Of a stretch of DNA of 64,000 bases, positions 1 to 64,000 are shown piece by piece. A model generated the notes under the pieces. It worked only from the letters and a program-made list of their open reading frames with translations. It was not told the origin of the DNA and made no database searches. The stretch is from Streptomyces sp. Je 1-369. Lineage in GTDB: Bacteria; Actinomycetota; Actinomycetes; Streptomycetales; Streptomycetaceae. The position numbers and the translations under genes were made by a program. The DNA lies in assembly GCF_026810505.1 (NCBI RefSeq), contig NZ_CP101750.1, positions 339,448 through 403,447 on the forward strand. The letters run 5' to 3'. Numbering within the stretch: position 1 is the first letter of the stretch; each line of letters starts with the position of its first letter.

Positions 1-510
1 CGGCTCCGCACCGATGAAGTGCGGCGTCACCCGGACACTGTCCGCCGTGACCAGAACGTGTACGGCGAGGTGGTGACCGTTCATCCGCCAGGCCCAGGGG
101 GCCTCGCCGTCGGGGTCGCCGAACAGCCGCAGCCAGTAGCGGTCGGGGACTCCCGCGGCACCGGCCGTGGCGCGGCGGTGCCGCTCCACCTCGATCGCGC
201 CGCGCGCCAGCTCCGCTCCCGTCGCGCTGTGCGCCGCGGAGAGCAACCCGTCGACCGCGGCGCGCTGTCCTGCGTCGAGTCCCTCGGTGGACAGCCCCGG
301 ACGCGAACCCGGCAGGTACGTCCACTCGCGCAACTCGGGCGCGTCCAGCCGACTGGGGCCCGTACGCAACGCACGTACCTGCTCCGGATCCAGGACGGAC
401 AGGAACGCGTGCGCGGCGTTCCGCATGGCCGCGGCGGTCGCCGCAGCCTTTGCTTTCGTCGCTCCCTTTGCCGCCGCCTTCGCCGTCGTCGCCCAGGGTT
501 CCCCGTCCAC
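1..510 (-). CDS. DUF3500 family protein, 3' end cut by window edge
   Basis: The first 170 codons are present and the C-terminus runs off the left edge. A GTG start at 510 has a strong GGAGGAGA ribosome-binding site just upstream; an ATG at 426 is the alternative start but lacks one. An Ala/Lys-rich N-terminal stretch leads into a region containing MRNAARAFLSVLDPEQ and, further on, YWLRLFGDPDGEAPWAWR followed by NGHHLAVHVLV, which is the signature I associate with the DUF3500 family. Members are cytoplasmic proteins of unknown biochemical function. The upstream gene is divergent. Family assignment is from memory of the motif; no function is claimed. Confidence 0.8.
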   Translation of the reverse strand, partial: MDGEPWATTAKAAAKGATKAKAAATAAAMRNAAHAFLSVLDPEQVRALRTGPSRLDAPELREWTYLPGSRPGLSTEGLDAGQRAAVDGLLSAAHSATGAELARGAIEVERHRRATAGAAGVPDRYWLRLFGDPDGEAPWAWRMNGHHLAVHVLVTADSVRVTPHFIGAEP

Positions 511-721
511 CGTGTCTCCTCCACCTCGCCCGACGTGCGCGTACGTGCGTGTACGCGGGGCAATGTCGCCCCTGGGACCCATGGTGCGTCATCCGGCGGC
601 GCCGGGCCTCGCTCTCCGGCCGCGGACCTCGTGCCCGTGGGTACCGGCGGGCCGGGCATGATGTGCGGCACAGGGCGGCGATCCGTCGCCTCGGTCGAGG
701 AACGTCCGAGAGGCGGCCGGT

Positions 722-1237
722 GTGTTCGTCCTGCTCATGTACGGTGCGATGCTCGCCGCACCCCTTTGGGCCATCGCGGTCGTGGTCAAGCTGGTGTCGG
801 TGGCCCTGCCCGGGCGCCGACCCGACTGGGCCCGGGACCTGCTCGGCTGGAGCTCGGGCATGGCGGCGGTCGGTGCTGTCATCACGTACGCGATCGGGCT
901 CGGCTCGGTCCAGTGGCACGCGAGCGAGGCCGAGTCCGGCGCGGGGTCGTCCCCGGCCGTTCCCTGCCGTTCGCTCCCGCCCGACGCCCTCGACCGGCTC
1001 GCCGGGCACGAACCGTCCTACGTTCCGCTGGGTTTCGACTGCCTGCTGGACGACGGGAGCGTCGTCGCGGGGAGCGGCTCCTACACCTTGCTGAACGCTG
1101 CGGCGGCCGCCTTCGCCCTCGCAGCGGTGGTGGCGCTCATCGCGGTGGGATTCGTGGACGAGTACCGCGCCAGGGCGGCCCGGCGAAGGGGTGTCCTGGA
1201 GGGGGAGGCTGAGAGTACGGGCGAACTTTCGGCGTGA
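722..1237 (+). CDS. small membrane protein of unknown function
   Basis: This 171-residue protein has three hydrophobic stretches: roughly residues 5-28, 40-60 and 122-148. A polar loop of about 60 residues between the second and third holds two cysteines (near PCRSL and FDCLL), which would suit a disulfide if the loop lies outside. The C-terminus is short, basic then acidic. The GTG start at 722 is preceded by a GAGAGGCGG stretch; an ATG at 737 would shorten it by five residues. It stands alone, divergent from the DUF3500 gene. I do not recognise the family. Confidence 0.6.
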   Translation: MFVLLMYGAMLAAPLWAIAVVVKLVSVALPGRRPDWARDLLGWSSGMAAVGAVITYAIGLGSVQWHASEAESGAGSSPAVPCRSLPPDALDRLAGHEPSYVPLGFDCLLDDGSVVAGSGSYTLLNAAAAAFALAAVVALIAVGFVDEYRARAARRRGVLEGEAESTGELSA

Positions 1238-1252
1238 CGCGGGTCGCGTGAC

Positions 1253-1270
1253 GGGGGGGGGCGGGGGGGG
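1253..1270. repeat. G9-C-G8 homopolymer tract
   Basis: Nine G residues, one C, then eight G residues lie between two + strand genes. It could form a G-quadruplex on the + strand or simply reflect slippage; such runs are also common places for assembly length errors. Confidence 0.8.
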
Positions 1271-1342
1271 ACGGGTCCCAGCCGATGCGGACCACGTACA
1301 AGATCTTGAGACCACGAGCAGCCCATGGCAGGCTCATGCCGC

Positions 1343-1939
1343 ATGATCGATGAGTTCGCGAAGGACAACCTGCACGGCAGACTGCGGCGGGACCGCGAGG
1401 CGCTGCTCTGGAAACTCGACGGCTTGTCCGAGTACGACACCCGCCGACCTTTGACGGCGACCGGGACCAACCTCCTCGGCCTGGTCAAACACGTGGCCAC
1501 CGTCGAGGCCCGGTACTTCGGCGAGGTCTTCGACCGCCCCTCCCCGGAACCACTCCCCCGCTGGCAGGACTCCGACGGCAGCGATCTGTGGGCAGCCGAG
1601 GACGAGACCCGCGACCAGATCATCGGGTTCTACCGGCGCACGTGGGAGCACTCCGACGCGACGATCAACGCGCTTCCCCTCGACGCCCCCGGCCACGTGC
1701 CGTGGTGGTCGGAGCCTCGTCCCAACACGAACCTGTTCGCCATCCTGGTCCATGTCCTCGGCGAGTCCAACCGGCATGCCGGGCACGCCGACATCCTGCG
1801 CGAGGGCCTCGACGGCCGGGCCGGGATGCGCCCCGAACACGGGACGCGGATCGACGAGGAAGCCCGAGCAGCCCACTGCGCGAAGATCGAGCAGGCGGCC
1901 AGGACGATCGCTAAGTCGACCGCACCAGTCAAGGCTTAG
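1343..1939 (+). CDS. DinB/DUF664 family protein
   Basis: The 198-residue protein matches the DUF664 branch of the DinB four-helix-bundle superfamily, which includes mycothiol-dependent transferases. Visible marks are MIDEFAKDNLHGRLRR at the N-terminus, LLGLVKHVATVEARYF in the first third, and HVLGESNRHAGHADILRE near the C-terminus; the histidines of the first segment and of RHAGH are the expected metal ligands. An ATG at 1325 would add six residues, but the conserved family start fits 1343. It is monocistronic by spacing. Whether it uses mycothiol is family inference, not shown here. Confidence 0.85.
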   Translation: MIDEFAKDNLHGRLRRDREALLWKLDGLSEYDTRRPLTATGTNLLGLVKHVATVEARYFGEVFDRPSPEPLPRWQDSDGSDLWAAEDETRDQIIGFYRRTWEHSDATINALPLDAPGHVPWWSEPRPNTNLFAILVHVLGESNRHAGHADILREGLDGRAGMRPEHGTRIDEEARAAHCAKIEQAARTIAKSTAPVKA

Positions 1940-1991
1940 AGTTACCCCCTCGTTCAGCCCCTCGTTCACCCCTCTCGTTCAGCCCCCTCGT

Positions 1992-2006
1992 TTACCTGAG
2001 AGGTAA
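1992..2006. promoter_or_regulatory. palindrome upstream of the NTF2-like gene
   Basis: TTACCT-GAG-AGGTAA is a perfect 6-bp inverted repeat with a 3-bp centre, about 80 bases before the start at 2087. Just before it lie four degenerate copies of a CCCTCGTTCA-like word (1945-1990). The size and symmetry suit a dimeric wHTH repressor site; no regulator gene is adjacent, so the binding protein is unknown. Confidence 0.45.
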
Positions 2007-2086
2007 TCGACCGCGCCGCGGCCGAGCGGCAGTCTTGAGTCATCGAACCGCAAGATGACAACCACCTCACAGGAGGCTGCCCCGCC

Positions 2087-2470
2087 ATGACCGCACACGA
2101 CACCGCCGCATACGAGACCGCCGTCGCCCGCTACTTCGAGGCCTGGAACGCGGAGGGCACCGAGAACATCGACAAGGCCGTGGCCGCCGCGTGGACCGAG
2201 GACGGCAGTTACACGGACCCGCTGGCCGACGCCTCCGGGCACGGGGGCGTCGCCGCCGTGATCAACGGGGCCCACGAGCAGTTCCCCGGTTTCCGGTTCC
2301 GCCGGACCGGCACGGTCGATGGGCACCACGACATCGCGCGCTTCGCTTGGGAGTTGGTGTCGGCCGCGGACGGGTCCGCGCCCGTCGCCGGATTCGACGT
2401 CATCACGCTGGCCGACGACGGCCGGATCCGTACCGTGCATGGGTTCCTGGACCGCGTCCCCACGGCCTGA
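2087..2470 (+). CDS. NTF2-like / SnoaL-like protein
   Basis: This 127-residue protein has the layout of a single-domain NTF2-like fold: an N-terminal helix (AVARYFEAWN), acidic WTEDGSYTDPLA, a middle strand segment HGGVAAVINGAHEQFPGFRF, and paired strands ending in GRIRTVHGFLDRV. Such proteins act as small polyketide-type cyclases, isomerases or ligand binders; nothing here fixes a substrate. AGGAGG lies nine bases before the ATG, a good ribosome-binding site. A palindromic site lies upstream. It converges on the FGE-like gene with 43 bases between stops. Confidence 0.8.
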   Translation: MTAHDTAAYETAVARYFEAWNAEGTENIDKAVAAAWTEDGSYTDPLADASGHGGVAAVINGAHEQFPGFRFRRTGTVDGHHDIARFAWELVSAADGSAPVAGFDVITLADDGRIRTVHGFLDRVPTA

Positions 2471-2513
2471 ACCGGGAAGGGGAGAACTGCCGCGACAACG
2501 GCCGCGACCTGGA

Positions 2514-3185
2514 TCAGCACACGGGGAAACGTGCGATGCGGAATCCCACGTCGTCGACCTGGAAGGTCGGGTGACTGCGGCGGCGCGCGGAGGCCCGGCA
2601 GCTCCAGTGCTCGTCGAACCAGCCTCCGCCGCGCAGCACTCTGTAGGCGCCGTAGACCTCGGCGTCGTACACGTCCCAGCACCAGTCCCAGACGTTGCCG
2701 AGCATGTCGTAAAGACCCCACGAGTTGGGCCGTTTGCTGCCCACGTCGTGGATCTGCTCGTGGGAGTTGCCGCGGTACCAGGCGATCTCGTCAAGAGGCC
2801 CGTAGTGCGGCCCGGTCGTGCCGGCCCGGCAGGCGTGCTCCCATTCGGCTTCGGTCGGCAGCCGGTACCCGTCGGCGGACGTGTCCCAATCGATGCCTTC
2901 GTCGTCGGGGCGGAGTTGATAGGCGGGTGCATACCCGTCGCGCCGGGACAACGCATTGCAGAAGCGGACCGCGTCCCACCAGGAAACGCTGTCGACAGGC
3001 AGCTGGTCCCCCAGGGCGGTGCTTGGACGCAGGCCGGTGACCTGGGCGTACAGCGCCTGGGTGACCGGGAAGGCCGCGAGTTCGCAGGGCGCGAGCTCGA
3101 CCGACCAGCTGCGCTGTGTCCGCCGGTCCGACAGCGTCACCTGTCCTGGCGGCACGGCGATCATCTTTCCCGCGCTCGCGTCCAT
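2514..3185 (-). CDS. FGE/SUMF1-fold protein, catalytic cysteine pair incomplete
   Basis: The 223-residue protein is a single formylglycine-generating-enzyme-like domain. Hallmarks in order are MIAVPPGQVTLSD, FPVTQALYAQV, PVDSVSWWDAVRFCNALS, YRLPTEAEWEHACRAG, and WGLYDMLGNVWDWCWDVY before RVLRGGGW. In true FGE the segment after RGGSW carries two catalytic cysteines; here only the second position (WSC) is a cysteine and the first is Asp. That makes sulfatase activation unlikely and suggests another SUMF1-fold role, as in EgtB- or PvdO-like proteins. No sulfatase gene is nearby. It lies ten bases upstream of the start of the next minus-strand gene's stop. Confidence 0.85.
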   Translation of the reverse strand: MDASAGKMIAVPPGQVTLSDRRTQRSWSVELAPCELAAFPVTQALYAQVTGLRPSTALGDQLPVDSVSWWDAVRFCNALSRRDGYAPAYQLRPDDEGIDWDTSADGYRLPTEAEWEHACRAGTTGPHYGPLDEIAWYRGNSHEQIHDVGSKRPNSWGLYDMLGNVWDWCWDVYDAEVYGAYRVLRGGGWFDEHWSCRASARRRSHPTFQVDDVGFRIARFPVC

Positions 3186-3195
3186 GGACAGGTGA

Positions 3196-4251
3196 TCATA
3201 TCGGTAGCTGTCCTGGACGGCGCTCGGTCAGGAGTGTGAACCCTTGACGGTCGACTGATGCGGCGGTGGCCGAGAGGATGACGACGCCGGTGCCTGTGCT
3301 GCGGTCGAGTCCGAGCCATGACCGGAAGCCGCCGGTGCCGCCGTTGTGCCAGGTGATGGGTCGGCCTTTCACCTGGACTGTGATCCATGCGGCGCCGATG
3401 CGGGCGCCGGCGCCGAGCGGGGCGACCGGATCGAGTGCGGCGATGCCAGGGGCGCTGCCGTCGAGTATCGCCGCTGTCAGGCGGGCCATGCTGGTGATGG
3501 AGGCCCGGATGCCACCTGCCGGTCCGAGCGCCTCACCGGTCCAGGGTTGCCGCGGTCGTCCTCGGCGGCTTCTGCCGTTGAGTGCCTCGGGGCGAAGCTC
3601 GTCGGCTGTCTTGGGGACGTAGAAGCAGTCGAGTTGCAGCGGGGAGGCTATGCGCTGTTGGACGAGCTCTGGGTAGGTCGTCGTGGCGGCGCGGGCGAGG
3701 GCGTGTCCGAGGAGCTCGAATCCGAGGTTGGAGTAGCGGGACCTTGGCGTGCCCAGCGCGACGCCCCGGGCCTGGTCGAGGAGCTGTTCGAGGTTCTCGC
3801 CGTAGGGGTTGGTTCCGTATCGCCACAGGGCGAGGGTGCGCCGCCATGGTCGTGCGGCCTTGGGGAGCCGGGGCAGGCCGGATCGGTGCGTGCTCAGCGA
3901 TCGCAGCGTCACTCGTGCGGCGGGGGCGTCAGCCAGGGGCAGGAGTTCGCCGAGGCTCGTGTCGGGGGTGATCTCGCCTCGGGCGAGGGCGTCGGCGTAC
4001 AGCAGCCCGGTGACGGCCTTCGCGATCGAGCCGATCTCGAAGTCGGAGGCGGAGACGGGTGCGGGGGCGGAGTCGGAGGCGGCGTCAGAGTGGGCGTCAC
4101 AGTCGGCGTCGGCGTCGGCGTCGGTTCCGCGGCTCGCCACGCGCATGCCCGCAGGCGTGACCACGGCCGCCGCGGCGACCGGGTGGCGCGGGCCCAACAG
4201 TTCGCCGAGCCTGGTGACGAGTTGCTGGTCACCGTCTAACCCGGCGGTCAT
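3196..4251 (-). CDS. serine beta-lactamase-family hydrolase
   Basis: This 351-residue protein belongs to the class C beta-lactamase/penicillin-binding-protein superfamily. It shows the nucleophile motif S-I-A-K in FEIGSIAKAVTGLL, the YSN triad in SRYSNLGFELLGHAL, and H-N-G in WHNGGTGGFRS near the C-terminus. No signal peptide is evident, so it may act in the cytoplasm as an esterase or peptidase. An Asp/Ala/Ser-rich insertion (about residues 44-66, encoded by tandem GTCGGC units) sits just before the SxxK motif. Its ATG overlaps the stop of the upstream HTH gene (ATGA), so the pair is translationally coupled. Confidence 0.85.
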   Translation of the reverse strand: MTAGLDGDQQLVTRLGELLGPRHPVAAAAVVTPAGMRVASRGTDADADADCDAHSDAASDSAPAPVSASDFEIGSIAKAVTGLLYADALARGEITPDTSLGELLPLADAPAARVTLRSLSTHRSGLPRLPKAARPWRRTLALWRYGTNPYGENLEQLLDQARGVALGTPRSRYSNLGFELLGHALARAATTTYPELVQQRIASPLQLDCFYVPKTADELRPEALNGRSRRGRPRQPWTGEALGPAGGIRASITSMARLTAAILDGSAPGIAALDPVAPLGAGARIGAAWITVQVKGRPITWHNGGTGGFRSWLGLDRSTGTGVVILSATAASVDRQGFTLLTERRPGQLPI

Positions 4252-4484
4252 GACCGACCGCCGAACAGGCCGCGACCGGCGTACTTCTTGTGGACCGCCT
4301 GTTTCGAGACACCCAGGACGGCGGCGATTTGCGGCCACGTAGCCCCGTTGTTGCGAGCTCGGCGCACCAGCACCGCTTCGATGCGTTCCGTCTCGACGCG
4401 GAGTCGCGCCACGGCGCCGAGCCCCACCAATGGGTCGTGGTCGGCCGTCGATGCCGCGAGTTCGGTCAACTGTTCCACATCCAT
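4248..4484 (-). CDS. small helix-turn-helix regulator
   Basis: The 78-residue protein has an N-terminal acidic helix and a C-terminal HTH reading ATWPQIAAVLGVSKQAVHKK, typical of small Streptomyces DNA-binding proteins. It is followed by and overlaps the beta-lactamase-family gene, so it is probably the local regulator of that gene. Two palindromes lie immediately upstream of its start codon, the nearer only two bases away, which suggests autorepression. The short C-terminal tail is basic (RGLFGGRS). No sensor domain is present, so the signal is unknown. Confidence 0.8.
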   Translation of the reverse strand: MDVEQLTELAASTADHDPLVGLGAVARLRVETERIEAVLVRRARNNGATWPQIAAVLGVSKQAVHKKYAGRGLFGGRS

Positions 4485-4486
4485 GG

Positions 4487-4502
4487 GTCAACCGTAGTTG
4501 AC
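4487..4502. promoter_or_regulatory. operator-like palindrome 1, HTH/beta-lactamase operon
   Basis: GTCAACCGTAGTTGAC is a perfect inverted repeat (GTCAAC/GTTGAC arms, CGTA centre) two bases upstream of the HTH start codon on the minus strand. With the second copy it shares the half-site GTCAAC/GTTGAC, as expected for one dimeric regulator binding twice. Confidence 0.65.
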
Positions 4503-4514
4503 TGCCAGACGAAT

Positions 4515-4532
4515 CGTCAACCAAGGTTGACG
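4515..4532. promoter_or_regulatory. operator-like palindrome 2, HTH/beta-lactamase operon
   Basis: CGTCAACCAAGGTTGACG has perfect 8-bp arms with an AA centre. Its centre is about 29 bp from that of the first palindrome, near three helical turns, so two dimers could bind the same face of DNA. The divergent gene begins at 4642, leaving the two sites to serve mainly the HTH operon. Confidence 0.65.
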
Positions 4533-4641
4533 GACCCGCACTCTGGCACAGGTGGCATCGGAGGACGGGATGATGGCTGTTATGGGGTCCTGGCCCGTGC
4601 ATCCGTAGCCCCACGCGGCACCCGATTGGTAACGTTCGGAC

Positions 4642-4971
4642 ATGGAGACGAGTCTGGGCAAGGGCGACGGTTGTGAACTGCCCGCCACAGCTGTCTACTG
4701 GCTCACCGACGATCCGCAACCAGGCCTGATCCTGGTGGAGTTTGCCGACGCTTACGACCGCCCTCACCAACTGGTGGGCAAGACGGCCTACTTCGGCGGA
4801 GATCTCGACTCGACCTCGCCCTATCCATGTCCGACCAGTATCCAGTGCACGATCGAAGAGGTCACCGACGACATCGCCACGGTGAGCACGTGGTGGTTGG
4901 AGGGTGGCCCCAACGACACACGTTTCGTCTTTGACGTCTGGTTGGACACTCTCGGGCCAACTACTGGCTGA
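4642..4971 (+). CDS. conserved hypothetical protein, 109 residues
   Basis: The protein is small, acidic and without signal or membrane segment. Recognisable text is PATAVYWLTDDPQPGLILVEF, followed by DRPHQLVGKTAYFGGDL and a C-terminal strand-rich region with VSTWWLEGG. It resembles short beta-sheet hypotheticals of Streptomyces; I know no function. A TAACGT hexamer ends eight bases before the ATG, so the mRNA may be leaderless. The 3' end overlaps the convergent MerR gene by eleven bases. Confidence 0.65.
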   Translation: METSLGKGDGCELPATAVYWLTDDPQPGLILVEFADAYDRPHQLVGKTAYFGGDLDSTSPYPCPTSIQCTIEEVTDDIATVSTWWLEGGPNDTRFVFDVWLDTLGPTTG

Positions 4972-5839
4972 GGCAGTGGCCAACAAGGGCAGGCACGCGC
5001 TCGAGTTTGGTCCAGCCCGTCCAGCCGCGCTTCGTCAGCAGCTCGATCAGCCGCCGGGTCGGCGGCAGGGTCTCGTACACATGTGCGTCCAGGAGCTCGG
5101 CGAGCAGTGGCTCGATGCCGGTGTCGTCGACTTGCGACTCGCCCTGCTCGTCGGCCAACTGTGTGACGCAGGCGGCCAACTTGTCCGCCAGTTCGGCCAG
5201 CCGTGGGTCGTCCTCGGCGCGGTCGAGTGCACGGTCCTCTGCCCGGTCGGACCCGCGGTCGGTTGCTCGGTCGGGTGCTCGGCCAGGTGCGCGGGCAGGT
5301 GCGCGGGCGAGGACCTCGCTCAGAGTTACGTAGAAGTCGACGATCTGCGGGTCGGCGATCTGCTCCCGCTTGCGTGCCATCCACTCCGGAATGCGCTCGG
5401 GCGAGCGCGCGGCCAGCGGGATCCAGTTGTCGCGCTCGACCTGAACGATACGTTCGTCGATACCGAGCGCCCGCAGCCGGTCGAGGTACGCGACCACCTC
5501 ACGGGGCAGTGCCAGGCTGTCTCCCGCGGCGAGGCGGGCGATCCGCTCGCGGTGTCGCTGCCGCTCCCGCATCTCAGCCCGCAGCCGCTCGTCGATGTCC
5601 ACGATGGCCGCGGCGAACTCCTCCTCGTCCGCCTGCAGCAGCTCGCGCACGCGCGCCAGCGGCACCCCGGCCTCGGCCAGGGTTCGAATCCTGAGCAACT
5701 CGACCACGGCGCCGGCGCCGTACCTCCGATAGCCGGAGTGGTCACGCTCTGGTTCCGGCAGCAGCCCCCTGGCGTGGTAGTGCCGCACCGCACGTACCGT
5801 CACTCCGGCATACGACGCCAGCTCGCCGATGGTCAGCAT
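4961..5839 (-). CDS. MerR family transcriptional regulator
   Basis: This 292-residue protein opens with a classic MerR winged helix: MLTIGELASYAGVTVRAVRHY then GLLPEPERDHSGYRRYG, followed by a long helix with LAEAGVPLARVRELLQAD. The remaining two thirds are a helical effector region interrupted near residues 180-212 by a degenerate arginine/proline/aspartate repeat (RAPARAPGRAPDRATDRGSD), encoded by a tandem repeat. It is the last gene of the ABC exporter operon, 12 bases after the permease, so it most likely senses the exported compound and controls the operon promoter at 7625-7657. Confidence 0.9.
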   Translation of the reverse strand: MLTIGELASYAGVTVRAVRHYHARGLLPEPERDHSGYRRYGAGAVVELLRIRTLAEAGVPLARVRELLQADEEEFAAAIVDIDERLRAEMRERQRHRERIARLAAGDSLALPREVVAYLDRLRALGIDERIVQVERDNWIPLAARSPERIPEWMARKREQIADPQIVDFYVTLSEVLARAPARAPGRAPDRATDRGSDRAEDRALDRAEDDPRLAELADKLAACVTQLADEQGESQVDDTGIEPLLAELLDAHVYETLPPTRRLIELLTKRGWTGWTKLERVPALVGHCLSQ

Positions 5840-5851
5840 CAGAGCAGTCTC

Positions 5852-6646
5852 CTAGTTCGCAGCCCGGGTCCGGTAGAGATGCCGCGACCAGAGGTAGCCG
5901 AGCAGCCCGGTCACCACACACCAGCCGATGGCCCGGAACACGTCCGAACCGATGGGCGATCCGGACAGCAAACCGCGGAGGGCGTCGATGATCGGCGTGA
6001 ACGGCTGGTACTCGGCGAACCACCGCAGTCCGGTCGGCATCGACTCCACCGGCACGAATCCGCTGCCCACGAACGGCAGCATGATGAAGATCATCGGCCA
6101 GTTGCTCGCGGCCTCCGGGCTCGGGCAGGCCAGCCCCAGCGCCACGGTGAACCAGGTCATCGCGAACGACAGAAGCGCAAGCAGACCGATCAGGCCCAAC
6201 CACTGCATCGCTGTGGCGGCGCTCTCCAGACCGAGCAGGAACGCGACGCCCGATACCGTGGCGAGTGCCAGCGCGGTCTGGACCATCGCGCCCAGCACGT
6301 GGCCGGTGAGCACCGAGACCTTGGCGATGGCCATGGTCCGGAACCGGTCGATGATGCCGCCCGTCATGTCGGTGGCGACCGAGACGGCGGTGCTGATGGA
6401 CACGCTTGCCACCGTCATCACCAAGATGCCGGGAGTGATGAACGTCAGGTAGTCGCCGCGGTCCCCCGCCGGGGTTCCGGGCAGGCGGGAGCCCATCGTG
6501 CCGCCGAAGACGTAGACGAACAGCAGCAGGAACAGCAGCGGCAGTCCGATCAGCATCAGCGTCTGGGACGGGTACCGGGCCATGTGCTTCAGATTGCGGC
6601 GCAGCATGGTCGCCGAATCGCGGACGGCGTGAGGCGCGGTACTCAT
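5852..6646 (-). CDS. ABC-2 type transporter permease (DrrB-like)
   Basis: The 264-residue protein has about six membrane segments: near residues 32-52 (TLMLIGLPLLFLLLFVYVFG), 67-90, 115-140, 148-170, 178-200 and 235-255. The layout and the cytoplasmic N-terminus fit ABC-2 permeases of the daunorubicin-resistance DrrB type, which dimerise and export lipophilic compounds with one separate ATPase. Its ATG overlaps the stop codon of the ATPase gene (ATGA), so the two subunits are made together. Substrate is not deducible from sequence. Confidence 0.9.
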   Translation of the reverse strand: MSTAPHAVRDSATMLRRNLKHMARYPSQTLMLIGLPLLFLLLFVYVFGGTMGSRLPGTPAGDRGDYLTFITPGILVMTVASVSISTAVSVATDMTGGIIDRFRTMAIAKVSVLTGHVLGAMVQTALALATVSGVAFLLGLESAATAMQWLGLIGLLALLSFAMTWFTVALGLACPSPEAASNWPMIFIMLPFVGSGFVPVESMPTGLRWFAEYQPFTPIIDALRGLLSGSPIGSDVFRAIGWCVVTGLLGYLWSRHLYRTRAAN

Positions 6647-7617
6647 GCGGCAGGCACCTCCGCGGAAGACTCGTCGGGGGTGGGGTGGACGGCAGTGGAG
6701 TGGTCGGTGAGAGCGAGGAACACGTCGTCCAGGTCCACGGTGTGCACGGCGAGCCCGGTGACCGCGTCGTCATCGACGTCGGCCAACAGCCGTCGAAGCG
6801 TGGTGAGGCTGCCGTCGTGCGGCAGCCTCAGGGTCAGCGCCGCGGCGTTCACGTTCGCCTCGGGGAACTGGCGTGCCAACTCGGCAAGCCGTTCACTGTC
6901 AGCGGCCTGAAGCTGGAGGTGACCGCCGGGGACCAGCCGCTTCAGCTCGGCGGCGGTGCCCTCGGCGACCAGCCGGCCCCCGTCGAGCACACCGATCCGG
7001 TCGGCGAGTTGGTCGGCCTCCTCCAGGTACTGGGTGGTGAGGAAGACGGTGACCCCGTCGGCCACCAGCTCCCGCACGATCCCCCACAGGTCACGGCGGC
7101 TGCGCGGATCGAGGCCTGTGGTCGGCTCGTCGAGGAAGATCAGCCGCGGCCCTGTCACCAGGGTCATGGCCAGGTCGAGCCGCCGCTTCATGCCGCCGGA
7201 GTACGTCACCGCGCGCCGGTCGGCGGAGTCGGCCAGTCGGAAGCGCTCCAGCAGTTGCCCCACTGTGCTCCGCGCACGGCGCCGGTCGAGGTGTCCGAGG
7301 TCGGCCATCAACCGAAGATTCTCCCGCCCGGTCAGCAGCTCGTCCACAGCGGAGAACTGCCCGGTCACTCCGATCGACTTACGCACCTGATCTGCCTCGC
7401 GGCGTATGTCGTACGTGGCGACTCGCGCCTCACCGGCGTCTGCGGGGAGCAAGGTGGACAGGATCCGGACTGTGGTGGTCTTGCCGGCCCCGTTGGGTCC
7501 GAGCAGGGCGTAGACGGTGCCTGTGGCGACGGTCAGGTCGACTCCGGCCACCACCTCGTGGTCACCGTACGACTTGCGTAGCCCGGTGACCTCGATCGCA
7601 TTGGTTCTCGTCGTCAT
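6643..7617 (-). CDS. ABC transporter ATP-binding protein (DrrA-like)
   Basis: The 324-residue protein carries Walker A GPNGAGKTTT, signature YSGGMKRRLDLA, Walker B LIFLDEPTTGLD and a switch histidine replaced by glutamine in VFLTTQYLEEA, which is usual in DrrA-type exporters. A C-terminal extension of about 100 residues ending in DVFLALT matches the DrrA regulatory tail. The start at 7617 places the ATG at the predicted transcription start, giving a leaderless mRNA; the frame is open to 7656 but that would put the promoter inside the gene. It forms an operon with the permease and MerR genes. Confidence 0.92.
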   Translation of the reverse strand: MTTRTNAIEVTGLRKSYGDHEVVAGVDLTVATGTVYALLGPNGAGKTTTVRILSTLLPADAGEARVATYDIRREADQVRKSIGVTGQFSAVDELLTGRENLRLMADLGHLDRRRARSTVGQLLERFRLADSADRRAVTYSGGMKRRLDLAMTLVTGPRLIFLDEPTTGLDPRSRRDLWGIVRELVADGVTVFLTTQYLEEADQLADRIGVLDGGRLVAEGTAAELKRLVPGGHLQLQAADSERLAELARQFPEANVNAAALTLRLPHDGSLTTLRRLLADVDDDAVTGLAVHTVDLDDVFLALTDHSTAVHPTPDESSAEVPAA

Positions 7618-7624
7618 GCCGACC

Positions 7625-7657
7625 ATGCTGGAAGGTTGTCCCTGCGTCAGGGTCAAC
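7625..7657 (-). promoter_or_regulatory. MerR-type promoter/operator of the ABC exporter operon
   Basis: On the minus strand TTGACC (7651-7656) is a good -35, and CAGCAT (7625-7630) a fair -10, with a 20-bp spacer. The spacer is over-long, as in promoters activated by MerR proteins that untwist DNA. A 10-bp inverted repeat with one mismatch, GTTGACCCTG/CAGGGACAAC around ACG (7635-7657), covers the -35 and spacer. Transcription would begin at about 7617-7618, the start codon of the ATPase gene. Confidence 0.65.
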
Positions 7658-7833
7658 CGGAGCGGCTACGCGTACGCTCCGGGCCGATCCTCGTGCGGCA
7701 CCAGCGCAACTCGTTCGACGGGGACACAGGGTGCTCCCAGGTGCCCGATGCCGCATACGGCTGCTGCCGTCCGGCTCGAGTGGCTACGCTTTGCAAGCAG
7801 CCGTCCTCAGCCGTTGCCGGGAGGTGTGCACAG

Positions 7834-9159
7834 GTGCATGACGCGCTGCGAACCACGTATGACAGTCCCTTGTTCAAGGTGACCACGGCGCCGTATCTGC
7901 TGCTGGATACGGACTTCTACATCCGCGGCGTCAACCCCGCCTACCTGCGTGCCACCGGACGCTCGCGCGAGGAACTGATCGGCGCCTTCATGTTCGACGC
8001 GTTCCCGGACAATCCCGAGGACACGGGTTCGACCGGCGTCCGCAACCTCACCGCGTCGCTGGAGCGGGTGATGCGCCACGGTGACCCGCACGACATGGGG
8101 ATCCAGCGTTACGACATCCCCGAACCGCAATCCCCCGGTGGCTTCCGCATCAAGGCCTGGAGTCCTGTCAACTCCCCGCTGACCGACGCCCACGGCCGTC
8201 TCGTGGGCGTCCTGCACCACGTCGAGGACATCACCACGGTGTACGAGTCGCTGCGCCATGCCAGTGGGAGCGGCGCCCTGGACGCTGGGAACGGTGCCCT
8301 GGACGCTGCGGGGCAGCCGACCGCGCTGCTGCGTGGCGCGTTGCGAGCCCTCGCCTTCCATCAGCGCGCCGCCCGAGCGGCCGGACTGGCGGCGTCGGTT
8401 GACCTGCCGGGTACGGGTACGGGTACAGGTGCGGGGGTGGGTGGGGGTGCCGGTGGCGTGTCGGGGGCCGCTCTGGTCCGGCGGGACGCGCTGTGGCACG
8501 GGATCACCCATGCCGCCCGGCAGAGCCCGCCCGGCAGCGGATGCCTCGCCGCGGTGTGCGACTGTGCGGTACGGGAGTTGCCCGGTGCCGACGCCGCCGT
8601 GATCACCCTGCACGGCAACGGAGCACAGGACGTCCAGCTCGCTGTCACGTCCCTCTGGGGGCAGCAGGCCGAGGAACTGCAGTGGATCACCAGCAGCGGT
8701 CCGTCGCTGACCGCGTTCGCCACCGGTGAGCCTGTCTTGGTGCCTCTGCTTGACCAGCCCAGCTCCAACTGGCCGCTGTTCACGGACGCCGCGTGCCGTA
8801 TCGGCGTCGGTGCCGCGTTCGCCTATCCTCTGTCCACCGCCACCACGACCGTGGGTACCCTCACCCTCTACCACCGCGGCGAGGGGCTCTCGAAGCCACC
8901 CGCCGACGCAGAGGTATTCGCCCAGATCGCCGCCGCCATGCTGCTGGCCGACTTGAAGGGCGACATCGGCGAGCGCGTCAGGGCCACCGCCGATCACGGC
9001 GACATCAACGCCGCTATCGGTGTCCTCGCCGCCACCCAGCACATCAGCACGAACGACGCTCTCGCCTGGCTGCGCAGCACGGCCCGGGCCAGGGCGATGC
9101 CCCTCGCCGACTTCGCCCGCGAAGTCCTCGCTCGCCGCCCACCCGAGGCTTCCTTCTGA
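7834..9159 (+). CDS. PAS-GAF-ANTAR signalling protein
   Basis: This 441-residue cytoplasmic protein starts with a PAS domain (residues about 10-130; YLLLDTDFYIRGVNPAYLRATG and GRLVGVLHHVEDIT), then a GAF domain (about 230-380; ELPGADAAVITLHG, AFAYPLSTATTTVGTLTLY), and ends with an ANTAR-like three-helix region (INAAIGVLAATQHIS, ALAWLRSTARARAM). ANTAR domains bind RNA hairpins and act in antitermination, so it may be a signal-dependent RNA regulator. GTG at 7834 has GGGAGG nine bases upstream. Two imperfect in-frame repeats, (GALDAGN/GALDAAG) and a Gly/Thr run, lie in the linker. Confidence 0.85.
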   Translation: MHDALRTTYDSPLFKVTTAPYLLLDTDFYIRGVNPAYLRATGRSREELIGAFMFDAFPDNPEDTGSTGVRNLTASLERVMRHGDPHDMGIQRYDIPEPQSPGGFRIKAWSPVNSPLTDAHGRLVGVLHHVEDITTVYESLRHASGSGALDAGNGALDAAGQPTALLRGALRALAFHQRAARAAGLAASVDLPGTGTGTGAGVGGGAGGVSGAALVRRDALWHGITHAARQSPPGSGCLAAVCDCAVRELPGADAAVITLHGNGAQDVQLAVTSLWGQQAEELQWITSSGPSLTAFATGEPVLVPLLDQPSSNWPLFTDAACRIGVGAAFAYPLSTATTTVGTLTLYHRGEGLSKPPADAEVFAQIAAAMLLADLKGDIGERVRATADHGDINAAIGVLAATQHISTNDALAWLRSTARARAMPLADFAREVLARRPPEASF

Positions 9160-9183
9160 GCAGGCCGCCTCCCGCTCAGGTGC

Positions 9184-9405
9184 GTTCCAGAATTCGCGGG
9201 CAGCGGGGAGCCGCACACCGTCGGCGCGATGGCGCGGGCGCTGTCCGACGCGTACGGCGGTCCGGACCCCGTCATCACCGGGGAGTTCCGACTCGACTAC
9301 GTCCGCCACATCACGGCGGACTCGGCGCGGCTCCACTCCGACCTGGGCTGCAAGCCCGAAGCCGGATTCCGGGAGGGCATGGCGGAGTTCGCCGCGGCGG
9401 AGTAG
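9184..9405 (+). pseudogene. 3' remnant of an NAD-dependent sugar epimerase/dehydratase gene
   Basis: One frame reads GSGEPHTVGAMARALSDAYG, then DPVITGEFRLDYVRHITADS and ends GFREGMAEFAAAE before TAG at 9403. This is the C-terminal quarter of a GDP/dTDP-sugar epimerase, where NVGSGxPHTVG and DVRHI are conserved. Just upstream the family text AFQN is found only in another frame, so the fragment is also frameshifted. No N-terminal domain, start codon or ribosome-binding site exists. It is a relic of a deleted sugar gene. Confidence 0.75.
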
Positions 9406-9449
9406 AAGGGGCGGGATGAGGGTGGGGGGGGCGAGCTCGCGTTCATGTC

Positions 9450-9719
9450 TGGGCTGCGGGGAAGGAGACGGCCGACGCGCTGGAGCGGATCGATTTGGAG
9501 TGGGGCGGACGGTTGCGCAGCGGCGGGCTGAACGTCACGGGCACGGACACGGATTCAGGCGCGGGCACGGTCGAAGCGTGCGGGCGCGACCCGCTGGAAG
9601 ATCTCGCCTGGATAGCCGGGTCCTGGCGCCAACAGGACCCATACACGAACCTCGCCTTCTTACGCGCCGCCCCGTCGGCCCCTGGGGAGGCACCACGCAA
9701 GCCACGCAGAGGCAGGTAG
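9450..9719 (+). pseudogene. open stretch, probable gene remnant
   Basis: A frame reading ADALERIDLEWGGRLRSGG and later DPLEDLAWIAGSWRQQ runs to a stop at 9717-9719. The codons have GC-rich third positions, but the only starts are a TTG at 9495 with no ribosome-binding site. It follows the epimerase relic and a G-rich run and may be the tail of another decayed gene. I cannot name a family. Confidence 0.25.
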
Positions 9720-9817
9720 CACCGTCCTCAGCGATCGTCTCTATACGCGATGAGCCCCTGGTGAGCCATCGGCCTGGTGGGCCTTGTGGTCCTGCATCGT
9801 TATGCCCTCTGGGGGAG

Positions 9818-11185
9818 TTACTGCAAGAAGCCGTCGATGGGCGTCGCGTCGTATTCCGTCGCGCCCGTCGTGGTGATGCCGCTGGGTGAGCCGGGCAGTC
9901 GCAGGGAGCCGACGGCGCTCACATACAGGTCGGCCGATTTGTCGCCGTCCGTGTCGCGCAGCCGTACAAGTCCACCGAAGCCGTCGTAGTCCGTCAAGGG
10001 TCCCGGCACGCCGGGGGTGTTGCGGGCGAACCACTGCGAACCGGCGCCGGTCAGGCCGCTCGACCGGCCCTTGAAGACGTGGACGCCGCCCGCGTCGTCC
10101 TTGTCGTCGATCTTCTCGCCGCCCACGCCGACCGCGAGATCCGCGTAGCCGTCACCGTTGACGTCGCCCGCCGAGACGGAGGAGCCGAACTCGTCGCCGC
10201 TTTCCGGGGATCCGGCGACCCCACTCGTCGCCTGGGTGAGGCGGGCGCTGCGGGACGGGCCGGCGGAGGCGCCGTACCAGACGCTGACGCGGCCCTTGTG
10301 CTTCGAGTAGAGGGCCGTGCCGATCGCGATGTCGCCGTAACCGTCCTTGTTGAAGTCGGCGATGACACCGTCGCCGCCACGCTCGGAGCTGCCGCCGTTG
10401 CCGGACTCGGACTCCAGGCGCAGCGTCTTGCCCGAGGTGAGCGAGCTGGTGCCGCCCTTGATGAACCAGGCGTCGGACGCGATCTTCTCGGGGCTGACCA
10501 CGTCGCCGATGATCGCGAGGTCGGTCTTCTTGTCGCCGTTGACCTTTCCGGAGATCAGGGCCGTGGCGTAGAAGGACGTCGTCTTGTCGAGCTTGGTCAC
10601 GGCGCCGGTGGTGCCGGAGCGCTTGAGCGGGCCGCGGTAGACGTAGGTCTTGGACCCGTTGATGACGGCCAGGTCCTGCTTGCCGTCCCCGTTGAAGTCG
10701 CCGGTCGCCAGGTCCTTGCCCATGTAGTTGTGGCTGTCCGGGTTCTTGTTCGGGAGGTTCGTGCCCTTGGACAGGCCGGAGGCGGAGCCCCACAGGATCG
10801 TCACGGCTCCCTGGTCGGCGCCCTGGGTACCGTTCTCGCCGGTCGCCGCCACCGCGAGGTCGCCGTATCCGTCCCCGTCGAAGTCCGCGGCTGCCCGTAC
10901 CTCGCCGAACATGTCGTCGGCCTCGTCGGCGCCGGGCACGCCCGGGCTCGCCTGGGTGATGCGCTGCTGTCTGGAGCCGGGCCCCGTGGCGGTCCCGAAG
11001 ACCACGCTGACGCCGCCGCCCCCTCTGGCGCTGAAGCTCGAGTACGCGTAGTCGCGGTAGCCGTCGCCGTTGAAGTCGTCGCCGTGCTTCGCGGGCGCGG
11101 CGCTCGCCGCCGCGGCGGGCAGGGTGACGGGGGTGAGGCCCGCTACCAGGAGGGTGGTGATCGTTGCTGTTGTGCGTATGCGCAT
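9818..11185 (-). CDS. secreted FG-GAP repeat protein
   Basis: The 455-residue precursor has a Sec signal peptide (MRIRTTATITTLLVAGLTPV ... AAAASAAPA). The mature part holds seven FG-GAP/VCBS blades, each with a calcium-loop motif: DFNGDGYRDYAY, DFDGDGYGDLAV, DFNGDGKQDLAV, VNGDKKTDLAI, DFNKDGYGDIAI, DVNGDGYADLAV, DTDGDKSADLYV. Seven copies fit an integrin-alpha-like seven-bladed propeller. Such proteins are extracellular and often bind ligands or act as esterases. ATG at 11185 has AAGGAC upstream; the frame is open further but without signal-like sequence. The fourth and seventh loops lack the usual GDG. Confidence 0.92.
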   Translation of the reverse strand: MRIRTTATITTLLVAGLTPVTLPAAAASAAPAKHGDDFNGDGYRDYAYSSFSARGGGGVSVVFGTATGPGSRQQRITQASPGVPGADEADDMFGEVRAAADFDGDGYGDLAVAATGENGTQGADQGAVTILWGSASGLSKGTNLPNKNPDSHNYMGKDLATGDFNGDGKQDLAVINGSKTYVYRGPLKRSGTTGAVTKLDKTTSFYATALISGKVNGDKKTDLAIIGDVVSPEKIASDAWFIKGGTSSLTSGKTLRLESESGNGGSSERGGDGVIADFNKDGYGDIAIGTALYSKHKGRVSVWYGASAGPSRSARLTQATSGVAGSPESGDEFGSSVSAGDVNGDGYADLAVGVGGEKIDDKDDAGGVHVFKGRSSGLTGAGSQWFARNTPGVPGPLTDYDGFGGLVRLRDTDGDKSADLYVSAVGSLRLPGSPSGITTTGATEYDATPIDGFLQ

Positions 11186-11240
11186 GGGTGTTGGGGGTCC
11201 TTGTTGGTCGAGAGGTGGTGGGGGTGATGTGTGGGAGCAG

Positions 11241-11258
11241 CGGTCAGGAGACTGACCG
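11241..11258. promoter_or_regulatory. inverted repeat upstream of the FG-GAP gene
   Basis: CGGTCAG-GAGA-CTGACCG has perfect 7-bp arms and lies 56 bases before the start codon of the minus-strand FG-GAP gene. It could be an operator or a hairpin in the 5' leader. Confidence 0.4.
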
Positions 11259-11412
11259 TGGGGCTTAAGGGTTGTACGGGGCGCGGGAGAACGTCGCGTC
11301 TTAGGCGGGCGCGATGGTGCTGACCGGCGGCCCCCGCGCGGAGCGGCCCGCATGATGTGGGTCGTGGGTCGCCTGCGGCGCGCGTTGCGCGTCCAACAAC
11401 CCACCCGCAGTG

Positions 11413-12093
11413 TCAGGTGACGGTCTGGTCGCCGTCCGGTACGTCCTCGACCGTGACCATGCTGCGGGGCTGGCCCAGTCCCTGCGATACCGCCCGGGCG
11501 ATTCCTTCCAGGTCCTGGCCGTTCGGGACCGGCGGCTGCTCACCGTCGCCGTAGCTCTCGATCGCCTTCACGAAGTAGCCGGGGTGCCAGGCGCCCACTG
11601 CCCCTCTGACCTCGACCGCGGTCACGGGACGGCCACCGACGTGGTCCTTGAGCGCCGCCAGGATCCGGTCCGAACGCAGTTCGCCCGGTACTTGGAACAG
11701 GCTGGCGTGCGCCCCGACAAGGCCGCCGTCCTTCAGGCGCACGGTCACCGTGAGGCAACTGGTGACGCTCGGATACGTGATCGCACCGCCCCGCGCCACT
11801 TCCTTGACCTGGCCTTCCGTGATCGTCGCCCGGTCGGGCACCACAAGCGGGCTCGCCACACGCGGGCTCGCCACACGCGGCCCCACCCCGACGGGCTCGG
11901 GGGCCTGGGCCTGGGCCTGGGCCACGGCGCCGAGGCCGAGTTGCAGGGCCAGTAGCGCCGTCGGCAGGACCACGGCACACACCGCAGCGCCCTTGCCCTT
12001 GCCCGTGCGCGTGCGCGTGCCCGTACCCGCCCGCCGCCCTGTCGTCGTGGCGGCGTCGGGCGCGGCGAGATCGAGGGGCTGGTGCGGTGTCAC
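11413..12093 (-). CDS. membrane-anchored or exported hypothetical protein
   Basis: This 226-residue protein has a cytoplasmic N-terminus with a Gly/Thr/Arg repeat (GTGTRTRTGKGKG), one hydrophobic segment (AAVCAVVLPTALLALQLGLG) and then an AQAQAQ run and a PRVASPRVASP repeat before a folded C-terminal domain with VTSCLTVTVRLKDGG and a short GQDLEGIARAVSQGLG helix. The GTG at 12093 has GGAG five bases upstream. Three separate tandem repeats in one short N-terminal half are notable. I do not recognise the domain. Confidence 0.6.
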   Translation of the reverse strand: MTPHQPLDLAAPDAATTTGRRAGTGTRTRTGKGKGAAVCAVVLPTALLALQLGLGAVAQAQAQAPEPVGVGPRVASPRVASPLVVPDRATITEGQVKEVARGGAITYPSVTSCLTVTVRLKDGGLVGAHASLFQVPGELRSDRILAALKDHVGGRPVTAVEVRGAVGAWHPGYFVKAIESYGDGEQPPVPNGQDLEGIARAVSQGLGQPRSMVTVEDVPDGDQTVT

Positions 12094-12231
12094 GGGTTCT
12101 CCAGAGGTGTGGCGGTGCCGGGTCGTCCACGGCATCGGCTGTGATGGGGGCGGCGTCGGCCGCATCTGGGGCCGACGACTGTTCGATCACTGTACTCAGC
12201 GGTCCCCTCATCGAACTCGGCGTCTCATCAG

Positions 12232-12320
12232 CACCCCCTTCTCCCCCACCCCTCCCTCACCCTCCAGCTCTCCCCCACCCCTCCAACCCTCCCCACCCCT
12301 CCCTCCGCCCCCTCCCCCCT
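12232..12320. repeat. polypyrimidine tract
   Basis: About 90 bases of nearly pure C and T on the + strand (only a few A and three G) lie between divergent genes at 12093 and 12381. Units such as CTCCCCCACCCCTCC recur. Such mirror-like purine/pyrimidine tracts can adopt triplex structure; it may also just be slippage-grown. Confidence 0.75.
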
Positions 12321-12380
12321 GCCGCCCCAAACGGACCAGCCGACCGATTTGATCACCCCAAGGTCGGGTAGCAGGGCGTC

Positions 12381-14399
12381 ATGGTCACCGACAGCGCCGT
12401 ATCCCCGGGGGGCTACGTGCCGCCCACCGTCGACGTCCGAGCTCTCGCGGAGCTGCTGGACGGCGAGTACTCAGAGGTCCGCACCCTCGTGCGGGCCAAT
12501 CTGGCGACGTACGCGGGCGTGCTGGACGAAGCGGAAGAGCTCGGTTTCGACGCATTCCGGGAGCGCGTGCGCGACGTCGTCGTCGAGATGGCGGCGACGG
12601 GGCAGACCGGCATGGGCTTCCCGAAGAAGTACGGCGGGGGCGGCGACATCGGGGCGTCGATCGCCGCGTTCGAGACGCTCGCCTACGGCGATCTCTCCGT
12701 ACTGGTGAAGGTCGGCGTGCAGTTCGGTCTCTTCGGCGGCGCGATCCTGCAGCTCGGCACGGAACGCCACCACGAGGCCTACCTCCCCCGTCTGATCATC
12801 GGGGAGCTGATGGGCTGCTTCGCGATGACCGAGACAGGACACGGCTCCAACGTCCAGGCCCTCGGCACCATGGCCCGGTACGACGCCGACAGCGGGCAGT
12901 TCGTCATCACCACCGACGGCGACGCGGCGCGCAAAGACTACATCGGCAACGCGGCCCGCCACGCCGAACTGGCGGTCGTCTTCGCCCAGCTGGAGGTGGG
13001 CGGGGAACACAAGGGCGTGCACGCTTTCGTCGTACCGGTCCGCGTGGACGGCGCGGCGGCCCCCGGCGTCCGGATCGAGGACGACGGCCGCAAGATGGGT
13101 CTCAACGGCGTCGACAACGGCCGTATCTGGTTCGACGGCGTGCGCGTGCCCCGCGAGGCACTGCTCAACCGGTTCGCCGAAGTGACCCCGGAGGGCGTCT
13201 ACGAGAGCCCGATCGACAACCCCGACCGCCGCTTCTTCACCATGCTCGGCACCCTGGTCCAGGGGCGGGTCAGCGTCGCGGGCGGCGCCATCAACGCGAG
13301 CAAGGTCGCGCTGGCGATCGCCACCAAGTACGCCAACCGTCGCCGTCAGTTCGAGGCGGCCACGCCCGGCGAGGAACAGGTGCTCCTCGACTACGGCATG
13401 CACCAGCGCCGCCTGCTGCCGCTCATCGCACGCACGTACGCGCTGCACTTCGCCCAGGACGTCGTGCGCACGCAGCTGCACGACGTGTTCTCGGGCATCG
13501 CCGACGACGAGCGCGCACGGCGCGAACTGGAGGCACGGGCCGCCGGCACCAAGGCCCTCGGCACCTGGCACGCCACCCGCACGATCCAGGAGTGCCGCGA
13601 GGCGTGCGGCGGCGCCGGCTATCTCGCCGTGAACCGGTTCGCTGCCCTGAAGGCCGACAGCGACGTCTTCGCGACGTTCGAGGGCGACAACCACGTGCTG
13701 TTGCAGATGGTGGCGAAGGGGCTGCTGACGCACCACGCGAGCGAGTTCGAGAACATGGACCAGCTCGGCATGGTCCGGTACGTCACCGGTCTCGCCGTCG
13801 ACACGGTCATCGAGAAGACCTCCGCCCACAAGCTCCTCGAACGGGTACGCGACCTGCTGCCCGGTGGCGACGAGTGGGACCAGGAAGCGGGCCTCTTCGA
13901 CTCGGAGTACCAGCTCGCCATGCTCCGTTTCCGTGAGGAGCACATGCTCGCCGGGCTGGCGCGTCGGCTCAAGCGCGGAATGGACCAGGACAAGCATCCG
14001 GGCGTCGTCTTCTCGCAGGTGCAGGACCACGTCATCGCGGTGGCCCACGCACACATCGAGCGGCTGGTGCTCGAAGCGTTCGTCGAGAAGGTGCGGCACA
14101 TGCCCGACGGGAGCGGCGACGTCGGCCCTGAAGGGCAGAACGGGGCGGGCCATAACGGGGCGAACCATGGCGGGACCAAGGCCGCACTCGCCCTCCTGTG
14201 CGACCTCTTCGCGCTCTCCACCATCGAGGCGGACCGCGCCTGGTTCATGGAGCACGGCAGGCTGACGGTCCAGCGTTCCAAGGCGATCCACCGCGAGGTG
14301 AACGACCTGTGCCGGAAGGTCCGGCCGATCGCGGACGACCTCGTCGACGCCTGGAACATCCCGGCCCAGATGCTCCGCTCCCCCGACCTCGTGGGGTGA
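12381..14399 (+). CDS. large acyl-CoA dehydrogenase family protein
   Basis: The 672-residue flavoprotein is longer than classical acyl-CoA dehydrogenases (about 380) and resembles the acyl-CoA oxidase-like branch. Core marks are GQTGMGFPKKYGG near residue 72, the FAD/substrate loop CFAMTETGHGSNVQALGT near 155, the central KMGLNGVDNGRIWFDGVRVP, and the C-terminal helical motif CREACGGAGYLAVNR with TFEGDNHVLLQM. It should oxidise acyl-CoA thioesters with FAD. GGGCG lies a few bases before the ATG. It is monocistronic and ends at a strong terminator. Confidence 0.92.
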   Translation: MVTDSAVSPGGYVPPTVDVRALAELLDGEYSEVRTLVRANLATYAGVLDEAEELGFDAFRERVRDVVVEMAATGQTGMGFPKKYGGGGDIGASIAAFETLAYGDLSVLVKVGVQFGLFGGAILQLGTERHHEAYLPRLIIGELMGCFAMTETGHGSNVQALGTMARYDADSGQFVITTDGDAARKDYIGNAARHAELAVVFAQLEVGGEHKGVHAFVVPVRVDGAAAPGVRIEDDGRKMGLNGVDNGRIWFDGVRVPREALLNRFAEVTPEGVYESPIDNPDRRFFTMLGTLVQGRVSVAGGAINASKVALAIATKYANRRRQFEAATPGEEQVLLDYGMHQRRLLPLIARTYALHFAQDVVRTQLHDVFSGIADDERARRELEARAAGTKALGTWHATRTIQECREACGGAGYLAVNRFAALKADSDVFATFEGDNHVLLQMVAKGLLTHHASEFENMDQLGMVRYVTGLAVDTVIEKTSAHKLLERVRDLLPGGDEWDQEAGLFDSEYQLAMLRFREEHMLAGLARRLKRGMDQDKHPGVVFSQVQDHVIAVAHAHIERLVLEAFVEKVRHMPDGSGDVGPEGQNGAGHNGANHGGTKAALALLCDLFALSTIEADRAWFMEHGRLTVQRSKAIHREVNDLCRKVRPIADDLVDAWNIPAQMLRSPDLVG

Positions 14400-14421
14400 C
14401 CGTACCCCGCGCCCGTCGTAC

Positions 14422-14457
14422 GGCCGCGCCTCCGACATCGTTGTCGGAGGCGCGGCC
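14422..14457. terminator. strong bidirectional hairpin terminator
   Basis: A perfect 16-bp stem (arms 14422-14437 and 14442-14457) closes on a TCGT tetraloop, between the acyl-CoA dehydrogenase stop and the convergent EndoH-like stop. There is no T-tract, as is common in Streptomyces. Confidence 0.85.
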
Positions 14458-14519
14458 TGTACGCGGGTTCACCGCACTACGGGATGCGGCGCACCGTCAC
14501 GTCCCGCCGTTCCGTCGCC

Positions 14520-15536
14520 CTACCGCGTGTAGACGGCGTCACTGCCGTACAGCTCCCTCGTGAACGCGGAGACGTCCGCGCTGCGATCGGTGCCGTCGAG
14601 GTTGTACGTCAGGTAGACGCCGTACCCCTCGCTCACGGTACGGCGCGCAAGACTGGCGACCGTGCTCCGCGAGGTCCCGCCGATCTCTATGGCCGCCGGC
14701 GACAGCTTCGACTTGGGCAGGGAGATGCCGGGGACCTGCCACGTGCCGTAGTACGGGTTCCAGGCGTAGTTGAACTTGGACGAGATGTTGACGCCGCCGT
14801 AGGACAGGCGGGACGCGGCCGGACCGATGTTGTAGAGGCTGATGATCTTGTCAGGCATGTTCGCGCGCAGCGCCGTCACCAGGTGCACGAACGAGCTCGC
14901 GTTGGGCTGGCCGGTGCCGTTCTTGCCGTACTCGGAGTACTCGTCGTCGAAGTCGATGCCGTCGAGACGGTACTTGCTCACGGTGTCCGACAGCTGCTTC
15001 GCGAACGTCGAAGCCGCCTGCTGGGACGGGAAGTTGGCGAACCCGGCGCCCTGGTGGTTGCCGAGCACCGAGAGGACGACCTTGATGCCCTTCTCCTGGA
15101 GGGGTCGTATCTCGGTGGCGGCATTGTCGAGAACACGCTGCACGTTCTCGTTGAAGTGCAGGTACGCCGCCTTCTTGCTCGTGTCGTAGTTGATGTTCGC
15201 CGCGAATACCACGGCGACGTCGAAGGCGTTGCCGCCGCCGTTGGCGAGGCGGTACTTGCCGACGTTCAGCATGCTGTTGTTGTTCACCTCGACGTACGCC
15301 ACCGAGGTCGGCCCCTGTTTCTTGGGCGCCGGGGCAGGGGCGGGAGCCGGGGCCGCCGCCGCATCGGTCGTGGCAGTCATGGCGGTCGTACCGAGGGTGA
15401 GGGCCGCGACGGCCGAGAGCGCGAGCGCGGCGGTCCGCATTCTGCTCCGTACCTCGCTCCGCACTCCGCCGCGTGCCCCGCTCCCTGCCCTACTGCCTGC
15501 GCTACTGCCCGCCTTGCTCCGTGCAAGAGTGAACAT
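14520..15536 (-). CDS. endo-beta-N-acetylglucosaminidase H (GH18), secreted
   Basis: The 338-residue precursor matches the Streptomyces plicatus EndoH family almost throughout: GPTSVAYVEVNNNSMLNVGK at the start of the mature part, LSVLGNHQGAGFANFPSQQ in the middle, and the catalytic DGIDFDDEYSEYG, whose last Asp/Glu pair cleaves the chitobiose core of high-mannose N-glycans. The preprotein is unusual in having about 25 extra Ser/Gly/Arg-rich residues before the hydrophobic signal core, from a degenerate tandem repeat; an ATG just before RTAALALSA would remove them. ATG 15536 has GGGAG nine bases upstream. It should act outside the cell. Confidence 0.95.
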   Translation of the reverse strand: MFTLARSKAGSSAGSRAGSGARGGVRSEVRSRMRTAALALSAVAALTLGTTAMTATTDAAAAPAPAPAPAPKKQGPTSVAYVEVNNNSMLNVGKYRLANGGGNAFDVAVVFAANINYDTSKKAAYLHFNENVQRVLDNAATEIRPLQEKGIKVVLSVLGNHQGAGFANFPSQQAASTFAKQLSDTVSKYRLDGIDFDDEYSEYGKNGTGQPNASSFVHLVTALRANMPDKIISLYNIGPAASRLSYGGVNISSKFNYAWNPYYGTWQVPGISLPKSKLSPAAIEIGGTSRSTVASLARRTVSEGYGVYLTYNLDGTDRSADVSAFTRELYGSDAVYTR

Positions 15537-15773
15537 CGTTGATCGGTCTCCCATCACGCGATTCGGCGCCCGACCTGTTCGAAGCGCCGAGTGAGCCCTC
15601 CGAGTTTTCCTCTCCTGTGACCGAATCCGGAGTTTCGTGCGCGATTTCTTCACGACTCCTCCGCACTCCCGTGCCCCTTGCGTCTCGAGCGGGACGCAGG
15701 GACCGGCCTGGGAGAACTCCGTGCGCACCCCGGCGTCGGCGGATACCGTCATGCTCACGACGAAGGGGGATGC

Positions 15774-16346
15774 GTGGTCATGGCTCAACGAGCGGTTCCG
15801 TCCCGGGTGGAAGCCGCGGAACGTATCGCTGTCGAGGCGGGATTCAAGAAGAGCTGCATCCCGGAAGTCGGCAGGCTGCTCAGCCTGGCCGCCGCCGCGA
15901 AGCCGCACGGGGTCATCGGGGAGAGCGGCACCGGTTCGGGAGTGGGCACTGCCTGGCTGCACAGCGGCCTCGGTGCCGGTGCCCGCCTGGTCACCGTGGA
16001 GCGGGACGAGGAGCTGGCCCGCCGGGCGGCCGGTGTCTTCGCGGACGACGACCGTGTCGGCGTTCTCACCGGTGACTGGCGGCTGCTCGAGCAGCACGCC
16101 CCCTTCGACGTCTTCTTCTGCGACGGAGGAGGCAAGCGCGACGACCCCGAGGGGGTCCTCAAGCTGCTTGCCCCCGGTGGCCTCCTCATCCTGGACGACT
16201 TCACCCCCTCGTCCCATTGGCCGCCGCGTTTCGAGGGCGAAGTGGACGAGCTGCGCCTCTTCTACCTCACTCATCCAACCCTGAACGCCACCGAAGTACT
16301 CACAACCCCCTCCAGCTCAGTGGTTGTTGCGACACGCCGCCACTAG
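15774..16346 (+). CDS. class I SAM-dependent O-methyltransferase-like protein
   Basis: The 190-residue protein has a Rossmann methyltransferase fold: GVIGESGTGSGVGTAWL is motif I, LVTVERDEELARRA the acidic strand 2 end, FDVFFCDGGGKRDD motif II and LLAPGGLLILDDF motif III. The small size and DGGGKRDD/LILDDF text resemble catechol O-methyltransferase-like enzymes. GTG at 15774 is preceded by GAAGGGGG; an ATG two codons later is also possible. It is divergent from the EndoH gene. Substrate unknown. Confidence 0.82.
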   Translation: MVMAQRAVPSRVEAAERIAVEAGFKKSCIPEVGRLLSLAAAAKPHGVIGESGTGSGVGTAWLHSGLGAGARLVTVERDEELARRAAGVFADDDRVGVLTGDWRLLEQHAPFDVFFCDGGGKRDDPEGVLKLLAPGGLLILDDFTPSSHWPPRFEGEVDELRLFYLTHPTLNATEVLTTPSSSVVVATRRH

Positions 16347-16382
16347 ACGGGGGACGAGTGAAGGCCTGCCTGCCCCTTCGGC

Positions 16383-16886
16383 TCAGCGCCTCGGAGGCAG
16401 CCGATGCAGGTTCACGTCGTGCAGCGTGCCGTCCGAAACCGTCAGGGTGAGGTACGTGCAGTGGGGCTGGCGTCGGCGGTCGGTGGGCGAGCCGGGGTTG
16501 AGGAGGCGCAGGCCACCGGGGGCTGTCGTGTCCCAGGGGATGTGGCTGTGCCCGAAGACGAGCACGTCCAGGTCGGGGAAGCGTTCGGCGCAGCGGCGTT
16601 CACGGCCGGTCGCCGCACCCGTCTCGTGTACGACACCGAACCGCAGGCCCCCCAGTTCCACGCGGGCCACTTCGGGGAGCCGACGGCGCAGCCCGGGACC
16701 GTCGTTGTTGCCGTATACGGCCACGAGGCGCCGCGACCGGGACTCGAACACATCGAGGGTGGCCTCGTCGATCCAGTCCCCGGCGTGCATCACCACGTCC
16801 GCCGCTTCCATGTCCGCCATCAGGTCGTCCGGCAGACGCTTGGCGCGGGCCGGTACGTGCGTGTCGGAGGTGAGCAACAGTTGCAT
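16383..16886 (-). CDS. metallophosphoesterase, YfcE/MJ0936 type
   Basis: The 167-residue protein shows the five calcineurin-like blocks: SDTHVP, HAGDWID, YGNNDG, VVHETG in place of the usual GHG, and VFGHSHIP, ending with NPGSPTDRR. These bind two metals, usually Mn, and hydrolyse phosphodiesters such as bis-p-nitrophenyl phosphate in vitro; physiological substrates are unclear for the group. ATG at 16886 begins MQLLLTSDTH as expected for the family. It is divergent from the next gene. Confidence 0.88.
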   Translation of the reverse strand: MQLLLTSDTHVPARAKRLPDDLMADMEAADVVMHAGDWIDEATLDVFESRSRRLVAVYGNNDGPGLRRRLPEVARVELGGLRFGVVHETGAATGRERRCAERFPDLDVLVFGHSHIPWDTTAPGGLRLLNPGSPTDRRRQPHCTYLTLTVSDGTLHDVNLHRLPPRR

Positions 16887-17035
16887 GGACGCAGCGTAGG
16901 CCGATGAGTTCCAGGACTCCCTTGACCAGGGCCGTGCCTGCCTCGAAGAGGTCGACCAGCGCCCTCGGCCTGGGTCCAAGGTCGCCGTGCGGATGGTTCC
17001 ATCGGTCGATGTCCGGCCCCGCCACCGCGGTGATC

Positions 17036-17812
17036 ATGAAGGTTGTCGAGTCGAGCCGAGCCGAGGAGAAGTTCGTGCGGGTGGAGCAGGTGGACTGGGT
17101 CGAGATACCGGCCGGGGTGCTGCGTCGAGGAACGCCCGCCGACGAGATGGACGCAGTGGCCCGACGCTACGCGGACACCGGCGTGCCGGTGGAGTGGTAC
17201 ATGAAGGAAGCCCCGCAGACGGACGTCCACGTCCCGGCGTTCCGGATCGCCCGCACTCCGGTGACCGTGCGCCAGTGGAGTCTCTTCGCAGCGGCCACCG
17301 GCCGACCGGCCCCAAAGGCGCCTGCGGAGCACCCGGTCACCGGCGTGGACTGGGAGTCGGCAACGGCCTACTGCGCGTGGCTCGGGCAACGGCTCGGCGG
17401 CCTGGACGTGCGGCTGCCCAGGGAGGACGAGTGGGAGCGCGCCGCGCGGGGCGACGACGGCCGGGAGTTCCCGTGGGGCGACGAGTACCGCACCGGCCTG
17501 GCCAATCTCGTGGACCTCGGCATCGGCACCACGACGCCCGTCGGTTCGTACCCCCAGGGCGCCGGCCCCTTCGGCGTGCTGGACATGGCGGGCAACGCCG
17601 ACGAGTGGACCTCCACCCTCTACGCCCCCTACCCCGGCGCGCCCGCCGACGTGCCCCGCACCGAGGACTGGGCCTTCGACCGGCACGTCACCCGAGGCGG
17701 GGCGTTCCGTCATGACCGGGACCTGGCTCGGTGCGCCCGTCGGCACGGCGCCTACGCACCGGACCTCGAAGCGATCGGCGTGGGGTTCCGCCTGGCGGCG
17801 CGCGCCGGGTAG
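17036..17812 (+). CDS. second FGE/SUMF1-fold protein
   Basis: The 258-residue protein contains WVEIPAGVLRRGTPADEMDA, FRIARTPVTVRQWSLF, HPVTGVDWESATAYCAWL, RLPREDEWERAARGDDGREFPWG and FGVLDMAGNADEWTS, the standard SUMF1/EgtB-like order. After TRGGAF the text is RHDRDLARCARRH: only one cysteine, so the two-cysteine FGE active site is missing here too. The protein is otherwise unlike the first copy at 2514, so this is not a recent duplication. ATG 17036 lacks a clear ribosome-binding site; an in-frame ATG at 17009 is possible. Function not assignable. Confidence 0.82.
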   Translation: MKVVESSRAEEKFVRVEQVDWVEIPAGVLRRGTPADEMDAVARRYADTGVPVEWYMKEAPQTDVHVPAFRIARTPVTVRQWSLFAAATGRPAPKAPAEHPVTGVDWESATAYCAWLGQRLGGLDVRLPREDEWERAARGDDGREFPWGDEYRTGLANLVDLGIGTTTPVGSYPQGAGPFGVLDMAGNADEWTSTLYAPYPGAPADVPRTEDWAFDRHVTRGGAFRHDRDLARCARRHGAYAPDLEAIGVGFRLAARAG

Positions 17813-17855
17813 CGCCGACCACCGTGCGATCCGCCGATGCAGCTCATCCCGGGGG

Positions 17856-18695
17856 CTACTCTCCCTCGTTCTCGAACGTCCGCAGCAGATCCGCCGCCAC
17901 ACTCACCGCGATCGTCGCCGGCTCCTTGCCTGTGATGTCGGACAGGCCGATCGGCGTCTTGATCCGGTCGATCGCGGCGTCGTCGTGCCCGCCCTCCGTC
18001 GCGAGGCGCTTGCGGAAGCGTGCCCACTTGGCCGCCGACCCGATCAGGCCCACGGAGCCGAGGTGCGTGGTGCGCAAGGCCGCGTCGCACAGGGCCGCGT
18101 CCTCCGCGTGGTCGTGGGTCATGATCAGGATGTGGGTGCCGTGCGGGAGGTCGTCCAGGATCTCCTCCGGCAGGAGTGGCGTGTGGTGCACGTGCAGCTG
18201 TGCCACCGCGTCCGACAGCGCGTCGAGCCGGGTGTCGGTGAGCATGTCCGCGCGGCTGTCGATCAGATGCAGGTCGAGGTCCTGGCGGGCCAGGATCCGC
18301 GCCAGTTCCAGCCCGACGTGCCCCACGCCGAAGACCGCCACCGCCCGTACCACCGGCAGCGGTTCGAGCAGGATCGAGACCGTTCCGCCGCAGCACTGCA
18401 CACCGTGCTGGTTGGTCACCTTGTCGTTCAGGGCGAAGTCCATCAGTTCCGGCTCCACCTTGGCCGTGGCCGCCTTGGCCGTGACCGCCTCGCCCGCGGC
18501 GAGCATCTCCCGTGCGCGGTCGATCGCGACGGCCTCCACGTTGCCGCCGCCGATCGAGCCCCACGTCTCACTGTGCCCGACGACGAGCTTGGCACCGGCC
18601 TCCCGCGGGGCATGACCGCGCACGGTCGCGACGGTCACCAGTACGCCGGACTCCCGGCGTGCCCGCAACCGCGCGACCGCGGCGATCCACGTCAT
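17856..18695 (-). CDS. xdhC: XdhC family molybdoenzyme maturation factor
   Basis: The 279-residue protein has the XdhC N-terminal domain (VATVRGHAPREAGAKLVV, GSIGGGNVE) with the conserved cysteine motif QCCGG in HGVQCCGGTVSILLEP, and a C-terminal Rossmann domain (AVFGVGHVGLELARIL). XdhC-type proteins bind, sulfurate and insert the molybdenum cofactor into xanthine dehydrogenase. The start codon is one base after the stop of the xdhB-like gene, so it is the third gene of the operon and is probably made in step with the enzyme. Confidence 0.93.
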   Translation of the reverse strand: MTWIAAVARLRARRESGVLVTVATVRGHAPREAGAKLVVGHSETWGSIGGGNVEAVAIDRAREMLAAGEAVTAKAATAKVEPELMDFALNDKVTNQHGVQCCGGTVSILLEPLPVVRAVAVFGVGHVGLELARILARQDLDLHLIDSRADMLTDTRLDALSDAVAQLHVHHTPLLPEEILDDLPHGTHILIMTHDHAEDAALCDAALRTTHLGSVGLIGSAAKWARFRKRLATEGGHDDAAIDRIKTPIGLSDITGKEPATIAVSVAADLLRTFENEGE

Positions 18696-18696
18696 G

Positions 18697-21155
<2,459 letters not shown>

Positions 21156-21159
<4 letters not shown>

Positions 21160-22733
21160 GAGGAGACCGCCTCGGTGGTTTGTGCGTGCAGCTTGAGCAG
21201 GCTCTGGCCGAGCATCGCGGAACGGTAGAGGGCGCTGGCGCGATGGTCGCTCATCGGGGTGCCCTCCCCGCGCAGCACCCGCGCCGCCGCCTCGACGGTC
21301 TCCGTCGACCACGGCTTGCCTACGAGGGCCGCCTCGGTGGCGAGGGAGCGGATGGGCGTCGCGGCCACGCCGCCCAGACCGATGCGTGCCTTGCGTACGA
21401 TCCCGTCCTCGATGTCGAGCGCGAAAGCGACCGCGACGCTGGAGATGTCGTCGAAACGCCGCTTGGCGATCTTGTGGAAGGCCGTGACCGGCGACAGCGG
21501 CAGCGGGATGCGGACCGCACGGATCAGCTCACCCGGACGGCGGACACTCTGCCGGTATCCGGTGAAGTAGTCCGCGAGCGGGACCACGCGCTCGCCGTCG
21601 ACGTCGGCCAGCACCAGCGACGCGTCGAGCGCGAGCAGCACGGGCGGGCTGTCACCGATGGGCGAGCCGGTGCCCAGGTTGCCGCCGAGGGTGGCGCCGT
21701 TGCGGATGAGCCGGGAGGCGAACTGCGGGAAGAGGTCGGCGAGCAGCGGAACGTGCGGTACGTCTGCGCCCAGGCGGCGCTCGATCTCTGTGAGCGTCAG
21801 CGCCGCTCCGATCTCGATGTGTCCGGACTCGACGCGCAGCTCCCGCAGTTCGGGCAGCCGGTCGACGGCAACCACGCAATCGGCCCTGCGTGAGCGGATG
21901 TTGACCTCGACACCCCAGTCGGTGGAGCCCGCGACCACGACGGCGTCGGGCCGCTCGCGCAGCAGCTGCAACGTCTCTTTCAGGGTGCGCTTGCGCAGGA
22001 AGGTAGCGCCGTCCTGGGTGTACTCGGTGGCGACCGGCGCGGGCGCGGCCTGTTCACGGCGCCGGGCCAGCGGGTCGCTGTCGGCGGGCGCGCCGACGGC
22101 GAACGCGGCGTCGCGGATGGGGCGGTAGCCCGTGCAGCGGCACAGGTTTCCGCTGAGCGCGTGCAGGTCGAAGCCGTTCGGGCCGTGCTCGGGGTCCCCG
22201 TGCTCAGGGTTGGCGCTCGTGTCCGCGGCTGCCTGCGTGCCGGTCTCCGCGTCGAGGTCGGCCGCGAAGCTCTGAGCGGCGTGCTCGCAGCGGCCCGGGC
22301 GGTAGTACTCCGCCGCCATGCTGCAGACGAATCCCGGTGTGCAGTAGCCGCACTGGGAGCCGCCGCGGACCGCCATCTCCTCCTGTACGGGGTGCAGGGA
22401 GGGCATCGTGCCGGGTTCGCCGCCCGTGGCCAGCCCCTCGGAGGTGACGATCTCCTGCCCGTCGAGTGCGGCGGCCGGGACCAGGCAGGCGTTGACAGCG
22501 ACCCAGTCGGTGGGTTTGTGCACGCCGGGCCGGGCCACCATGACCGAGCAGGCACCGCACTCGCCCTCGGCACAACCCTCCTTCGTGCCGGTGAGACCGC
22601 GCTCGCGCAGGAAGTCCAGCGCTGTGGTGTGGGGCGTGGCCGGCGCGAGCGGCGTCTCTTCCCCGTTGACCGTGATGCGTGCCTCGGTGACGCCGCCGGG
22701 CAGCCGTTCCGGAGCGTGATCGGTCGATGTCAT
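21156..22733 (-). CDS. xdhA: xanthine dehydrogenase, FeS/FAD subunit
   Basis: The 525-residue subunit fuses a plant-type 2Fe-2S domain (C54, C59, C62 in GCAEGECGACSV), an alpha-helical second 2Fe-2S domain (SQCGYCTPGF and GNLCRCTGYRP), and a FAD domain (VVAGSTDWGVEVN, RNGATLGGNLGTGSPIGDSPP). It passes electrons from the molybdenum centre to NAD. Between the two cysteine pairs of the second cluster there is a longer acidic insert than usual, containing NPEHGDPEHGP, probably from local repeat growth. The start at 22733 lacks a strong ribosome-binding site. It is the first gene of the xdhABC operon. Confidence 0.92.
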
Positions 22734-22933
22734 GTTCGCCAATTTGAGGCAGCTTTCTGTGTTCAGACGCGCCTCACGAAGGAAGCGGGCGCGGGAGAAG
22801 CGGGAGCAGGAGAAGCGGGCGCGGGTCGGCACGGGACAGCGAAGTGCCGCATCGCGGAGAGGAGAGTGCGGAGAACGAGAAGGAGAAGACAGCGGGACGT
22901 GCCGCGGAGGGGCACATCAGGACGGCGGCGTAC

Positions 22934-23011
22934 TCAGCAGCCGTGCGCGATCCGACCCGGAACCCAGGCGGTGCACTGGGCGAGGCGACCGAGATCAGAG
23001 CTGGTGTACAT
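22934..23011 (-). CDS. 25-codon small ORF with strong Shine-Dalgarno, upstream of xdhA
   Basis: ATG at 23011 is preceded by AAAAGGAGGC (23021-23030), the best ribosome-binding site in this stretch. It encodes 25 residues beginning MYTSSDLGRLAQCTAW and ending with a Cys before TGA. It lies on the xdhA strand, 200 bases upstream of the xdhA start, in a 520-base gap. It might be a leader peptide for the xdh mRNA, an independent small protein or a precursor peptide. I know no homologue. Confidence 0.45.
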   Translation of the reverse strand: MYTSSDLGRLAQCTAWVPGRIAHGC

Positions 23012-23030
23012 CTGCTGGTCGCCTCCTTTT

Positions 23031-23256
23031 GGTGCCGGTGCCGGTGCCGTGGGTCAGTGCCGGGTGTTGGTCCCGAGGGGTAGTCCCAGGGGTCAACGAC
23101 GTGGACCCGTGCCGTGGGTCAGTGCCGCGGCGCGGGTCAGCGTCATCGCAAACTAGTGACTTGCTTCACGCAGGTCAAGGGTGCGGGTCTCGGTGCAAGG
23201 GTGCGCGTCTCGGTGCGAGGGTGCGAATGCGGTGTGGGCCGGGCGTTCGGCCGCAG
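23031..23256. repeat. gap with short direct repeats between xdh operon and DUF5133
   Basis: GTGCCGTGGGTCAGTGCCG occurs twice (about 23050-23068 and 23108-23126) and a GGGTGCGNGTCTCGGTGC unit twice (about 23180-23220). No convincing gene is present on either strand. Confidence 0.5.
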
Positions 23257-23502
23257 TTACGCGGCGAGAGCCTTGTCACCCTGTCCGGCACTCGGACGCC
23301 GGCTGTTGCCCGCCGCCAGCAGCGAGTCCGCTGCCTCGAGGGCCTGGCCGACGTCCTGGCAGTCGGTCATCACGCACAGCGTGTAGCTGACGTCTTCCAA
23401 CGCGCGGGAGGTCGCGCCGGTGGGGCGGATGTCGTGATCGATACGTGCCTGTGCGAAGCGTGCCAGCACCGTGCGCAGCGTATTCTCCGCCGGGACAACC
23501 AT
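23257..23502 (-). CDS. DUF5133 domain protein
   Basis: The 81-residue protein begins MVVPAENTLRTVLARFAQAR and continues DHDIRPTGATSRALEDVSYTLCVMT, which I recognise as DUF5133, a small actinobacterial family often adjacent to regulatory genes and with no known function. ATG at 23502 has GAGGAGA upstream. It lies between the isochorismatase operon and the xdh operon on the same strand. Confidence 0.8.
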   Translation of the reverse strand: MVVPAENTLRTVLARFAQARIDHDIRPTGATSRALEDVSYTLCVMTDCQDVGQALEAADSLLAAGNSRRPSAGQGDKALAA

Positions 23503-23632
23503 TGCTTCTCCTCGATGTGGGCAGTGCCGTGTCTGCAGGGCCCGGTTGCCCCGTTCCACGGGAAGCACGCCCGGGGCGTGCTGCGGATGCCGAGGACCCC
23601 AGCGGCCGGAGCTGAATGGCATCCCCGATGCG

Positions 23633-24379
23633 CTACTTGAGGTCGCGCTGCTCGGGCACCACGACGCCGAAGCGGTCCTGGATCGTCGCGAGGGCGCTCT
23701 CATGGACCTGCCGGGCCGGGATGCCCCGCGGGTTCCCGTTCACCGGGAGCGGGCGGGTCGCCGAGGCGTCGCCGATCACGGTCGGGTCATAGCCGTTGTA
23801 GACGGCGCCCTCCGCGGTGAAGAGGGTGCACATGTGTGTCATGAAGCCGGAGATGATGACGTTCTTGCGGCCGGTCTTCTTGAGCTCGGCGGCGAGGTCG
23901 GTGTCGTGGAAGCCGTTGGGGACGGCCTTCTCGACGACGGTCTCCCCCTTGACCGGCTCGAGGGCCGGGATGATCTGTCCCGCCTTCGACTTCAGGTCGT
24001 AGCCCTTCTCCACGATGTGGATGACAGGCGTGTGCGCCTTGCGGGCACGCTCCAGGAGGGCCTTGGTGTTCTTGACCGCGTCGCGCCAGCCGGTGAGCTC
24101 CATCGTGCCGTGGGTGTAGACGTTCTGGTAGTCGACGAGGATCAGCGTCGCGTCGGACAGGTTCGCGGGCGTCTCGTCCAGCTTCATCAGCTGACGCAGC
24201 GTGGTGGTGTCCCTGGCGTGGTTCCTCTCGCGCTTCTTCTCATGGCTCTTCTCGTGGCGCTGGTCGCGGCTGTCGGTGCGCGTGGCGGCCTCGGAGCTAC
24301 CGCCGCACGCGGTGAGCGTGGCGCCCAGCACGGCGGCGGCGCCCAGGATGGCGGCCGGACGGAGCAGCTCGGTCCGCAT
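23633..24379 (-). CDS. isochorismatase-fold hydrolase, predicted lipoprotein
   Basis: The 248-residue precursor has a lipoprotein signal: MRTELLRP, a hydrophobic core and lipobox LTACGG with Cys at about 25, followed by a charged linker rich in Lys, Arg and His. The rest is a cysteine-hydrolase domain with LILVDYQNVYTHGTMEL (first catalytic Asp), KAVPNGFHDTDL and the nucleophile Cys in GFMTHMCTLFTAEGA. It closely parallels the next gene's product but is anchored outside the membrane. Start and upstream stop overlap as TGATG. Substrate, probably an amide or nicotinamide-like compound, cannot be named. Confidence 0.85.
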   Translation of the reverse strand: MRTELLRPAAILGAAAVLGATLTACGGSSEAATRTDSRDQRHEKSHEKKRERNHARDTTTLRQLMKLDETPANLSDATLILVDYQNVYTHGTMELTGWRDAVKNTKALLERARKAHTPVIHIVEKGYDLKSKAGQIIPALEPVKGETVVEKAVPNGFHDTDLAAELKKTGRKNVIISGFMTHMCTLFTAEGAVYNGYDPTVIGDASATRPLPVNGNPRGIPARQVHESALATIQDRFGVVVPEQRDLK

Positions 24380-24963
24380 CAGACGATCTCCTTCTGCGTG
24401 GCGACCACGACCCCGTACAGGTCGGCGATGGTGGCCAAGGCGCCGTAGTGCACCTGGTGGGCGTCGAGGTCGGTGCCGGTGACCGGGAGCGAACGGGTCG
24501 CGGTGGCTTCGGCGACGACGGTGGGACGGTTGCCGTTCAGGAAGGCGCCCTGTGCGGTGAACGCCACGCACATGTGCGTCATCCAGCCGACGATGACGAC
24601 GTCCTGTCCCTCCTTGAGGTGCGTGTCGAGGTCGGTGCCGACGAACGCGTTCGGGACCTGCTTGACGACGACCGGCTCGCCGTCGAGGGGCGCGACCTTG
24701 GGGTGGATGCTGCCGATCTCGGCGCGGATGTCGTACGGGGTGCCCTCCCCGCCGTCATTGATGACGTGCACGACGCGGGTACCTGCCTCGCGGGCCCGTG
24801 CGAGGAGCTGCTCGGCGGCGTCGAGGGACTTCTCCCAGCCATCGAGCTCCATGACGCCCTGGGTGTAGGTGTTCTGGAAGTCGATCAGGATCAGCGTCGC
24901 GTCAGCGAGCTTCGCGGGCGCCTGGTCGAAGCCGTTGAGCTCGCGCAGCGTCGTTCTGGACAT
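24379..24963 (-). CDS. isochorismatase-fold hydrolase, cytoplasmic
   Basis: This 194-residue protein has no signal peptide and is a full cysteine-hydrolase domain: LILIDFQNTYTQGVMEL, KQVPNAFVGTDLDTHL, GWMTHMCVAFTAQGAFLNG with the nucleophile Cys, and a C-terminal EATATRSLP stretch. Identity with the lipoprotein downstream runs over the whole length, so the two arose by tandem duplication. It is the first gene of the pair; the divergent GlxA-type gene starts 180 bases away and is the likely regulator. Confidence 0.88.
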   Translation of the reverse strand: MSRTTLRELNGFDQAPAKLADATLILIDFQNTYTQGVMELDGWEKSLDAAEQLLARAREAGTRVVHVINDGGEGTPYDIRAEIGSIHPKVAPLDGEPVVVKQVPNAFVGTDLDTHLKEGQDVVIVGWMTHMCVAFTAQGAFLNGNRPTVVAEATATRSLPVTGTDLDAHQVHYGALATIADLYGVVVATQKEIV

Positions 24964-25143
24964 GGGGAGACCACCTTCATGGATACGCGGAAGTGCAGTG
25001 GAATGCCTGCAATACGCAGTTCGCGGTGCTTCGTCGAGCTGCGTTGATCACGCTATGGCGGGGTGGGCAGGTCGGCAATGACGTGTAACCTGCAGATTCA
25101 GACATGGCAGACGCGAAGACGCCGATCGGGGGATCCGAGATCC

Positions 25144-26145
25144 ATGCAGGACACCGCCGCCGGACGGCTCATCGTCATCGTGCTGTTCGACGGCGTCGAC
25201 CTGCTCGACGTCACCGGGCCCCCCGAGGTGTTCTCGCTCGCGCTGCGCGAGACCGACGAGGCGGCGGGCTACGAGGTCGTACTCGCCGCCGCGGCCATGG
25301 ATCCGGTCACCACGGGTGCGGGCGTACGCATCCTGCCCGACGTCACCTTCGAGGAGGCCGCGCGCCGCAGCATCGACACGCTGCTGGTGCCCGGCGCCGT
25401 GGAGGTGGACGCCGAACGCCGCGTGCACCCGCTCGTGGATCCCGAGCTCGTCGAGTGGGTGAAGGTCCTCGCCGCCCGCTCGCACCGGATCACGTCCGTG
25501 TGCGTGGGCGCGCATCTGCTCGCCGCGGCGGGCCTGCTGGACGGCAAGCGGGCGACCACGCACTGGTCGACCGCGCAGCGGTTGGCCGACGATCACCCGG
25601 CGGTGCGGGTCGACGCCGACCCGATCTTCATCCGCGAGGACAACGTGTGGACCGGAGCAGGCATCAGTGCCTGCCTCGACCTCTCGCTTGCGCTGATCGC
25701 CGACGATCTCGGCGAGGCGGTCGCGTTGCGGGTGGCCCGCCAGCTGGTGATGTACCTCAAACGTCCCAGCGGGCAGAGCCAGTTCAGCGTGCCGCTGACC
25801 CAGGTGTCCACGACCCGACGCATCGAGGACCTGCGCCACCACATCCTGCGCCACATCGGCAGACCACTGACCGTGACCGCTCTCGCCGAGTACGCGCACG
25901 TCAGCGACCGGCATCTGACACGCCTGTTCAAGACCGAACTGGGCGTGACCCCGCACGCGTACATCGAGTCGGTACGCGTGGAGAAGGCACGCCACAGCCT
26001 GGAGTCCTCGGACGCCACGCTCGAACGGATCGCGTCCGACTGCGGTTTCGGCACGGTGGACACGCTGGTGCGGGCGTTCCGGCGCCGTCTGAACACGACG
26101 CCGAGTGACTACCGGCGCGGGTTCCGGGTGCCTCAGTTGCCCTGA
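25144..26145 (+). CDS. GlxA family AraC-type transcriptional regulator
   Basis: The 333-residue protein has an N-terminal DJ-1/PfpI-like amidotransferase-fold domain (IVIVLFDGVDLLDVTGPPEVF; SVCVGAHLLAAAGLLDGKRA with Cys in the nucleophile elbow) and two C-terminal AraC HTH motifs (VTALAEYAHVSDRHLTRLFK; LERIASDCGFGTVDTLVRAF). Such regulators respond to small molecules and usually control a neighbouring enzyme. It is divergent from the isochorismatase pair. The GTG/ATG choice is settled by GGGGGATCC upstream of 25144. Confidence 0.92.
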   Translation: MQDTAAGRLIVIVLFDGVDLLDVTGPPEVFSLALRETDEAAGYEVVLAAAAMDPVTTGAGVRILPDVTFEEAARRSIDTLLVPGAVEVDAERRVHPLVDPELVEWVKVLAARSHRITSVCVGAHLLAAAGLLDGKRATTHWSTAQRLADDHPAVRVDADPIFIREDNVWTGAGISACLDLSLALIADDLGEAVALRVARQLVMYLKRPSGQSQFSVPLTQVSTTRRIEDLRHHILRHIGRPLTVTALAEYAHVSDRHLTRLFKTELGVTPHAYIESVRVEKARHSLESSDATLERIASDCGFGTVDTLVRAFRRRLNTTPSDYRRGFRVPQLP

Positions 26146-26221
26146 GACACCCCGCAGTCCAGGCGGTAGCCAGAGCTTTAAGCCGTGGCCTCAGGGCCGG
26201 GTGTGAGCGATCATCACCACA

Positions 26222-26923
26222 ATGAACTCTCATTTCGTTGGCATAGCCGAGCTGGTCGAAACCCCGCCCGTGGCGGTCGTCGTCGACGTCATGCGTGCGT
26301 TCACCGTGGCCGCCTGGGCGTTCGCGCAGGGCGCGGAGAAGATCGTGCTCGCCGAATCGCTGGACGAAGCCCTGGCGCTCAAGGCCGCGCATCCGGCTTG
26401 GGTGGCGCTCAAGGACGGGCCGCCCGCACCCGGCTTCGACGTCGTCAACTCGCCGGGTCTGCTGCGCTCCGTCGACCTGGGCGGACGTACCGTCGTGCAG
26501 AAGACCACGGCAGGGACGGTCGGCGCCCTCGCGGTCAAGGAGGCGTCGCTGGTGCTGTGCGCGAGCTTCGTGGTCGCCGAGGCGACGGCGCGGTTGTTGC
26601 GGACACGTGAGTGCGACGACGTGACGTTCGTGGTCACCGGCGAGGGTGGGCGGGCCGACGAGGATCTGGCGTGCGCCCAGTACATCGCGCGGAGAGCCAC
26701 CGAGGCCGGGACGGACGCTGCCGAGTTCCTCCGCCGCGCCGCCGGGTCGACCGCTGCGGCCGAGTTGACGCAGGGTGTGCGTCAGGGAGTCCACCCTGAC
26801 GACGTCGCACTCTGCCTCGAACTCGACCGGTTTCCCTTTGCCGTGGTGGCGACGTTGGAAGGCTCGCTCATGGTCCTGCGTCCGTGCGTTGCGCCTTCGC
26901 CGAACGATGAGACGTCGATCTGA
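26222..26923 (+). CDS. 2-phosphosulfolactate phosphatase (ComB) family protein
   Basis: The 233-residue protein has the ComB family text [56 protein letters not shown] and [19 protein letters not shown]. ComB is a Mg-dependent phosphatase of coenzyme M synthesis in archaea; in streptomycetes the role is unknown and the rest of the pathway is not nearby. The start at 26222 fits the family. It converges on a membrane protein gene across a TCGCTG hexanucleotide repeat. Confidence 0.82.
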
Positions 26924-26951
26924 GCGCCGATGAGGTCCGTCACTCTCCCCC

Positions 26952-26987
<36 letters not shown>

Positions 26988-26989
<2 letters not shown>

Positions 26990-27512
26990 AGAGCACCTGC
27001 ACGAAGAGCGTGGCGATGCCTCCGGTGACCAGACCGACGACAACGATCAAGGGACTGCCCTTAAGCGCTGCGCTGAGGTGGAAGCCCATGTCCCCGTACT
27101 CAGCCATGCCTTCCGTGCCGGGCAGGACCAGCAGGCGGGGACGTAGGCCCACGAGGATGATCCAATCGAGGACGACCAGATCGTAGACGCTCAACGTGGC
27201 GAATATGAGACCTGCGCAGACGGCCGCCGACAGGAAGGTCAAGCCTCCGTCCAGTGCTCCGCCCAGCCCCACCATCGCCGACGTCATCAAAGGGATGCCG
27301 CACACGCCCCACACGAACACGCCGACACATGCCGCGACCCGCCGACCGCGCGCACTCCTGGGTTTGCCGTACCGCGCCTGGACCGCCGGTGGATAGTCGT
27401 TCAGAAGGAAGTCCCGGCTGGCTGCCGCCCCCGCGAACACCGCCACGGTGAAGAGGACGCTCAGCACCAACCCGTACCCGACGCCGAACTCGATGATCGT
27501 TGACCACTGCAT
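26988..27512 (-). CDS. four-segment membrane protein of unknown function
   Basis: The 174-residue protein has hydrophobic segments near residues 5-28 (IIEFGVGYGLVLSVLFTVAV), 58-80, 86-108 (GLTFLSAAVCAGLIFATLSV) and 148-172, joined by short loops, one with PRSARGRRVAACV. ATG at 27512 has GGAGGGG six bases upstream, so an upstream ATG in the same frame is not used. It shares the strand with the DoxX gene. Family not recognised; it resembles small integral membrane proteins of Streptomyces. Confidence 0.7.
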
Positions 27513-27632
27513 ACCGACCCCTCCACAGGTTCTTTGTAGTGAACCGGACGACGCCATCACGTCGGCCGAAGCTGATGTCGGTAGAGGTATCGAGGTCACG
27601 CGCCCGACGACCAACCGCACCAGTCGCCCGCA

Positions 27633-28004
27633 TCAGACCGCTGATCCAGCCACGGCAACCGCCCAGACGACGTACAGAACGTTCACCACCAGGCGGGCCA
27701 CCGCGCCGACCGGCCGCTCCAGCAGGCGGGGCCGGTCCGGGCGCGCGCAGCGCAGCGCGTCCACGTGGGACACGAGGTAACAGGTGATCAGGAGAGCGGC
27801 GGCCCAGCCCCCGGCCGGCCTGGTGCGGGGAATGAGCACCAGCGCTCCCACCACGACTTCGACCACCCCCGAGGCGGCCACGAGGAACCTCTCCCGGCGG
27901 AGCCACGCGGGCACCAACGTGCGGAAGTAGTCGGGAAGCAGGAAATGCATGACTCCCGTGACCACAAGGAACACCGCCAACGTGACGGCAGCGATAGCGT
28001 GCAT
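27633..28004 (-). CDS. DoxX-like membrane protein
   Basis: The 123-residue protein has four predicted membrane helices in the DoxX pattern: AAVTLAVFLVVTGVMHFLLP, then FRTLVPAWLRRERFLVAASGV with VVEVVVGALVLIP, ALLITCYLVSHV and a C-terminal helix NVLYVVWAVAVAG. The P-x-W-L and GVVEVVVG text is typical. DoxX-family proteins are associated with oxidative metabolism, but the mechanism is unsettled. The divergent AraC gene starts only six bases away, so their promoters must overlap coding sequence. Confidence 0.75.
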   Translation of the reverse strand: MHAIAAVTLAVFLVVTGVMHFLLPDYFRTLVPAWLRRERFLVAASGVVEVVVGALVLIPRTRPAGGWAAALLITCYLVSHVDALRCARPDRPRLLERPVGAVARLVVNVLYVVWAVAVAGSAV

Positions 28005-28010
28005 GGCACG

Positions 28011-28760
28011 ATGATCCACTCACCGCGAGCCTGGGCTCTTGAACAAAGTGATCGCCGCATCGTCTTCGCCTCCGGTCCCGAGACGACGATGTTCGCCGAA
28101 TCCCGTCCGAACCAGGTCGCCGCCCACCGGCTGCCCGCGTGGAAGGCCGTGCTCTCGATCGGCGGCCACGTGCAACTCCGCCGCGCCGGGCGGCCCGTGG
28201 TGGCCGCACCCGGGCTGATCGTGCCGCCCCAGCTGGCCCACAGCTGTGCGGCTACCTCGCCCTACGTCGCCCTGTTCATCGACGCCTGGCAGCTGCCCCC
28301 GTACCCGGAGCCGGTACAGCTGGACGCCGGGGAGGTCCGCCGCCTGGTCGCCGCGCTCGGCGCCCGCGACTCCTACGGCCCCGACACCAGTGCGGACCTG
28401 ACCGCCACCTACGTCGAGTTGCGCACGCTCACCGGGGCGCCTTCCGCGGTCGACCCGAGGGTGGCCCGGGCCATCCACCTGTGCACACGGGCCGAACCGG
28501 ACGCGCCGATCGCCTCCATCGGCAGCGAAGTCGGCCTCTCACCTCCGCGGCTGCGCGCCCTGGTCCAGCGGGACGTAGGCATTCCACTTGCTCGCTTGCG
28601 CCGATGGAGCCGCCTCCGCACCGCGATCGCCGACCTGCCGGACGCGACGGTCGCCGTGGCCGCAGCCACCGCGGGCTTCGCCGACCAGGCCCACCTCACG
28701 CGCACCGCACGGGACTTCCTCGGCCGTACGCCCGCTTCCCTGCGACACCCGGAGGCTTAG
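28011..28760 (+). CDS. AraC family transcriptional regulator
   Basis: The 249-residue protein has an N-terminal cupin-like sensor part (AVLSIGGHVQLRRAGRPVVAAPGLIVPP) and a C-terminal double HTH (PIASIGSEVGLSPPRLRALVQ; VAVAAATAGFADQAHLTRTARD) ending in TPASLRH. It is divergent from the DoxX gene and probably regulates it. ATG at 28011 is the best start; an ATG at 28089 would shorten it by 26 residues and leave space for promoters. Confidence 0.85.
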   Translation: MIHSPRAWALEQSDRRIVFASGPETTMFAESRPNQVAAHRLPAWKAVLSIGGHVQLRRAGRPVVAAPGLIVPPQLAHSCAATSPYVALFIDAWQLPPYPEPVQLDAGEVRRLVAALGARDSYGPDTSADLTATYVELRTLTGAPSAVDPRVARAIHLCTRAEPDAPIASIGSEVGLSPPRLRALVQRDVGIPLARLRRWSRLRTAIADLPDATVAVAAATAGFADQAHLTRTARDFLGRTPASLRHPEA

Positions 28761-28777
28761 GCCCTGCGTCGGAAGTG

Positions 28778-28903
28778 ATGACCTTCACGATGCGAGAGCT
28801 GAGCCAGCGCATAGCCGACCGCATCCGCACGCACGCCGAGCGGCTGCTGGCTCCCGACGGCCACACTGACCGCCGGGCCGCACTCGCCTTCACCGGCGTG
28901 TAG
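28778..28903 (+). CDS. 41-codon ORF, possible remnant or small protein
   Basis: ATG at 28778 opens a frame whose product begins MTFTMRELSQRIADRIRTHA and ends with TAG; codons are GC-rich in third position throughout. GGAAG lies only two bases before the ATG. It is helical and basic. The preceding TTAGGCCCTGCGTCGGAAGTG resembles one end of the repeat at 48649, so this could be sequence left by a rearrangement. Confidence 0.35.
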   Translation: MTFTMRELSQRIADRIRTHAERLLAPDGHTDRRAALAFTGV

Positions 28904-29022
28904 CCACCGCTCCGCGGGGGCACTATCACAGCCACCACCGGGAAGACCGCGACGTAAGTCGTTGAGCGCGGCCACAGAACCCGACCCACGGAACCCGACG
29001 GCCGACGGTGAGAGGGATCAGC

Positions 29023-30069
29023 ATGCGGACCGGCATCGTCATGGCTGCGCGACCAGGTCTGGAACACCTGGCCGCACGCGCGGAGGAACTCGGCTTCAGC
29101 AGTTTCTGGGTCTACGACACGCCGATGATCCATGGCGATCCGTTCATCAGCCTCGCACTCTGCGCCCGGTCCACCAGCCGGCTCAAACTCGGCATCGGGG
29201 TCACCTCACCCGCGCTCCGCTCCGCGCCCGCCGCGGCGGCAGCGCTCAGCAGCCTCAACGCCCTCGCTCCCGGCCGCGTCATCTGCGGAGTCGGCACCGG
29301 CAACACAGCACGCCGCACGCTGGGCATGCGCCCCACGAAGTCGGCGGAACTGGAGTCGTTCACGGCCGCCTTGCAGGCTCTCACCACCGGTCGCGAGACG
29401 GACTACCGCGAGGGAACCCGGACCAGCAGGGTGCGCTTCCTGCACATCGGCGGCTACGTCGACACCGACGCGCCGGTGGAGTTCGTCGTGGCCGCGTTCG
29501 GCCCGAAGGTCGCCGCCATCGCGGGCCGCCTGAACACGGGAATGATCTCGTTCGCGCTCCACGCCCCGTCGGCCTGGTCCACGCTCGGCGACGCCCGCCG
29601 AGCGGCGGCGCAGGCAGCGGGCAACAGCGGCAGGACGCATTCGTACCTCCTCTCCTCCCTGTACGTCCTGGCCGACGGCGAGGACAGGTACGGCGAGGCC
29701 GTCAAGGACGCGATGGGGCACATCGCGGTGAGCGCGTTGCTCCTCGCGGTGGAGAACCCCGCCTTCCGCGCGTCTCTGCCCGATGAGGAGTCCGCGGCCG
29801 TCGACCGCCTGCTCCACCTGCGCGGCACCACCGCCACCGATCCCCACCGCCACCACACGCTCTACCGCAACTACCTCGGCCGACTGTCCACCGAGGAGCG
29901 CGATCTCGTCGTGCCCTCCCTGGTGGACAAGTTCGGCCTGGTCGGCACCAGGGACGAGATCAGGCAGCAGATCAACGCGCTGGAGAAGTCAGGGGTCGAC
30001 GAGCTCGTGATCCAGCCCGTGGCGGACCCGGAAGCGGAAATGACCGCGCTCGCCCGGCTCCTGCCCTGA
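29023..30069 (+). CDS. LLM class flavin-dependent oxidoreductase
   Basis: The 348-residue protein is luciferase-like: MRTGIVMAARPGLEHLAARA at the N-terminus, FSSFWVYDTPMIHGDPF, LKLGIGVTSPALRS, and PGRVICGVGTGNTARRTLGM in the flavin region, with RDEIRQQINALEKSGVDELV near the C-terminus. Actinobacterial members often use coenzyme F420 or FMN; which one is not clear from the sequence. ATG at 29023 has GAGAGGGATC upstream. Monocistronic by spacing. Confidence 0.85.
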   Translation: MRTGIVMAARPGLEHLAARAEELGFSSFWVYDTPMIHGDPFISLALCARSTSRLKLGIGVTSPALRSAPAAAAALSSLNALAPGRVICGVGTGNTARRTLGMRPTKSAELESFTAALQALTTGRETDYREGTRTSRVRFLHIGGYVDTDAPVEFVVAAFGPKVAAIAGRLNTGMISFALHAPSAWSTLGDARRAAAQAAGNSGRTHSYLLSSLYVLADGEDRYGEAVKDAMGHIAVSALLLAVENPAFRASLPDEESAAVDRLLHLRGTTATDPHRHHTLYRNYLGRLSTEERDLVVPSLVDKFGLVGTRDEIRQQINALEKSGVDELVIQPVADPEAEMTALARLLP

Positions 30070-30098
30070 TACGGCACAGCCACGGAGACTTGAGACCT

Positions 30099-30284
30099 TC
30101 AGGAACGTGACCGACGCAGGTAAGCAGAGAGCAGCAGGCCTCCACCGGCTATTCCGACCGCGCCCGCGGTCACGCTCCACCAATCCGTGGGATCACTCAA
30201 TACGAATCCTTTGAAGACCGCGAAGACGCAGATGCCGACCCCGATCACTGAGAAAGCCAGCAGTCTCTTTCCAGTCATCCACAT
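30099..30284 (-). CDS. 61-residue two-helix membrane protein
   Basis: The short protein begins MWMTGKRLLAF and has two hydrophobic segments, LLAFSVIGVGICVFAVFKGF and VTAGAVGIAGGGLLLSAYL, ending in a basic YLRRSRS tail that should stay in the cytoplasm. The DNA is less GC-rich than its surroundings. An upstream ATG at 30335 would add a Gly/Pro-rich leader. No function is known. Confidence 0.5.
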   Translation of the reverse strand: MWMTGKRLLAFSVIGVGICVFAVFKGFVLSDPTDWWSVTAGAVGIAGGGLLLSAYLRRSRS

Positions 30285-30335
30285 CACACATCCATAGGGT
30301 CGCTTCAAATTTTTCGGGCCAGCACCAGGACCCAC

Positions 30336-30566
30336 TCACCGAACCCCCGACCCGACCTGCCCGAAGCGCGGATCTCGGCGCATATCCGCCCACGTCGACA
30401 GCCGCTCACAGTCAGTGATCACCGTATTGAACTGGCCGAATGATCGCGTGTCCGGAAAGTCGCCGTTGGTGCACCTATGACGCCTAACGCAGCGCCCCTC
30501 ACGGCACATGTACACCATCAGCCCCGCACTCTCGCACGGCAGGCAACTCGCATACGCCGACGACAT
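30336..30566 (-). CDS. cysteine-rich small ORF, doubtful
   Basis: From ATG at 30566 the frame reads MSSAYASCLPCESAGLMVYM and CREGRCVRRHRC, giving a cluster of cysteines (two pairs spaced like a zinc knuckle), then CTNGDFPDTRSF and ends with TGA at 30336. There is no ribosome-binding site, and the frame stays open upstream to about 30660 without a start. It might be a small metal-binding protein or chance. The stretch 30567-31042 beyond it shows no convincing gene on either strand. Confidence 0.3.
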   Translation of the reverse strand: MSSAYASCLPCESAGLMVYMCREGRCVRRHRCTNGDFPDTRSFGQFNTVITDCERLSTWADMRRDPRFGQVGSGVR

Positions 30567-31042
30567 GTTGTTGCCGCTCTGCCACCCGCGCAACAGGGAT
30601 CCATCCCTCTGTACGAGCCTCAGCGACGTGCCGTTCGAGTGCTGCGAGTGCCCCGTCGGTTACGGATGGCGACGTTCATCCACCGCGTGGCCGAAACTCG
30701 CACCTGATCGATCAAACAATCCTGGAATCCCTGGTCATGCGCCTCTCCAGGCACTTAAGTACCTGTCGGGCACTCGCTACCGGCCACGGGCGAAAGCCAC
30801 CGGCCCTGTTTCGCGCCAGCGGTCGGCTCCGCTCCGCTCGTCGGCCGACATCGCTGTCCTACGCACTCAGGCACTCCCGAACGCCCGTTCGACCGTTTGA
30901 CCGAGCCACCCACCCCCACTGCACCGAGGATCCCTCTACCTATGGCCGCCAGTGCACACCGTTCGGTGTCGTACTCACACCATCCGGCGGGCCACAGCGC
31001 TCAATCCGCCCCGTGCGGTCCGTCCCGCCCCAAGGGACGCTG
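30567..31042. other. gene-poor stretch
   Basis: About 475 bases without a gene I can support. Base composition is less GC-biased than the rest and codon position bias is absent in all frames. The promoter of the next + strand gene presumably lies near its right end, where AAGGGA precedes the ATG at 31043. Confidence 0.5.
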
Positions 31043-32074
31043 ATGGAGGGCTCGAACCCGGCCGGTGGCGTAACCCCGGCCGGCCGCGACACGGACCTCT
31101 CCACGGCAGTGCAGGACATCCGGGCCGGTTACTGGATGCAGATGCGGCAGGTACTGGCCCGTACCGGCACCTGGCCGCAGTGGACGTCCCGCACCCAAGT
31201 GCTGGGCGTCGTCGCGGCTCAGGCGAACGTCGTGGAGTTGTGGCTCAAGGAGGAGCCGGAGAGCCTCGCGGCCCGCGTGATGTACGCCAGAGTCGCCACC
31301 GAACGCGTGCTGCAGGCCCACCGGCGGGACTGGGCGCGCGACTACCGCAAAGCGCAGGACCTGGAGAAGCTGGTGGTCCGGGCCCGGGACGCGTGCGACC
31401 AGGCGAGCGAGGGGAATCCCGACGACGCCGTGCCCTGGATCTGCCGCCTCGCCCTGGCCGAAACGGACGTGGCAGGACGTTACCCGGAGCATCACCTGAC
31501 CCCGCCGCCCCACGAGTATCTGCTGCCCGGCGGTCCATGGGGTCTGCTGTCGGAAGTACACCGCCGGGATCCGTTCAACCGCGAGGCATGGCACCGCATG
31601 TCCCAGGCGCTCCAGGCCCGCCCGGGTCCGGCGGGCCGCCAGGCGGTCGCGACGGATTTCGCCCGCTGGACGGTCTCCTTCGCGCCGCCCGACTCACCCC
31701 TCCTTCTGCTGCCCCTCTACGCCCGCGTGCAGGAGCACCGGGAGCGGCGGGACAACGGCGCGGCCATGCTGAACCTCCTGTGGACCAGGGAGGACACCAC
31801 CCGGGCCATCACCCAGGCCTTCGAGGGCTGGTTCCGGAGGCGCGAGCCCGCCACCAGTTCCCAACTGGACCTGAACTACCTCGCCTACGCCCTGGCGAGG
31901 GGCGGCTTCGCCCAGTGGGCCGCCGAAGTGTTCGCCGCCATCGGCGACTTCGCCACTCCCGCCCCGTGGCACTACGACGCCCGGTACCCGGACGACCAGT
32001 GGCGGAAGGCATTCGAGGAGGACCGTGTCGCCTGCCTGAGATCCCGCCCGCGGCATACGGGAGGCAACCCCTGA
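31043..32074 (+). CDS. helical-repeat (TPR-like) hypothetical protein
   Basis: The 343-residue soluble protein is almost entirely alpha-helical, with the repeated pattern W..A..ARA seen in TPR-like proteins: WMQMRQVLARTGTWPQWTS, LAARVMYARVATERVLQAHR, PDDAVPWICRLALAETDVAG, PFNREAWHRMSQALQARPG, LNYLAYALARGGFAQWAAEV. I do not know a named family with this text. ATG 31043 has AAGGGA four bases upstream. The amino-acid permease and GNAT genes follow on the same strand, 132 bases away. Confidence 0.6.
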   Translation: MEGSNPAGGVTPAGRDTDLSTAVQDIRAGYWMQMRQVLARTGTWPQWTSRTQVLGVVAAQANVVELWLKEEPESLAARVMYARVATERVLQAHRRDWARDYRKAQDLEKLVVRARDACDQASEGNPDDAVPWICRLALAETDVAGRYPEHHLTPPPHEYLLPGGPWGLLSEVHRRDPFNREAWHRMSQALQARPGPAGRQAVATDFARWTVSFAPPDSPLLLLPLYARVQEHRERRDNGAAMLNLLWTREDTTRAITQAFEGWFRRREPATSSQLDLNYLAYALARGGFAQWAAEVFAAIGDFATPAPWHYDARYPDDQWRKAFEEDRVACLRSRPRHTGGNP

Positions 32075-32206
32075 CCGCCACCCGACCTGGCCGGGCAGCC
32101 ACCGGGTTCCCGTACGCCCGCTAGGGCCTGGCAACCACCCCAGCCCCACATCCCCCGTTCCACCCCCGCCTGCACCCCCATTGCAGCTTCCCCGTGCGGA
32201 GAACCG

Positions 32207-33781
32207 ATGCCTTCGATGAGAACACCGCGCCAGCAGCGGAACCCGGCCGACCATGGCAGGGACCACGGCATGGACACCGACGTCGAATCCGGCGTCGACC
32301 ACGACGGGGAGGACGCGCGCCTCCTCCAGTCACTGGGCTACACCCAGCAACTGCACCGCCGCATGGGGGCCTTCGGCAACTTCTCGGCCTCCCTCTCGGT
32401 CATCTCGATCATGTCGGGGACCCTGCTGCTGTTCGGCTACGGCCTGAACACGGGTGGCCCCGCGGTGATCACGTGGGGCTGGCTCGCCGTCGGACCGCTG
32501 GTGTTGTGCCTGGCCGCGGCGCTGGCGGAGATCACCTCCCGCTACCCCACCAGTGGCGGCCTGTACTACATGGCCCGCCAGCTCGGAGGCGAGCGGTGGA
32601 GCTGGTACACCGGCTGGCTCAACCTCCTGGGCCTGCTCGGCGGTATCGCCGCCCAGGACTACGGCATCGCGACGTTCACCGCCGCGTGGATGAACCTGCA
32701 GTTCGACTACACGCCGAGCCCCGGCTCCCTGCTGGCCCTGTACGCGGTCATCCTCGCCCTGCACGCGGTGATGAACCTCTTCGGCACCCGCCTGATGAAC
32801 ATCCTGACGTCGCTGAGCGCGTGGTGGCACTTGGCGGGAGCCGTCGTCATCATCGGCTCACTGGCGCTCGTACCCTCCCACCACCAGTCGGCCGGTTTCG
32901 TCTTCTCGGAGTTCACCAACAACACCGGCTGGAGTACCCCGGCCTACGTCATTCTGCTGGGCATGCTGCTGCCGGTCTTCGCGCTGGCCGGGTACGACAC
33001 CTCGGCGCACCTGAGCGAGGAGACCAACCATGCCTCCGTCGCCGCGGCCCGCGGGGTCTTCCGCTCGGTGGCGGTGTCCTGGATCGCCGGTGGCATCCTG
33101 CTGACCACGCTGCTGTTCGCCGTCCAGGACTACACCGGGACCCTGGAGAGCCAGACCGGCGTGCCCGTGGCGCAGATCCTTCTGGACGCGCTGGGCATGG
33201 CGGCGGCCAAGGCGCTGCTGCTGGTGATCATCGTGGCCCAGTTCCTGTGCGGCTACACCGTGACCGCCAGTGCCAGCCGCATGATCTACGCCTTCGCCCG
33301 GGACGGTGCCCTGCCCGGATCGTCGCGCTGGAAGAAGGTCAGCCGCCGCACCGCCATCCCCGCCAACGCGGTCTGGCTGGCGGTAGTCGTCGCTTTCGTA
33401 CTGGCACTCCCCTCCCTGTACTCGAACACGGCGTTCTCAGCGGTGACCGCCATTTCGGTCGTCGGATTCACCTCGGCCTACGCCATCCCGGTCCTGTTGC
33501 GACTGATCCACCGGGAACGATTCTCCCCGGGGCCCTGGAACCTGGGCCGGTGGAGCCGGCCGATCGGCTGGGTCGCGGTGGTGTGGGCGGCCGCGGTCAC
33601 GGTGCTGTTCCTGCTGCCGCAGAGCAGCCCGGTCAGCGCCAAAACGTTCAACTACACGCCCGTCGCCGTGGTGGTGGCCTTCCTCATAGCCGCCCTGTGG
33701 CGCCGCTTCGGCCGCGACTCGTACCACGTGCCCCGCTCCAGCTCTCCCACCGAGGACAAGCAGTTCGAGGGCATCATCTGA
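32207..33781 (+). CDS. APC superfamily amino acid permease
   Basis: The 524-residue protein has about 12 membrane helices and the APC family signatures SASLSVISIMSGTLLLFGYG in helix 1, AEITSRYPTSGGLYYMARQL, FALAGYDTSAHLSEETNHAS and VTASASRMIYAFARDGALPG. It resembles the bacterial GABA/choline-type subgroup (BAT1-like), which imports amino acids or amines with protons. The cytoplasmic N-terminal 45 residues are acidic. The stop TGA overlaps the start of a 22-codon ORF (TGATG). Confidence 0.9.
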   Translation: MPSMRTPRQQRNPADHGRDHGMDTDVESGVDHDGEDARLLQSLGYTQQLHRRMGAFGNFSASLSVISIMSGTLLLFGYGLNTGGPAVITWGWLAVGPLVLCLAAALAEITSRYPTSGGLYYMARQLGGERWSWYTGWLNLLGLLGGIAAQDYGIATFTAAWMNLQFDYTPSPGSLLALYAVILALHAVMNLFGTRLMNILTSLSAWWHLAGAVVIIGSLALVPSHHQSAGFVFSEFTNNTGWSTPAYVILLGMLLPVFALAGYDTSAHLSEETNHASVAAARGVFRSVAVSWIAGGILLTTLLFAVQDYTGTLESQTGVPVAQILLDALGMAAAKALLLVIIVAQFLCGYTVTASASRMIYAFARDGALPGSSRWKKVSRRTAIPANAVWLAVVVAFVLALPSLYSNTAFSAVTAISVVGFTSAYAIPVLLRLIHRERFSPGPWNLGRWSRPIGWVAVVWAAAVTVLFLLPQSSPVSAKTFNYTPVAVVVAFLIAALWRRFGRDSYHVPRSSSPTEDKQFEGII

Positions 33782-33849
33782 TGACGACGACAGCACCCTC
33801 CGCACCACAACGACCGCAACAACCGCAACAACCCTTGGGGGTACGGTGA
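33781..33849 (+). CDS. 22-codon ORF coupling permease and GNAT genes
   Basis: ATG at 33781 shares one base with the permease stop (TGATG), and its own TGA overlaps the GTG start of the GNAT gene at 33846. The product is Gln/Pro-rich (QRPQQPQQP in the middle). Both ends are fixed by overlaps, which suggests it exists to hand ribosomes on, rather than to make a functional protein; it might also be a remnant. Confidence 0.45.
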   Translation: MTTTAPSAPQRPQQPQQPLGVR

Positions 33850-34646
33850 CTGGCCTCGCGGCGTCCATCGAATCGGCACAGCAGCTCACCGTGGCCTGGC
33901 GCGGCCTGGTGCTCGACCGCGATGCGGAAGCGGATGTGCGCGACCTTCCCGGCATCGCCGTCCGCTGGGCCGACTGCCAATTCTCCTTCTACAACTGCAT
34001 CACCCTGACCGAATCGGGGGCGGGAGCGGATCTCGTCGCACAGCGCCTCACCCAGGCGGCGGACATCATGCGCGCGAAGGAGCATCCGGGCTTCCTGTGG
34101 CTCTTCGAGGACCTCCTCGAAGACGAGGCCCGCGCCTCGCTGACCGCGGCGGCGGAGCGGGCCGGTCTGCGGTACGCGTTCCCGGGCACGGGCATGGCCG
34201 GAGACCTGCTGCCCATCCCCGACCCGGTCCACCCCGACCTGACGTTCGTGCGGGTACGCACCGACGAGCACTTGCGGGCCTACGCGGACCTCCAGTCACG
34301 CGCGTACGACTTCCCCCTGGAGGAAGGCCGCGACGGCCTGGTCGGCTCCGCGCACTGGAAGGACGAGATGTACGCGTACCTGGCCATGCGGGGCGACGTT
34401 CCGGTGGCGTGCGCGGCGACGGTCGAAGCGGACGGCCGCCTCTTCGTCGCCTTCGTCGCCACGGACCCGCAGTGGCAGCGCAAGGGCTACGGCGAGGCGG
34501 TCACGCGCAAGGCCCTGTACGAGGGCGCCGCGGCCACCGGCCTGTCCCGCGCCACGTTGCACGCGACCGTCGCGGGGGCACCCGTGTACCCGCGTATCGG
34601 CTTCGAGCCGAACACGCCCATCCACTTCTACAGCCTGACGGAGTGA
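33846..34646 (+). CDS. GNAT family N-acetyltransferase
   Basis: The 266-residue protein has a variable N-terminal half (LPGIAVRWADCQFSFYNCIT) and a C-terminal GNAT domain: VPVACAATVEADGRLFVAFV, VATDPQWQRKGYGEAVTRKA with the acetyl-CoA pyrophosphate loop Q-R-K-G-Y-G, and VAGAPVYPRIGFEPN. Coupling to the amino-acid permease through the 22-codon ORF suggests it acts on the imported amine or amino acid. GTG at 33846 has GGGGGTAC upstream. Confidence 0.85.
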   Translation: MTGLAASIESAQQLTVAWRGLVLDRDAEADVRDLPGIAVRWADCQFSFYNCITLTESGAGADLVAQRLTQAADIMRAKEHPGFLWLFEDLLEDEARASLTAAAERAGLRYAFPGTGMAGDLLPIPDPVHPDLTFVRVRTDEHLRAYADLQSRAYDFPLEEGRDGLVGSAHWKDEMYAYLAMRGDVPVACAATVEADGRLFVAFVATDPQWQRKGYGEAVTRKALYEGAAATGLSRATLHATVAGAPVYPRIGFEPNTPIHFYSLTE

Positions 34647-34715
34647 GCCCGCATCCGGACCATCATTCTGACGATCTGGGCCGGCGAGGTGATGGCGCGG
34701 CATCAGCTCAGTCGC

Positions 34716-35102
34716 TCAGCGCTCCAGCCCCTCGGGCGCGAACCGGTCGCTGTTGACGCGGATCCAGGTGCGCAGATGAGCCAGCGGCTCCAGGGCACCG
34801 CGGCCGAGTTCGGTCAGCTCGTACTCGACACGCGACGGGACCTCCGGGTAGACGGTGCGTACGACCAGGCCGTTGTCCTCCAGGCGCCGCAGCGTCTGGG
34901 TGAGCACCTTGGGGCTGACGCCCTCCAGTTTGCGCCGCAGCTCGCCGAAGCGGCGGGGACCGTCCGACAGGGCGGTGATGGCCAGTCCCGTCCATTTGTT
35001 GGCGAGCAGTTCGAAGATCGCCCGGCCCGGGCAGAGCAGCCCGTAGATGTCGTGCTGGTACGCGCGCCCGGTCACGTCGGAAAACCGGCCCTGAGCTGTC
35101 AT
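34716..35102 (-). CDS. HxlR family transcriptional regulator
   Basis: The 128-residue winged-helix protein reads CPGRAIFELLANKWTGLAIT, LSDGPRRFGELRRKLEGVSP, KVLTQTLRRLEDNGLVVRTVY and PSRVEYELTELGRGALEPL, all HxlR hallmarks. The cysteine in CPGR is the redox or aldehyde sensor position in several characterised members. It is divergent from the oxidoreductase gene, with 62 bases between, and probably controls it. Start at 35102 has a -10-like TATATT nine bases upstream. Confidence 0.9.
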   Translation of the reverse strand: MTAQGRFSDVTGRAYQHDIYGLLCPGRAIFELLANKWTGLAITALSDGPRRFGELRRKLEGVSPKVLTQTLRRLEDNGLVVRTVYPEVPSRVEYELTELGRGALEPLAHLRTWIRVNSDRFAPEGLER

Positions 35103-35107
35103 GGTTT

Positions 35108-35122
35108 CCAAAATATACTTGG
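35108..35122. promoter_or_regulatory. AT-rich quasi-palindrome between HxlR and Gfo/Idh/MocA genes
   Basis: CCAAAATATACTTGG has CCAA/TTGG arms around an AT-rich core in very GC-rich DNA. On the minus strand TATATT (35112-35117) is a likely -10 for the HxlR gene, giving a near-leaderless mRNA. Binding here would let HxlR repress itself and act on the divergent gene. Confidence 0.5.
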
Positions 35123-35164
35123 CGCCCTTGCGGGTGACCACGGGGTTGATCATACGTTCGCGGC

Positions 35165-36286
35165 ATGAACTCGATCGCCGCTTCCGCCCCTGTCCGCGTC
35201 GGCCTGGTCGGCCTCTCCGCCCGCGGCGGCTGGGCCGCCCAGTCGCACTTGCCCGCCCTTTCCCTCGTCAGCGGCTACGAAGTCCGCGCCCTGTCGGCCT
35301 CGAGCGGCGAGTCCGCCCGACTCGCGGGCGAGAAGTACGGGGTCCCGCTCGCCTTCGGCAGCACCGCGGAGCTGGTGGCGAGCGACGAGGTCGACCTGGT
35401 GGTGGTCAGCGTCCGGGTGCCGCTGCACCGGGAGGTGATCCTCGCGGCGCTCGGCGCAGGCAAGGCGGTGCTGTCCGAGTGGCCGCTGGGCAACGGGCTC
35501 GCGGAGGCGGAGGAGCTCGCGGCGGCCGCGGCGAAGGCGGGAGTGCGGACCTTCGCCGGGCTTCAGGCCCGCTCGGCACCCGCGGTGCGACAGGTGCGGG
35601 ACCTGGTCGCCGAGGGGTACGTGGGCGAGGTCCTCTCCACCAGCCTGGTGGCGTCGGGGCGCCGGTGGGGCGCCACCTACGAGCCGAGCGGCGCATACCT
35701 CCTGGACCGGGCGAACGGCGGCACCATGCTGACGATCCCCTTCGGGCACACCGTCGACGCCGTGGCCCAAGTGCTCGGCGAGTACACCGAGGTCTCCTCG
35801 ACACTCGCGACCCGGCGCCCCGTGGTGCACGAGGAGGGCACGGGCCGCGCGGCCGCGATGACCGTCCACGACCAGGTCGCGGTGAGCGGGCGCCTCACGT
35901 CGGGCGCGGTCGCCTCGCTGCACTTCCGCGCCGGTCTCTCCCGTGGCACGAACTTCCACTGGGAGATCAACGGCACCGAGGGCGACCTCGTCATCACGGG
36001 TGACCACGGCCACCTTCAGCAGGCCGCGCTCACCGTTCACGGCGCCCGGGGCGCGGCCGCCACCACCACCGAGATCCCGCTGCCCGCCCGCTACTTGGAC
36101 GTACCGGAACTTGCGGGTCTGTGGGGGCGCCCCGCCTACAACGTGGGCGCCCAGTACGCGCAGATCCACTCGGACCTGACCCAGGGCACGGCGCTCGCCC
36201 CGGACTTCACGCACGCGGCGCGGCGGCAGCGGCTGCTCGACGCGATCGAGCGGTCGGGGGATGCGGGTACGCGGATTGCTCTCTGA
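35165..36286 (+). CDS. Gfo/Idh/MocA family oxidoreductase
   Basis: The 373-residue protein has an N-terminal Rossmann domain (VRVGLVGLSARGGWAAQSHL, YEVRALSASSGESARLAGEK, VDLVVVSVRVPLHREVIL) with the family's EKP-like motif here as SEWPLGNG, and a C-terminal beta-sheet substrate domain (HTVDAVAQVLGEY, INGTEGDLVITGDHGHLQ). Members oxidise sugars, inositols or biliverdin-like substrates with NAD(P). It is divergent from HxlR. Its 3' end is followed by three copies of CTCTGAGGG. Confidence 0.87.
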   Translation: MNSIAASAPVRVGLVGLSARGGWAAQSHLPALSLVSGYEVRALSASSGESARLAGEKYGVPLAFGSTAELVASDEVDLVVVSVRVPLHREVILAALGAGKAVLSEWPLGNGLAEAEELAAAAAKAGVRTFAGLQARSAPAVRQVRDLVAEGYVGEVLSTSLVASGRRWGATYEPSGAYLLDRANGGTMLTIPFGHTVDAVAQVLGEYTEVSSTLATRRPVVHEEGTGRAAAMTVHDQVAVSGRLTSGAVASLHFRAGLSRGTNFHWEINGTEGDLVITGDHGHLQQAALTVHGARGAAATTTEIPLPARYLDVPELAGLWGRPAYNVGAQYAQIHSDLTQGTALAPDFTHAARRQRLLDAIERSGDAGTRIAL

Positions 36287-36326
36287 GGGCTCTGAGGGCT
36301 CTGAGGCCGCTGCCTGGCAGAGATGC

Positions 36327-36480
36327 ATGACCGTCGTCGGCCTCCGGCCCACCAGGGCCGCGAACAGCGAGTACTGCTTCCAGCTGCACAAGGCGGCCAT
36401 GGGCGCGTACATCACGTCCCGGCCCGATGGCGGATCATCACGGCCGACGGCACGGACGTCGGCATGCTCCGTAGTGCCCA
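36327..36480 (+). pseudogene. decayed GNAT acetyltransferase gene
   Basis: One frame reads ANSEYCFQLHKAAMGAYI, the typical start of a Streptomyces GNAT protein; the next frame reads WRIITADGTDVGML, the following conserved strand. A frameshift near 36420 and loss of about 20 intervening codons and the entire acetyl-CoA half show it is dead. Confidence 0.65.
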
Positions 36481-36571
36481 GCGCGGAACGCCCGCTGCAG
36501 GATGCCCGGTGCGTATGGGCCTGTGCGTAATGGGAAGGCAGTCGAGCACGGTATGCGCGAGACTTGGCCTG

Positions 36572-37079
36572 GTGACCGTCATGCAGCCTGTGCTGGAGAT
36601 ATACGCACCTGACGGCTTCAACCTCTGGCCCGTCGCCAAGGTCGAGCCGTTCGCCTACCTGCCTCTCGGCGGACGACGTAAACCACCCGCCTCGTCCGGC
36701 CGACGCCACAGGCGTCACCTTCCTGCCTGGTTGCTGCGACGGGCTGGAGGACTGGCGCGACTGGCACCCACTCGTCGACGACGGCCATCTGCTCGGTTTC
36801 GGGCATGACCCCGTCTCACCGACGGCGGAGCGCTTCGGCGACACCGTCCGGCTCACCGTGAACATCGAGCAGAGCGACAGTCCGGTGATCGAGCTGCGCG
36901 TATCCGAGCTGCGCCCCCTGCTCGCCGGTGTCGAGCGGGACCTGACCGGCTTCCTCGCGCTGGCAGCCGGGTGGTCCGCCGAGCACCTGCCAGATCACGG
37001 CACTGCTGTCACGGCCGCCGTTGCCCGCGCTCTCGATGTTCCCGCGCCGACTCACGCCTCGTCCTGCTTCGGTTCCTGA
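36572..37079 (+). pseudogene. frameshifted hypothetical protein gene
   Basis: From GTG 36572 (or ATG 36581) one frame reads VLEIYAPDGFNLWPVAKVEP and FAYLPLGG; the +1 frame then continues ADATGVTFLPGCCDGLEDWR, GFGHDPVSPTAERFGDTVRL and on to TGA at 37079 with coherent, GC3-rich codons. The two parts look like one conserved streptomycete hypothetical of about 165 residues broken by a single-base change near 36680. It could also be a base-call error. The family has no function known to me. Confidence 0.6.
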
Positions 37080-37115
37080 GGCGCGTACAGGCACGGACCT
37101 GGCACGCACCGACCG

Positions 37116-37430
37116 GTGGAAACGGAGGAGGAGCGCGGCGACCGCTACGCGGCAGGGAAGCGACGCACGCCCGTGACGCGGGAGGAGGCGGAGTGGGAGC
37201 TGACCCGGGGCACGCGGGTGTGTACGCACTGTCGGCCCGACAGCGAGCTCGGCGTACTGGAGTACGCGTCCCTCCTCCGCATCTGCCCGGCGGCTATCGA
37301 TCCAGCATGGGGAGCGCCATACCGCGTGGGCGGGTGGGCGCGGCGCAGACAGTTGATGCTCCGACAAGCCGCATGCCGCGTGCCACGCCCCGTACGGACA
37401 AGTCGTACGCTCGCTGTCCACGTTGTATGA
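37116..37430 (+). pseudogene. C-terminal remnant resembling DUF6233
   Basis: The frame reads AAGKRRTPVTREEAEWELTR and TRVCTHCRPDSELGVLEYA. The xCxHCRPDxxLGVL text is what I associate with the end of DUF6233 proteins of streptomycetes, which are normally about 150 residues with a conserved N-terminal part that is absent here. GTG at 37116 could serve as start but there is no ribosome-binding site. The tail after the motif is out of character and may be read-through. Confidence 0.4.
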
Positions 37431-37479
37431 CGTCCCACGACGTCGTATGACATCAGGCGTCGCGTCACGGGAGGCCCCA

Positions 37480-38454
37480 GTGAAGATCGTGCTGCCAGGA
37501 GGGACAGGTCAGGTGGGCGGCGTGCTGCGTCGCTCGTTGACCGCCGCGGGCCACGAGGTCGTGGTCCTGACCAGACGTCCGGGGCGGGACGGCGAAGTCC
37601 CATGGGACGGTCGTACGCTCGGCCCTTGGGCGGAGGCGATCGACGGCAGTGACGTCGTGGTCAATCTCGCGGGACGTAGCGTCAGTTGCCGCTACACCGA
37701 CGAGAACCTCCGCGCCATGATGGACTCGCGCGTCGACTCGGCCCGCATCGTGGGTGAGGCGATCGCCGCCGCCCGCAAACCTCCCCGGGTCTGGCTCCAG
37801 ATGAGCACCGCCACCATCTACGCCCACCGTTTCGACGCACCGAACGACGAGGCGACCGGCGCGATCGGCGGAGACGAACCCGGCCTCCCCGGCTACTGGT
37901 CCTACAGCGTCGAGATCGCACGGAACTGGGAGCGGGAGCAGGAGCGGGCCGCGACGCCGGACACGCGCAAGGTGGCCCTGCGGGCGGCGATGGTGATGAG
38001 CCCCGACCGCGGCGGCATTTTCGACTACCTGTCGTGGCTGGCGCGGCTCGGCCTCGGCGGGCCGGTCGCGGGTGGCGCCCAGTACGTGTCCTGGATCCAC
38101 GACCGTGATTTCGTCCGAGCCGTGGAGTTCCTGATCGACCGGGACGACATCACGGGGCCGGTCAATCTCGCGGCTCCCGGCCCGTTGCCGCAGCGGGAGT
38201 TCATGCGTGCGCTGCGCGGCGCCTGGGGCATGCCGGTCGGGCTGCCCGCGACGCGGTGGATGGCCGAGATCGGCGCCTTCGCTCTCCGCTCCGACACCGA
38301 ACTGCTCCTGAAGAGCCGCCGGGTGGTGCCCGGGCGCCTTGAGGACGCCGGGTTCACCTTCGACCACGGTGCCTGGCGGCAGGCGGCGGCCGACCTCGTA
38401 CGGCGGACGCGTCGTGAACGGTCCCGCCCACGACGAACGGCGGCACGTGCCTGA
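37480..38454 (+). CDS. TIGR01777 family NAD-dependent epimerase
   Basis: The 324-residue protein starts MKIVLPGGTGQVGGVLRRSL (GxxGxxG nucleotide loop) and has VVVNLAGRSVSCRYTDENLR, YSVEIARNWE, and the DUF1731 C-terminal region with KSRRVVPGRLEDAGF. These are extended short-chain dehydrogenases of the YfcH/SulA type; the natural substrate is unknown. GTG at 37480 has GGGAGG five bases upstream. A 9-bp hairpin lies about 160 bases after the stop. Confidence 0.9.
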   Translation: MKIVLPGGTGQVGGVLRRSLTAAGHEVVVLTRRPGRDGEVPWDGRTLGPWAEAIDGSDVVVNLAGRSVSCRYTDENLRAMMDSRVDSARIVGEAIAAARKPPRVWLQMSTATIYAHRFDAPNDEATGAIGGDEPGLPGYWSYSVEIARNWEREQERAATPDTRKVALRAAMVMSPDRGGIFDYLSWLARLGLGGPVAGGAQYVSWIHDRDFVRAVEFLIDRDDITGPVNLAAPGPLPQREFMRALRGAWGMPVGLPATRWMAEIGAFALRSDTELLLKSRRVVPGRLEDAGFTFDHGAWRQAAADLVRRTRRERSRPRRTAARA

Positions 38455-38614
38455 CCGCCCCTGGGTTGGAGATCGGCCCGCTCAAGCCGAGCATCGCCGT
38501 GACACCGGACCCGTGAGGGCGTTCGACCAGATCCTCACCGACGCCGACGCCGAAGCGAGGCCGGGCTCCAAGTCCAGCCCCAGGAGGACCGCATACGCGA
38601 CAAGGCTGTCCACT

Positions 38615-38642
38615 GAGTGCGGAAGCGATCCACTCCGCACTC
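38615..38642. terminator. hairpin between convergent genes
   Basis: GAGTGCGGA (38615-38623) pairs perfectly with TCCGCACTC (38634-38642) around a 10-base loop. It lies in the 290-base gap between the epimerase and a convergent GNAT gene, in which I find no gene, and may end transcription from either side. Confidence 0.5.
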
Positions 38643-38746
38643 CTGCGCACATCATCCAGTGGTGAAGTCGTCACCGACAGATCATCGCTGCTGCCACTGA
38701 CAACACGTCAGGGAGCATGTGGACTGCTGGTCGATTCGGTCCGAGC

Positions 38747-39313
38747 TCAACCGGACGGTGCGACCGAAGACCACACGCCGAACCACTGCTCGTCACCGAA
38801 CTCCTGGAACCGCTCCACCTCGACGAACCCCAGCTTCGCCGCGAGCCGCATCGAGCGGTCGTTGGCCGTCTGGGTGCACAGCACCACCGGCTCGCCGGGA
38901 CACACGTCGGCGAACCAGTCGAGCGCCGCCGCGCACGCCTCCGCGGCATACCCGCGCCCCCACGCACTCGGCAGGAGCATGTAACCGAGCTCGGCCTCTT
39001 CCGTCTTCTCGGCCTCTTCCGCATCTGTGCGCAGGTGTCCCGGACGTTCCGCGTCGCGCCGATCGAGCATGACCGTGCCGATCGGCGCCCCGTCGAGCTC
39101 GATCACGAAAGCGCCCGGGCGACGTGCGGGTATCTCCGGCACGGCACGTTCGAGCTCGTCACGCGGTCGAGGACCACCGAGATACGTGCGCACCTCCGAC
39201 GATGCGAACAGCTCGATGAACGCCGCACGATCTTGGGCCCGGGACTCACGGAGTACGAGTCGCTCGGTCCTTATCGGAGCGGGTGGCCAGGCGACGGTTC
39301 CGAGTTCAGCCAT
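38747..39313 (-). CDS. GNAT family N-acetyltransferase (RimJ/RimL-like)
   Basis: The 188-residue protein begins PIRTERLVLRESRAQDRAAF, the normal start of RimJ/RimL-type enzymes, then GAFVIELDGAPIGTVMLDRR, and LGYMLLPSAWGRGYAAEACA containing the acetyl-CoA loop WGRGYA, and ends NDRSMRLAAKLGFVEVERFQ. It probably acetylates an N-terminal or small-molecule amine. ATG at 39313 is favoured over 39322. An acidic insert (DAEEAEKTEEAE) precedes the core strand. Confidence 0.88.
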   Translation of the reverse strand: MAELGTVAWPPAPIRTERLVLRESRAQDRAAFIELFASSEVRTYLGGPRPRDELERAVPEIPARRPGAFVIELDGAPIGTVMLDRRDAERPGHLRTDAEEAEKTEEAELGYMLLPSAWGRGYAAEACAAALDWFADVCPGEPVVLCTQTANDRSMRLAAKLGFVEVERFQEFGDEQWFGVWSSVAPSG

Positions 39314-39495
39314 GGCGGGCAACCTATCGCACGCTCTCGGGGCCTCGTCGGTTCTCGTGCGGAGCAGTCGTGTCCGTCGCCGGGCAGACCCGCCTCAGCC
39401 GTCTCGGCCTTGCCATATGGTGATGTGGTGACGCAGGCTTCGTTTCCCGCCCGCACCGCCTGCCGGTACTTCCGGTAACACCCCCGTAGCCACGT

Positions 39496-40059
39496 TCAGT
39501 ACGCCAGGTCAAGGAGAGCCCAGACCTGACGGCCCTCCTCGGTCATCTCCGTACCGCAGCTCGCCACGCCACCCAACTCCTGCAGTTCCCGCATGATCTG
39601 TCTGTCGAGCTCCAACGGCGGAGGAGCAGCCTCGGTGTCGCCTCCTGGCAGGCGGGGTCGGTGGCCCAGGACAAGGATGAGGGCCTGTCCGTCCTGTTCC
39701 GCGAGATGGAGACTGACCTGTCGTCCGCCGTCGGCCACGACGGTCGTGACGAGATGGCGGACCAGGGCCTCGAGGCTGGGCGGCGGCTTGAGGCCCCACT
39801 TCGTCAGCCGTCCGCTCACCTCCGTGAACGCCTTTCCTGCGGCCCAAGGCTGCGCTTCCAGCGTCCAGTTTCCTCCCTGCCGGTTCTTCATCACGGGTCG
39901 CCCGCCCCGCCCGCAGCGCTGCGGCACGGGCAGCGAGGGGGCTGTCAGACGAGTCTGTGGCGGAGGCGGGGACGGCGGTTTCTTCGGGGGCGGAGGCGTC
40001 TTCGGCGGGTAGTCGGGACGCGGTCGGCTCGCCTCGGGGTCCGGGTGCGGCGTTTCCAT
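39496..40059 (-). CDS. degenerate histidine-kinase-like ATPase domain protein
   Basis: The 187-residue protein has a proline/lysine-rich N-terminus (residues 1-45, PPKTPPPPKKPPSPPPP) and then a domain that follows the layout of RsbW/SpoIIAB-type ATPases: SLEALVRHLVTTVVADGG in the N-box position, VSLHLAEQDGQALILVLG, and IMRELQELGGVASCGTEMTE with VWALLDL at the end. The N-box asparagine and G-boxes needed for ATP are missing, so it probably binds a partner rather than phosphorylating it. ATG 40059 has only a weak upstream site. Confidence 0.55.
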   Translation of the reverse strand: METPHPDPEASRPRPDYPPKTPPPPKKPPSPPPPQTRLTAPSLPVPQRCGRGGRPVMKNRQGGNWTLEAQPWAAGKAFTEVSGRLTKWGLKPPPSLEALVRHLVTTVVADGGRQVSLHLAEQDGQALILVLGHRPRLPGGDTEAAPPPLELDRQIMRELQELGGVASCGTEMTEEGRQVWALLDLAY

Positions 40060-40258
40060 GTCGGCCTCCAGGCGCGTCGCGGCCAGTTGCTCAGCTTGTC
40101 CCCGAAGCCGAATCTATCGGCACCGCACGCTGCCCGAGGGGCTGACAGCGATCCCGAGTGGGGCTCATCACTGAGGCTGAGCCGACCGGAGCTACGTTAA
40201 ACGCCCGCTGAGGATGGCGGTGCCCTTTGCCCTACTCCAGCAACCGCTACAACAACCG

Positions 40259-40876
40259 CTACAGCAAGCCAAGTCCCAACCGCAGGCCCAGAGCGCACAA
40301 CGCCACCCCGCACACTCGGTTGATCCACATCATCGCCCGGGGCCCGAAGCGGTTTCGGCAGGAGCCCACCAGCGCGGTCAGCGCGTGGAACCACACCGCC
40401 GACGCCGCGGCCATGCCGATGATGAAGAGGGGCACCTCCCCGTCTCCCAACTGGGCGCGAAAACCGCCGAGGAGAAGCGTGCCGTCAAGGATGGCCTGTG
40501 GGTTGAACCAGGTGAGGGTGAACGCGGCGACCGCCACCCTGCTCCAGGCGTACGAGTGGGTGACGCCCTGCCCGGTTTTTCCGTCCGCGTCCTGCTCGGC
40601 ACGGCTCCGCGCCAGGTTGACGCCGATCCAGAGCAGATAGGCGCACCCCACCACGGTCATGGCGGTGCTGAGCCAGGGGAACCATTCGAGGACGGCTCCA
40701 AGGCCGTACAGGCAGGCCAGCGCCAGGGTGATGTCCATCGCCGTGACGGCGAGGGCGACCCGCACGGACATCCGTAGCGGGCCGCCCGAGGCGGACTGGA
40801 TCACGTAGACGTTCTGTGCGCCGATGGGCGCCGCGTAGGCGAAGCCCAGGGCGAAGCCTTCCAGCACAGGAGTCAT
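40259..40876 (-). CDS. LysE/ArgO family amino acid exporter
   Basis: The 205-residue protein has six membrane helices and the LysE pattern FALGFAYAAPIGAQNVYVIQ at the N-terminus, ITLALACLYGLGAVLEWFPW, AYLLWIGVNLARS, and FTLTWFNPQAILDGTLLLGG. LysE proteins export basic amino acids or related compounds. It follows the desaturase gene by 16 bases, so the two are co-transcribed. The exported substrate may therefore be an amino acid acted on by the desaturase-like enzyme. Confidence 0.9.
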   Translation of the reverse strand: MTPVLEGFALGFAYAAPIGAQNVYVIQSASGGPLRMSVRVALAVTAMDITLALACLYGLGAVLEWFPWLSTAMTVVGCAYLLWIGVNLARSRAEQDADGKTGQGVTHSYAWSRVAVAAFTLTWFNPQAILDGTLLLGGFRAQLGDGEVPLFIIGMAAASAVWFHALTALVGSCRNRFGPRAMMWINRVCGVALCALGLRLGLGLL

Positions 40877-40892
40877 ACGGAGTCGCCCGAGG

Positions 40893-41852
40893 TCATGCTG
40901 CCGGTATCGGGGAGGACGGGCGCAGCGCGCGGCGCAGCACGTCGCGGTAGAACTCGCCATAGGAACCGCAGTAGTTCTCGATGTGGTCGACCATGTGCGG
41001 GTGCATCTGCGGCAGTTTGTTGATGGGGGTTCCCATGCGCACGTGGTGCTCGACATGGAAATTGTTCCCGTTGGTGAGCCAGAAGGAGAACCAGCCGCCG
41101 CGAATGGAGCGGGTGTTCTTGAAGACGTCCTGGGTCGAACGGTCGCAGAAGATGTGCTCCGGCAGCTCGATCAGGAAGTGGATGGGCTCTGCGAAAAGCA
41201 GCGGGATGAGCCAGAGGGTCAGGATGAGCGGCGATCCGGTCCACCATGAGAGCAGCCCGAGTGCCGCTGTCGCTGCCAGCGTCGTGCGGTACTCCGTGCG
41301 GATGCGGCCGTGCACCGCCGGGTTGGTGATGACCTCGTCGTACGTGGTACGCGGTGACAGCGAGCGTGCGACGTCCACACCGGTCTCGAACCAGCGGCGC
41401 ACGTTGAACGCCGAGCTGGCGAGGGTCCACAGCGTCAGCCTCTCGACCGCCGCGTAGTCGAAGAACTCAGTGTCCTTGTCCGTGCCCAAGTACCTGTGGT
41501 GCAGCAGGTGCAGCGCTCGGTAGCGCGAGTAGGACACCAGCAGGGGCGCGCCCAGTGCGGTGCCGACCACCCGGTTCTTCCGTGCGGAGCGGAACCCCGT
41601 GCCGTGCAGTGCTTGGTGCTGCAACTCCACCGCGTGGGCGTAGACGAGGCCGAGCAGCAATTGTGCCGGGACAGCCGCCGGCCAACCGTGGGTGAGGATC
41701 CAGAAGCAGGAAATCGCTGCCAGCGCGCCTGCCAGAGCTACCTTACTCGCGAATATCCGAGAGTCCCGTAACGTGAATTTCTTTACTTCCGTCGGTATTT
41801 CGAGGCGAGCAGCACGTTGGGACGAGCTACTCACCAATGAGTGATTTGCCAT
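40893..41852 (-). CDS. fatty-acid-desaturase-family diiron protein
   Basis: The 319-residue membrane protein has the histidine boxes of the desaturase/hydroxylase superfamily: ELQHQALHGTG, HLLHHRYLGTD and NNFHVEHHVRMG, plus hydrophobic pairs around residues 35-70 and 205-235. Such enzymes use oxygen and a diiron centre to desaturate or hydroxylate lipids, and some relatives act on amino acids or small molecules. No electron-donor domain is fused. Its pairing with a LysE exporter is what makes a non-lipid substrate worth considering. Confidence 0.85.
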   Translation of the reverse strand: MANHSLVSSSSQRAARLEIPTEVKKFTLRDSRIFASKVALAGALAAISCFWILTHGWPAAVPAQLLLGLVYAHAVELQHQALHGTGFRSARKNRVVGTALGAPLLVSYSRYRALHLLHHRYLGTDKDTEFFDYAAVERLTLWTLASSAFNVRRWFETGVDVARSLSPRTTYDEVITNPAVHGRIRTEYRTTLAATAALGLLSWWTGSPLILTLWLIPLLFAEPIHFLIELPEHIFCDRSTQDVFKNTRSIRGGWFSFWLTNGNNFHVEHHVRMGTPINKLPQMHPHMVDHIENYCGSYGEFYRDVLRRALRPSSPIPAA

Positions 41853-42178
41853 GTCTTGCGGCCCCCGTTGCGAATTTCTCGTGACTCTTCCATCACCATC
41901 ACCATCGTCATCACCGGATTTTCGACACAGGAGTGGTCACATTCCGGTTATGGAGGGAGGATGATATCGGGCCAGTATGCGGCTATGGCCCCTAGTCTGT
42001 CGTCGCCCATATGCAGTCTCTTGAGAGGCACCTTGTGGCGTGGGCCGCCTACGACATGGCCAGGGTGCGGGGTGGGGCGACGCCGATATGGGACATCGCG
42101 CCCTCTCCCTGCCGCAGTTCAGCGTCATCGTCCTTTGACACCCGGGGCGGAGTTGTGGGCGAGCCTTGCGGAGGCCCA
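41853..42178. other. intergenic stretch with promoter of the desaturase operon
   Basis: Part of this 326-base gap is AT-richer (41870-41960) and contains a CCATCAC repeat (three units, 41890-41915). No gene is supported; the + frame starting at 42012 has no ribosome-binding site. Confidence 0.45.
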
Positions 42179-42736
42179 TCAAGAGCTACGGACGAAATGC
42201 GGCCCGGGAGCCCAACCGGTGGCGGCCAGCACCTCCCGCGCGATATCGACGACCGCCCTCCCGTCCGTCACCACGCGCACCGTGTCCGCGGCAGCCCGCT
42301 GGTCCAGAATCCGCGCCTTGCGGGCACTTCCTTCGAGTTCCTGCTCCAGCTCCGAGCCGAGTTCTCGGCCCACCAGCCGCTCGCGGGCGGTGGTGTCGGA
42401 GGCGGTGAGCAGGACTCGTACGATCCCGGCTCCACGCCCCATCGCACGCTCGAACATGCCCGTCGTCTCTGGAAGCACGCTCATGGTGTTCGTGTAGATC
42501 AGGCGTCGGTAGCCGCGTTGAGCGAAGTTCGCCCACACCGCTGTGAGGTTGCTCTCGGTGATCTCAGCGCGGTGCGGATCTCCCTCCGGTGCTGGATGCA
42601 CCTGTCCCATGAAGTCACCGTCGATGATCGCGTGAGCGACCGCCGCGGAGCGCAACAGCGCCGAAACCTCCCATCCGACCGTCGTCTTGCCGACACCGGC
42701 ACGTCCCCCCATGAGCAGTACTTCCGCATGATCCAT
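42179..42736 (-). CDS. P-loop NTPase, adenylate-kinase-like
   Basis: The 185-residue protein has Walker A GGRAGVGKTT near the N-terminus, then AHAIIDGDFMGQVHPAPEGD, a kinase-like DGD motif, RLIYTNTMSVLPETTG and a C-terminal helix region DIAREVLAATGW. The size and DGD motif resemble nucleoside or small-molecule kinases such as shikimate- or chloramphenicol-phosphotransferase-like proteins; the substrate cannot be named. It is divergent from the dehydratase gene. Confidence 0.75.
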   Translation of the reverse strand: MDHAEVLLMGGRAGVGKTTVGWEVSALLRSAAVAHAIIDGDFMGQVHPAPEGDPHRAEITESNLTAVWANFAQRGYRRLIYTNTMSVLPETTGMFERAMGRGAGIVRVLLTASDTTARERLVGRELGSELEQELEGSARKARILDQRAAADTVRVVTDGRAVVDIAREVLAATGWAPGPHFVRSS

Positions 42737-42866
42737 GAGGCCAGCGTGCCAGCGGGCGATCACCTCACGCGATCCGATATCGGTCCAGCCGCCTGATCCC
42801 GGCCCCATCTCGACCCACGTATTGTGCAGACGAAGACGGCGTACGACGTAACGTGGAGGGGGCGCC

Positions 42867-43847
42867 ATGATCGGTGTCGAGGAGCTGGAGGCCGCGGCGG
42901 CCAGGATCGCCGGGCACGTGGTGCGTACACCCACGCTGCCCAGTCCGGGGCTGAGCGCACTGCTCGGAGTGCCGGTTACCGTAAAGCTCGAACTGCTGCA
43001 GCGCAGTGGCTCGTTCAAGGCGCGGGGTGCCGTCGCGAAGCTGCTCACGCTGACCGGCGAACAGCGCGCGGCCGGCGTGGTGGCGGTGTCCGGCGGCAAT
43101 CACGGTGTCGCCGTGGCGGAGATGTCGGCCGCGCTGGGCGTGCGAGCCACGGTGGTCATGCCGCAGGCCGCCCCCGCACGTTCCGTGGCCAAGGCCCGTG
43201 CTGCCGGGGCCGACGTCCGGCTGACCCCCACCATGGCCGAGGCGTTCGCCCTCATGGAGCGGCTCGAGGCCGAGGGCCTGACGCTCCTGCATCCGTTCGC
43301 CGACCCGGTGGTGATCGCGGGGCAGGGCACCGTGGGGCTCGAACTCCACGAGGACGCGGACGACTTGACGGATGTGCTCGTCTCCATCGGCGGTGGCGGA
43401 CTGATCGCCGGTGTGGCGGCGGCACTGCGGGCGCGGCGGCCCGGAGTGCGGGTGTGGGGTGTGGAGACCGTCGGCGCCGACGCGATGTCGCAGGCGCTGA
43501 CCCACGGCGGTCCGGTGCAGGTGGATGTGGACACGCGGATCACCACGCTCGGTGCGCCCACGGTGTCACCGCTGACCTACACCATGGTGCGCGACCTGGT
43601 CGACGAGGTACTGGTCGTACCGGAAGCGGACGCCTTCGCCGGTGTCCGGGAGCTGGCCGAACACGCGAAGGTCTGGGCCGAACCCGCGGCCGGCTGCCTC
43701 CTCCCTGCCGCCCGGCGCGTCCTCGCCAAGACCGGGGACGAGACGCGGCTCGGCCTGGTCATCTGCGGCGGCAATGCCTCGGTGGAGGACGTGATGGCGT
43801 ACGGGGGCCAGCCGCCGCTCTCGCTGTCGCCGTTCCCAGGAGGGTGA
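42867..43847 (+). CDS. threonine/serine dehydratase-like PLP enzyme
   Basis: The 326-residue fold-type II PLP protein has the PLP lysine in RSGSFKARGAVAKLL, the phosphate-binding glycine loop as SIGGGGLIAGVAAALR, and a C-terminal GLVICGGNASVEDV. It lacks the regulatory ACT domain of biosynthetic threonine deaminase and is close to the catabolic or racemase-like short form, so it may deaminate serine or threonine or racemise serine. GGAGGGGG lies six bases before the ATG. Confidence 0.88.
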   Translation: MIGVEELEAAAARIAGHVVRTPTLPSPGLSALLGVPVTVKLELLQRSGSFKARGAVAKLLTLTGEQRAAGVVAVSGGNHGVAVAEMSAALGVRATVVMPQAAPARSVAKARAAGADVRLTPTMAEAFALMERLEAEGLTLLHPFADPVVIAGQGTVGLELHEDADDLTDVLVSIGGGGLIAGVAAALRARRPGVRVWGVETVGADAMSQALTHGGPVQVDVDTRITTLGAPTVSPLTYTMVRDLVDEVLVVPEADAFAGVRELAEHAKVWAEPAAGCLLPAARRVLAKTGDETRLGLVICGGNASVEDVMAYGGQPPLSLSPFPGG

Positions 43848-43872
43848 GCTCAGTTACCTCGTCGGCGGGGCA

Positions 43873-44604
43873 TCACCAGTCGATGTGTGCCTCGATCCAG
43901 CGGTCCAGCCCCTCCGTGTCGTCCGCGAGCGGCAACTCGGGGGCCATGTTGAGGGGCGAAGCGGCGAGTTGCAGATGGGTGAGGTAGCCGTACGGGCCAT
44001 TGTCCGCGTGGGGGCCCACGATCACGGCCTGTGTGGCGGTACGCCATATCCGGTGCGGCATCGGTGGGCCTGTCACTACGGCGGCGTCGCTGGTGACCGT
44101 CCGCTCCGGAGTGGCCCCCAGGTGAGTGGACACGGCGTCCGCGGCCCGGTCGAGCACCTCGACGCACTCCTCCAGTGTGGACGCGCGTCGGACGGTCCAG
44201 CCCGCGGCCGAGCCCCAGTCGTCCACACGTTTGCCCAGCCAAGGCATGTTGACGAGATCCTCGTCGTCCGGGTCGAGGGGATACAGCTCCCCGAACACCA
44301 GGAAACTCCGCGCTTCCGGGTCTCCGAAAGGGGTGTCGCCCTCGGTGCACAACGGGTGCCCGAAGCCCGTGCGGTAGGAGTCTGTCAGGCAGTCGTGTTC
44401 CCAACCCCACCCGCGTGCGCGCAGAACGGTGTCGAGCGCGTCGAAGTCGTCCGCGGGCGCCGGTTGTTCCGGCAGGGCCAGGAACTCTGCCACGGCGGCC
44501 GGGGTCAAGGGGCAGTGAGCCAGGGCGTGCACGGGGACGGACATGGATGTGGGGGCGGACATGGGGGTCGGCTCGGGGCTGGGCATGAGGGTCAGGCTAG
44601 GCAT
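43873..44604 (-). CDS. conserved hypothetical protein, 243 residues
   Basis: A soluble acidic protein with no signal or membrane segment. Recognisable text includes FDALDTVLRARGWGWEHDCL, GDPEARSFLVFGELYPLDPD and MPHRIWRTATQAVIVGPHAD. The N-terminus holds four candidate ATG codons in a Met/Pro/Ser repeat (44604, 44586, 44562, 44544) from a tandem GGGCATG-like repeat, so the start is uncertain by up to 20 residues. No function assignable. Confidence 0.65.
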   Translation of the reverse strand: MPSLTLMPSPEPTPMSAPTSMSVPVHALAHCPLTPAAVAEFLALPEQPAPADDFDALDTVLRARGWGWEHDCLTDSYRTGFGHPLCTEGDTPFGDPEARSFLVFGELYPLDPDDEDLVNMPWLGKRVDDWGSAAGWTVRRASTLEECVEVLDRAADAVSTHLGATPERTVTSDAAVVTGPPMPHRIWRTATQAVIVGPHADNGPYGYLTHLQLAASPLNMAPELPLADDTEGLDRWIEAHIDW

Positions 44605-44735
44605 GTCCGTGGATCTTGTCGACGGTCGCGAGGCGCCGGCGGAGGGAAGCGTATGAGGGAGAAGCTGCTGGCCGCGAGGACGGCAGGGGGTGCCCTGCCG
44701 ACCTGCGGCGGATCCAGCGGCTGCTCGACGGGCAG

Positions 44736-45551
44736 TCAGGGGCGGGGCAGCGAGGTGTTGGTGATCGGCAGGTTCTGTTCCTTGCCCTGCACGTAGAGGT
44801 CTCGGGGGGCCGTACGGAGACGGAACGCGTCGTCGTCGCGCGAAACCCGCACGGACAGTACGAAGAAGCCGTCGTCCTCGGCCGTCGTCTTCACGTGGTA
44901 CTGGCTCTCCCAGTACGTCTGCAGGAAGACCTCCGTGCCGCCCGGGTCGACGCCCTTGGGGAGGTCGACTCTGCCCTGGACGGTGAGGATGTCCCCCGCC
45001 TTAACCTTCGTCTTGTTGACCTTGTAGCTGAGCGAGCTCGGCTTGGCGTCGGCGTACACGGTGGTGTCCGCGAAGTAGCCGTCCTGCGGGGTGTTGGGGT
45101 CGCCGTCCTCGTCGTACTGGGCCGTGATCTGTACGTCCTGCTCGACGTTGAGCAGGCTGCTGCCGCTGACGTGGTCGATCTCGACGTCGGGCAGGGTGAA
45201 CTTCCCGTTGGCGTCGCTCACCGGCGTGCCAAGGTCCCGGGGCTCGTAGTAGTTGGGGTCGATCGGGTCGCCCCACGGGTTCCAGGTCGTGAAGCGGACG
45301 ACCTCCTGGAGCGTGACCGGAATGCCGGGCGCGGGCGTGCCGTCGGCCTTGGTGACGGTGCCGGTCACGTCGACCTTGCGGTCGTCGTAAGCGGTTTTGG
45401 CCGGGTCGGTGCTCACCGTCAGCACATAGGCGTCGCCGGGTGCTGGGGACCTGGACTCGGCGGTCGCGGTGGGGATGGACAGGGCGCCTGCGACGAGGAG
45501 CAGCGCGGCGGTGGCGGCCAGCCGCGTCGGCAGGAGGTTTCTGGACATCAT
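44736..45551 (-). CDS. secreted Ig-like-domain hypothetical protein
   Basis: The 271-residue precursor has a Sec signal (RNLLPTRLAATAALLLVAGA ... TATA) and two beta-sandwich-like halves: VDVTGTVTKADGTPAPGIPVTLQE with VSDANGKFTLPDVEI, and VKAGDILTVQGRVDLPKGVDPG with DGFFVLSVRVS. This resembles tandem CarboxypepD_reg/Ig-like modules of secreted streptomycete proteins of unknown function. GGAG lies seven bases before the ATG. Confidence 0.75.
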   Translation of the reverse strand: MMSRNLLPTRLAATAALLLVAGALSIPTATAESRSPAPGDAYVLTVSTDPAKTAYDDRKVDVTGTVTKADGTPAPGIPVTLQEVVRFTTWNPWGDPIDPNYYEPRDLGTPVSDANGKFTLPDVEIDHVSGSSLLNVEQDVQITAQYDEDGDPNTPQDGYFADTTVYADAKPSSLSYKVNKTKVKAGDILTVQGRVDLPKGVDPGGTEVFLQTYWESQYHVKTTAEDDGFFVLSVRVSRDDDAFRLRTAPRDLYVQGKEQNLPITNTSLPRP

Positions 45552-46051
45552 GTGGACAACTCCATTGGCGGGTCAGGTCTGCGGGAGGGGTGCAACTGGT
45601 GCACCTGGTGCAGCTGTTGCCTTGGCGACGCCGGGTTCGCTCGCCGCGGGGCAGTTGAGCCGTCGAGCAGCTGCGTGATGCACCGGGTTCGACAGGTCGA
45701 CCCCTAAGGGAGTTGTCCGCCCTGCGGCCGCCGTTACAGGGCTGTGGCGAAGGGGCGATTTATCCCGTTTACTGCTTCAACTCGTCCTTGACCGCAGAAC
45801 ACCGCGTGTTCATCGTCGGCCGGGTGCAGTGGGTGCGGCTCGTGCCGATGTCGGTCCGCCGGATCCACACCTCGCCCCCGGCAGTGCCGCCCTTCCACGC
45901 CACCCGGAGGCCGCTCAGGGCTGATGCGTCGCGATCGCCCCTATGACCCCTTCTTGAACCTCTTACTCTCGTCGGACGCACATAGAAGTCGGACGGGTGA
46001 ACCTGCACCCCGCACCGAACTGCCGCCGCCCTGAGCTGCGTCGACCCCGAC
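45552..46051. other. 500-base gap with a possible gene fragment
   Basis: Most of this stretch has no supportable gene. On the minus strand about 45769-45919 a frame reads LRVAWKGGTAGGEVWIRRTD and DIGTSRTHCTRPTMNTRCSA to TAA with strongly GC-rich third positions, as in real coding DNA, but upstream the bias vanishes and no start is found. I take it for the end of a lost gene. Confidence 0.35.
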
Positions 46052-46282
46052 ATGAACAGCCGTGATCTTCATCTGACGGAACCGGGCACGGCCCGGATCA
46101 CCATCCACGCCGGTGACGAGCACACCGTGACCGTGCTCGCCTACGCGATCGCCGCGCATCTCAACGCGACCGGCCCCTCCGAGCCGCACACGGTTCCGGG
46201 GGAGGGCGGGATCGCGGTCACCCTGTACGCCTCGACGCGTGCCACCGGCGGACCGTCCGCGGCCTGGTTCGGACAGAGATGA
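46052..46282 (+). CDS. DUF6207 family protein
   Basis: The 76-residue protein reads LHLTEPGTARITIHAGDEHT and ATGPSEPHTVPGEGGIAVTL with a short tail, matching DUF6207, a small actinobacterial family (EPG ... PGExG) of unknown function. The ATG at 46052 is the family start. It converges on the next gene with 14 bases between stops. Confidence 0.72.
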   Translation: MNSRDLHLTEPGTARITIHAGDEHTVTVLAYAIAAHLNATGPSEPHTVPGEGGIAVTLYASTRATGGPSAAWFGQR

Positions 46283-46296
46283 CGGTCACGGTGACG

Positions 46297-46707
46297 TCAC
46301 CGCGTGATGGTCAGCGCGCGGACGAGGGCGTCCTCGGTCTCCTTGCTGAAGAAACCCGTTATGCCGCGCAGGAGTTGGAGCGCGGTGCGTACGCCGACGG
46401 GGAGCGGGGAGGGCATGCCTGCCGTCGGCACGACGTGCTTCTCGGGGGCGGTCCGCGCCGCCTCCAGGTGGGCCCGGGCCAGGGTCAGATCGCCGCTGCC
46501 CGCGTGCTGGACCGCGCAGGTCAGGTCGTGCGCGGCGCTGCGCGAGAGGTCGAGGAGTGCCTGGAGGGCAGAGACCTCCAGGTCACCGGGGAGGGCGGGC
46601 GTCCGGGTGCGGTCGCGTACCGCGGCACTCAGATGGCCGCCGGCCCGGTCGAGGATCTTCACGATGGCGGACAGCCGACCCGCCTCCAGCATTGCTTGAG
46701 ATGCCAT
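46297..46707 (-). CDS. helical hypothetical protein
   Basis: The 136-residue protein is mainly helical: MASQAMLEAGRLSAIVKILD, HDLTCAVQHAGSGDLTLARA, and VRTALQLLRGITGFFSKETE near the end. No membrane segment or known domain is evident. AAAGGA lies six bases before ATG 46707; ATG 46722 and GTG 46734 (with GGAGG upstream) are alternatives. Confidence 0.5.
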   Translation of the reverse strand: MASQAMLEAGRLSAIVKILDRAGGHLSAAVRDRTRTPALPGDLEVSALQALLDLSRSAAHDLTCAVQHAGSGDLTLARAHLEAARTAPEKHVVPTAGMPSPLPVGVRTALQLLRGITGFFSKETEDALVRALTITR

Positions 46708-46912
46708 GCCGAGTCCTTTCATCACCTCGTTCACCGACTGCGTGCCTCCAGCGTTATCACCGGGCTCGGCGGGGCGCGAACCTCTCCGCGGGGGCGCACT
46801 GCACGCGCAGAGGGAAGCTCCGCCGCCCGCGAAGGGGAGTTGAGGCACACGGCGGCGCACGTCTACAGCCACCCTTGGTCCCGTTGGATCGGCGCTTCCT
46901 TAAGATCACGCC

Positions 46913-47422
46913 ATGACTGCTGATACTCCGCTCGCCCGCGAGTCGTTCAGGCGCCTGCACCCGATCAGCGTGCCCCGGCCGATGTCCCAGTTGCCGGATC
47001 GCGTCTGGACCGTCGAGGACTGGGACCGGATTCGGCGCGGATACCGAGCTCGGGACATGGACGAGAAGTGGAACATTTTCGTCGAGGACGACGTCGTTTT
47101 CATGCACCGGGGTTGGACCGGTTACGGCGTCTACGAGGCGACTTTCACCCCGACCCCCGCCTCCGGCCCTGCCCCCGCGACTGCTCGCGGGTGGCGGATC
47201 ACCTCCGCTGTGGCGGAGGGCGACGGGGAGCGCTGTCGCAGCAAGGGCGACGAGTACGACTGTCTGATGCTGGAGCTGATCATCAGCACGATCATCCTCG
47301 GTGAGCCCTCCACCGAACTCCGCGCCGGACTGGTCGCGTTGACCGCCGCGGCGTCGGGGAAGAGCGACGTCGTTCCGGGTGTGGTCGAGCACAGTGCTCT
47401 GGGGTTGCGCTCCGGATCGTAG
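46913..47422 (+). CDS. conserved hypothetical protein, 169 residues
   Basis: A soluble protein with RLHPISVPRPMSQLPDRVWT, MDEKWNIFVEDDVVFMHRGW, WTGYGVYEATFTP and YDCLMLELIISTIILG. The WNIF...F.HRSWTG pattern recalls a small family found next to polymorphic toxin loci, but I cannot confirm this. An Pro/Ala-rich loop (TPTPASGPAPATA) breaks the domain. The start at 46913 has AAGATC eight bases upstream only. Confidence 0.6.
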   Translation: MTADTPLARESFRRLHPISVPRPMSQLPDRVWTVEDWDRIRRGYRARDMDEKWNIFVEDDVVFMHRGWTGYGVYEATFTPTPASGPAPATARGWRITSAVAEGDGERCRSKGDEYDCLMLELIISTIILGEPSTELRAGLVALTAAASGKSDVVPGVVEHSALGLRSGS

Positions 47423-47509
47423 ACCTGCGATCACCTCATGCGATTATGCGGTCGGCTCTCGCCTTCCGGCGGAGTCAGCGGGTCATCCGGGCGAGAACGG
47501 GAGCATGCG

Positions 47510-48649
47510 GTGGGTGGGGTTGGGGGGCAGGACGGGTCCTCGGTGTCCGATGAGGAGTGGGAGCGGTTCCTGCGGGAGTCGGTGACGGGAGCGGCCGGGG
47601 CTCCGGTGGAGCCGTCGGCGCGCGCCCGTGAGGTGCAGCGTCGACTCAAGGAGGGGGCGGCCGGGCAGGAGGCTGGGCAGGCGGAGGGCTGGCGTACGTA
47701 CTCGCCGGCCCGGCCCCGGCGCAGGACTGGCTGGTACGTGACCGGGGTGGTGGCAGCCGTCGCCCTGCTCGGCGTCAGCCTCTTCCCGCAGCAGGTGTTC
47801 GGCCTCTTCGACGGCGACGACGGCGACGGTCAGAGCGAGGCGCCCCTTGCCGCCGAGTCGGAGAGACCGCGTGACGCGCCCGGTGGCGAGCCCGCGCAGC
47901 GCCCCACTTGGGACGAACCCTTCCGGGGTTCTCCCGCCGCCCGCTGGGCCGAGGGGGCATCGGGGATCACCGTGCCGGCCGCCAAGGCGACCGGCTGGAT
48001 GGACGCCGCGCAGGTCGAGCGGGCATTGGAGCAGAGTCGGCGTTTCCTGGTGGACGCCGGGCTCGATCGTGGCGTGCTGCGCGGCGAGCGGCCGACGAAG
48101 GCGATCGGGCTGCTGAATCCGCACCAGGACGACGTCCAGGACTATCTGCGTACCAGCCTGTCGTCGAAGACGCCCACGTCCACCAACGACCCGCTGCTGC
48201 TGTTCAGCCGCTTCCGGCCGCAGCAGGCTCAACTGGTCGGCGACGTGGTCAAGACACGCGGTCGGCTTTCCTACCGTGAGGGGAAGCGTGGGGCGCTGGA
48301 GGTGACGGCGGACGTCACCTTCGTGTACCCGGTGGCCCCCGCGGGCGACCGGGGGCGGGATGCCGACATCGTCCGTACGATCGTGCGGCGCGAGGTGGTG
48401 ATGAGCTGGGACGACCCGGACAAGGTCAGCACCGAACCGGGCACGATGTCCCTCGTCTCCTACACGCTCGACCTGACCAACGGCGGCTGCTCCGCCCCGA
48501 CCGGCTACTTCACACCGCCGTTCGACACCGCCGACAAGCAGCACGCCGACGCCGAACACCGGCTCGATCCGTACGACCGCAGCAAGTCCGTCGACAGCGA
48601 CGCCACGCGAGCCGGCGGCAAGAGCTGCGCCACCGCTACTCGCTCCTAG
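47510..48649 (+). CDS. single-pass membrane protein of unknown function
   Basis: The 379-residue protein has a cytoplasmic N-terminus of about 85 residues (SVSDEEWERFLRESVTGAAG, RAREVQRRLKEG), one membrane helix TGWYVTGVVAAVALLGVSLF and an outside domain of about 260 residues with WMDAAQVERALEQSRRFLVD, GLLNPHQDDVQDYLRTSLSS, and GRLSYREGKRGALEVTADVT. GTG 47510 has GGGAG six bases upstream. The repeat at 48649-48862 begins in its stop codon, so the original C-terminus may have been changed by insertion. Confidence 0.7.
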   Translation: MGGVGGQDGSSVSDEEWERFLRESVTGAAGAPVEPSARAREVQRRLKEGAAGQEAGQAEGWRTYSPARPRRRTGWYVTGVVAAVALLGVSLFPQQVFGLFDGDDGDGQSEAPLAAESERPRDAPGGEPAQRPTWDEPFRGSPAARWAEGASGITVPAAKATGWMDAAQVERALEQSRRFLVDAGLDRGVLRGERPTKAIGLLNPHQDDVQDYLRTSLSSKTPTSTNDPLLLFSRFRPQQAQLVGDVVKTRGRLSYREGKRGALEVTADVTFVYPVAPAGDRGRDADIVRTIVRREVVMSWDDPDKVSTEPGTMSLVSYTLDLTNGGCSAPTGYFTPPFDTADKQHADAEHRLDPYDRSKSVDSDATRAGGKSCATATRS

Positions 48650-48862
48650 GGCCTGTGTCGGCAGTCCCGTCGTCCGCCCGGAGGGCGGGCCCCGCGGCGT
48701 CATGGGGGCACCTCCCTGCTCGAGCGGAGCCGAGAGCTTGGGGGAGCGTGCGATCGCAAGGCGGAGGGTCGCCCCGATACTGGTTGTATCGGGGTGTCCC
48801 GACAACGCCGCGAGGGCGCGTGCCGGACGTCGCGGGGCAGGCGGGACTGCCGACACAGGCCC
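48649..48862. mobile_element. MITE-like element with perfect 21-bp terminal inverted repeats
   Basis: The left arm (48649-48669) starts GGGCCTGTGTCGG and the right arm (48842-48862) is its exact reverse complement, ending CCGACACAGGCCC. The 214-bp body carries nested hairpins, including CCCCGATAC/GTATCGGGG, and the CACCTCCC...GGGGGAG word that I know as a common intergenic repeat of streptomycetes. It encodes nothing. The left end begins at the last base of a TAG stop codon. It is probably a non-autonomous element mobilised by a transposase elsewhere. Confidence 0.75.
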
Positions 48863-48915
48863 TTGGGGCCTGTGCCGGGAGTATCTCTTCGGGGGCGCGT
48901 GGACCTAACCCGTCT

Positions 48916-49809
48916 TCAGTGCGTGGCCCGGTCTGCCGCTTCGCGCGTGATGTCGGCGTAGTGGCGGAAGAGGGCCGGGCGGGTTTCGCCCTGGTCGCGT
49001 GCGTACAGAGCCGCCCAGCACTGGGCGATGAGCTCCCGGGCCTGGGTGCCGGGCCAGGGCTGGGGCAGGAGTTGGGGCGGCAGCAGCGGGTCGGGAGCCA
49101 TGGCGCGGGAGAGTTCGGCGGCCAGTTCGACGGCGATGGTGAGGAGTGCGGACGACGAGAGTTCGGCGGAGCCGGTGAGACGGGCCAGGCGAGGCTCGGC
49201 GATGCGGCTCAGTCGGTGGTAGCGGTCGGCGATCTCCTGTAGGGGCCACAGGCGTCGGGCGAGTTCGGCAGGCTCCTCGGTCTCGCCCCTGCGCAGGTCC
49301 GTCGTCGTGAGAAGCGTGAGCGCGCCGTGGGCGCTCAGGCGGTGGGCCGCGTCTTCGACGTAGGGTTCCCATGCGTTGGCGCAGACGTACAAGCCGCCCT
49401 GGAGCGGTGCACCGCCGAGGTGGACGAGCGTCTCGCGCAGCGTGTCCCGGACCGTGCGCGCCGATTCGGGCACCGCGAAGGCCACCAGGTGCCAGACGCC
49501 GTCCCAGGGCGCGGCCCCGGCGTCCTGCTGGAATGCGTGCCGCAGGAACTCCGCGTTGGGGGCGAGGTCGCGTGTGGTGTCCGTGGTGGCGTGCAGTTCC
49601 GCCTTGCGACCTCGGCCCTCGTGGGTGAAGCGGCCTTCGGCCACCAGGCGTTTGACGCACAGCCGTACCTGTTGGTCGCTCATGCCCAGGGTGTTGGCGA
49701 CGGTGTACAGCTCATCCGCGGCGACGGTGCCGTTCTCGCGGATCAGCGCGTGGACGAGCATACGGGTGGGGACCTCGACGTGGTCGGTGTGGTCGGTCTC
49801 GGTGCTCAC
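48916..49809 (-). CDS. PaaX family transcriptional regulator
   Basis: The 297-residue protein has an N-terminal winged helix (LVHALIRENGTVAADELYTV, MSDQQVRLCVKRLVAEGRF), the PaaX middle domain (WDGVWHLVAFAVPESARTVR, APLQGGLYVCANAWEPYVED) and a C-terminal helical PaaX domain. Characterised PaaX proteins bind phenylacetyl-CoA, but the branch here need not. GTG start at 49809 overlaps the stop of the upstream GNAT gene (GTGA). A palindrome at 50527-50543 is the probable binding site. Confidence 0.88.
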   Translation of the reverse strand: MSTETDHTDHVEVPTRMLVHALIRENGTVAADELYTVANTLGMSDQQVRLCVKRLVAEGRFTHEGRGRKAELHATTDTTRDLAPNAEFLRHAFQQDAGAAPWDGVWHLVAFAVPESARTVRDTLRETLVHLGGAPLQGGLYVCANAWEPYVEDAAHRLSAHGALTLLTTTDLRRGETEEPAELARRLWPLQEIADRYHRLSRIAEPRLARLTGSAELSSSALLTIAVELAAELSRAMAPDPLLPPQLLPQPWPGTQARELIAQCWAALYARDQGETRPALFRHYADITREAADRATH

Positions 49810-50441
49810 GGTTCTCTCACTTCTCCTGTCGCGACCGGGCGGTGCATGGTGGTCACCGCGCCGAATCCGAGCAGACGGCGCAGGTAGGGCGTGCGCTCGA
49901 TCCGTACGGCCGTGAAACCGAGCCTCTCGTACAGAGCCCTCGCGCGCGGGTTGGTGTCGATCACGTCCAGTCTGATCTCCTGGCAGCCCTGCTCCGCCGC
50001 GATGGCGGCCACTTCCGCGATGAGCAGGCTTCCGACGCCCCGGCCGCGCATGTCCGGGTCCACGGCGATGCCGTCCATGACGAGCTGTCCGGGGCCCGGA
50101 CGACGTTCGAAGAGGGCGAGAAGCAGGAGCCTGTGCAGGCCCCGCAGGTGTCCGTACGCGCGCAGCACCGCGCGAGCCGATCCCCCGGTGAGGGCCCGCC
50201 CGCCATGCTGGTACCCGGCGAGTCCGACGACCTGCCCGTCGAGGAGTGCGCAGACCGCGCGGTCGGCGTTGAGGTGCGCGGCGATGAAGGACACCGCCTT
50301 GTCCGGCGGGTTCAGGGCAGGGCCGAGCTTGCGGCCGAAGGCCTCCCAGTACAGCTCGGCCGCCCGTCGCGCGGCTCCGGCCGGAAGGCCTCGCTGCACT
50401 GTCACCGGTCCGCTGTGCCCTCTCATGATGCGCCCCGTCAT
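49806..50441 (-). CDS. GNAT family N-acetyltransferase
   Basis: The 211-residue protein has GNAT motifs AVCALLDGQVVGLAGYQHGG, VMDGIAVDPDMRGRGVGSLL (acetyl-CoA loop R-G-R-G-V-G) and EIRLDVIDTNPRARALYERL. ATG at 50441 has GGAGG nine bases upstream; another ATG follows at 50426. It is the first gene of a two-gene operon with PaaX, coupled by a GTGA overlap. Its substrate is unknown. Confidence 0.87.
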   Translation of the reverse strand: MTGRIMRGHSGPVTVQRGLPAGAARRAAELYWEAFGRKLGPALNPPDKAVSFIAAHLNADRAVCALLDGQVVGLAGYQHGGRALTGGSARAVLRAYGHLRGLHRLLLLALFERRPGPGQLVMDGIAVDPDMRGRGVGSLLIAEVAAIAAEQGCQEIRLDVIDTNPRARALYERLGFTAVRIERTPYLRRLLGFGAVTTMHRPVATGEVREP

Positions 50442-50526
50442 GATGCGCCCCCTCCTTCTCCCCGGCTTCGTTCGATGAATTTCGTGGGCCCGCAGGCTCA
50501 GATACAAATCTATCAGGTTCGGCACG

Positions 50527-50543
50527 ATCGTTTGTACAACGAT
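50527..50543. promoter_or_regulatory. palindromic operator between GNAT-paaX and hydrolase genes
   Basis: ATCGTTTGTACAACGAT is a perfect inverted repeat (ATCGTT/AACGAT arms, TGTAC centre) in an AT-rich intergenic stretch of about 160 bases between divergent transcripts. PaaX encoded next door is the obvious candidate binder, able to control both directions. Confidence 0.65.
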
Positions 50544-50603
50544 AGTTTCACCAATCGCTCGAAGCAGTCACTCGAACCGAACCCGACCGGAGGCAGCCCT
50601 CCC

Positions 50604-51659
50604 ATGTGTCCGACGCCCCCTCTCCGACTCCGACTCCGACGGCGCGGAGTCCGCATCGCCGTCTGGTCACTCGTCACCGCCCTGGTCGTGGCCGCCGGCC
50701 TCACCGGCGTGGTGCTGTGGCAGAACTCCTACGACATGGACGAGCAGCGGGTCTCGATCCGCCACGGTGGCCACACCCTCAACGGCGTACTCACCACCCC
50801 CAGGGACGGCCGCAAGCAACACGGGCTGGTCGTGTACGTCCACGGCGACGGCCCCGTCGACGCCACCCACGACGACGGCTACAAGCCCATGTGGGAGGCG
50901 AACGCCCAGGCCGGGTACGCCTCTCTGTCCTGGGACAAGCCGGGGGTCGCAGGTGCGCCCGGCGACTGGCTCGACCAGTCGATGGACGACCGGGCCGACG
51001 AGGCGGCCGCCGCGATCGCCTGGGCACGCGCCCGTCGGGACATCGACGGGGAGCGGATCGGGCTCTGGGGCGCGAGCCAGGCGGGCTGGGTCATGCCGAA
51101 GGTCGCCGCGAAGACGCCCGTGAGCTTCGTCATCGCCGTCTCGCCCGCGATCAACTGGCTCCAGCAGGGCCGCTACAACCTCCTGGCCGAGCTGCGCGCC
51201 GACGGCGCATCGGCGGAGCGCACCGAGGCGGAGATCGCCAGGAGCGACACCATCCGTCGGCTGCTGCGGCGCCACGCGACTTTCGAGGAGTACGTCGGGG
51301 CGATGGGCGGCGATGCGGACGGCATGACCGCCGAGCGGTGGGGCTTCATCTCCAAGAACTACACCGCGGACGCCACGCGGGACCTCCGCGCCCTGCGCGG
51401 CATACCGGTGCTGCTGACCCTCGCGGACCATGACATCAACGTGGACATCGCGGACACGGAGCGCGTCTACCGCAGGGTGTTGGACGCGGGCGGCGTCCTG
51501 ACGGTCGGGCGTTACCCGGACGCGACCCATTCACTTCTCAAGCAGTCCATCGAGCAGTCGGACCTCAGGCTCACCTTCACGGCCCTCTTCTCCCCCCGCT
51601 CGCTCTTCGCGGCCGGATTCCTGGACGACCAACGCCAGTTCGTCGAGGAAGCCACGTAG
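50604..51659 (+). CDS. membrane-anchored alpha/beta hydrolase
   Basis: The 351-residue protein has an N-terminal anchor (RIAVWSLVTALVVAAGLTGV) after a basic start and an outside hydrolase domain: GLVVYVHGDGPVDATHDDG oxyanion strand, LWGASQAGWVMPKV nucleophile elbow, TLADHDINVDIADTERVYR acid region and YPDATHSLLKQS with the catalytic His. It should cleave esters or peptides at the cell surface. GGAGG lies ten bases before the ATG. It is divergent from the PaaX operon and probably its target. Confidence 0.85.
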   Translation: MCPTPPLRLRLRRRGVRIAVWSLVTALVVAAGLTGVVLWQNSYDMDEQRVSIRHGGHTLNGVLTTPRDGRKQHGLVVYVHGDGPVDATHDDGYKPMWEANAQAGYASLSWDKPGVAGAPGDWLDQSMDDRADEAAAAIAWARARRDIDGERIGLWGASQAGWVMPKVAAKTPVSFVIAVSPAINWLQQGRYNLLAELRADGASAERTEAEIARSDTIRRLLRRHATFEEYVGAMGGDADGMTAERWGFISKNYTADATRDLRALRGIPVLLTLADHDINVDIADTERVYRRVLDAGGVLTVGRYPDATHSLLKQSIEQSDLRLTFTALFSPRSLFAAGFLDDQRQFVEEAT

Positions 51660-51668
51660 GTTCGTCGC

Positions 51669-52163
51669 ATGAGTTCCGACACCAGCATGGCCTGGAAGTC
51701 CGACCGGATCGGGAGCGCGTTGCGCGGGGAGAACCCCTCCGTGCTGCGGAGGATGACGACGGGGTTCGCGGTCATCGGGGACGTGCAGTTTCTGCCGGGG
51801 TACTGCGTGCTCCTCGTCGACGATCCCGGTGTGCAGCGCCTGTCGGACCTGTCCAAGGAGCGGCGGCTTCAGTTTCTGTCCGACATGGACCAGCTGGGGG
51901 AAGCGGTCGAGCGGGCCTGTCGGCGGGTGGATCCGGCTTTTCGGCGCGTGAATCTGGAGATCCTCGGCAATACGGATGCCTTCCTGCACGCCCACGTATG
52001 GCCGCGCTACGAGTGGGAGCCCTCGGACGTCGTAGGCGTGCCGGTCTGGCTCTATCCCCGCGAACGGTGGAGTGACGACCGGTTCGCGCTCGGGCCGCAG
52101 CACGACGCGATACGGGCAAGTATCGGCGCCGAGCTCGACCGGATGCGTGGCTCAGGACCCTGA
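51669..52163 (+). CDS. HIT family hydrolase
   Basis: The 164-residue protein has the histidine-triad segment FLHAHVWPRYEWEP, in which the first His of the triad is Phe but the catalytic middle His and the third His are kept, plus RRVNLEILGNTDAFLHAHVW and LPGYCVLLVDDPG. HIT proteins hydrolyse nucleotide phosphoramidates or dinucleoside polyphosphates. It starts ten bases after the hydrolase stop and may be in the same transcript. Confidence 0.82.
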   Translation: MSSDTSMAWKSDRIGSALRGENPSVLRRMTTGFAVIGDVQFLPGYCVLLVDDPGVQRLSDLSKERRLQFLSDMDQLGEAVERACRRVDPAFRRVNLEILGNTDAFLHAHVWPRYEWEPSDVVGVPVWLYPRERWSDDRFALGPQHDAIRASIGAELDRMRGSGP

Positions 52164-52188
52164 CCTGCGGCTACGTGAGTGGGCCGCG

Positions 52189-52194
52189 TAGAAT
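52189..52194 (+). promoter_or_regulatory. -10 element upstream of the HPP gene
   Basis: TAGAAT fits the TANNNT consensus well. A GTG codon at 52200 sits at the expected transcription start. No good -35 is seen at 17-19 bp. Confidence 0.4.
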
Positions 52195-52199
52195 CTCCG

Positions 52200-52361
52200 G
52201 TGAGTACGCGGATATCCCAACCCGGACCGCCGCCGGTGCCCCCGTCCCTGCCGACCGTGAGGGAAGACGGGCCGACTCCTGCCCTTCTGCCATCGCCGTC
52301 CGGGTTTCCCGTCGGCCCTGCCCCGGAACCGCACTGTCTTGAGCACCGACGAAATCGTTGA
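52200..52361 (+). CDS. proline-rich leader ORF overlapping the HPP gene, uncertain
   Basis: A 53-codon frame opens with GTG at the predicted transcription start and overlaps the first 22 bases of the HPP gene. About 15 of its residues are proline, including GPPPVPP early on. It may be a leaderless stalling leader for the HPP gene. GC-rich DNA gives Pro by chance, so this is weak. An 8-bp hairpin, GGGCCGAC/GTCGGCCC, lies inside. Confidence 0.25.
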   Translation: MSTRISQPGPPPVPPSLPTVREDGPTPALLPSPSGFPVGPAPEPHCLEHRRNR

Positions 52362-52899
52362 CGCCCAGCCCGTCTCGCAGCCCGTCTCCGGGCGCTCCCG
52401 TTTCCGCGCCCGTCTCGCCGGTCGTGCGCCCGCCCCTCCCTCGCCCGGCGCGGCGCTGCACAACATCAGCGCCGCGACCGCCGTGCTGCTGGTTCTGGTG
52501 GCCATAGGTTCCGTCATCCACGAGCCCGTGCTGATACCCCCGCTCGCCGCGTCCGCGGCGATCATTCACTGTGCGCCGGGGCTGCCGCTCGCCCAGCCCC
52601 GCAGTGTGATCGTCGGGCATCTGCTGTGCGCCGCCATCGGTTACGCGGTCGTCGCCGCGGCGGGCAGTTCGCCGTGGGCGGCGGCCCTCGCCGCCGGGGT
52701 CGGTCTCGCCGTGATGACCATGGCCCGTACCCCGCACTCCCCCGCGTGCGCGACCGCCGTCGTCATCGTCCTGAACGCACCGGGCCCCGCCACCTTCGTA
52801 CCTCTGCTCGTGGGCTCCGCCGGGCTGCTCGTCCTCGCGGGCTGGGCCGCCTCGTACGCCCGTCCCAGGGCACCGCGCTACCCCGCCTACTGGTGGTGA
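52339..52899 (+). CDS. HPP family membrane protein
   Basis: The 186-residue protein has four to five membrane helices: LHNISAATAVLLVLVAIGSV, PPLAASAAIIHCAPGLPL, SVIVGHLLCAAIGYAVVAAA, AALAAGVGLAVMTMA and FVPLLVGSAGLLVLAGWAA, with the P.LGASA-like and QP..V.GH.. features of the HPP family (here PPLAASA and AQPRSVIVGHLL). The family includes proteins linked to nitrite uptake in chloroplasts; bacterial role unclear. The start is TTG at 52339 with only GGAA upstream; no ATG is available. Confidence 0.78.
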   Translation: MSTDEIVDAQPVSQPVSGRSRFRARLAGRAPAPPSPGAALHNISAATAVLLVLVAIGSVIHEPVLIPPLAASAAIIHCAPGLPLAQPRSVIVGHLLCAAIGYAVVAAAGSSPWAAALAAGVGLAVMTMARTPHSPACATAVVIVLNAPGPATFVPLLVGSAGLLVLAGWAASYARPRAPRYPAYWW

Positions 52900-52952
52900 G
52901 CCCGGCGGATATTCACGTGCCCTCGGTCATCGGGCTCGTTATCCTCGGACGC

Positions 52953-53021
52953 ATGAACGTCACCGGCCCACACACCAACGCGACCGCGCGAGCGACCAGC
53001 TCGCCGGTTGCCGCCGCCTGA
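52953..53021 (+). CDS. alanine/threonine-rich leader ORF upstream of AlaRS homologue
   Basis: ATG at 52953 opens a 22-codon frame ending in three successive GCC alanine codons immediately before TGA (53019-53021); six of 22 residues are Ala and five Thr. TTATCC (52939-52944) is a -10-like hexamer eight bases upstream, so the ORF could be translated from a leaderless mRNA. A stable hairpin follows 15 bases after the stop. This arrangement is what ribosome-mediated control of an aminoacyl-tRNA synthetase gene would look like. Confidence 0.45.
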   Translation: MNVTGPHTNATARATSSPVAAA

Positions 53022-53036
53022 CGTCTTTCCCTCTCT

Positions 53037-53067
53037 CCATCGGCGACCGGAAACGGCCCGCCGATGG
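53037..53067 (+). promoter_or_regulatory. hairpin after the Ala-rich leader ORF
   Basis: CCATCGGC (53037-53044) pairs perfectly with GCCGATGG (53060-53067); a smaller CCG-GAAA-CGG stem is nested inside. It starts 16 bases after the leader stop codon, within reach of a ribosome stalled on the terminal alanine codons. Confidence 0.5.
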
Positions 53068-53153
53068 CGACCCCGTGGCTCGTACCCGAACCACCGATGA
53101 CCGTCGCTGGATCCTTCGTTGATCCATCACCGTGCGGACCCGTTGTCCGGTGC

Positions 53154-53177
53154 CTCCCCGCTTCGTACGCGAAGGAG
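53154..53177 (+). promoter_or_regulatory. hairpin sequestering the AlaRS-homologue ribosome-binding site
   Basis: CTTCG (53161-53165) pairs with CGAAG (53170-53174) around a TACG loop, and CTC (53154-53156) can pair with GAG (53175-53177) with a bulge. The paired GAAGGAG is the Shine-Dalgarno sequence of the gene starting at 53185, so the hairpin would lower translation unless opened. Confidence 0.45.
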
Positions 53178-53184
53178 CCACCTC

Positions 53185-54381
53185 ATGAACACCGACCACG
53201 TCGTCCGCACGTTCGTCGACTACTTCCGGGAGCGCGGGCACCGCCGGATCACCGGGTCGACGCTGTTGCCCCCGCCCGGCGACCCCGTACTGTTCACCAC
53301 CTCCGGCATGCACCCCCTCACCCCGTATCTGGAGGGGCGCCCGCACCCGCTCGGCGACCGGCTCGTCAACGCGCAGCGCTGTCTGCGGACGACCGACCTC
53401 GACGAAGTGGGTGACCCCACGCACCTCACCGTCTTCGAGATGCTCGGCACCTGGTCGCTGGGTGACTACGAAGGGCCGCAGAGTCTGCGGTGGGGGTACG
53501 AGCTCCTCACCGAGGGATTCGGGGTAGATCCGCGCATGATGCATGCCACCGTCTTCGGCGGCGACGACCGTACCGGCCCCGACACCGCTTCCCTGGAGGT
53601 GTGGGACGAGCTCGGCGTTCCCGTGGAGTTGACCGTGGAGGACAACTGGTGGTCCAACGGACCGACCGGGCCGTGCGGTCCCGACTCGGAGATCTTTCTT
53701 TGGACCGGCGGCGGGACCGGGGGCGAGGGCGTTCCGCCGCGGTCGTCGACGCCGAGCCAGGACGACCGGTGGGTGGAGATGTGGAACCACGTCACCATGC
53801 GCTACCGGAAACTCGACGACGGCTCGCTCGTTCCGCTCCCCCAGCGCAACGTCGACACCGGACTCGGCCTGGAGCGGCTGGTCTCCACTCTGCAGGGCAA
53901 GTCGTCGGTGTTCGAGAGCGACGTCTTCGAGCCCTGGCGGCTGCTCGTGCCGGGACTGTGGCCGCTGGACGAGACGTCGCTGCGGCTCGTCTGCGACCAT
54001 CTGCGGTCCGCTGTCGTGGTCATCGGCGACGGGGTGCGGCCGGGCAACACCGGTCGCGGGTACGTGCTGCGTCGGCTGGTGCGGCGGCTGCTCACCGTCC
54101 TCTGGCGTGAGCAGCCCGGAACGCACGGTCCCAGTCTCGGAGATCTGCCGGAGATTCTGCTGCGGCACACCTTGGACCACTTCCGTCAGGACATGGACCC
54201 CGTCGACGTACGCGTGATCCTGCTAGACGAGGAGCAGCGGTTCCGTCGGCTGCTGGAGCGAGGACAGCGGGTCCTGGCCCAGCCGCGGTTCCGAGGACCG
54301 CTGGACGAGGAGCGCTTGCGGTACCTCCATGACACGCACGGTCTGCCGCGCGACCTCGTGCTCAGCCTGCGGCCCGAGTGA
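53185..54381 (+). CDS. truncated alanyl-tRNA synthetase homologue (catalytic domain only)
   Basis: The 398-residue protein matches the class II catalytic and anticodon-arm domains of AlaRS: FRERGHRRITGSTLLPPPGD, PVLFTTSGMHPLTPYLEG, NAQRCLRTTDLDEVGDPTHL, FEMLGTWSLGDYEGPQSLRW, WSNGPTGPCGPDSEIF and NVDTGLGLERLVSTLQGKSS, then SAVVVIGDGVRPGNTGRGYV. It stops before the editing and C-Ala domains; full AlaRS has about 880 residues. It could charge tRNA without editing, charge a carrier, or serve as an antibiotic-resistant partial enzyme. GAAGGAG lies seven bases before the ATG. Confidence 0.88.
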   Translation: MNTDHVVRTFVDYFRERGHRRITGSTLLPPPGDPVLFTTSGMHPLTPYLEGRPHPLGDRLVNAQRCLRTTDLDEVGDPTHLTVFEMLGTWSLGDYEGPQSLRWGYELLTEGFGVDPRMMHATVFGGDDRTGPDTASLEVWDELGVPVELTVEDNWWSNGPTGPCGPDSEIFLWTGGGTGGEGVPPRSSTPSQDDRWVEMWNHVTMRYRKLDDGSLVPLPQRNVDTGLGLERLVSTLQGKSSVFESDVFEPWRLLVPGLWPLDETSLRLVCDHLRSAVVVIGDGVRPGNTGRGYVLRRLVRRLLTVLWREQPGTHGPSLGDLPEILLRHTLDHFRQDMDPVDVRVILLDEEQRFRRLLERGQRVLAQPRFRGPLDEERLRYLHDTHGLPRDLVLSLRPE

Positions 54382-54435
54382 TCGACACGGCGCGCGCGGG
54401 CAGGCGCGATCTACACGGCGCGCGCGGGCAGGCGT
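54380..54435. repeat. 28-bp tandem duplication at the AlaRS-homologue stop
   Basis: Two head-to-tail copies of a 28-bp unit starting GATC(G/T)ACACGGCGCGCG (54380-54407, 54408-54435), differing at two positions, followed by GATCT of a third. It begins inside the stop codon of the AlaRS homologue and fills the gap to the convergent gene. Confidence 0.85.
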
Positions 54436-54439
54436 GATC

Positions 54440-55267
54440 TCAGACTGCCGCGTCCGCGATCAGCTTGAGCGCCAGGGCCTCCGTTTCGGCGTCCGCCTTC
54501 TCCGGGCTCCCGGTGTCGTACGGCGGGTCCGGGTCGTACTCGACGGCGAGCTGCATCGCCTGCGCCACCTTGGTGCTCGAGAGGCGGGCGGCGAGGTAGA
54601 GGCCCATGTCGATGCCCGCGGAGACGCCCGCCGCCGTGATGATCTTCCCCGCTTCGACGAAGCGTCCGGGCTTGTACGTCGCGCCGACCTTCTCCAGGTA
54701 GAACCGTGACGCCCAGTACGTCGTCGCGGGGAGGCCGCGGAGCAGGCCCGCCGACCCCAGGATCAGCGAACCCGTACACACGGACGTCGTCCACACCGAG
54801 CGGCGGTGGACGCGGCGGATCCACTCGTGGGCCTTCGCGTCGTCCATCATCGCCGTCACCCCTCGGTCCCCTCCCCCGGGGACCACCAGGACATCGGCGC
54901 CGTGCACGTCCCGCATGGCACGCTCCGCCACCAGGCTCAGCTCACCCGTGTCCGTGCGGACCGGGCCCACCTCGCGGGCGACCATCGTCACCCGCACGCC
55001 CGGCACCCGGCAGAGCACCTCGTACGGCCCCACCGCGTCCAGCGCCGTGAAGCCGTCGTAGAGGAGCACCGCGACCTCCAGCCGGCCGCCCCGGGACGCC
55101 GCCCGGGCCGGGCCGCCGCTCACTCCGACCGCTGCCGCGGCTCCCGCTCCCACCGCCCCTGACACCGCGCCCTTCAGCACTCCTCGCCTGCTCGGCCGCA
55201 CCCGCCGGTCACCGTTCCTGGCGTCCGCGCCGAGTCCGTCATCTACGCCACCGCTGCCCGTGATCAC
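54440..55267 (-). CDS. Tat-exported DJ-1/PfpI family protein
   Basis: The 275-residue precursor has a twin-arginine signal: SRRGVLKGAVSGAVGAGAAA ending near PARA. The mature part is a DJ-1/PfpI domain as in the sensor part of GlxA regulators: LEVAVLLYDGFTALDAVGPY, DVLVVPGGGDRGVTAMMDD, and VWTTSVCTGSLILGSAGLL with the nucleophile-elbow Cys. No HTH is present. It may be an isonitrile hydratase-like or chaperone-like enzyme outside the cell. GTG at 55267 is preceded by GAGG; TTG at 55282 is possible. Confidence 0.82.
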   Translation of the reverse strand: MITGSGGVDDGLGADARNGDRRVRPSRRGVLKGAVSGAVGAGAAAAVGVSGGPARAASRGGRLEVAVLLYDGFTALDAVGPYEVLCRVPGVRVTMVAREVGPVRTDTGELSLVAERAMRDVHGADVLVVPGGGDRGVTAMMDDAKAHEWIRRVHRRSVWTTSVCTGSLILGSAGLLRGLPATTYWASRFYLEKVGATYKPGRFVEAGKIITAAGVSAGIDMGLYLAARLSSTKVAQAMQLAVEYDPDPPYDTGSPEKADAETEALALKLIADAAV

Positions 55268-55420
55268 CAATGACCGCCTCAATCGGGGAAGTTGATACCT
55301 CGTACACCCCAGTAGTCGTACGCCGCGGTCGCCGAGTTCCTCTCACTGAGTACTCCTTGGCCGGACACGGCATGCCCGCCCTGCACACTCCGGTCACTCC
55401 CGGTCACTTAGACTCGACCA

Positions 55421-56041
55421 ATGGCCAAGTACTTCGACGTGCACCCCGACAACCCCCAGCGGCGCAGCATCAGCAGCGTGGTCGACGGGATCCGCTCCGG
55501 CGCGCTCGTCGCGTATCCGACGGATTCCTGTTACGCGCTGGGGTGTCAGCTCGGCAGCCGTGACGGCATGGACCGCATCCGGTCGATCCGGCAGCTCGAC
55601 GACCGGCACCACTTCACCCTGATGTGCGAGAGCTTCGCGCAGATGGGGCAGTTCGTTCATCTCGACAACGACGTGTTCCGCGCCATCAAGGCCGCCACGC
55701 CCGGCAGCTACACCTTCATCCTGCCCGCCACCAAAGAGGTGCCGCGCCAGATGATGCACCCGAAGAAGAAGACGGTCGGCGTGCGCATCCCCGACCACAC
55801 GGTCACCCAGGCCCTCCTCGCCGAGCTCGGCGAGCCGCTGCTGTCCAGCACGCTGCTCCTGCCCGACCAGGAGGAGCCGCTGACCCAGGGCTGGGACATC
55901 AAGGAGCGCCTCGACCACCTCGTGGACTCGGTCATCGACTCCGGCGACTGCGGTACCGAGCCGACCACCGTCATCGACTTCTCCGACGGCGAGGCGGAGA
56001 TCGTGCGGCGCGGCGCGGGCGACACCTCCCGCTTCGAGTAA
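55421..56041 (+). CDS. YrdC/Sua5 family L-threonylcarbamoyladenylate synthase
   Basis: The 206-residue protein reads MAKYFDVHPDNPQRRSISSV, GALVAYPTDSCYALGCQLG, GMDRIRSIRQLDDRHHFTLM, and PGSYTFILPATKEVPRQMMH with KKKTVGVRIPDH, the YrdC nucleotide/threonine site. It would make threonylcarbamoyl-AMP for tRNA t6A37. Streptomycetes usually have a second, housekeeping Sua5 in the prfA-rho region, so this may be the YciO-like paralogue, which is less well understood. Start at 55421 is clear. Confidence 0.88.
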   Translation: MAKYFDVHPDNPQRRSISSVVDGIRSGALVAYPTDSCYALGCQLGSRDGMDRIRSIRQLDDRHHFTLMCESFAQMGQFVHLDNDVFRAIKAATPGSYTFILPATKEVPRQMMHPKKKTVGVRIPDHTVTQALLAELGEPLLSSTLLLPDQEEPLTQGWDIKERLDHLVDSVIDSGDCGTEPTTVIDFSDGEAEIVRRGAGDTSRFE

Positions 56042-56075
56042 CCCCGGCGGAGCCCGCCCAGGGGCGCGGGACTTC

Positions 56076-56087
56076 GGGGGGGGGGGG
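56076..56087. repeat. G12 homopolymer
   Basis: Twelve G residues between two convergent stop codons. The length is prone to sequencing error and does not touch a gene. Confidence 0.85.
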
Positions 56088-56093
56088 CTGCGC

Positions 56094-59000
56094 TCAGCCC
56101 GTCGGCGTGCAGCACCCGTCCTTCCGCATCGCGTGACCCACCTCCAACCAGTACGCCTCCCCCTTGTCCAGCCCCTCGTCCAGCCCCTCGTCCCGCCGCC
56201 GCTCGAACGCCGCGGTCAGGTCCGCGGTCCTGTAGAGGGTGCCGCCCCGGAGCACCGACACCGTCCGCACCATCGTGTCGAAATCCGTGAACGGGTCGCC
56301 GTCCACCACGGTCAGGTCGGCTAGTTTGTCCTCTTCGACCGTGCCCAGTTCACGGTCGAGGCCGAACACCCTGGCCGGTCGTACGGTCGCGGTGCGCAGT
56401 GCCTCCGCCGGGGTCAGGCCGCCCAGGTGGAGGGCGCGCAGGCCCAGGTGGAGGGCGAGGCCCACCGGGACGATGGGCTGGTCCGTGCCGAGGGCCACCT
56501 CGCCTCCCGCGGACAGAATGCGGCGGTAGATGTCGGTCTCCCTGCGAAGCGTGGCCAGCTGGGCCTCGCTCGGCGGTACGCCCGCCCCCGCCCGCACCGC
56601 CGCCGCGTCCCACGGCGGCATCACCGCGGTCACGCGTGGGTCGTCCGCGAGCGCCGGGTCCGCGCCGAGCAGGGGCCCCGAGGTGAACGGTGTGGCGATG
56701 AGGGAGAAGGCCGCGCCCCGCGCGCTGTAGATCTCGATGACGTCGTCCCACGCGCGGCCCGTCGCCGTGATGGCGTGCCCGAACTCCGCGCGCTGCGTGG
56801 CCTGCAGATGGGACGTCAGGTCCTGGCCGAGTTGGATGCCGGGCGAGAGGAGGTGGCCGCCCGTGCGCACTCCGAGCCTCTCGTGCGCGAAGTGCGCCGC
56901 CTCCTCCATCACCCACCCCGGCGCCCGCACATAGGTTTTGACGAAGTCCCAGTCGAGTGCCGCCCCGCGTCGCAGCGAGCGCCGCAGCGCCGCGCGGCTG
57001 CGGTGGGCGCGTCCCATGCTGTACGCGACGCGGGCGCCGTCCAGCAGTTCGCCGGACGTGAGCAGACGGGGGCCCGCCAGTTCGCCCGCGTACACCGCCT
57101 CGCGGATGCGGGCCTGTTCGTAGGCGAAGCCGCCGAGTGAGACGGCCGTGGTGATGCCGTACGTCAGCTGGCCCGCTGTCTGACGTCCGCCGTAGGTCGT
57201 CTGCCAGGGGTGCGTGTGCGTGTCCCACAGGCCGGGGACGACCGTGTGGCGCGAGGCGTCGACGCGGCGGTCCGCGGGGCGGGCGGGGCCTGCGGGGCGG
57301 TGGGGGCGTACGGAGGCGATGCGGCCTGCGCGGACCACGATGTCGACGTCGTCCCGCACCTCGTCCCCGGTGCCGTCCCACAGGCGGCCCGCGTGCACGA
57401 CGACGTCTGCGGGCGTGGGCCTGCGCTGGTCCATGGGTACCCTCACCGTGCGCGGGCGCTCGCCGTTCGCGCCGACACCGATACCGGCGCCGATGTCGAT
57501 GAGTCGCAGTTTGCCGCTCGACAGGTAGAGGAGTGACTTGGAGTCCCCCGCCCACGACGGGTGGTCGGCCGGTTCGTCGGTGAGGACCCGTAGTGCGCCG
57601 CGCGGTGTGCCGTCGGGCCGCACGGGCAGCAGGCACAGTGCCGATTCCACGATCACGGCGAGCCAGCGGCCGTCCGGTGACCAGACGGGTCCCGAGTCGT
57701 ACCGGTCGGAGAGCGAGGCGTGCGGGGCCACCGCGTGCAGACGGTCCGCGCCGGTGCTCGCGTCGACGACGCGGATCAGGTTGTAGCCCTCGCGGAAGCG
57801 GTGGTTGATGCGGTTGCGGTCGCAGAGCGCGACGTACCGGCCGTCGGGCGACCAGCTGGGCCGCCCCGGGAGGCCTCCTCCGCCGAGCGGCGTGACCAGT
57901 GTGCGTTCGGCGCCGGAGGCGAGGTCGCGTACGACGAGGCGGCCGGTCAGGTCGAGGCAGGCGAGGCGTTCGCCGTCGGGCGAGAGGACGGGGTGGACCC
58001 GGCCTCCGGGCGCCAGTGCGGTCTCGGTTCCGGTGGCGAGGTCGTGGCGGTAGGCGCCGAGCAGTCCGTCGCGGTCGTCGGCGTAGACCAGGGACTTGCC
58101 GTCCGGCGCCCAGGTCGGGCCGAGCAGGTAGCCGGTGGCCGGGGCGCGGTGCAGGCGCCGGGGTGGTTTACCGCCCGACGTGTGCGCAAGCCAGAGCGAG
58201 TTGAGCGCGGCGAAGGCGATCCGGCGGCCGTCCGGCGAGAGCGCGGGCAGGTGGATGCCGCGCGTGGGGCGGGCTCGCCCGAGGCCCAGGTCGTACTCCT
58301 TGACCCGGTAGTGCGGGCGTTCCACCGGCAGGGTGGCCTCGAAGGGGATCACTTCGGGGTCGCCCGCAGACAGACGCCGACCAGACTTCTCGGAGCCGCG
58401 GGGGCTCTCGGGACGTACGAGCGTGAAGCGGCCGTCCACCGTGAGCAGCAGCCTCCCCTCCTCCGTCCAGCGCGGCGGCACGGGCGCCAGATCGCCGACA
58501 CCGGCGAGGGCTACGGGCCTGCCGTCGACGACCAGCGTGCAGGACCCGTGCGGCGCGGCCGTGGTCCGCAGGTAGGCGAGGCGTTCTCCGTCCGGGGACA
58601 GGGCGGGCGTCATGACCTGGGCCGTCGCGGTCTCGGTGTGGGTGACCGTGACCTGGCCCGCCCCGCTCGCGGGGACGGACGCGATGGTGCGGGCCTCGAG
58701 CGTGCTGCCCGTCTGCGTCGCGACGGGTCTGCCGCGGACGAAGAGGAGCCGTCCGCCGTCCGGTGACCACGTGGGGTCGAAGTCCTCCCACGGCCCGTCC
58801 TGCCAGGGGCCGTCCTGGCCGGGGCGGCCGGTCACGCGGACGATGTCGCCGCTCGCGAGGTCCAGGACGTGGATGCGGTACGAGCCGCCGCGCACCGGAT
58901 CGCCGCCCCGCTCCGACGCGAAGGCGATGCGCGAGCCGTCGGGCGACCAGGCGGGGCCCCGGTCGTCCCAGGGCCCCTCGGTGCGCTGCCGCAGGCCCGA

Positions 59001-59372
59001 CCCGTCGGCGCGCATCGTCCAGATGTGGAAGCCGCCGTCCTGGTACGCGCAGAACGCGACCGACGTCCCGTCCGGCGCGTACACGGGACGGTTCGGTTCC
59101 AGGCCCGCCGGTGTCAGCGGCACCGCGTCGCCGCCGGTGCGGGGCAGGGACCACAGGGTGGCCTGCGCCTCGACGATCAGCCGGTCGGCGGCCGGTGCGA
59201 GCGTCGCCGCGCCGTTCGTCACGCGGGTGAACGAGAGGGGGACCGCGGTGCGCGGCCTGGCCGGCGCCGGGGTCGCGGTGCCGAGGGCGGCGACGGCCCC
59301 GGACGCGCCCGTGACGAGGAACAGTTGACGTCGGGAGAGAGGCAACACGGTGTTGTGCCGGTCACGGTCCAT
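56094..59372 (-). CDS. Tat-exported TolB-propeller / amidohydrolase fusion
   Basis: This 1092-residue precursor starts with a Tat signal (LSRRQLFLVTGASGAVAALG). Residues about 50-650 form TolB-like beta-propeller blades with repeated WSPDG motifs (AWSPDGSRIAFASERGG, PSWSPDGRYVALCD). The C-terminal part (about 670-1090) is an amidohydrolase: HTVVPGLWDTHTHPWQTTYG gives the metal-binding H-x-H, and GTDQPIVPVG the late Asp. The same fusion is known in imidazolonepropionase-like exported proteins and may cleave peptides or cyclic amides. The C-terminus has a DEGLDEGLDKG repeat. Possibly monocistronic. Confidence 0.88.
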   Translation of the reverse strand: MDRDRHNTVLPLSRRQLFLVTGASGAVAALGTATPAPARPRTAVPLSFTRVTNGAATLAPAADRLIVEAQATLWSLPRTGGDAVPLTPAGLEPNRPVYAPDGTSVAFCAYQDGGFHIWTMRADGSGLRQRTEGPWDDRGPAWSPDGSRIAFASERGGDPVRGGSYRIHVLDLASGDIVRVTGRPGQDGPWQDGPWEDFDPTWSPDGGRLLFVRGRPVATQTGSTLEARTIASVPASGAGQVTVTHTETATAQVMTPALSPDGERLAYLRTTAAPHGSCTLVVDGRPVALAGVGDLAPVPPRWTEEGRLLLTVDGRFTLVRPESPRGSEKSGRRLSAGDPEVIPFEATLPVERPHYRVKEYDLGLGRARPTRGIHLPALSPDGRRIAFAALNSLWLAHTSGGKPPRRLHRAPATGYLLGPTWAPDGKSLVYADDRDGLLGAYRHDLATGTETALAPGGRVHPVLSPDGERLACLDLTGRLVVRDLASGAERTLVTPLGGGGLPGRPSWSPDGRYVALCDRNRINHRFREGYNLIRVVDASTGADRLHAVAPHASLSDRYDSGPVWSPDGRWLAVIVESALCLLPVRPDGTPRGALRVLTDEPADHPSWAGDSKSLLYLSSGKLRLIDIGAGIGVGANGERPRTVRVPMDQRRPTPADVVVHAGRLWDGTGDEVRDDVDIVVRAGRIASVRPHRPAGPARPADRRVDASRHTVVPGLWDTHTHPWQTTYGGRQTAGQLTYGITTAVSLGGFAYEQARIREAVYAGELAGPRLLTSGELLDGARVAYSMGRAHRSRAALRRSLRRGAALDWDFVKTYVRAPGWVMEEAAHFAHERLGVRTGGHLLSPGIQLGQDLTSHLQATQRAEFGHAITATGRAWDDVIEIYSARGAAFSLIATPFTSGPLLGADPALADDPRVTAVMPPWDAAAVRAGAGVPPSEAQLATLRRETDIYRRILSAGGEVALGTDQPIVPVGLALHLGLRALHLGGLTPAEALRTATVRPARVFGLDRELGTVEEDKLADLTVVDGDPFTDFDTMVRTVSVLRGGTLYRTADLTAAFERRRDEGLDEGLDKGEAYWLEVGHAMRKDGCCTPTG

Positions 59373-59387
59373 GACACAGAACACTCG

Positions 59388-59438
59388 CGCATCGGCACCG
59401 TCGTGTACACCACCCATCGACGCCAACACGCCGATGCG
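59388..59438. terminator. long inverted repeat between Imm49 and amidohydrolase genes
   Basis: CGCATCGGC (59388-59396) pairs with GCCGATGCG (59430-59438), and CGTCG/CGACG nest inside. It lies after the stop of the Imm49 gene and before the start of the amidohydrolase, so it may end the first or control the second. Confidence 0.45.
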
Positions 59439-59453
59439 TCGGCTCGCTGTCGC

Positions 59454-61244
59454 CTACGTGTCGAACTCGCCGAGCCAGTCGCGCTTGAGGAGGTGCTTCG
59501 GCAGGTACGGCGACGTGTCGTCGACGGGGAAGTCCGAGTCGTACGCCAGGCATGCCAGCGCGAGCGGGCCGAGGGCGATGCGGCTGTACAGCGCGGTGGC
59601 CCCGACCCCTGCCCGGTCCTTCCAGTACCGCTCGTGGTGGGCGAGCGCTTCGGTGAGGGCCTCGGCGAAGGCGGCACGGTCGCCCGCGATCAGGCGGTGC
59701 ATGAGGGCGGCCGGCTGGTAGTCGATCAGGTTGAGGAAGTCACCGGCGGTGCGGGTCGCGATGTGGGGGTGGGAGGTCTCCATGGTGGCGATGAGGTGCT
59801 GGACGACGTCGTCCATGGGCTGCCTGAGCCAGAACGCCCGCAGTGTCTCGATCCAGTGGAAGACGTACTCGTCGACGGGGGCCGCCCGGCGCAGGTCGTC
59901 CAGCGGCACGTTGCAGAGGAGGGTCAGCCTGTCCTGTTCCCTGCAGACGGCTGCCAGGTAGAAGGCGTCGAGCCAGGCGCGGGCGTCCGCGCCCGGTACG
60001 GGTCCGGTGGCGGGCAGGTGCAGGGTGCGGTCGGCGATGCGGCACTCGACCGTGCCTCCGGTGGAGGCGGTCGTGCGGAACAGGGCCGAGCCGGTCTGCA
60101 TCGCCCACACCCACGCCTCCCAGGTCTCCAGGCGGGCGCCGTCGGGGTCGGCGGCGAAGCGGACGTCGCTCAGCCGCTTCGTCGCGGCGAAGGTGTGGGC
60201 GACGCCTGCCTGGCTCTGCGCGAGTCGGGCGATGCCCTCGGCCGCGGCGGCGGGGTCGAGGTCGGCGGCGTCGGCTTCCGCTCCGACCGGTTCACCGCCG
60301 GGAACCGCGGGAGAAGCGGTCTGCTGTTCCGCGGGAGCGGGCGCGCTCTCCGCGTGCAACTTCTTCATCAGCTCCATCAGTTCGGGCGGCGGCACCACGG
60401 AGAAGGAGCGGGTCTCGTGATCGATGACGGTGAGGGAGGTCATCTGTCCCTCGTGCCACCAGTACAGTCGCGGCGAGAGTGCGCCCGGCCCGTCCTCGTG
60501 GGCACCAAGTGCGTACGCGCTCAGGTCGTTCACCGCGTCCACCACCGTGCCGTCCTCGATGGGGTGGAACGCCAGCAGGTTGCGGCTGGGCAGGACGACG
60601 AGCGCGCCGGCCTCCGGCAGTTCGCTGCCGGTGGTCGCGCGGGCCAGTTCGGGGAGCACGAGTGCTTTGCTCGCCACGAAGTGGGAGTCTCCGTAGACGG
60701 TCCACAGCCGCGCGCCCTGCGGTCCTGTCACCTCGTCGTGCTCGACGAGTTCGCGGATCAGGTTGTTGCGGGCCGCCACCCAGAGCTGGTCCAGTCCGGC
60801 GCGTGCCACGTCCTGGTCGGTGAGGATGCGCACGGAGGCGGGGGTGTCCAGGGCGAGCGCCAGGAGCAGGCCTTCGGCGACCGGGCGCGTGTAGCGGAAG
60901 CTGTTCGCCATCTCGCCGGGGAAGGCGTCGTCGGGCAGGAGCCGCAGCACGGTTGCTTCGAGCAGTTCCTGCGCGCTCTCCCTGCCCCGTGAGCCGTTCT
61001 CCAGCGTCGTGAAGTGCTGTTCTACCAGGCGGGGCCAGTGCTCCTCGGCCGTGGCACGGCACTGGTGCGCCAGGTTCGGCAGCGGGCTGCGGCGTCCGTC
61101 GCCCCACAGCACGGCGTCGCCCTCGATCCGCGGGCGTATCCCGTGGCGGGTGAGGAGGTGATCGGCTGTCAGGCTCCGCAGGCGTTCGGCCTGCGGGAAG
61201 GTCAGCATCGGCAGGTGGGGATCTGGTGCGTGGTGTTCGTTCAC
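59454..61244 (-). CDS. two-domain protein with C-terminal Imm49 immunity domain
   Basis: The 596-residue soluble protein begins with a domain of about 280 residues in which LTFPQAERLRSLTADHLLTR, GALVVLPSRNLLAFHPIEDG and GQMTSLTVIDHETRSFS recall DUF1444-like proteins. An Ala/Glu-rich linker (residues 290-330) follows, then a helical C-terminal domain ending PLALACLAYDSDFPVDDTSP and YLPKHLLKRDWLGEF, the signature of Imm49. Imm49 proteins protect against contact-dependent or polymorphic toxins. No toxin gene lies in this window. GTG start at 61244. Confidence 0.75.
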   Translation of the reverse strand: MNEHHAPDPHLPMLTFPQAERLRSLTADHLLTRHGIRPRIEGDAVLWGDGRRSPLPNLAHQCRATAEEHWPRLVEQHFTTLENGSRGRESAQELLEATVLRLLPDDAFPGEMANSFRYTRPVAEGLLLALALDTPASVRILTDQDVARAGLDQLWVAARNNLIRELVEHDEVTGPQGARLWTVYGDSHFVASKALVLPELARATTGSELPEAGALVVLPSRNLLAFHPIEDGTVVDAVNDLSAYALGAHEDGPGALSPRLYWWHEGQMTSLTVIDHETRSFSVVPPPELMELMKKLHAESAPAPAEQQTASPAVPGGEPVGAEADAADLDPAAAAEGIARLAQSQAGVAHTFAATKRLSDVRFAADPDGARLETWEAWVWAMQTGSALFRTTASTGGTVECRIADRTLHLPATGPVPGADARAWLDAFYLAAVCREQDRLTLLCNVPLDDLRRAAPVDEYVFHWIETLRAFWLRQPMDDVVQHLIATMETSHPHIATRTAGDFLNLIDYQPAALMHRLIAGDRAAFAEALTEALAHHERYWKDRAGVGATALYSRIALGPLALACLAYDSDFPVDDTSPYLPKHLLKRDWLGEFDT

Positions 61245-61457
61245 CCGGTGACTCTACGAAGGGAGGGCCCGGCACGTCACAAAGGGGGGTTGGGGACGTG
61301 AACGGAGGGAGGTCGGCGAGGTGAACAACGGAGGCGGCGGGGTGGTGACGTACGCCCTGGAGCTGACGTCTCCCGCGCGCGTACCCCCAGAGTCTGGCAG
61401 CGCGCGGTACCAGGGGTCGACGCAGCGGCAACTTCCCCCGCACTAGCGTCCTTTGGC

Positions 61458-62681
61458 ATGACAGCATCACGGAGGACCGCGCGCAGACGCGCCCTTGCCA
61501 CCGCCCTCGCCCTCTCTCTCGCCGTTCCCCTCGCGGGCGGCGCGACCGCCTTCGCCGCGACGCCGGACGGCTCCGGCCACGCCTCGGCGGGCGCCGCCCC
61601 GTCGGGCAGCGAGTCGAACGACAAGTCGACAGCCGCACTCCGGCTGCCGCGCCCCACCGGCCCGTACGCGGTCGGACGCGACACCCTGCACCTCGTCGAC
61701 AGGAGCCGTCCCGACCCGTGGGTGCCGTCGGCGGGCGCGCGTGAGCTCATGACGTCCGTGTACTACCCCGGGCGGCACGGAGGCGGGCACCCCACCGCGT
61801 ACACGTCGGAGAAGGAGGCGCGGCTCCTGCTGGAGTGGTGGAAGAAGGAGGAGCTGCTGCCCCCCGCCGCGTACGCCGCCACCCGCACCTTCGCGCGCAC
61901 CGGGGTGCGTCCCGCGCCGGGCAGGTTCCCGCTGATCGTGCTCTCCCCCGGGTTCACCGCCCCCCGCTCCACGCTGACGCACCTCGCGGAGGACCTGGCG
62001 AGCCGGGGCTTCGTCGTGGCGACCGTCGACCACGCCTACGAGTCGGCGGGCACGGCGTTCCCCGGCGGGCGCGTCCTCACCTGCCAGGCCTGCGCGCCCG
62101 TCGACGAGCCGGGCGGCGGCGAGCTCGCCACGAAGGGGCGGGCCAAGGACATCTCGTACGTCATCGACCGGCTGACCGGCGGCAAGAACGCCTGGCGGCA
62201 CGCCCGCGTGATCGACGGGAAGCGGATCGGCGCGGGCGGGCACTCCATCGGCGGGTCCGCCGCGCTCGCCGCCATGACGTCCGACCGGCGCGTGCGGGCC
62301 GGCATGAACATGGACGGTCACTTCCACACCGGCCCCACCGGCCTCGATGGCCGCCCGTTCCTGATGCTCGGCACCGAGACCACGCACACGCCGGGCGTCG
62401 AGGACGGCAAGAACTGGGACGAGACCTGGGAGGGGCTCGACGGCTGGAAGCGGTGGCTCACCGTCGAGGGCTCGGGGCACTTCACGTTCACCGACGTGCC
62501 CGTCCTCGCGGGGCAGGCGGGTGTGGACGACCCCGAGGTGCCGCTGTCGGGTGAGCGCTCCGAGCAGATCACGCGGGCCTATATCGGCGCGTTCTACGAG
62601 CAGCAGCTGCGCGGCACCCCTCAGCCGCTGCTCGATGGGCCGACGTCGGGGAATCCCGAGGTGACCTTCCAGCGGCGCTGA
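61458..62681 (+). CDS. secreted PAF-acetylhydrolase-like alpha/beta hydrolase
   Basis: The 407-residue precursor has a long basic signal (RRTARRRALATALALSLAVP ... ATAFAA). The mature enzyme shows FPLIVLSPGFTAPRSTLTHL oxyanion region, GHSIGGSAALAAM nucleophile elbow with Ser, MNMDGHFHTGPTG and GSGHFTFTDVPVLAG with the likely catalytic His. This is the PAF-acetylhydrolase/lipase branch that includes streptomycete cutinase-like esterases. Two cysteines in LTCQACAPVDEP may form a disulfide. It is divergent from the Imm49 gene. Confidence 0.87.
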   Translation: MTASRRTARRRALATALALSLAVPLAGGATAFAATPDGSGHASAGAAPSGSESNDKSTAALRLPRPTGPYAVGRDTLHLVDRSRPDPWVPSAGARELMTSVYYPGRHGGGHPTAYTSEKEARLLLEWWKKEELLPPAAYAATRTFARTGVRPAPGRFPLIVLSPGFTAPRSTLTHLAEDLASRGFVVATVDHAYESAGTAFPGGRVLTCQACAPVDEPGGGELATKGRAKDISYVIDRLTGGKNAWRHARVIDGKRIGAGGHSIGGSAALAAMTSDRRVRAGMNMDGHFHTGPTGLDGRPFLMLGTETTHTPGVEDGKNWDETWEGLDGWKRWLTVEGSGHFTFTDVPVLAGQAGVDDPEVPLSGERSEQITRAYIGAFYEQQLRGTPQPLLDGPTSGNPEVTFQRR

Positions 62682-62766
62682 CGGGCCGCCCCAAGGGGTG
62701 CAGGCCGCGCATCGTGAGCCGCCGGGCCGGGCGAGGCCCCGGCGGCACACGGCTAGCATGTAACAC

Positions 62767-63198
62767 ATGAACGAGATACCTGACCCTTACGAGCTGCGCG
62801 CGGAAGTGCCGTCCGTCGAAACCTTCCGCCGCCTGCGCACCGGCGCCGGCCTCTCCGACAGGGCCCCCGAAGCCGTCGCGCTCGCCCTGCCGAACACCTG
62901 GCACGGCGTGGTGCTGCACCACGAGGGCGAGGCGATCGGCATGGGCCGGATCATCGGCGACGGCGGCACCGCGTTCCAGCTCGTCGACATCTGCGTACAC
63001 CCCGCCCACCAGGGGCGGGGCCTCGGCAGGCGCATCATGACCGCGCTCACCGAGGAACTGGAGCGGCGCGCTCCCGCGACCGCCTACGTCTCGCTGATCG
63101 CCGACGGCCCCGCACGCTTCCTCTACGAGAAGTTCGGCTTCGCGGACACCGCGACGCACGACTCGATCGGCATGTACCGCTCGATGCCCACGCGCTGA
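62767..63198 (+). CDS. GNAT family N-acetyltransferase
   Basis: The 143-residue protein has VVLHHEGEAIGMGRIIGDGG, LVDICVHPAHQGRGLGRRIM with the acetyl-CoA loop Q-G-R-G-L-G, and FLYEKFGFADTATHDSIGMY. The text PNTWHGVV and DSIGMYRS is typical of a compact GNAT group of unknown substrate. The start at 62767 follows TAGCATGTAACAC, giving only a short leader. Monocistronic. Confidence 0.9.
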   Translation: MNEIPDPYELRAEVPSVETFRRLRTGAGLSDRAPEAVALALPNTWHGVVLHHEGEAIGMGRIIGDGGTAFQLVDICVHPAHQGRGLGRRIMTALTEELERRAPATAYVSLIADGPARFLYEKFGFADTATHDSIGMYRSMPTR

Positions 63199-63268
63199 CG
63201 CAGGCGAGGTTGGTCCGCACCAACTCCTTGACGCGGCCCCGGAGTCTGCCTTAAATCAAGTACTGAAC

Positions 63269-63305
63269 GAAGTGAACGCGACGGATCGTGCGCCGCGTTC
63301 ACTTC
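63269..63305. promoter_or_regulatory. long inverted repeat upstream of the GH16 gene
   Basis: GAAGTGAACGCG (63269-63280) and CGCGTTCACTTC (63294-63305) are exact reverse complements around 13 bases, 66 bases before the GH16 start. AAGTA and TACTT flank the outside as well. It could be an operator for a carbohydrate-responsive repressor or a leader hairpin. Confidence 0.55.
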
Positions 63306-63370
63306 TCGATACTTGTTTGTCATGCACATGCCCCATGCACGCACCCCCGCCCCCCACGCGAAGCGATGTG

Positions 63371-64000
63371 ATGACAGTGCCCACCTCCCTCAGCCGCCGT
63401 ACCAAGCTCGGCGCGCTGGCCCTTGTCTGCGGCGCCGCGAGCCTCGGCGTACTCCCCACCGCCTCGGCGGAGAACGCGCCCTCGGCCTCGACCCGCTCCG
63501 CCGCACCGAGGGCCGCCACCTTCAGCGACGACTTCAACGGCCCCGCGGGCGCCGGGGTCGACGGCGGCAAGTGGCAGATCGAGACCGGCGACAACGTCAA
63601 CAACCACGAGCGGCAGTACTACACGTCGGGCAACAAGAACGCGGCCCTCGACGGCCAAGGCAACCTGGTCATCACCGCCCGCAAGGAGAACCCCGGCAAC
63701 TACCAGTGCTGGTACGGCCGTTGTGAGTACACCTCGGCCAGGCTCAACACCTCAGGAAAGTTCACGAGCACGTACGGCCACGTCGAGGCCCGTATGAAGG
63801 TGCCGCGCGGCCAGGGCATGTGGCCCGCGTTCTGGATGCTCGGCGCCGACATCGGCAACGTGGGCTGGCCGAACAGCGGCGAGATCGACGTGATGGAGAA
63901 CGTCGGCTTCGAGCCGTCCACCGTCCACGGCACGCTGCACGGCCCCGGCTACTCGGGGTCGGGCGGGATCGGCGCGGGGTACACGCTGCCCGGCGGGGAG
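63371..64000 (+). CDS. secreted GH16 endo-beta-1,3-glucanase, 3' end cut by window edge
   Basis: The first 210 codons are present. A Sec signal (SRRTKLGALALVCGAASLGV ... TASA) is followed by a GH16 domain: FSDDFNGPAGAGVDGGKWQI, ERQYYTSGNKNAALDGQGNL, YGHVEARMKVPRGQGMWPAF and the catalytic GEIDVMENVGFEPS with its E-x-D-x-x-E residues. This type cleaves laminarin-like beta-1,3-glucans of fungal walls. ATG at 63371 is preceded only by AAGCGATGTG. The rest, possibly with a carbohydrate-binding module, lies beyond the window. Confidence 0.92.
   Translation, partial: MTVPTSLSRRTKLGALALVCGAASLGVLPTASAENAPSASTRSAAPRAATFSDDFNGPAGAGVDGGKWQIETGDNVNNHERQYYTSGNKNAALDGQGNLVITARKENPGNYQCWYGRCEYTSARLNTSGKFTSTYGHVEARMKVPRGQGMWPAFWMLGADIGNVGWPNSGEIDVMENVGFEPSTVHGTLHGPGYSGSGGIGAGYTLPGGE

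Follow-up and report, generated by a model that had tools for sequence, protein, structure and literature searches.

The alanyl-tRNA synthetase (AlaRS) gene of alaS2 type in Streptomyces sp. Je 1-369 is preceded by a short leader ORF, alaL, and by RNA that can pair in several alternative ways. As judged by comparison of orthologous loci, this alaL element is real and strongly conserved. Because the leader and the foldable RNA are near-identical across many Streptomyces relatives, alaL is very probably a genuine ribosome-operated switch. Our preferred reading is that it is a ribosome-sensing attenuator of a stress-inducible second AlaRS, and we put the probability of this scheme as a whole at about 0.55.

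According to the scheme, a WblC/WhiB7-type promoter, recognised by motif and position, would start a leaderless mRNA at the alaL ATG. At rest this mRNA is predicted to form hairpins 1:2, 3:4 and 5:6 (named by the RNA segments that pair), the last of which would mask the Shine–Dalgarno (SD) sequence of alaS2. A ribosome stalled at Ala10, Ala12, Arg13 (CGA) or Ala14 would cover segment 1 and leave segment 2 free. Free segment 2, whose complementarity to segment 3 is conserved, is predicted to capture segment 3 as it emerges, delaying or preventing hairpin 3:4. Expression of alaS2 would then rise in response to a shortage of charged tRNA-Ala or to slow elongation, on top of WblC activation, and the resulting small AlaRS without proofreading would help to sustain translation. 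The switch may act by terminating transcription at 3:4, by controlling translation through hairpin 5:6, or in both ways; pausing or U-less termination is also conceivable.

A leader ORF upstream of a short AlaRS gene

The Je 1-369 genome is a single contig of 8,820,026 bases, and its alaS2-type locus lies inside the window (the whole 64,000-nt stretch of DNA analysed, to which our coordinates refer; all features described are on the plus strand). The alaL ORF (52953..53021; ATG at 52953, TGA at 53019-53021) comprises 22 codons, reads MNVTGPHTNATARATSSPVAAA* and ends in GCC GCC GCC, the three Ala codons picked out by the initial annotation. The alaS2-type gene (53185..54381; ATG at 53185, TGA at 54379-54381) encodes a 398-residue protein that matches class II AlaRS (PF01411) across residues 1–391 and then ends. 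It possesses the catalytic and tRNA-recognition domains only, stopping at the latter, and the editing and C-Ala domains are absent, in agreement with the first description of the gene. NCBIfam alaS models match the protein below their own cut-offs. The housekeeping AlaRS is encoded elsewhere in the genome by an 892-residue open frame and is 40% identical to AlaS2. Immediately after the alaS2 stop codon (54385-54440) is a tandem pair of 28-nt GC-rich units that are identical at 27 of 28 positions.

Residues R68, W156, N201 and D224 of AlaS2 are kept in all 120 of the homologues listed, which are 388–423 amino acids long; we take these residues to be the AlaRS catalytic core (motif 2 Arg, Trp, Asn and Asp). 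N288 and D383, presumably the equivalents of E. coli N303 and D400 that read the G3:U70 pair, are also present and are kept in 105 and 118 of the 120, respectively. By sequence, therefore, AlaS2 keeps the AlaRS catalytic and G3:U70-reading residues. Fifteen of the 120 listed homologues have His, Ser, Ala, Pro or Gly in place of Asn288, suggesting that some copies may have a relaxed choice of tRNA. At one locus (L022) the alaS2 frame contains a single internal TGA.

AcmF, from ascamycin biosynthesis, is described in the available text of its report as a truncated AlaRS-like protein that lacks most activation residues and an Asp-plus-Asn pair (PMC12945691). AcmF and AlaS2 are alike reduced to the aminoacylation and tRNA-recognition domains, but AlaS2 keeps the residues examined, both the activation residues and the Asp-plus-Asn pair, and an AcmF-like function is rejected on these residues.

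The element is conserved at alaS2 loci

At E ≤ 1e-70, short AlaRS proteins occur in 22 of 121 genus genomes, 98 of 394 family genomes and 9 of 296 genomes of a class sample, with some overlap between these samples. Among the 62 named loci are those of Kitasatospora, Streptacidiphilus, Actinacidiphila, Kribbella, Planosporangium, Kineosporia and Streptosporangiaceae bins. The genus, named-locus, family and class searches, together with 60 fetched stretches, yielded 176 alaS2 loci; because some genomes are present twice, the distinct sequences number 151 for the upstream stretch and 148 for the leader region. Leader core and hairpin are present at 173 of the 176 loci (148 distinct), in Streptomycetaceae, Kribbella, Planosporangium and others, as recognised by a fuzzy pattern that allows up to nine changes in the core and two in the hairpin and from which the three exceptions had been excluded by eye beforehand. 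This bears out the conservation among orthologues on which the initial annotation had made its proposal depend. A stricter score passes 161 of the 176 loci, and 12 of the 15 misses carry the element when read by eye. The leader stop codon is in the same place in all 172 parsed loci, and the leader is 22 codons long in 143 of the 170 that have a recognised −10 element.

The three exceptions are two Kineosporia loci (L082 and L085), which have a related short ORF and another hairpin, and L159, in which the core is replaced and the hairpin kept. The Kineosporia loci have a distant alaS2 and a leader that keeps CGCGAGC, and by eye their hairpin is of 13 bp with no U-tract behind it. At L159 an unrelated, possibly inserted sequence stands in for the leader core next to an intact hairpin 3:4, making this locus a natural leader break. 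The S. zaomyceticus locus (L079), which fails the stricter hairpin pattern, has an intact leader but lacks segment 5, the SD region and some 25 residues from the N terminus of AlaS2.

Covariance models place the element at alaS2. Within the Je 1-369 genome, model R2 matches alaL at E 1.1e-15; the next match, at E 0.64, lies away from the housekeeping alaS. Model R1, used for the family and carrying a 3:4 stem offset by one column (R2, used for the genome itself and the class, has the correct stem), gives a match at E ≤ 0.1 in 44 of 150 family genomes, and the 39 with E below 1e-7 all lie just upstream of alaS2. Six of the remaining family matches were inspected (that of G206 was left out): five look unrelated and one (L221) resembles a decayed leader. 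Among 246 class genomes, R2 gives 11 matches at E ≤ 0.01, nine of them at alaS2 and two (L219 and L220) not leader-like. Across the 150 family and 246 class genomes, which are overlapping sets searched with stricter filters that lose weak matches, no match below E 1e-4 lies away from alaS2. An alaL-type element controlling other genes is unsupported in the sets searched. The decayed leader-like copy (L221, at about 1471-1570 in genome G261) has CGA for the expected stop TGA, and its genome is outside the 98 alaS2 genomes. No Rfam family, T-box included, reaches its gathering score in the window; in 52850-53400 a permissive search returned three weak unrelated names at E ≤ 5, which is chance level, and no T-box at that threshold.

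A putative WblC-type promoter at the leader start

Published WblC promoters consist of GAAAWY, 3 nt, a −35 element, 16–19 nt and TANNNT, with transcription starting 7–8 bp past the −10 (PMC7157823). Upstream of alaL, at 52908..52922, we find GATATT (one mismatch to GAAAWY), CAC and GTGCCC as the −35; the −10 element TATCCT (52940..52945) follows after 17 nt and stands 7 nt ahead of the leader ATG. The orthologous promoters match the published motif and spacing. At 170 of the 173 loci, TANNNT ends 6 or 7 nt ahead of the leader ORF. At 31–34 nt before the −10, 128 of 145 distinct promoters have GAAAWY with at most one mismatch, 56 of them an exact copy; counts in seven control windows were 0–5. 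The implied spacer in these 128 is 16–19 nt, and their −35 is weak, with nTG in 57.

Motif and position thus point to a putative WblC/WhiB7-type promoter, and transcription is predicted to start at the alaL ATG (52953) to give a leaderless mRNA. The ORF had already been called possibly leaderless, and, judged by the promoter motif alone, a transcription start downstream of 53021 is not indicated. S. coelicolor alaS2 (SCO7600) is reported to depend on WblC and tetracycline (PMC7157823). It is likewise a second AlaRS gene with the same WblC promoter motif, its orthology to the short form is presumed, and the available text of that report mentions no leader.

Competing pairings in the leader RNA

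The RNA from 52953 to 53200 folds at −99.2 kcal/mol, compared with −80.3 ± 4.8 kcal/mol in shuffles (z −3.9; 0 of 200 as good). Segment 1 (52980-52986 and 52988-52993) overlaps leader codons 10–14 and pairs with segment 2 (52999..53013), of which 52999-53011 forms the 3′ arm of hairpin 1:2. The part of segment 2 at 53004-53013 (CCGGTTGCCG) is also complementary to segment 3 (53041-53050, CGGCGACCGG), which in turn can pair with segment 4 (53059-53067) in hairpin 3:4 (53037..53067). The arms of this hairpin, CCATCGGCG and CGCCGATGG, form 9 bp (53037-53045 with 53059-53067), with an upper CCG/CGG stem and a GAAA loop; the initial annotation had placed it correctly at 15 bases past the leader stop, and its count of 8 bp was one short. 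Segment 5 (CCGTTGTCCGGTGCCTCC, 53140..53157) is complementary both to the SD region and to segment 3 plus its loop. The pairing of a second hairpin with the SD, also reported at the outset, is confirmed: GGTGcCTCC (53149-53157) within segment 5 pairs with GGAGcCACC (53174-53182), which is segment 6, the SD GGAG with its flank.

The anchored alignment, from which 13 rows were dropped, has 160 rows, 136 of them distinct. A run of six core pairs is intact in 96% of the distinct rows for 2:3, 95% for 3:4, 87% for 1:2 and 71% for 3:5; other pairings are also kept at 0.63–0.82, because CCGG is self-complementary. The complementarity of the mutually exclusive pairings 1:2, 2:3 and 3:4 is conserved, yet not exceptional against a tree null. 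Under this null 5:6 is exceptional (0 of 300 simulations as good), as is the loop side of 3:5 (1 of 300), and 1:2, 2:3, the lower 3:4 stem and the 3:5 core are unexceptional (28–95 of 300 as good). The upper 3:4 stem never varies. Among 47 sequences with kinship ignored, both sides have changed in 38 cells of 1:2 and 3:4 together versus 15.4 in shuffles, and in 9 cells of 2:3 versus 2.9, all of them in one pair; pair counts and pair-type counts for 2:3 are no higher than in shuffles (488 and 486 of 500 as high). An unguided covariation scan with the tree null gave no significant pair (best E 5.75). Some of the compensatory changes expected of covarying stems are therefore seen, and they are weak against the tree null because the sequence hardly varies.

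A further, tentative helix, helix 0, would join leader nt 4–10 (52956..52962) to the stop region (53019-53025). Over 143 distinct sequences 5.8 of its 7 positions pair, compared with 0.7–2.3 when the arms are slid, and none of 2,000 shuffles is as good (47 distinct combinations). On the tree, however, single-position changes mostly speak against it: they break the helix 52 times, keep it 14 times and restore it 28 times.

Leader codons at the predicted stall positions

We folded 144 distinct sequences with a stalled ribosome whose A site was placed only at codons −13, −11, −9, −7, −3 and the stop (codon −10 being codon 13). In RNA ending at segment 3, an A site at −13, −11 or −9 brings pairing 2:3 close to 1.0, and one at −7 gives 0.42; the value falls to 0 at −3 and at the stop, and it is only 0.03 without a ribosome, because 1:2 forms. 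The conserved Ala-Arg-Ala codons are therefore located where a stalled ribosome is predicted to switch the RNA. In the set of 58 distinct 42-nt cores, Ala is found at −13 in 53, at −11 in 55 and at −9 in all 58, in keeping with the Ala conservation anticipated by the initial annotation, and codon −10 is CGA in 58 of 58, a codon that accounts for 16 of the 290 Arg codons in eight window genes. In the final run Ala occupies −3 in 57 cores, and −2 and −1 in 41 each, so that two of the three final Ala codons are the least conserved Ala codons of the leader. The original proposal that these last three codons act as the sensor is unsupported, given both the poor conservation of −2 and −1 and the prediction that a stall at −3 does not switch the RNA. 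The presence of six Ala in 22 codons is in itself little proof, as Ala is common in these genes. From codon conservation and stall folding, the regulatory codons are probably Ala10, Ala12, CGA13 and Ala14, within the candidate stall stretch GCG ACC GCG CGA GCG (codons 10–14, 52980..52994), and not the final Ala run.

Most conserved leader codons sit inside paired segments, and CGA is as invariant as the Ala that follows it. The Ala codons might thus be mainly pairing-driven, with alaL acting as a general translation-stress sensor that responds to ribosomes slowed by antibiotics or anything else, like the wblC uORF. The WblC-type promoter and the behaviour of S. coelicolor alaS2 fit such a sensor, as does the reported uORF attenuation of wblC itself (PMC7157823, PMC12421871). 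We nevertheless find this explanation rather doubtful. At codon −13 Ala persists even though any of the four bases occurs in third position, and at −11 it persists even though the middle base is unpaired; the gene that follows encodes the cognate synthetase, and the covariance matches below E 1e-4 are confined to alaS2.

Possible routes to alaS2 expression

Once segment 4 has been made, a ribosome at −13, −11 or −9 leaves 3:4 at 0.60–0.70 versus 0.07–0.27 for 2:3 (means at equilibrium); the corresponding values for the window sequence are 0.75–0.78 and 0–0.04. As 3:4 beats 2:3 at equilibrium, 2:3 would have to act kinetically, during transcription. Hairpin 3:4 has no U-tract behind it, the longest T run near its end being at most 3 in 146 of 147 sequences, and 52800-54600 contains no terminator-like site. 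After the SD has been made, 5:6 wins (mean 0.80–0.97). The SD is masked in every state folded (mean unpaired 0.11–0.15; 134 of 170 sequences, with pseudoknots and kinetics outside the model), and the earlier idea that stalling frees it is unsupported by these folds.

Before the SD is made, pairing 3:5 is favoured, at 0.83 when the RNA is free of ribosomes, 0.97 when a ribosome occupies the stop and 0.47–0.59 when one is stalled at −13, −11 or −9. Control could be translational: segment 3 and its loop would either pair with segment 5 as an anti-sequestor (ON) or leave segment 5 to the SD (OFF), leader translation would decide between the two, and early stalling could even lower expression. Such a switch would suit a hairpin 3:4 that lacks a U-tract, and it draws on the 3:5 loop side, which beats 299 of the 300 tree simulations and whose variants look, by eye, compensated in segment 5. 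It is unlikely, however, given the dominance of 5:6 over the completed RNA, the pairing of only 73.5% of 3:5 loop-side cells, and the self-complementarity of CCGG, through which several pairings come free. Reinitiation has been proposed as the role of many actinobacterial leaders in a report that finds short leader ORFs common in Streptomyces, but that alaL merely raises alaS2 translation in this way is highly improbable, as the distance from alaL stop to alaS2 start is 163 nt here (median 130 nt over 148 distinct loci; 5–95%, 106–170), versus a peak at 10–11 bp in the available text of that report (PMC4833913), and the conserved pairing would be left unexplained.

A bolder reading, less likely than not, is that the nearly invariant segment 3 (53041-53050 plus loop) chooses among segments 2, 4 and 5, and that the position of the ribosome on Ala-CGA-Ala in the leaderless ORF sets both formation of 3:4 and masking of the SD. 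The element would then be an AND gate for general translation stress and alanyl-tRNA status in a WblC-activated transcript, with no U-tract terminator and no Rfam match.

Relation to known leaders

The initial annotation knew of no alanine leader in Streptomyces; one is in fact listed in S. lividans TK24, where alaL (SLIV_01313), upstream of the alaS gene SLIV_01315, is predicted to be an alanine-dependent attenuator (PMC8079986). S. lividans AlaL, MNVIGRNIFATARATSSPVAAA, and the leader described here both have 22 residues and precede an AlaRS gene. The characteristics of the alaL type, a peptide of about 22 amino acids with a C terminus of the ATARATSSPVAAA type and a position directly upstream of an AlaRS gene, are both found at our locus, and the S. 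lividans peptide itself also occurs at locus L018. The available text of the S. lividans report gives no structure, promoter, comparison or test for alaL. This leader is orthologous to the published prediction; new here are the ways in which its RNA is predicted to pair, the codons that are likely to be regulatory, and the putative leaderless WblC-type promoter. The literature searched, mostly without subscription journals and partly as incomplete texts, contained no study of the mechanism or conservation of alaL/alaS2, and neither alaS nor alanyl occurs in the text of PMC11109978.

For actinobacterial trp operons, trpS and leuS, upstream ribosome-mediated attenuators have been predicted, and, as far as the available text describes them, these share with alaL a leader ORF with cognate codons and alternative helices (PMC1262725). 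As in the trp type, the cognate codons of alaL lie in segment 1. Compared with these attenuators, alaL lacks a U-tract, has one more hairpin, which masks the SD, and offers segment 3 a third partner. We do not file alaL as a trp-type transcription attenuator, since the U-tract is lacking, while U-less termination is conceivable. In erm-type translational attenuation a leader ORF is combined with a masked SD that is freed on stalling; alaL shares the leader ORF and the masked SD, but SD release on stalling is not predicted for it. The S. lividans report that lists alaL also lists thrL, ahead of thrS, and trpL2, ahead of trpS (PMC8079986); the WblC regulon, in turn, includes thrS2 and trpS (PMC7157823). 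Perhaps stress synthetases share a leader design.

With its likely regulatory codons, competing helices and promoter located, and with conservation across several genera, the predicted alaL attenuator is now testable. If the scheme is correct, stressed actinobacteria would add amino-acid-specific control over that exerted by WblC and would deploy a minimal, proofreading-less AlaRS, linking antibiotic tolerance with possible mistranslation.
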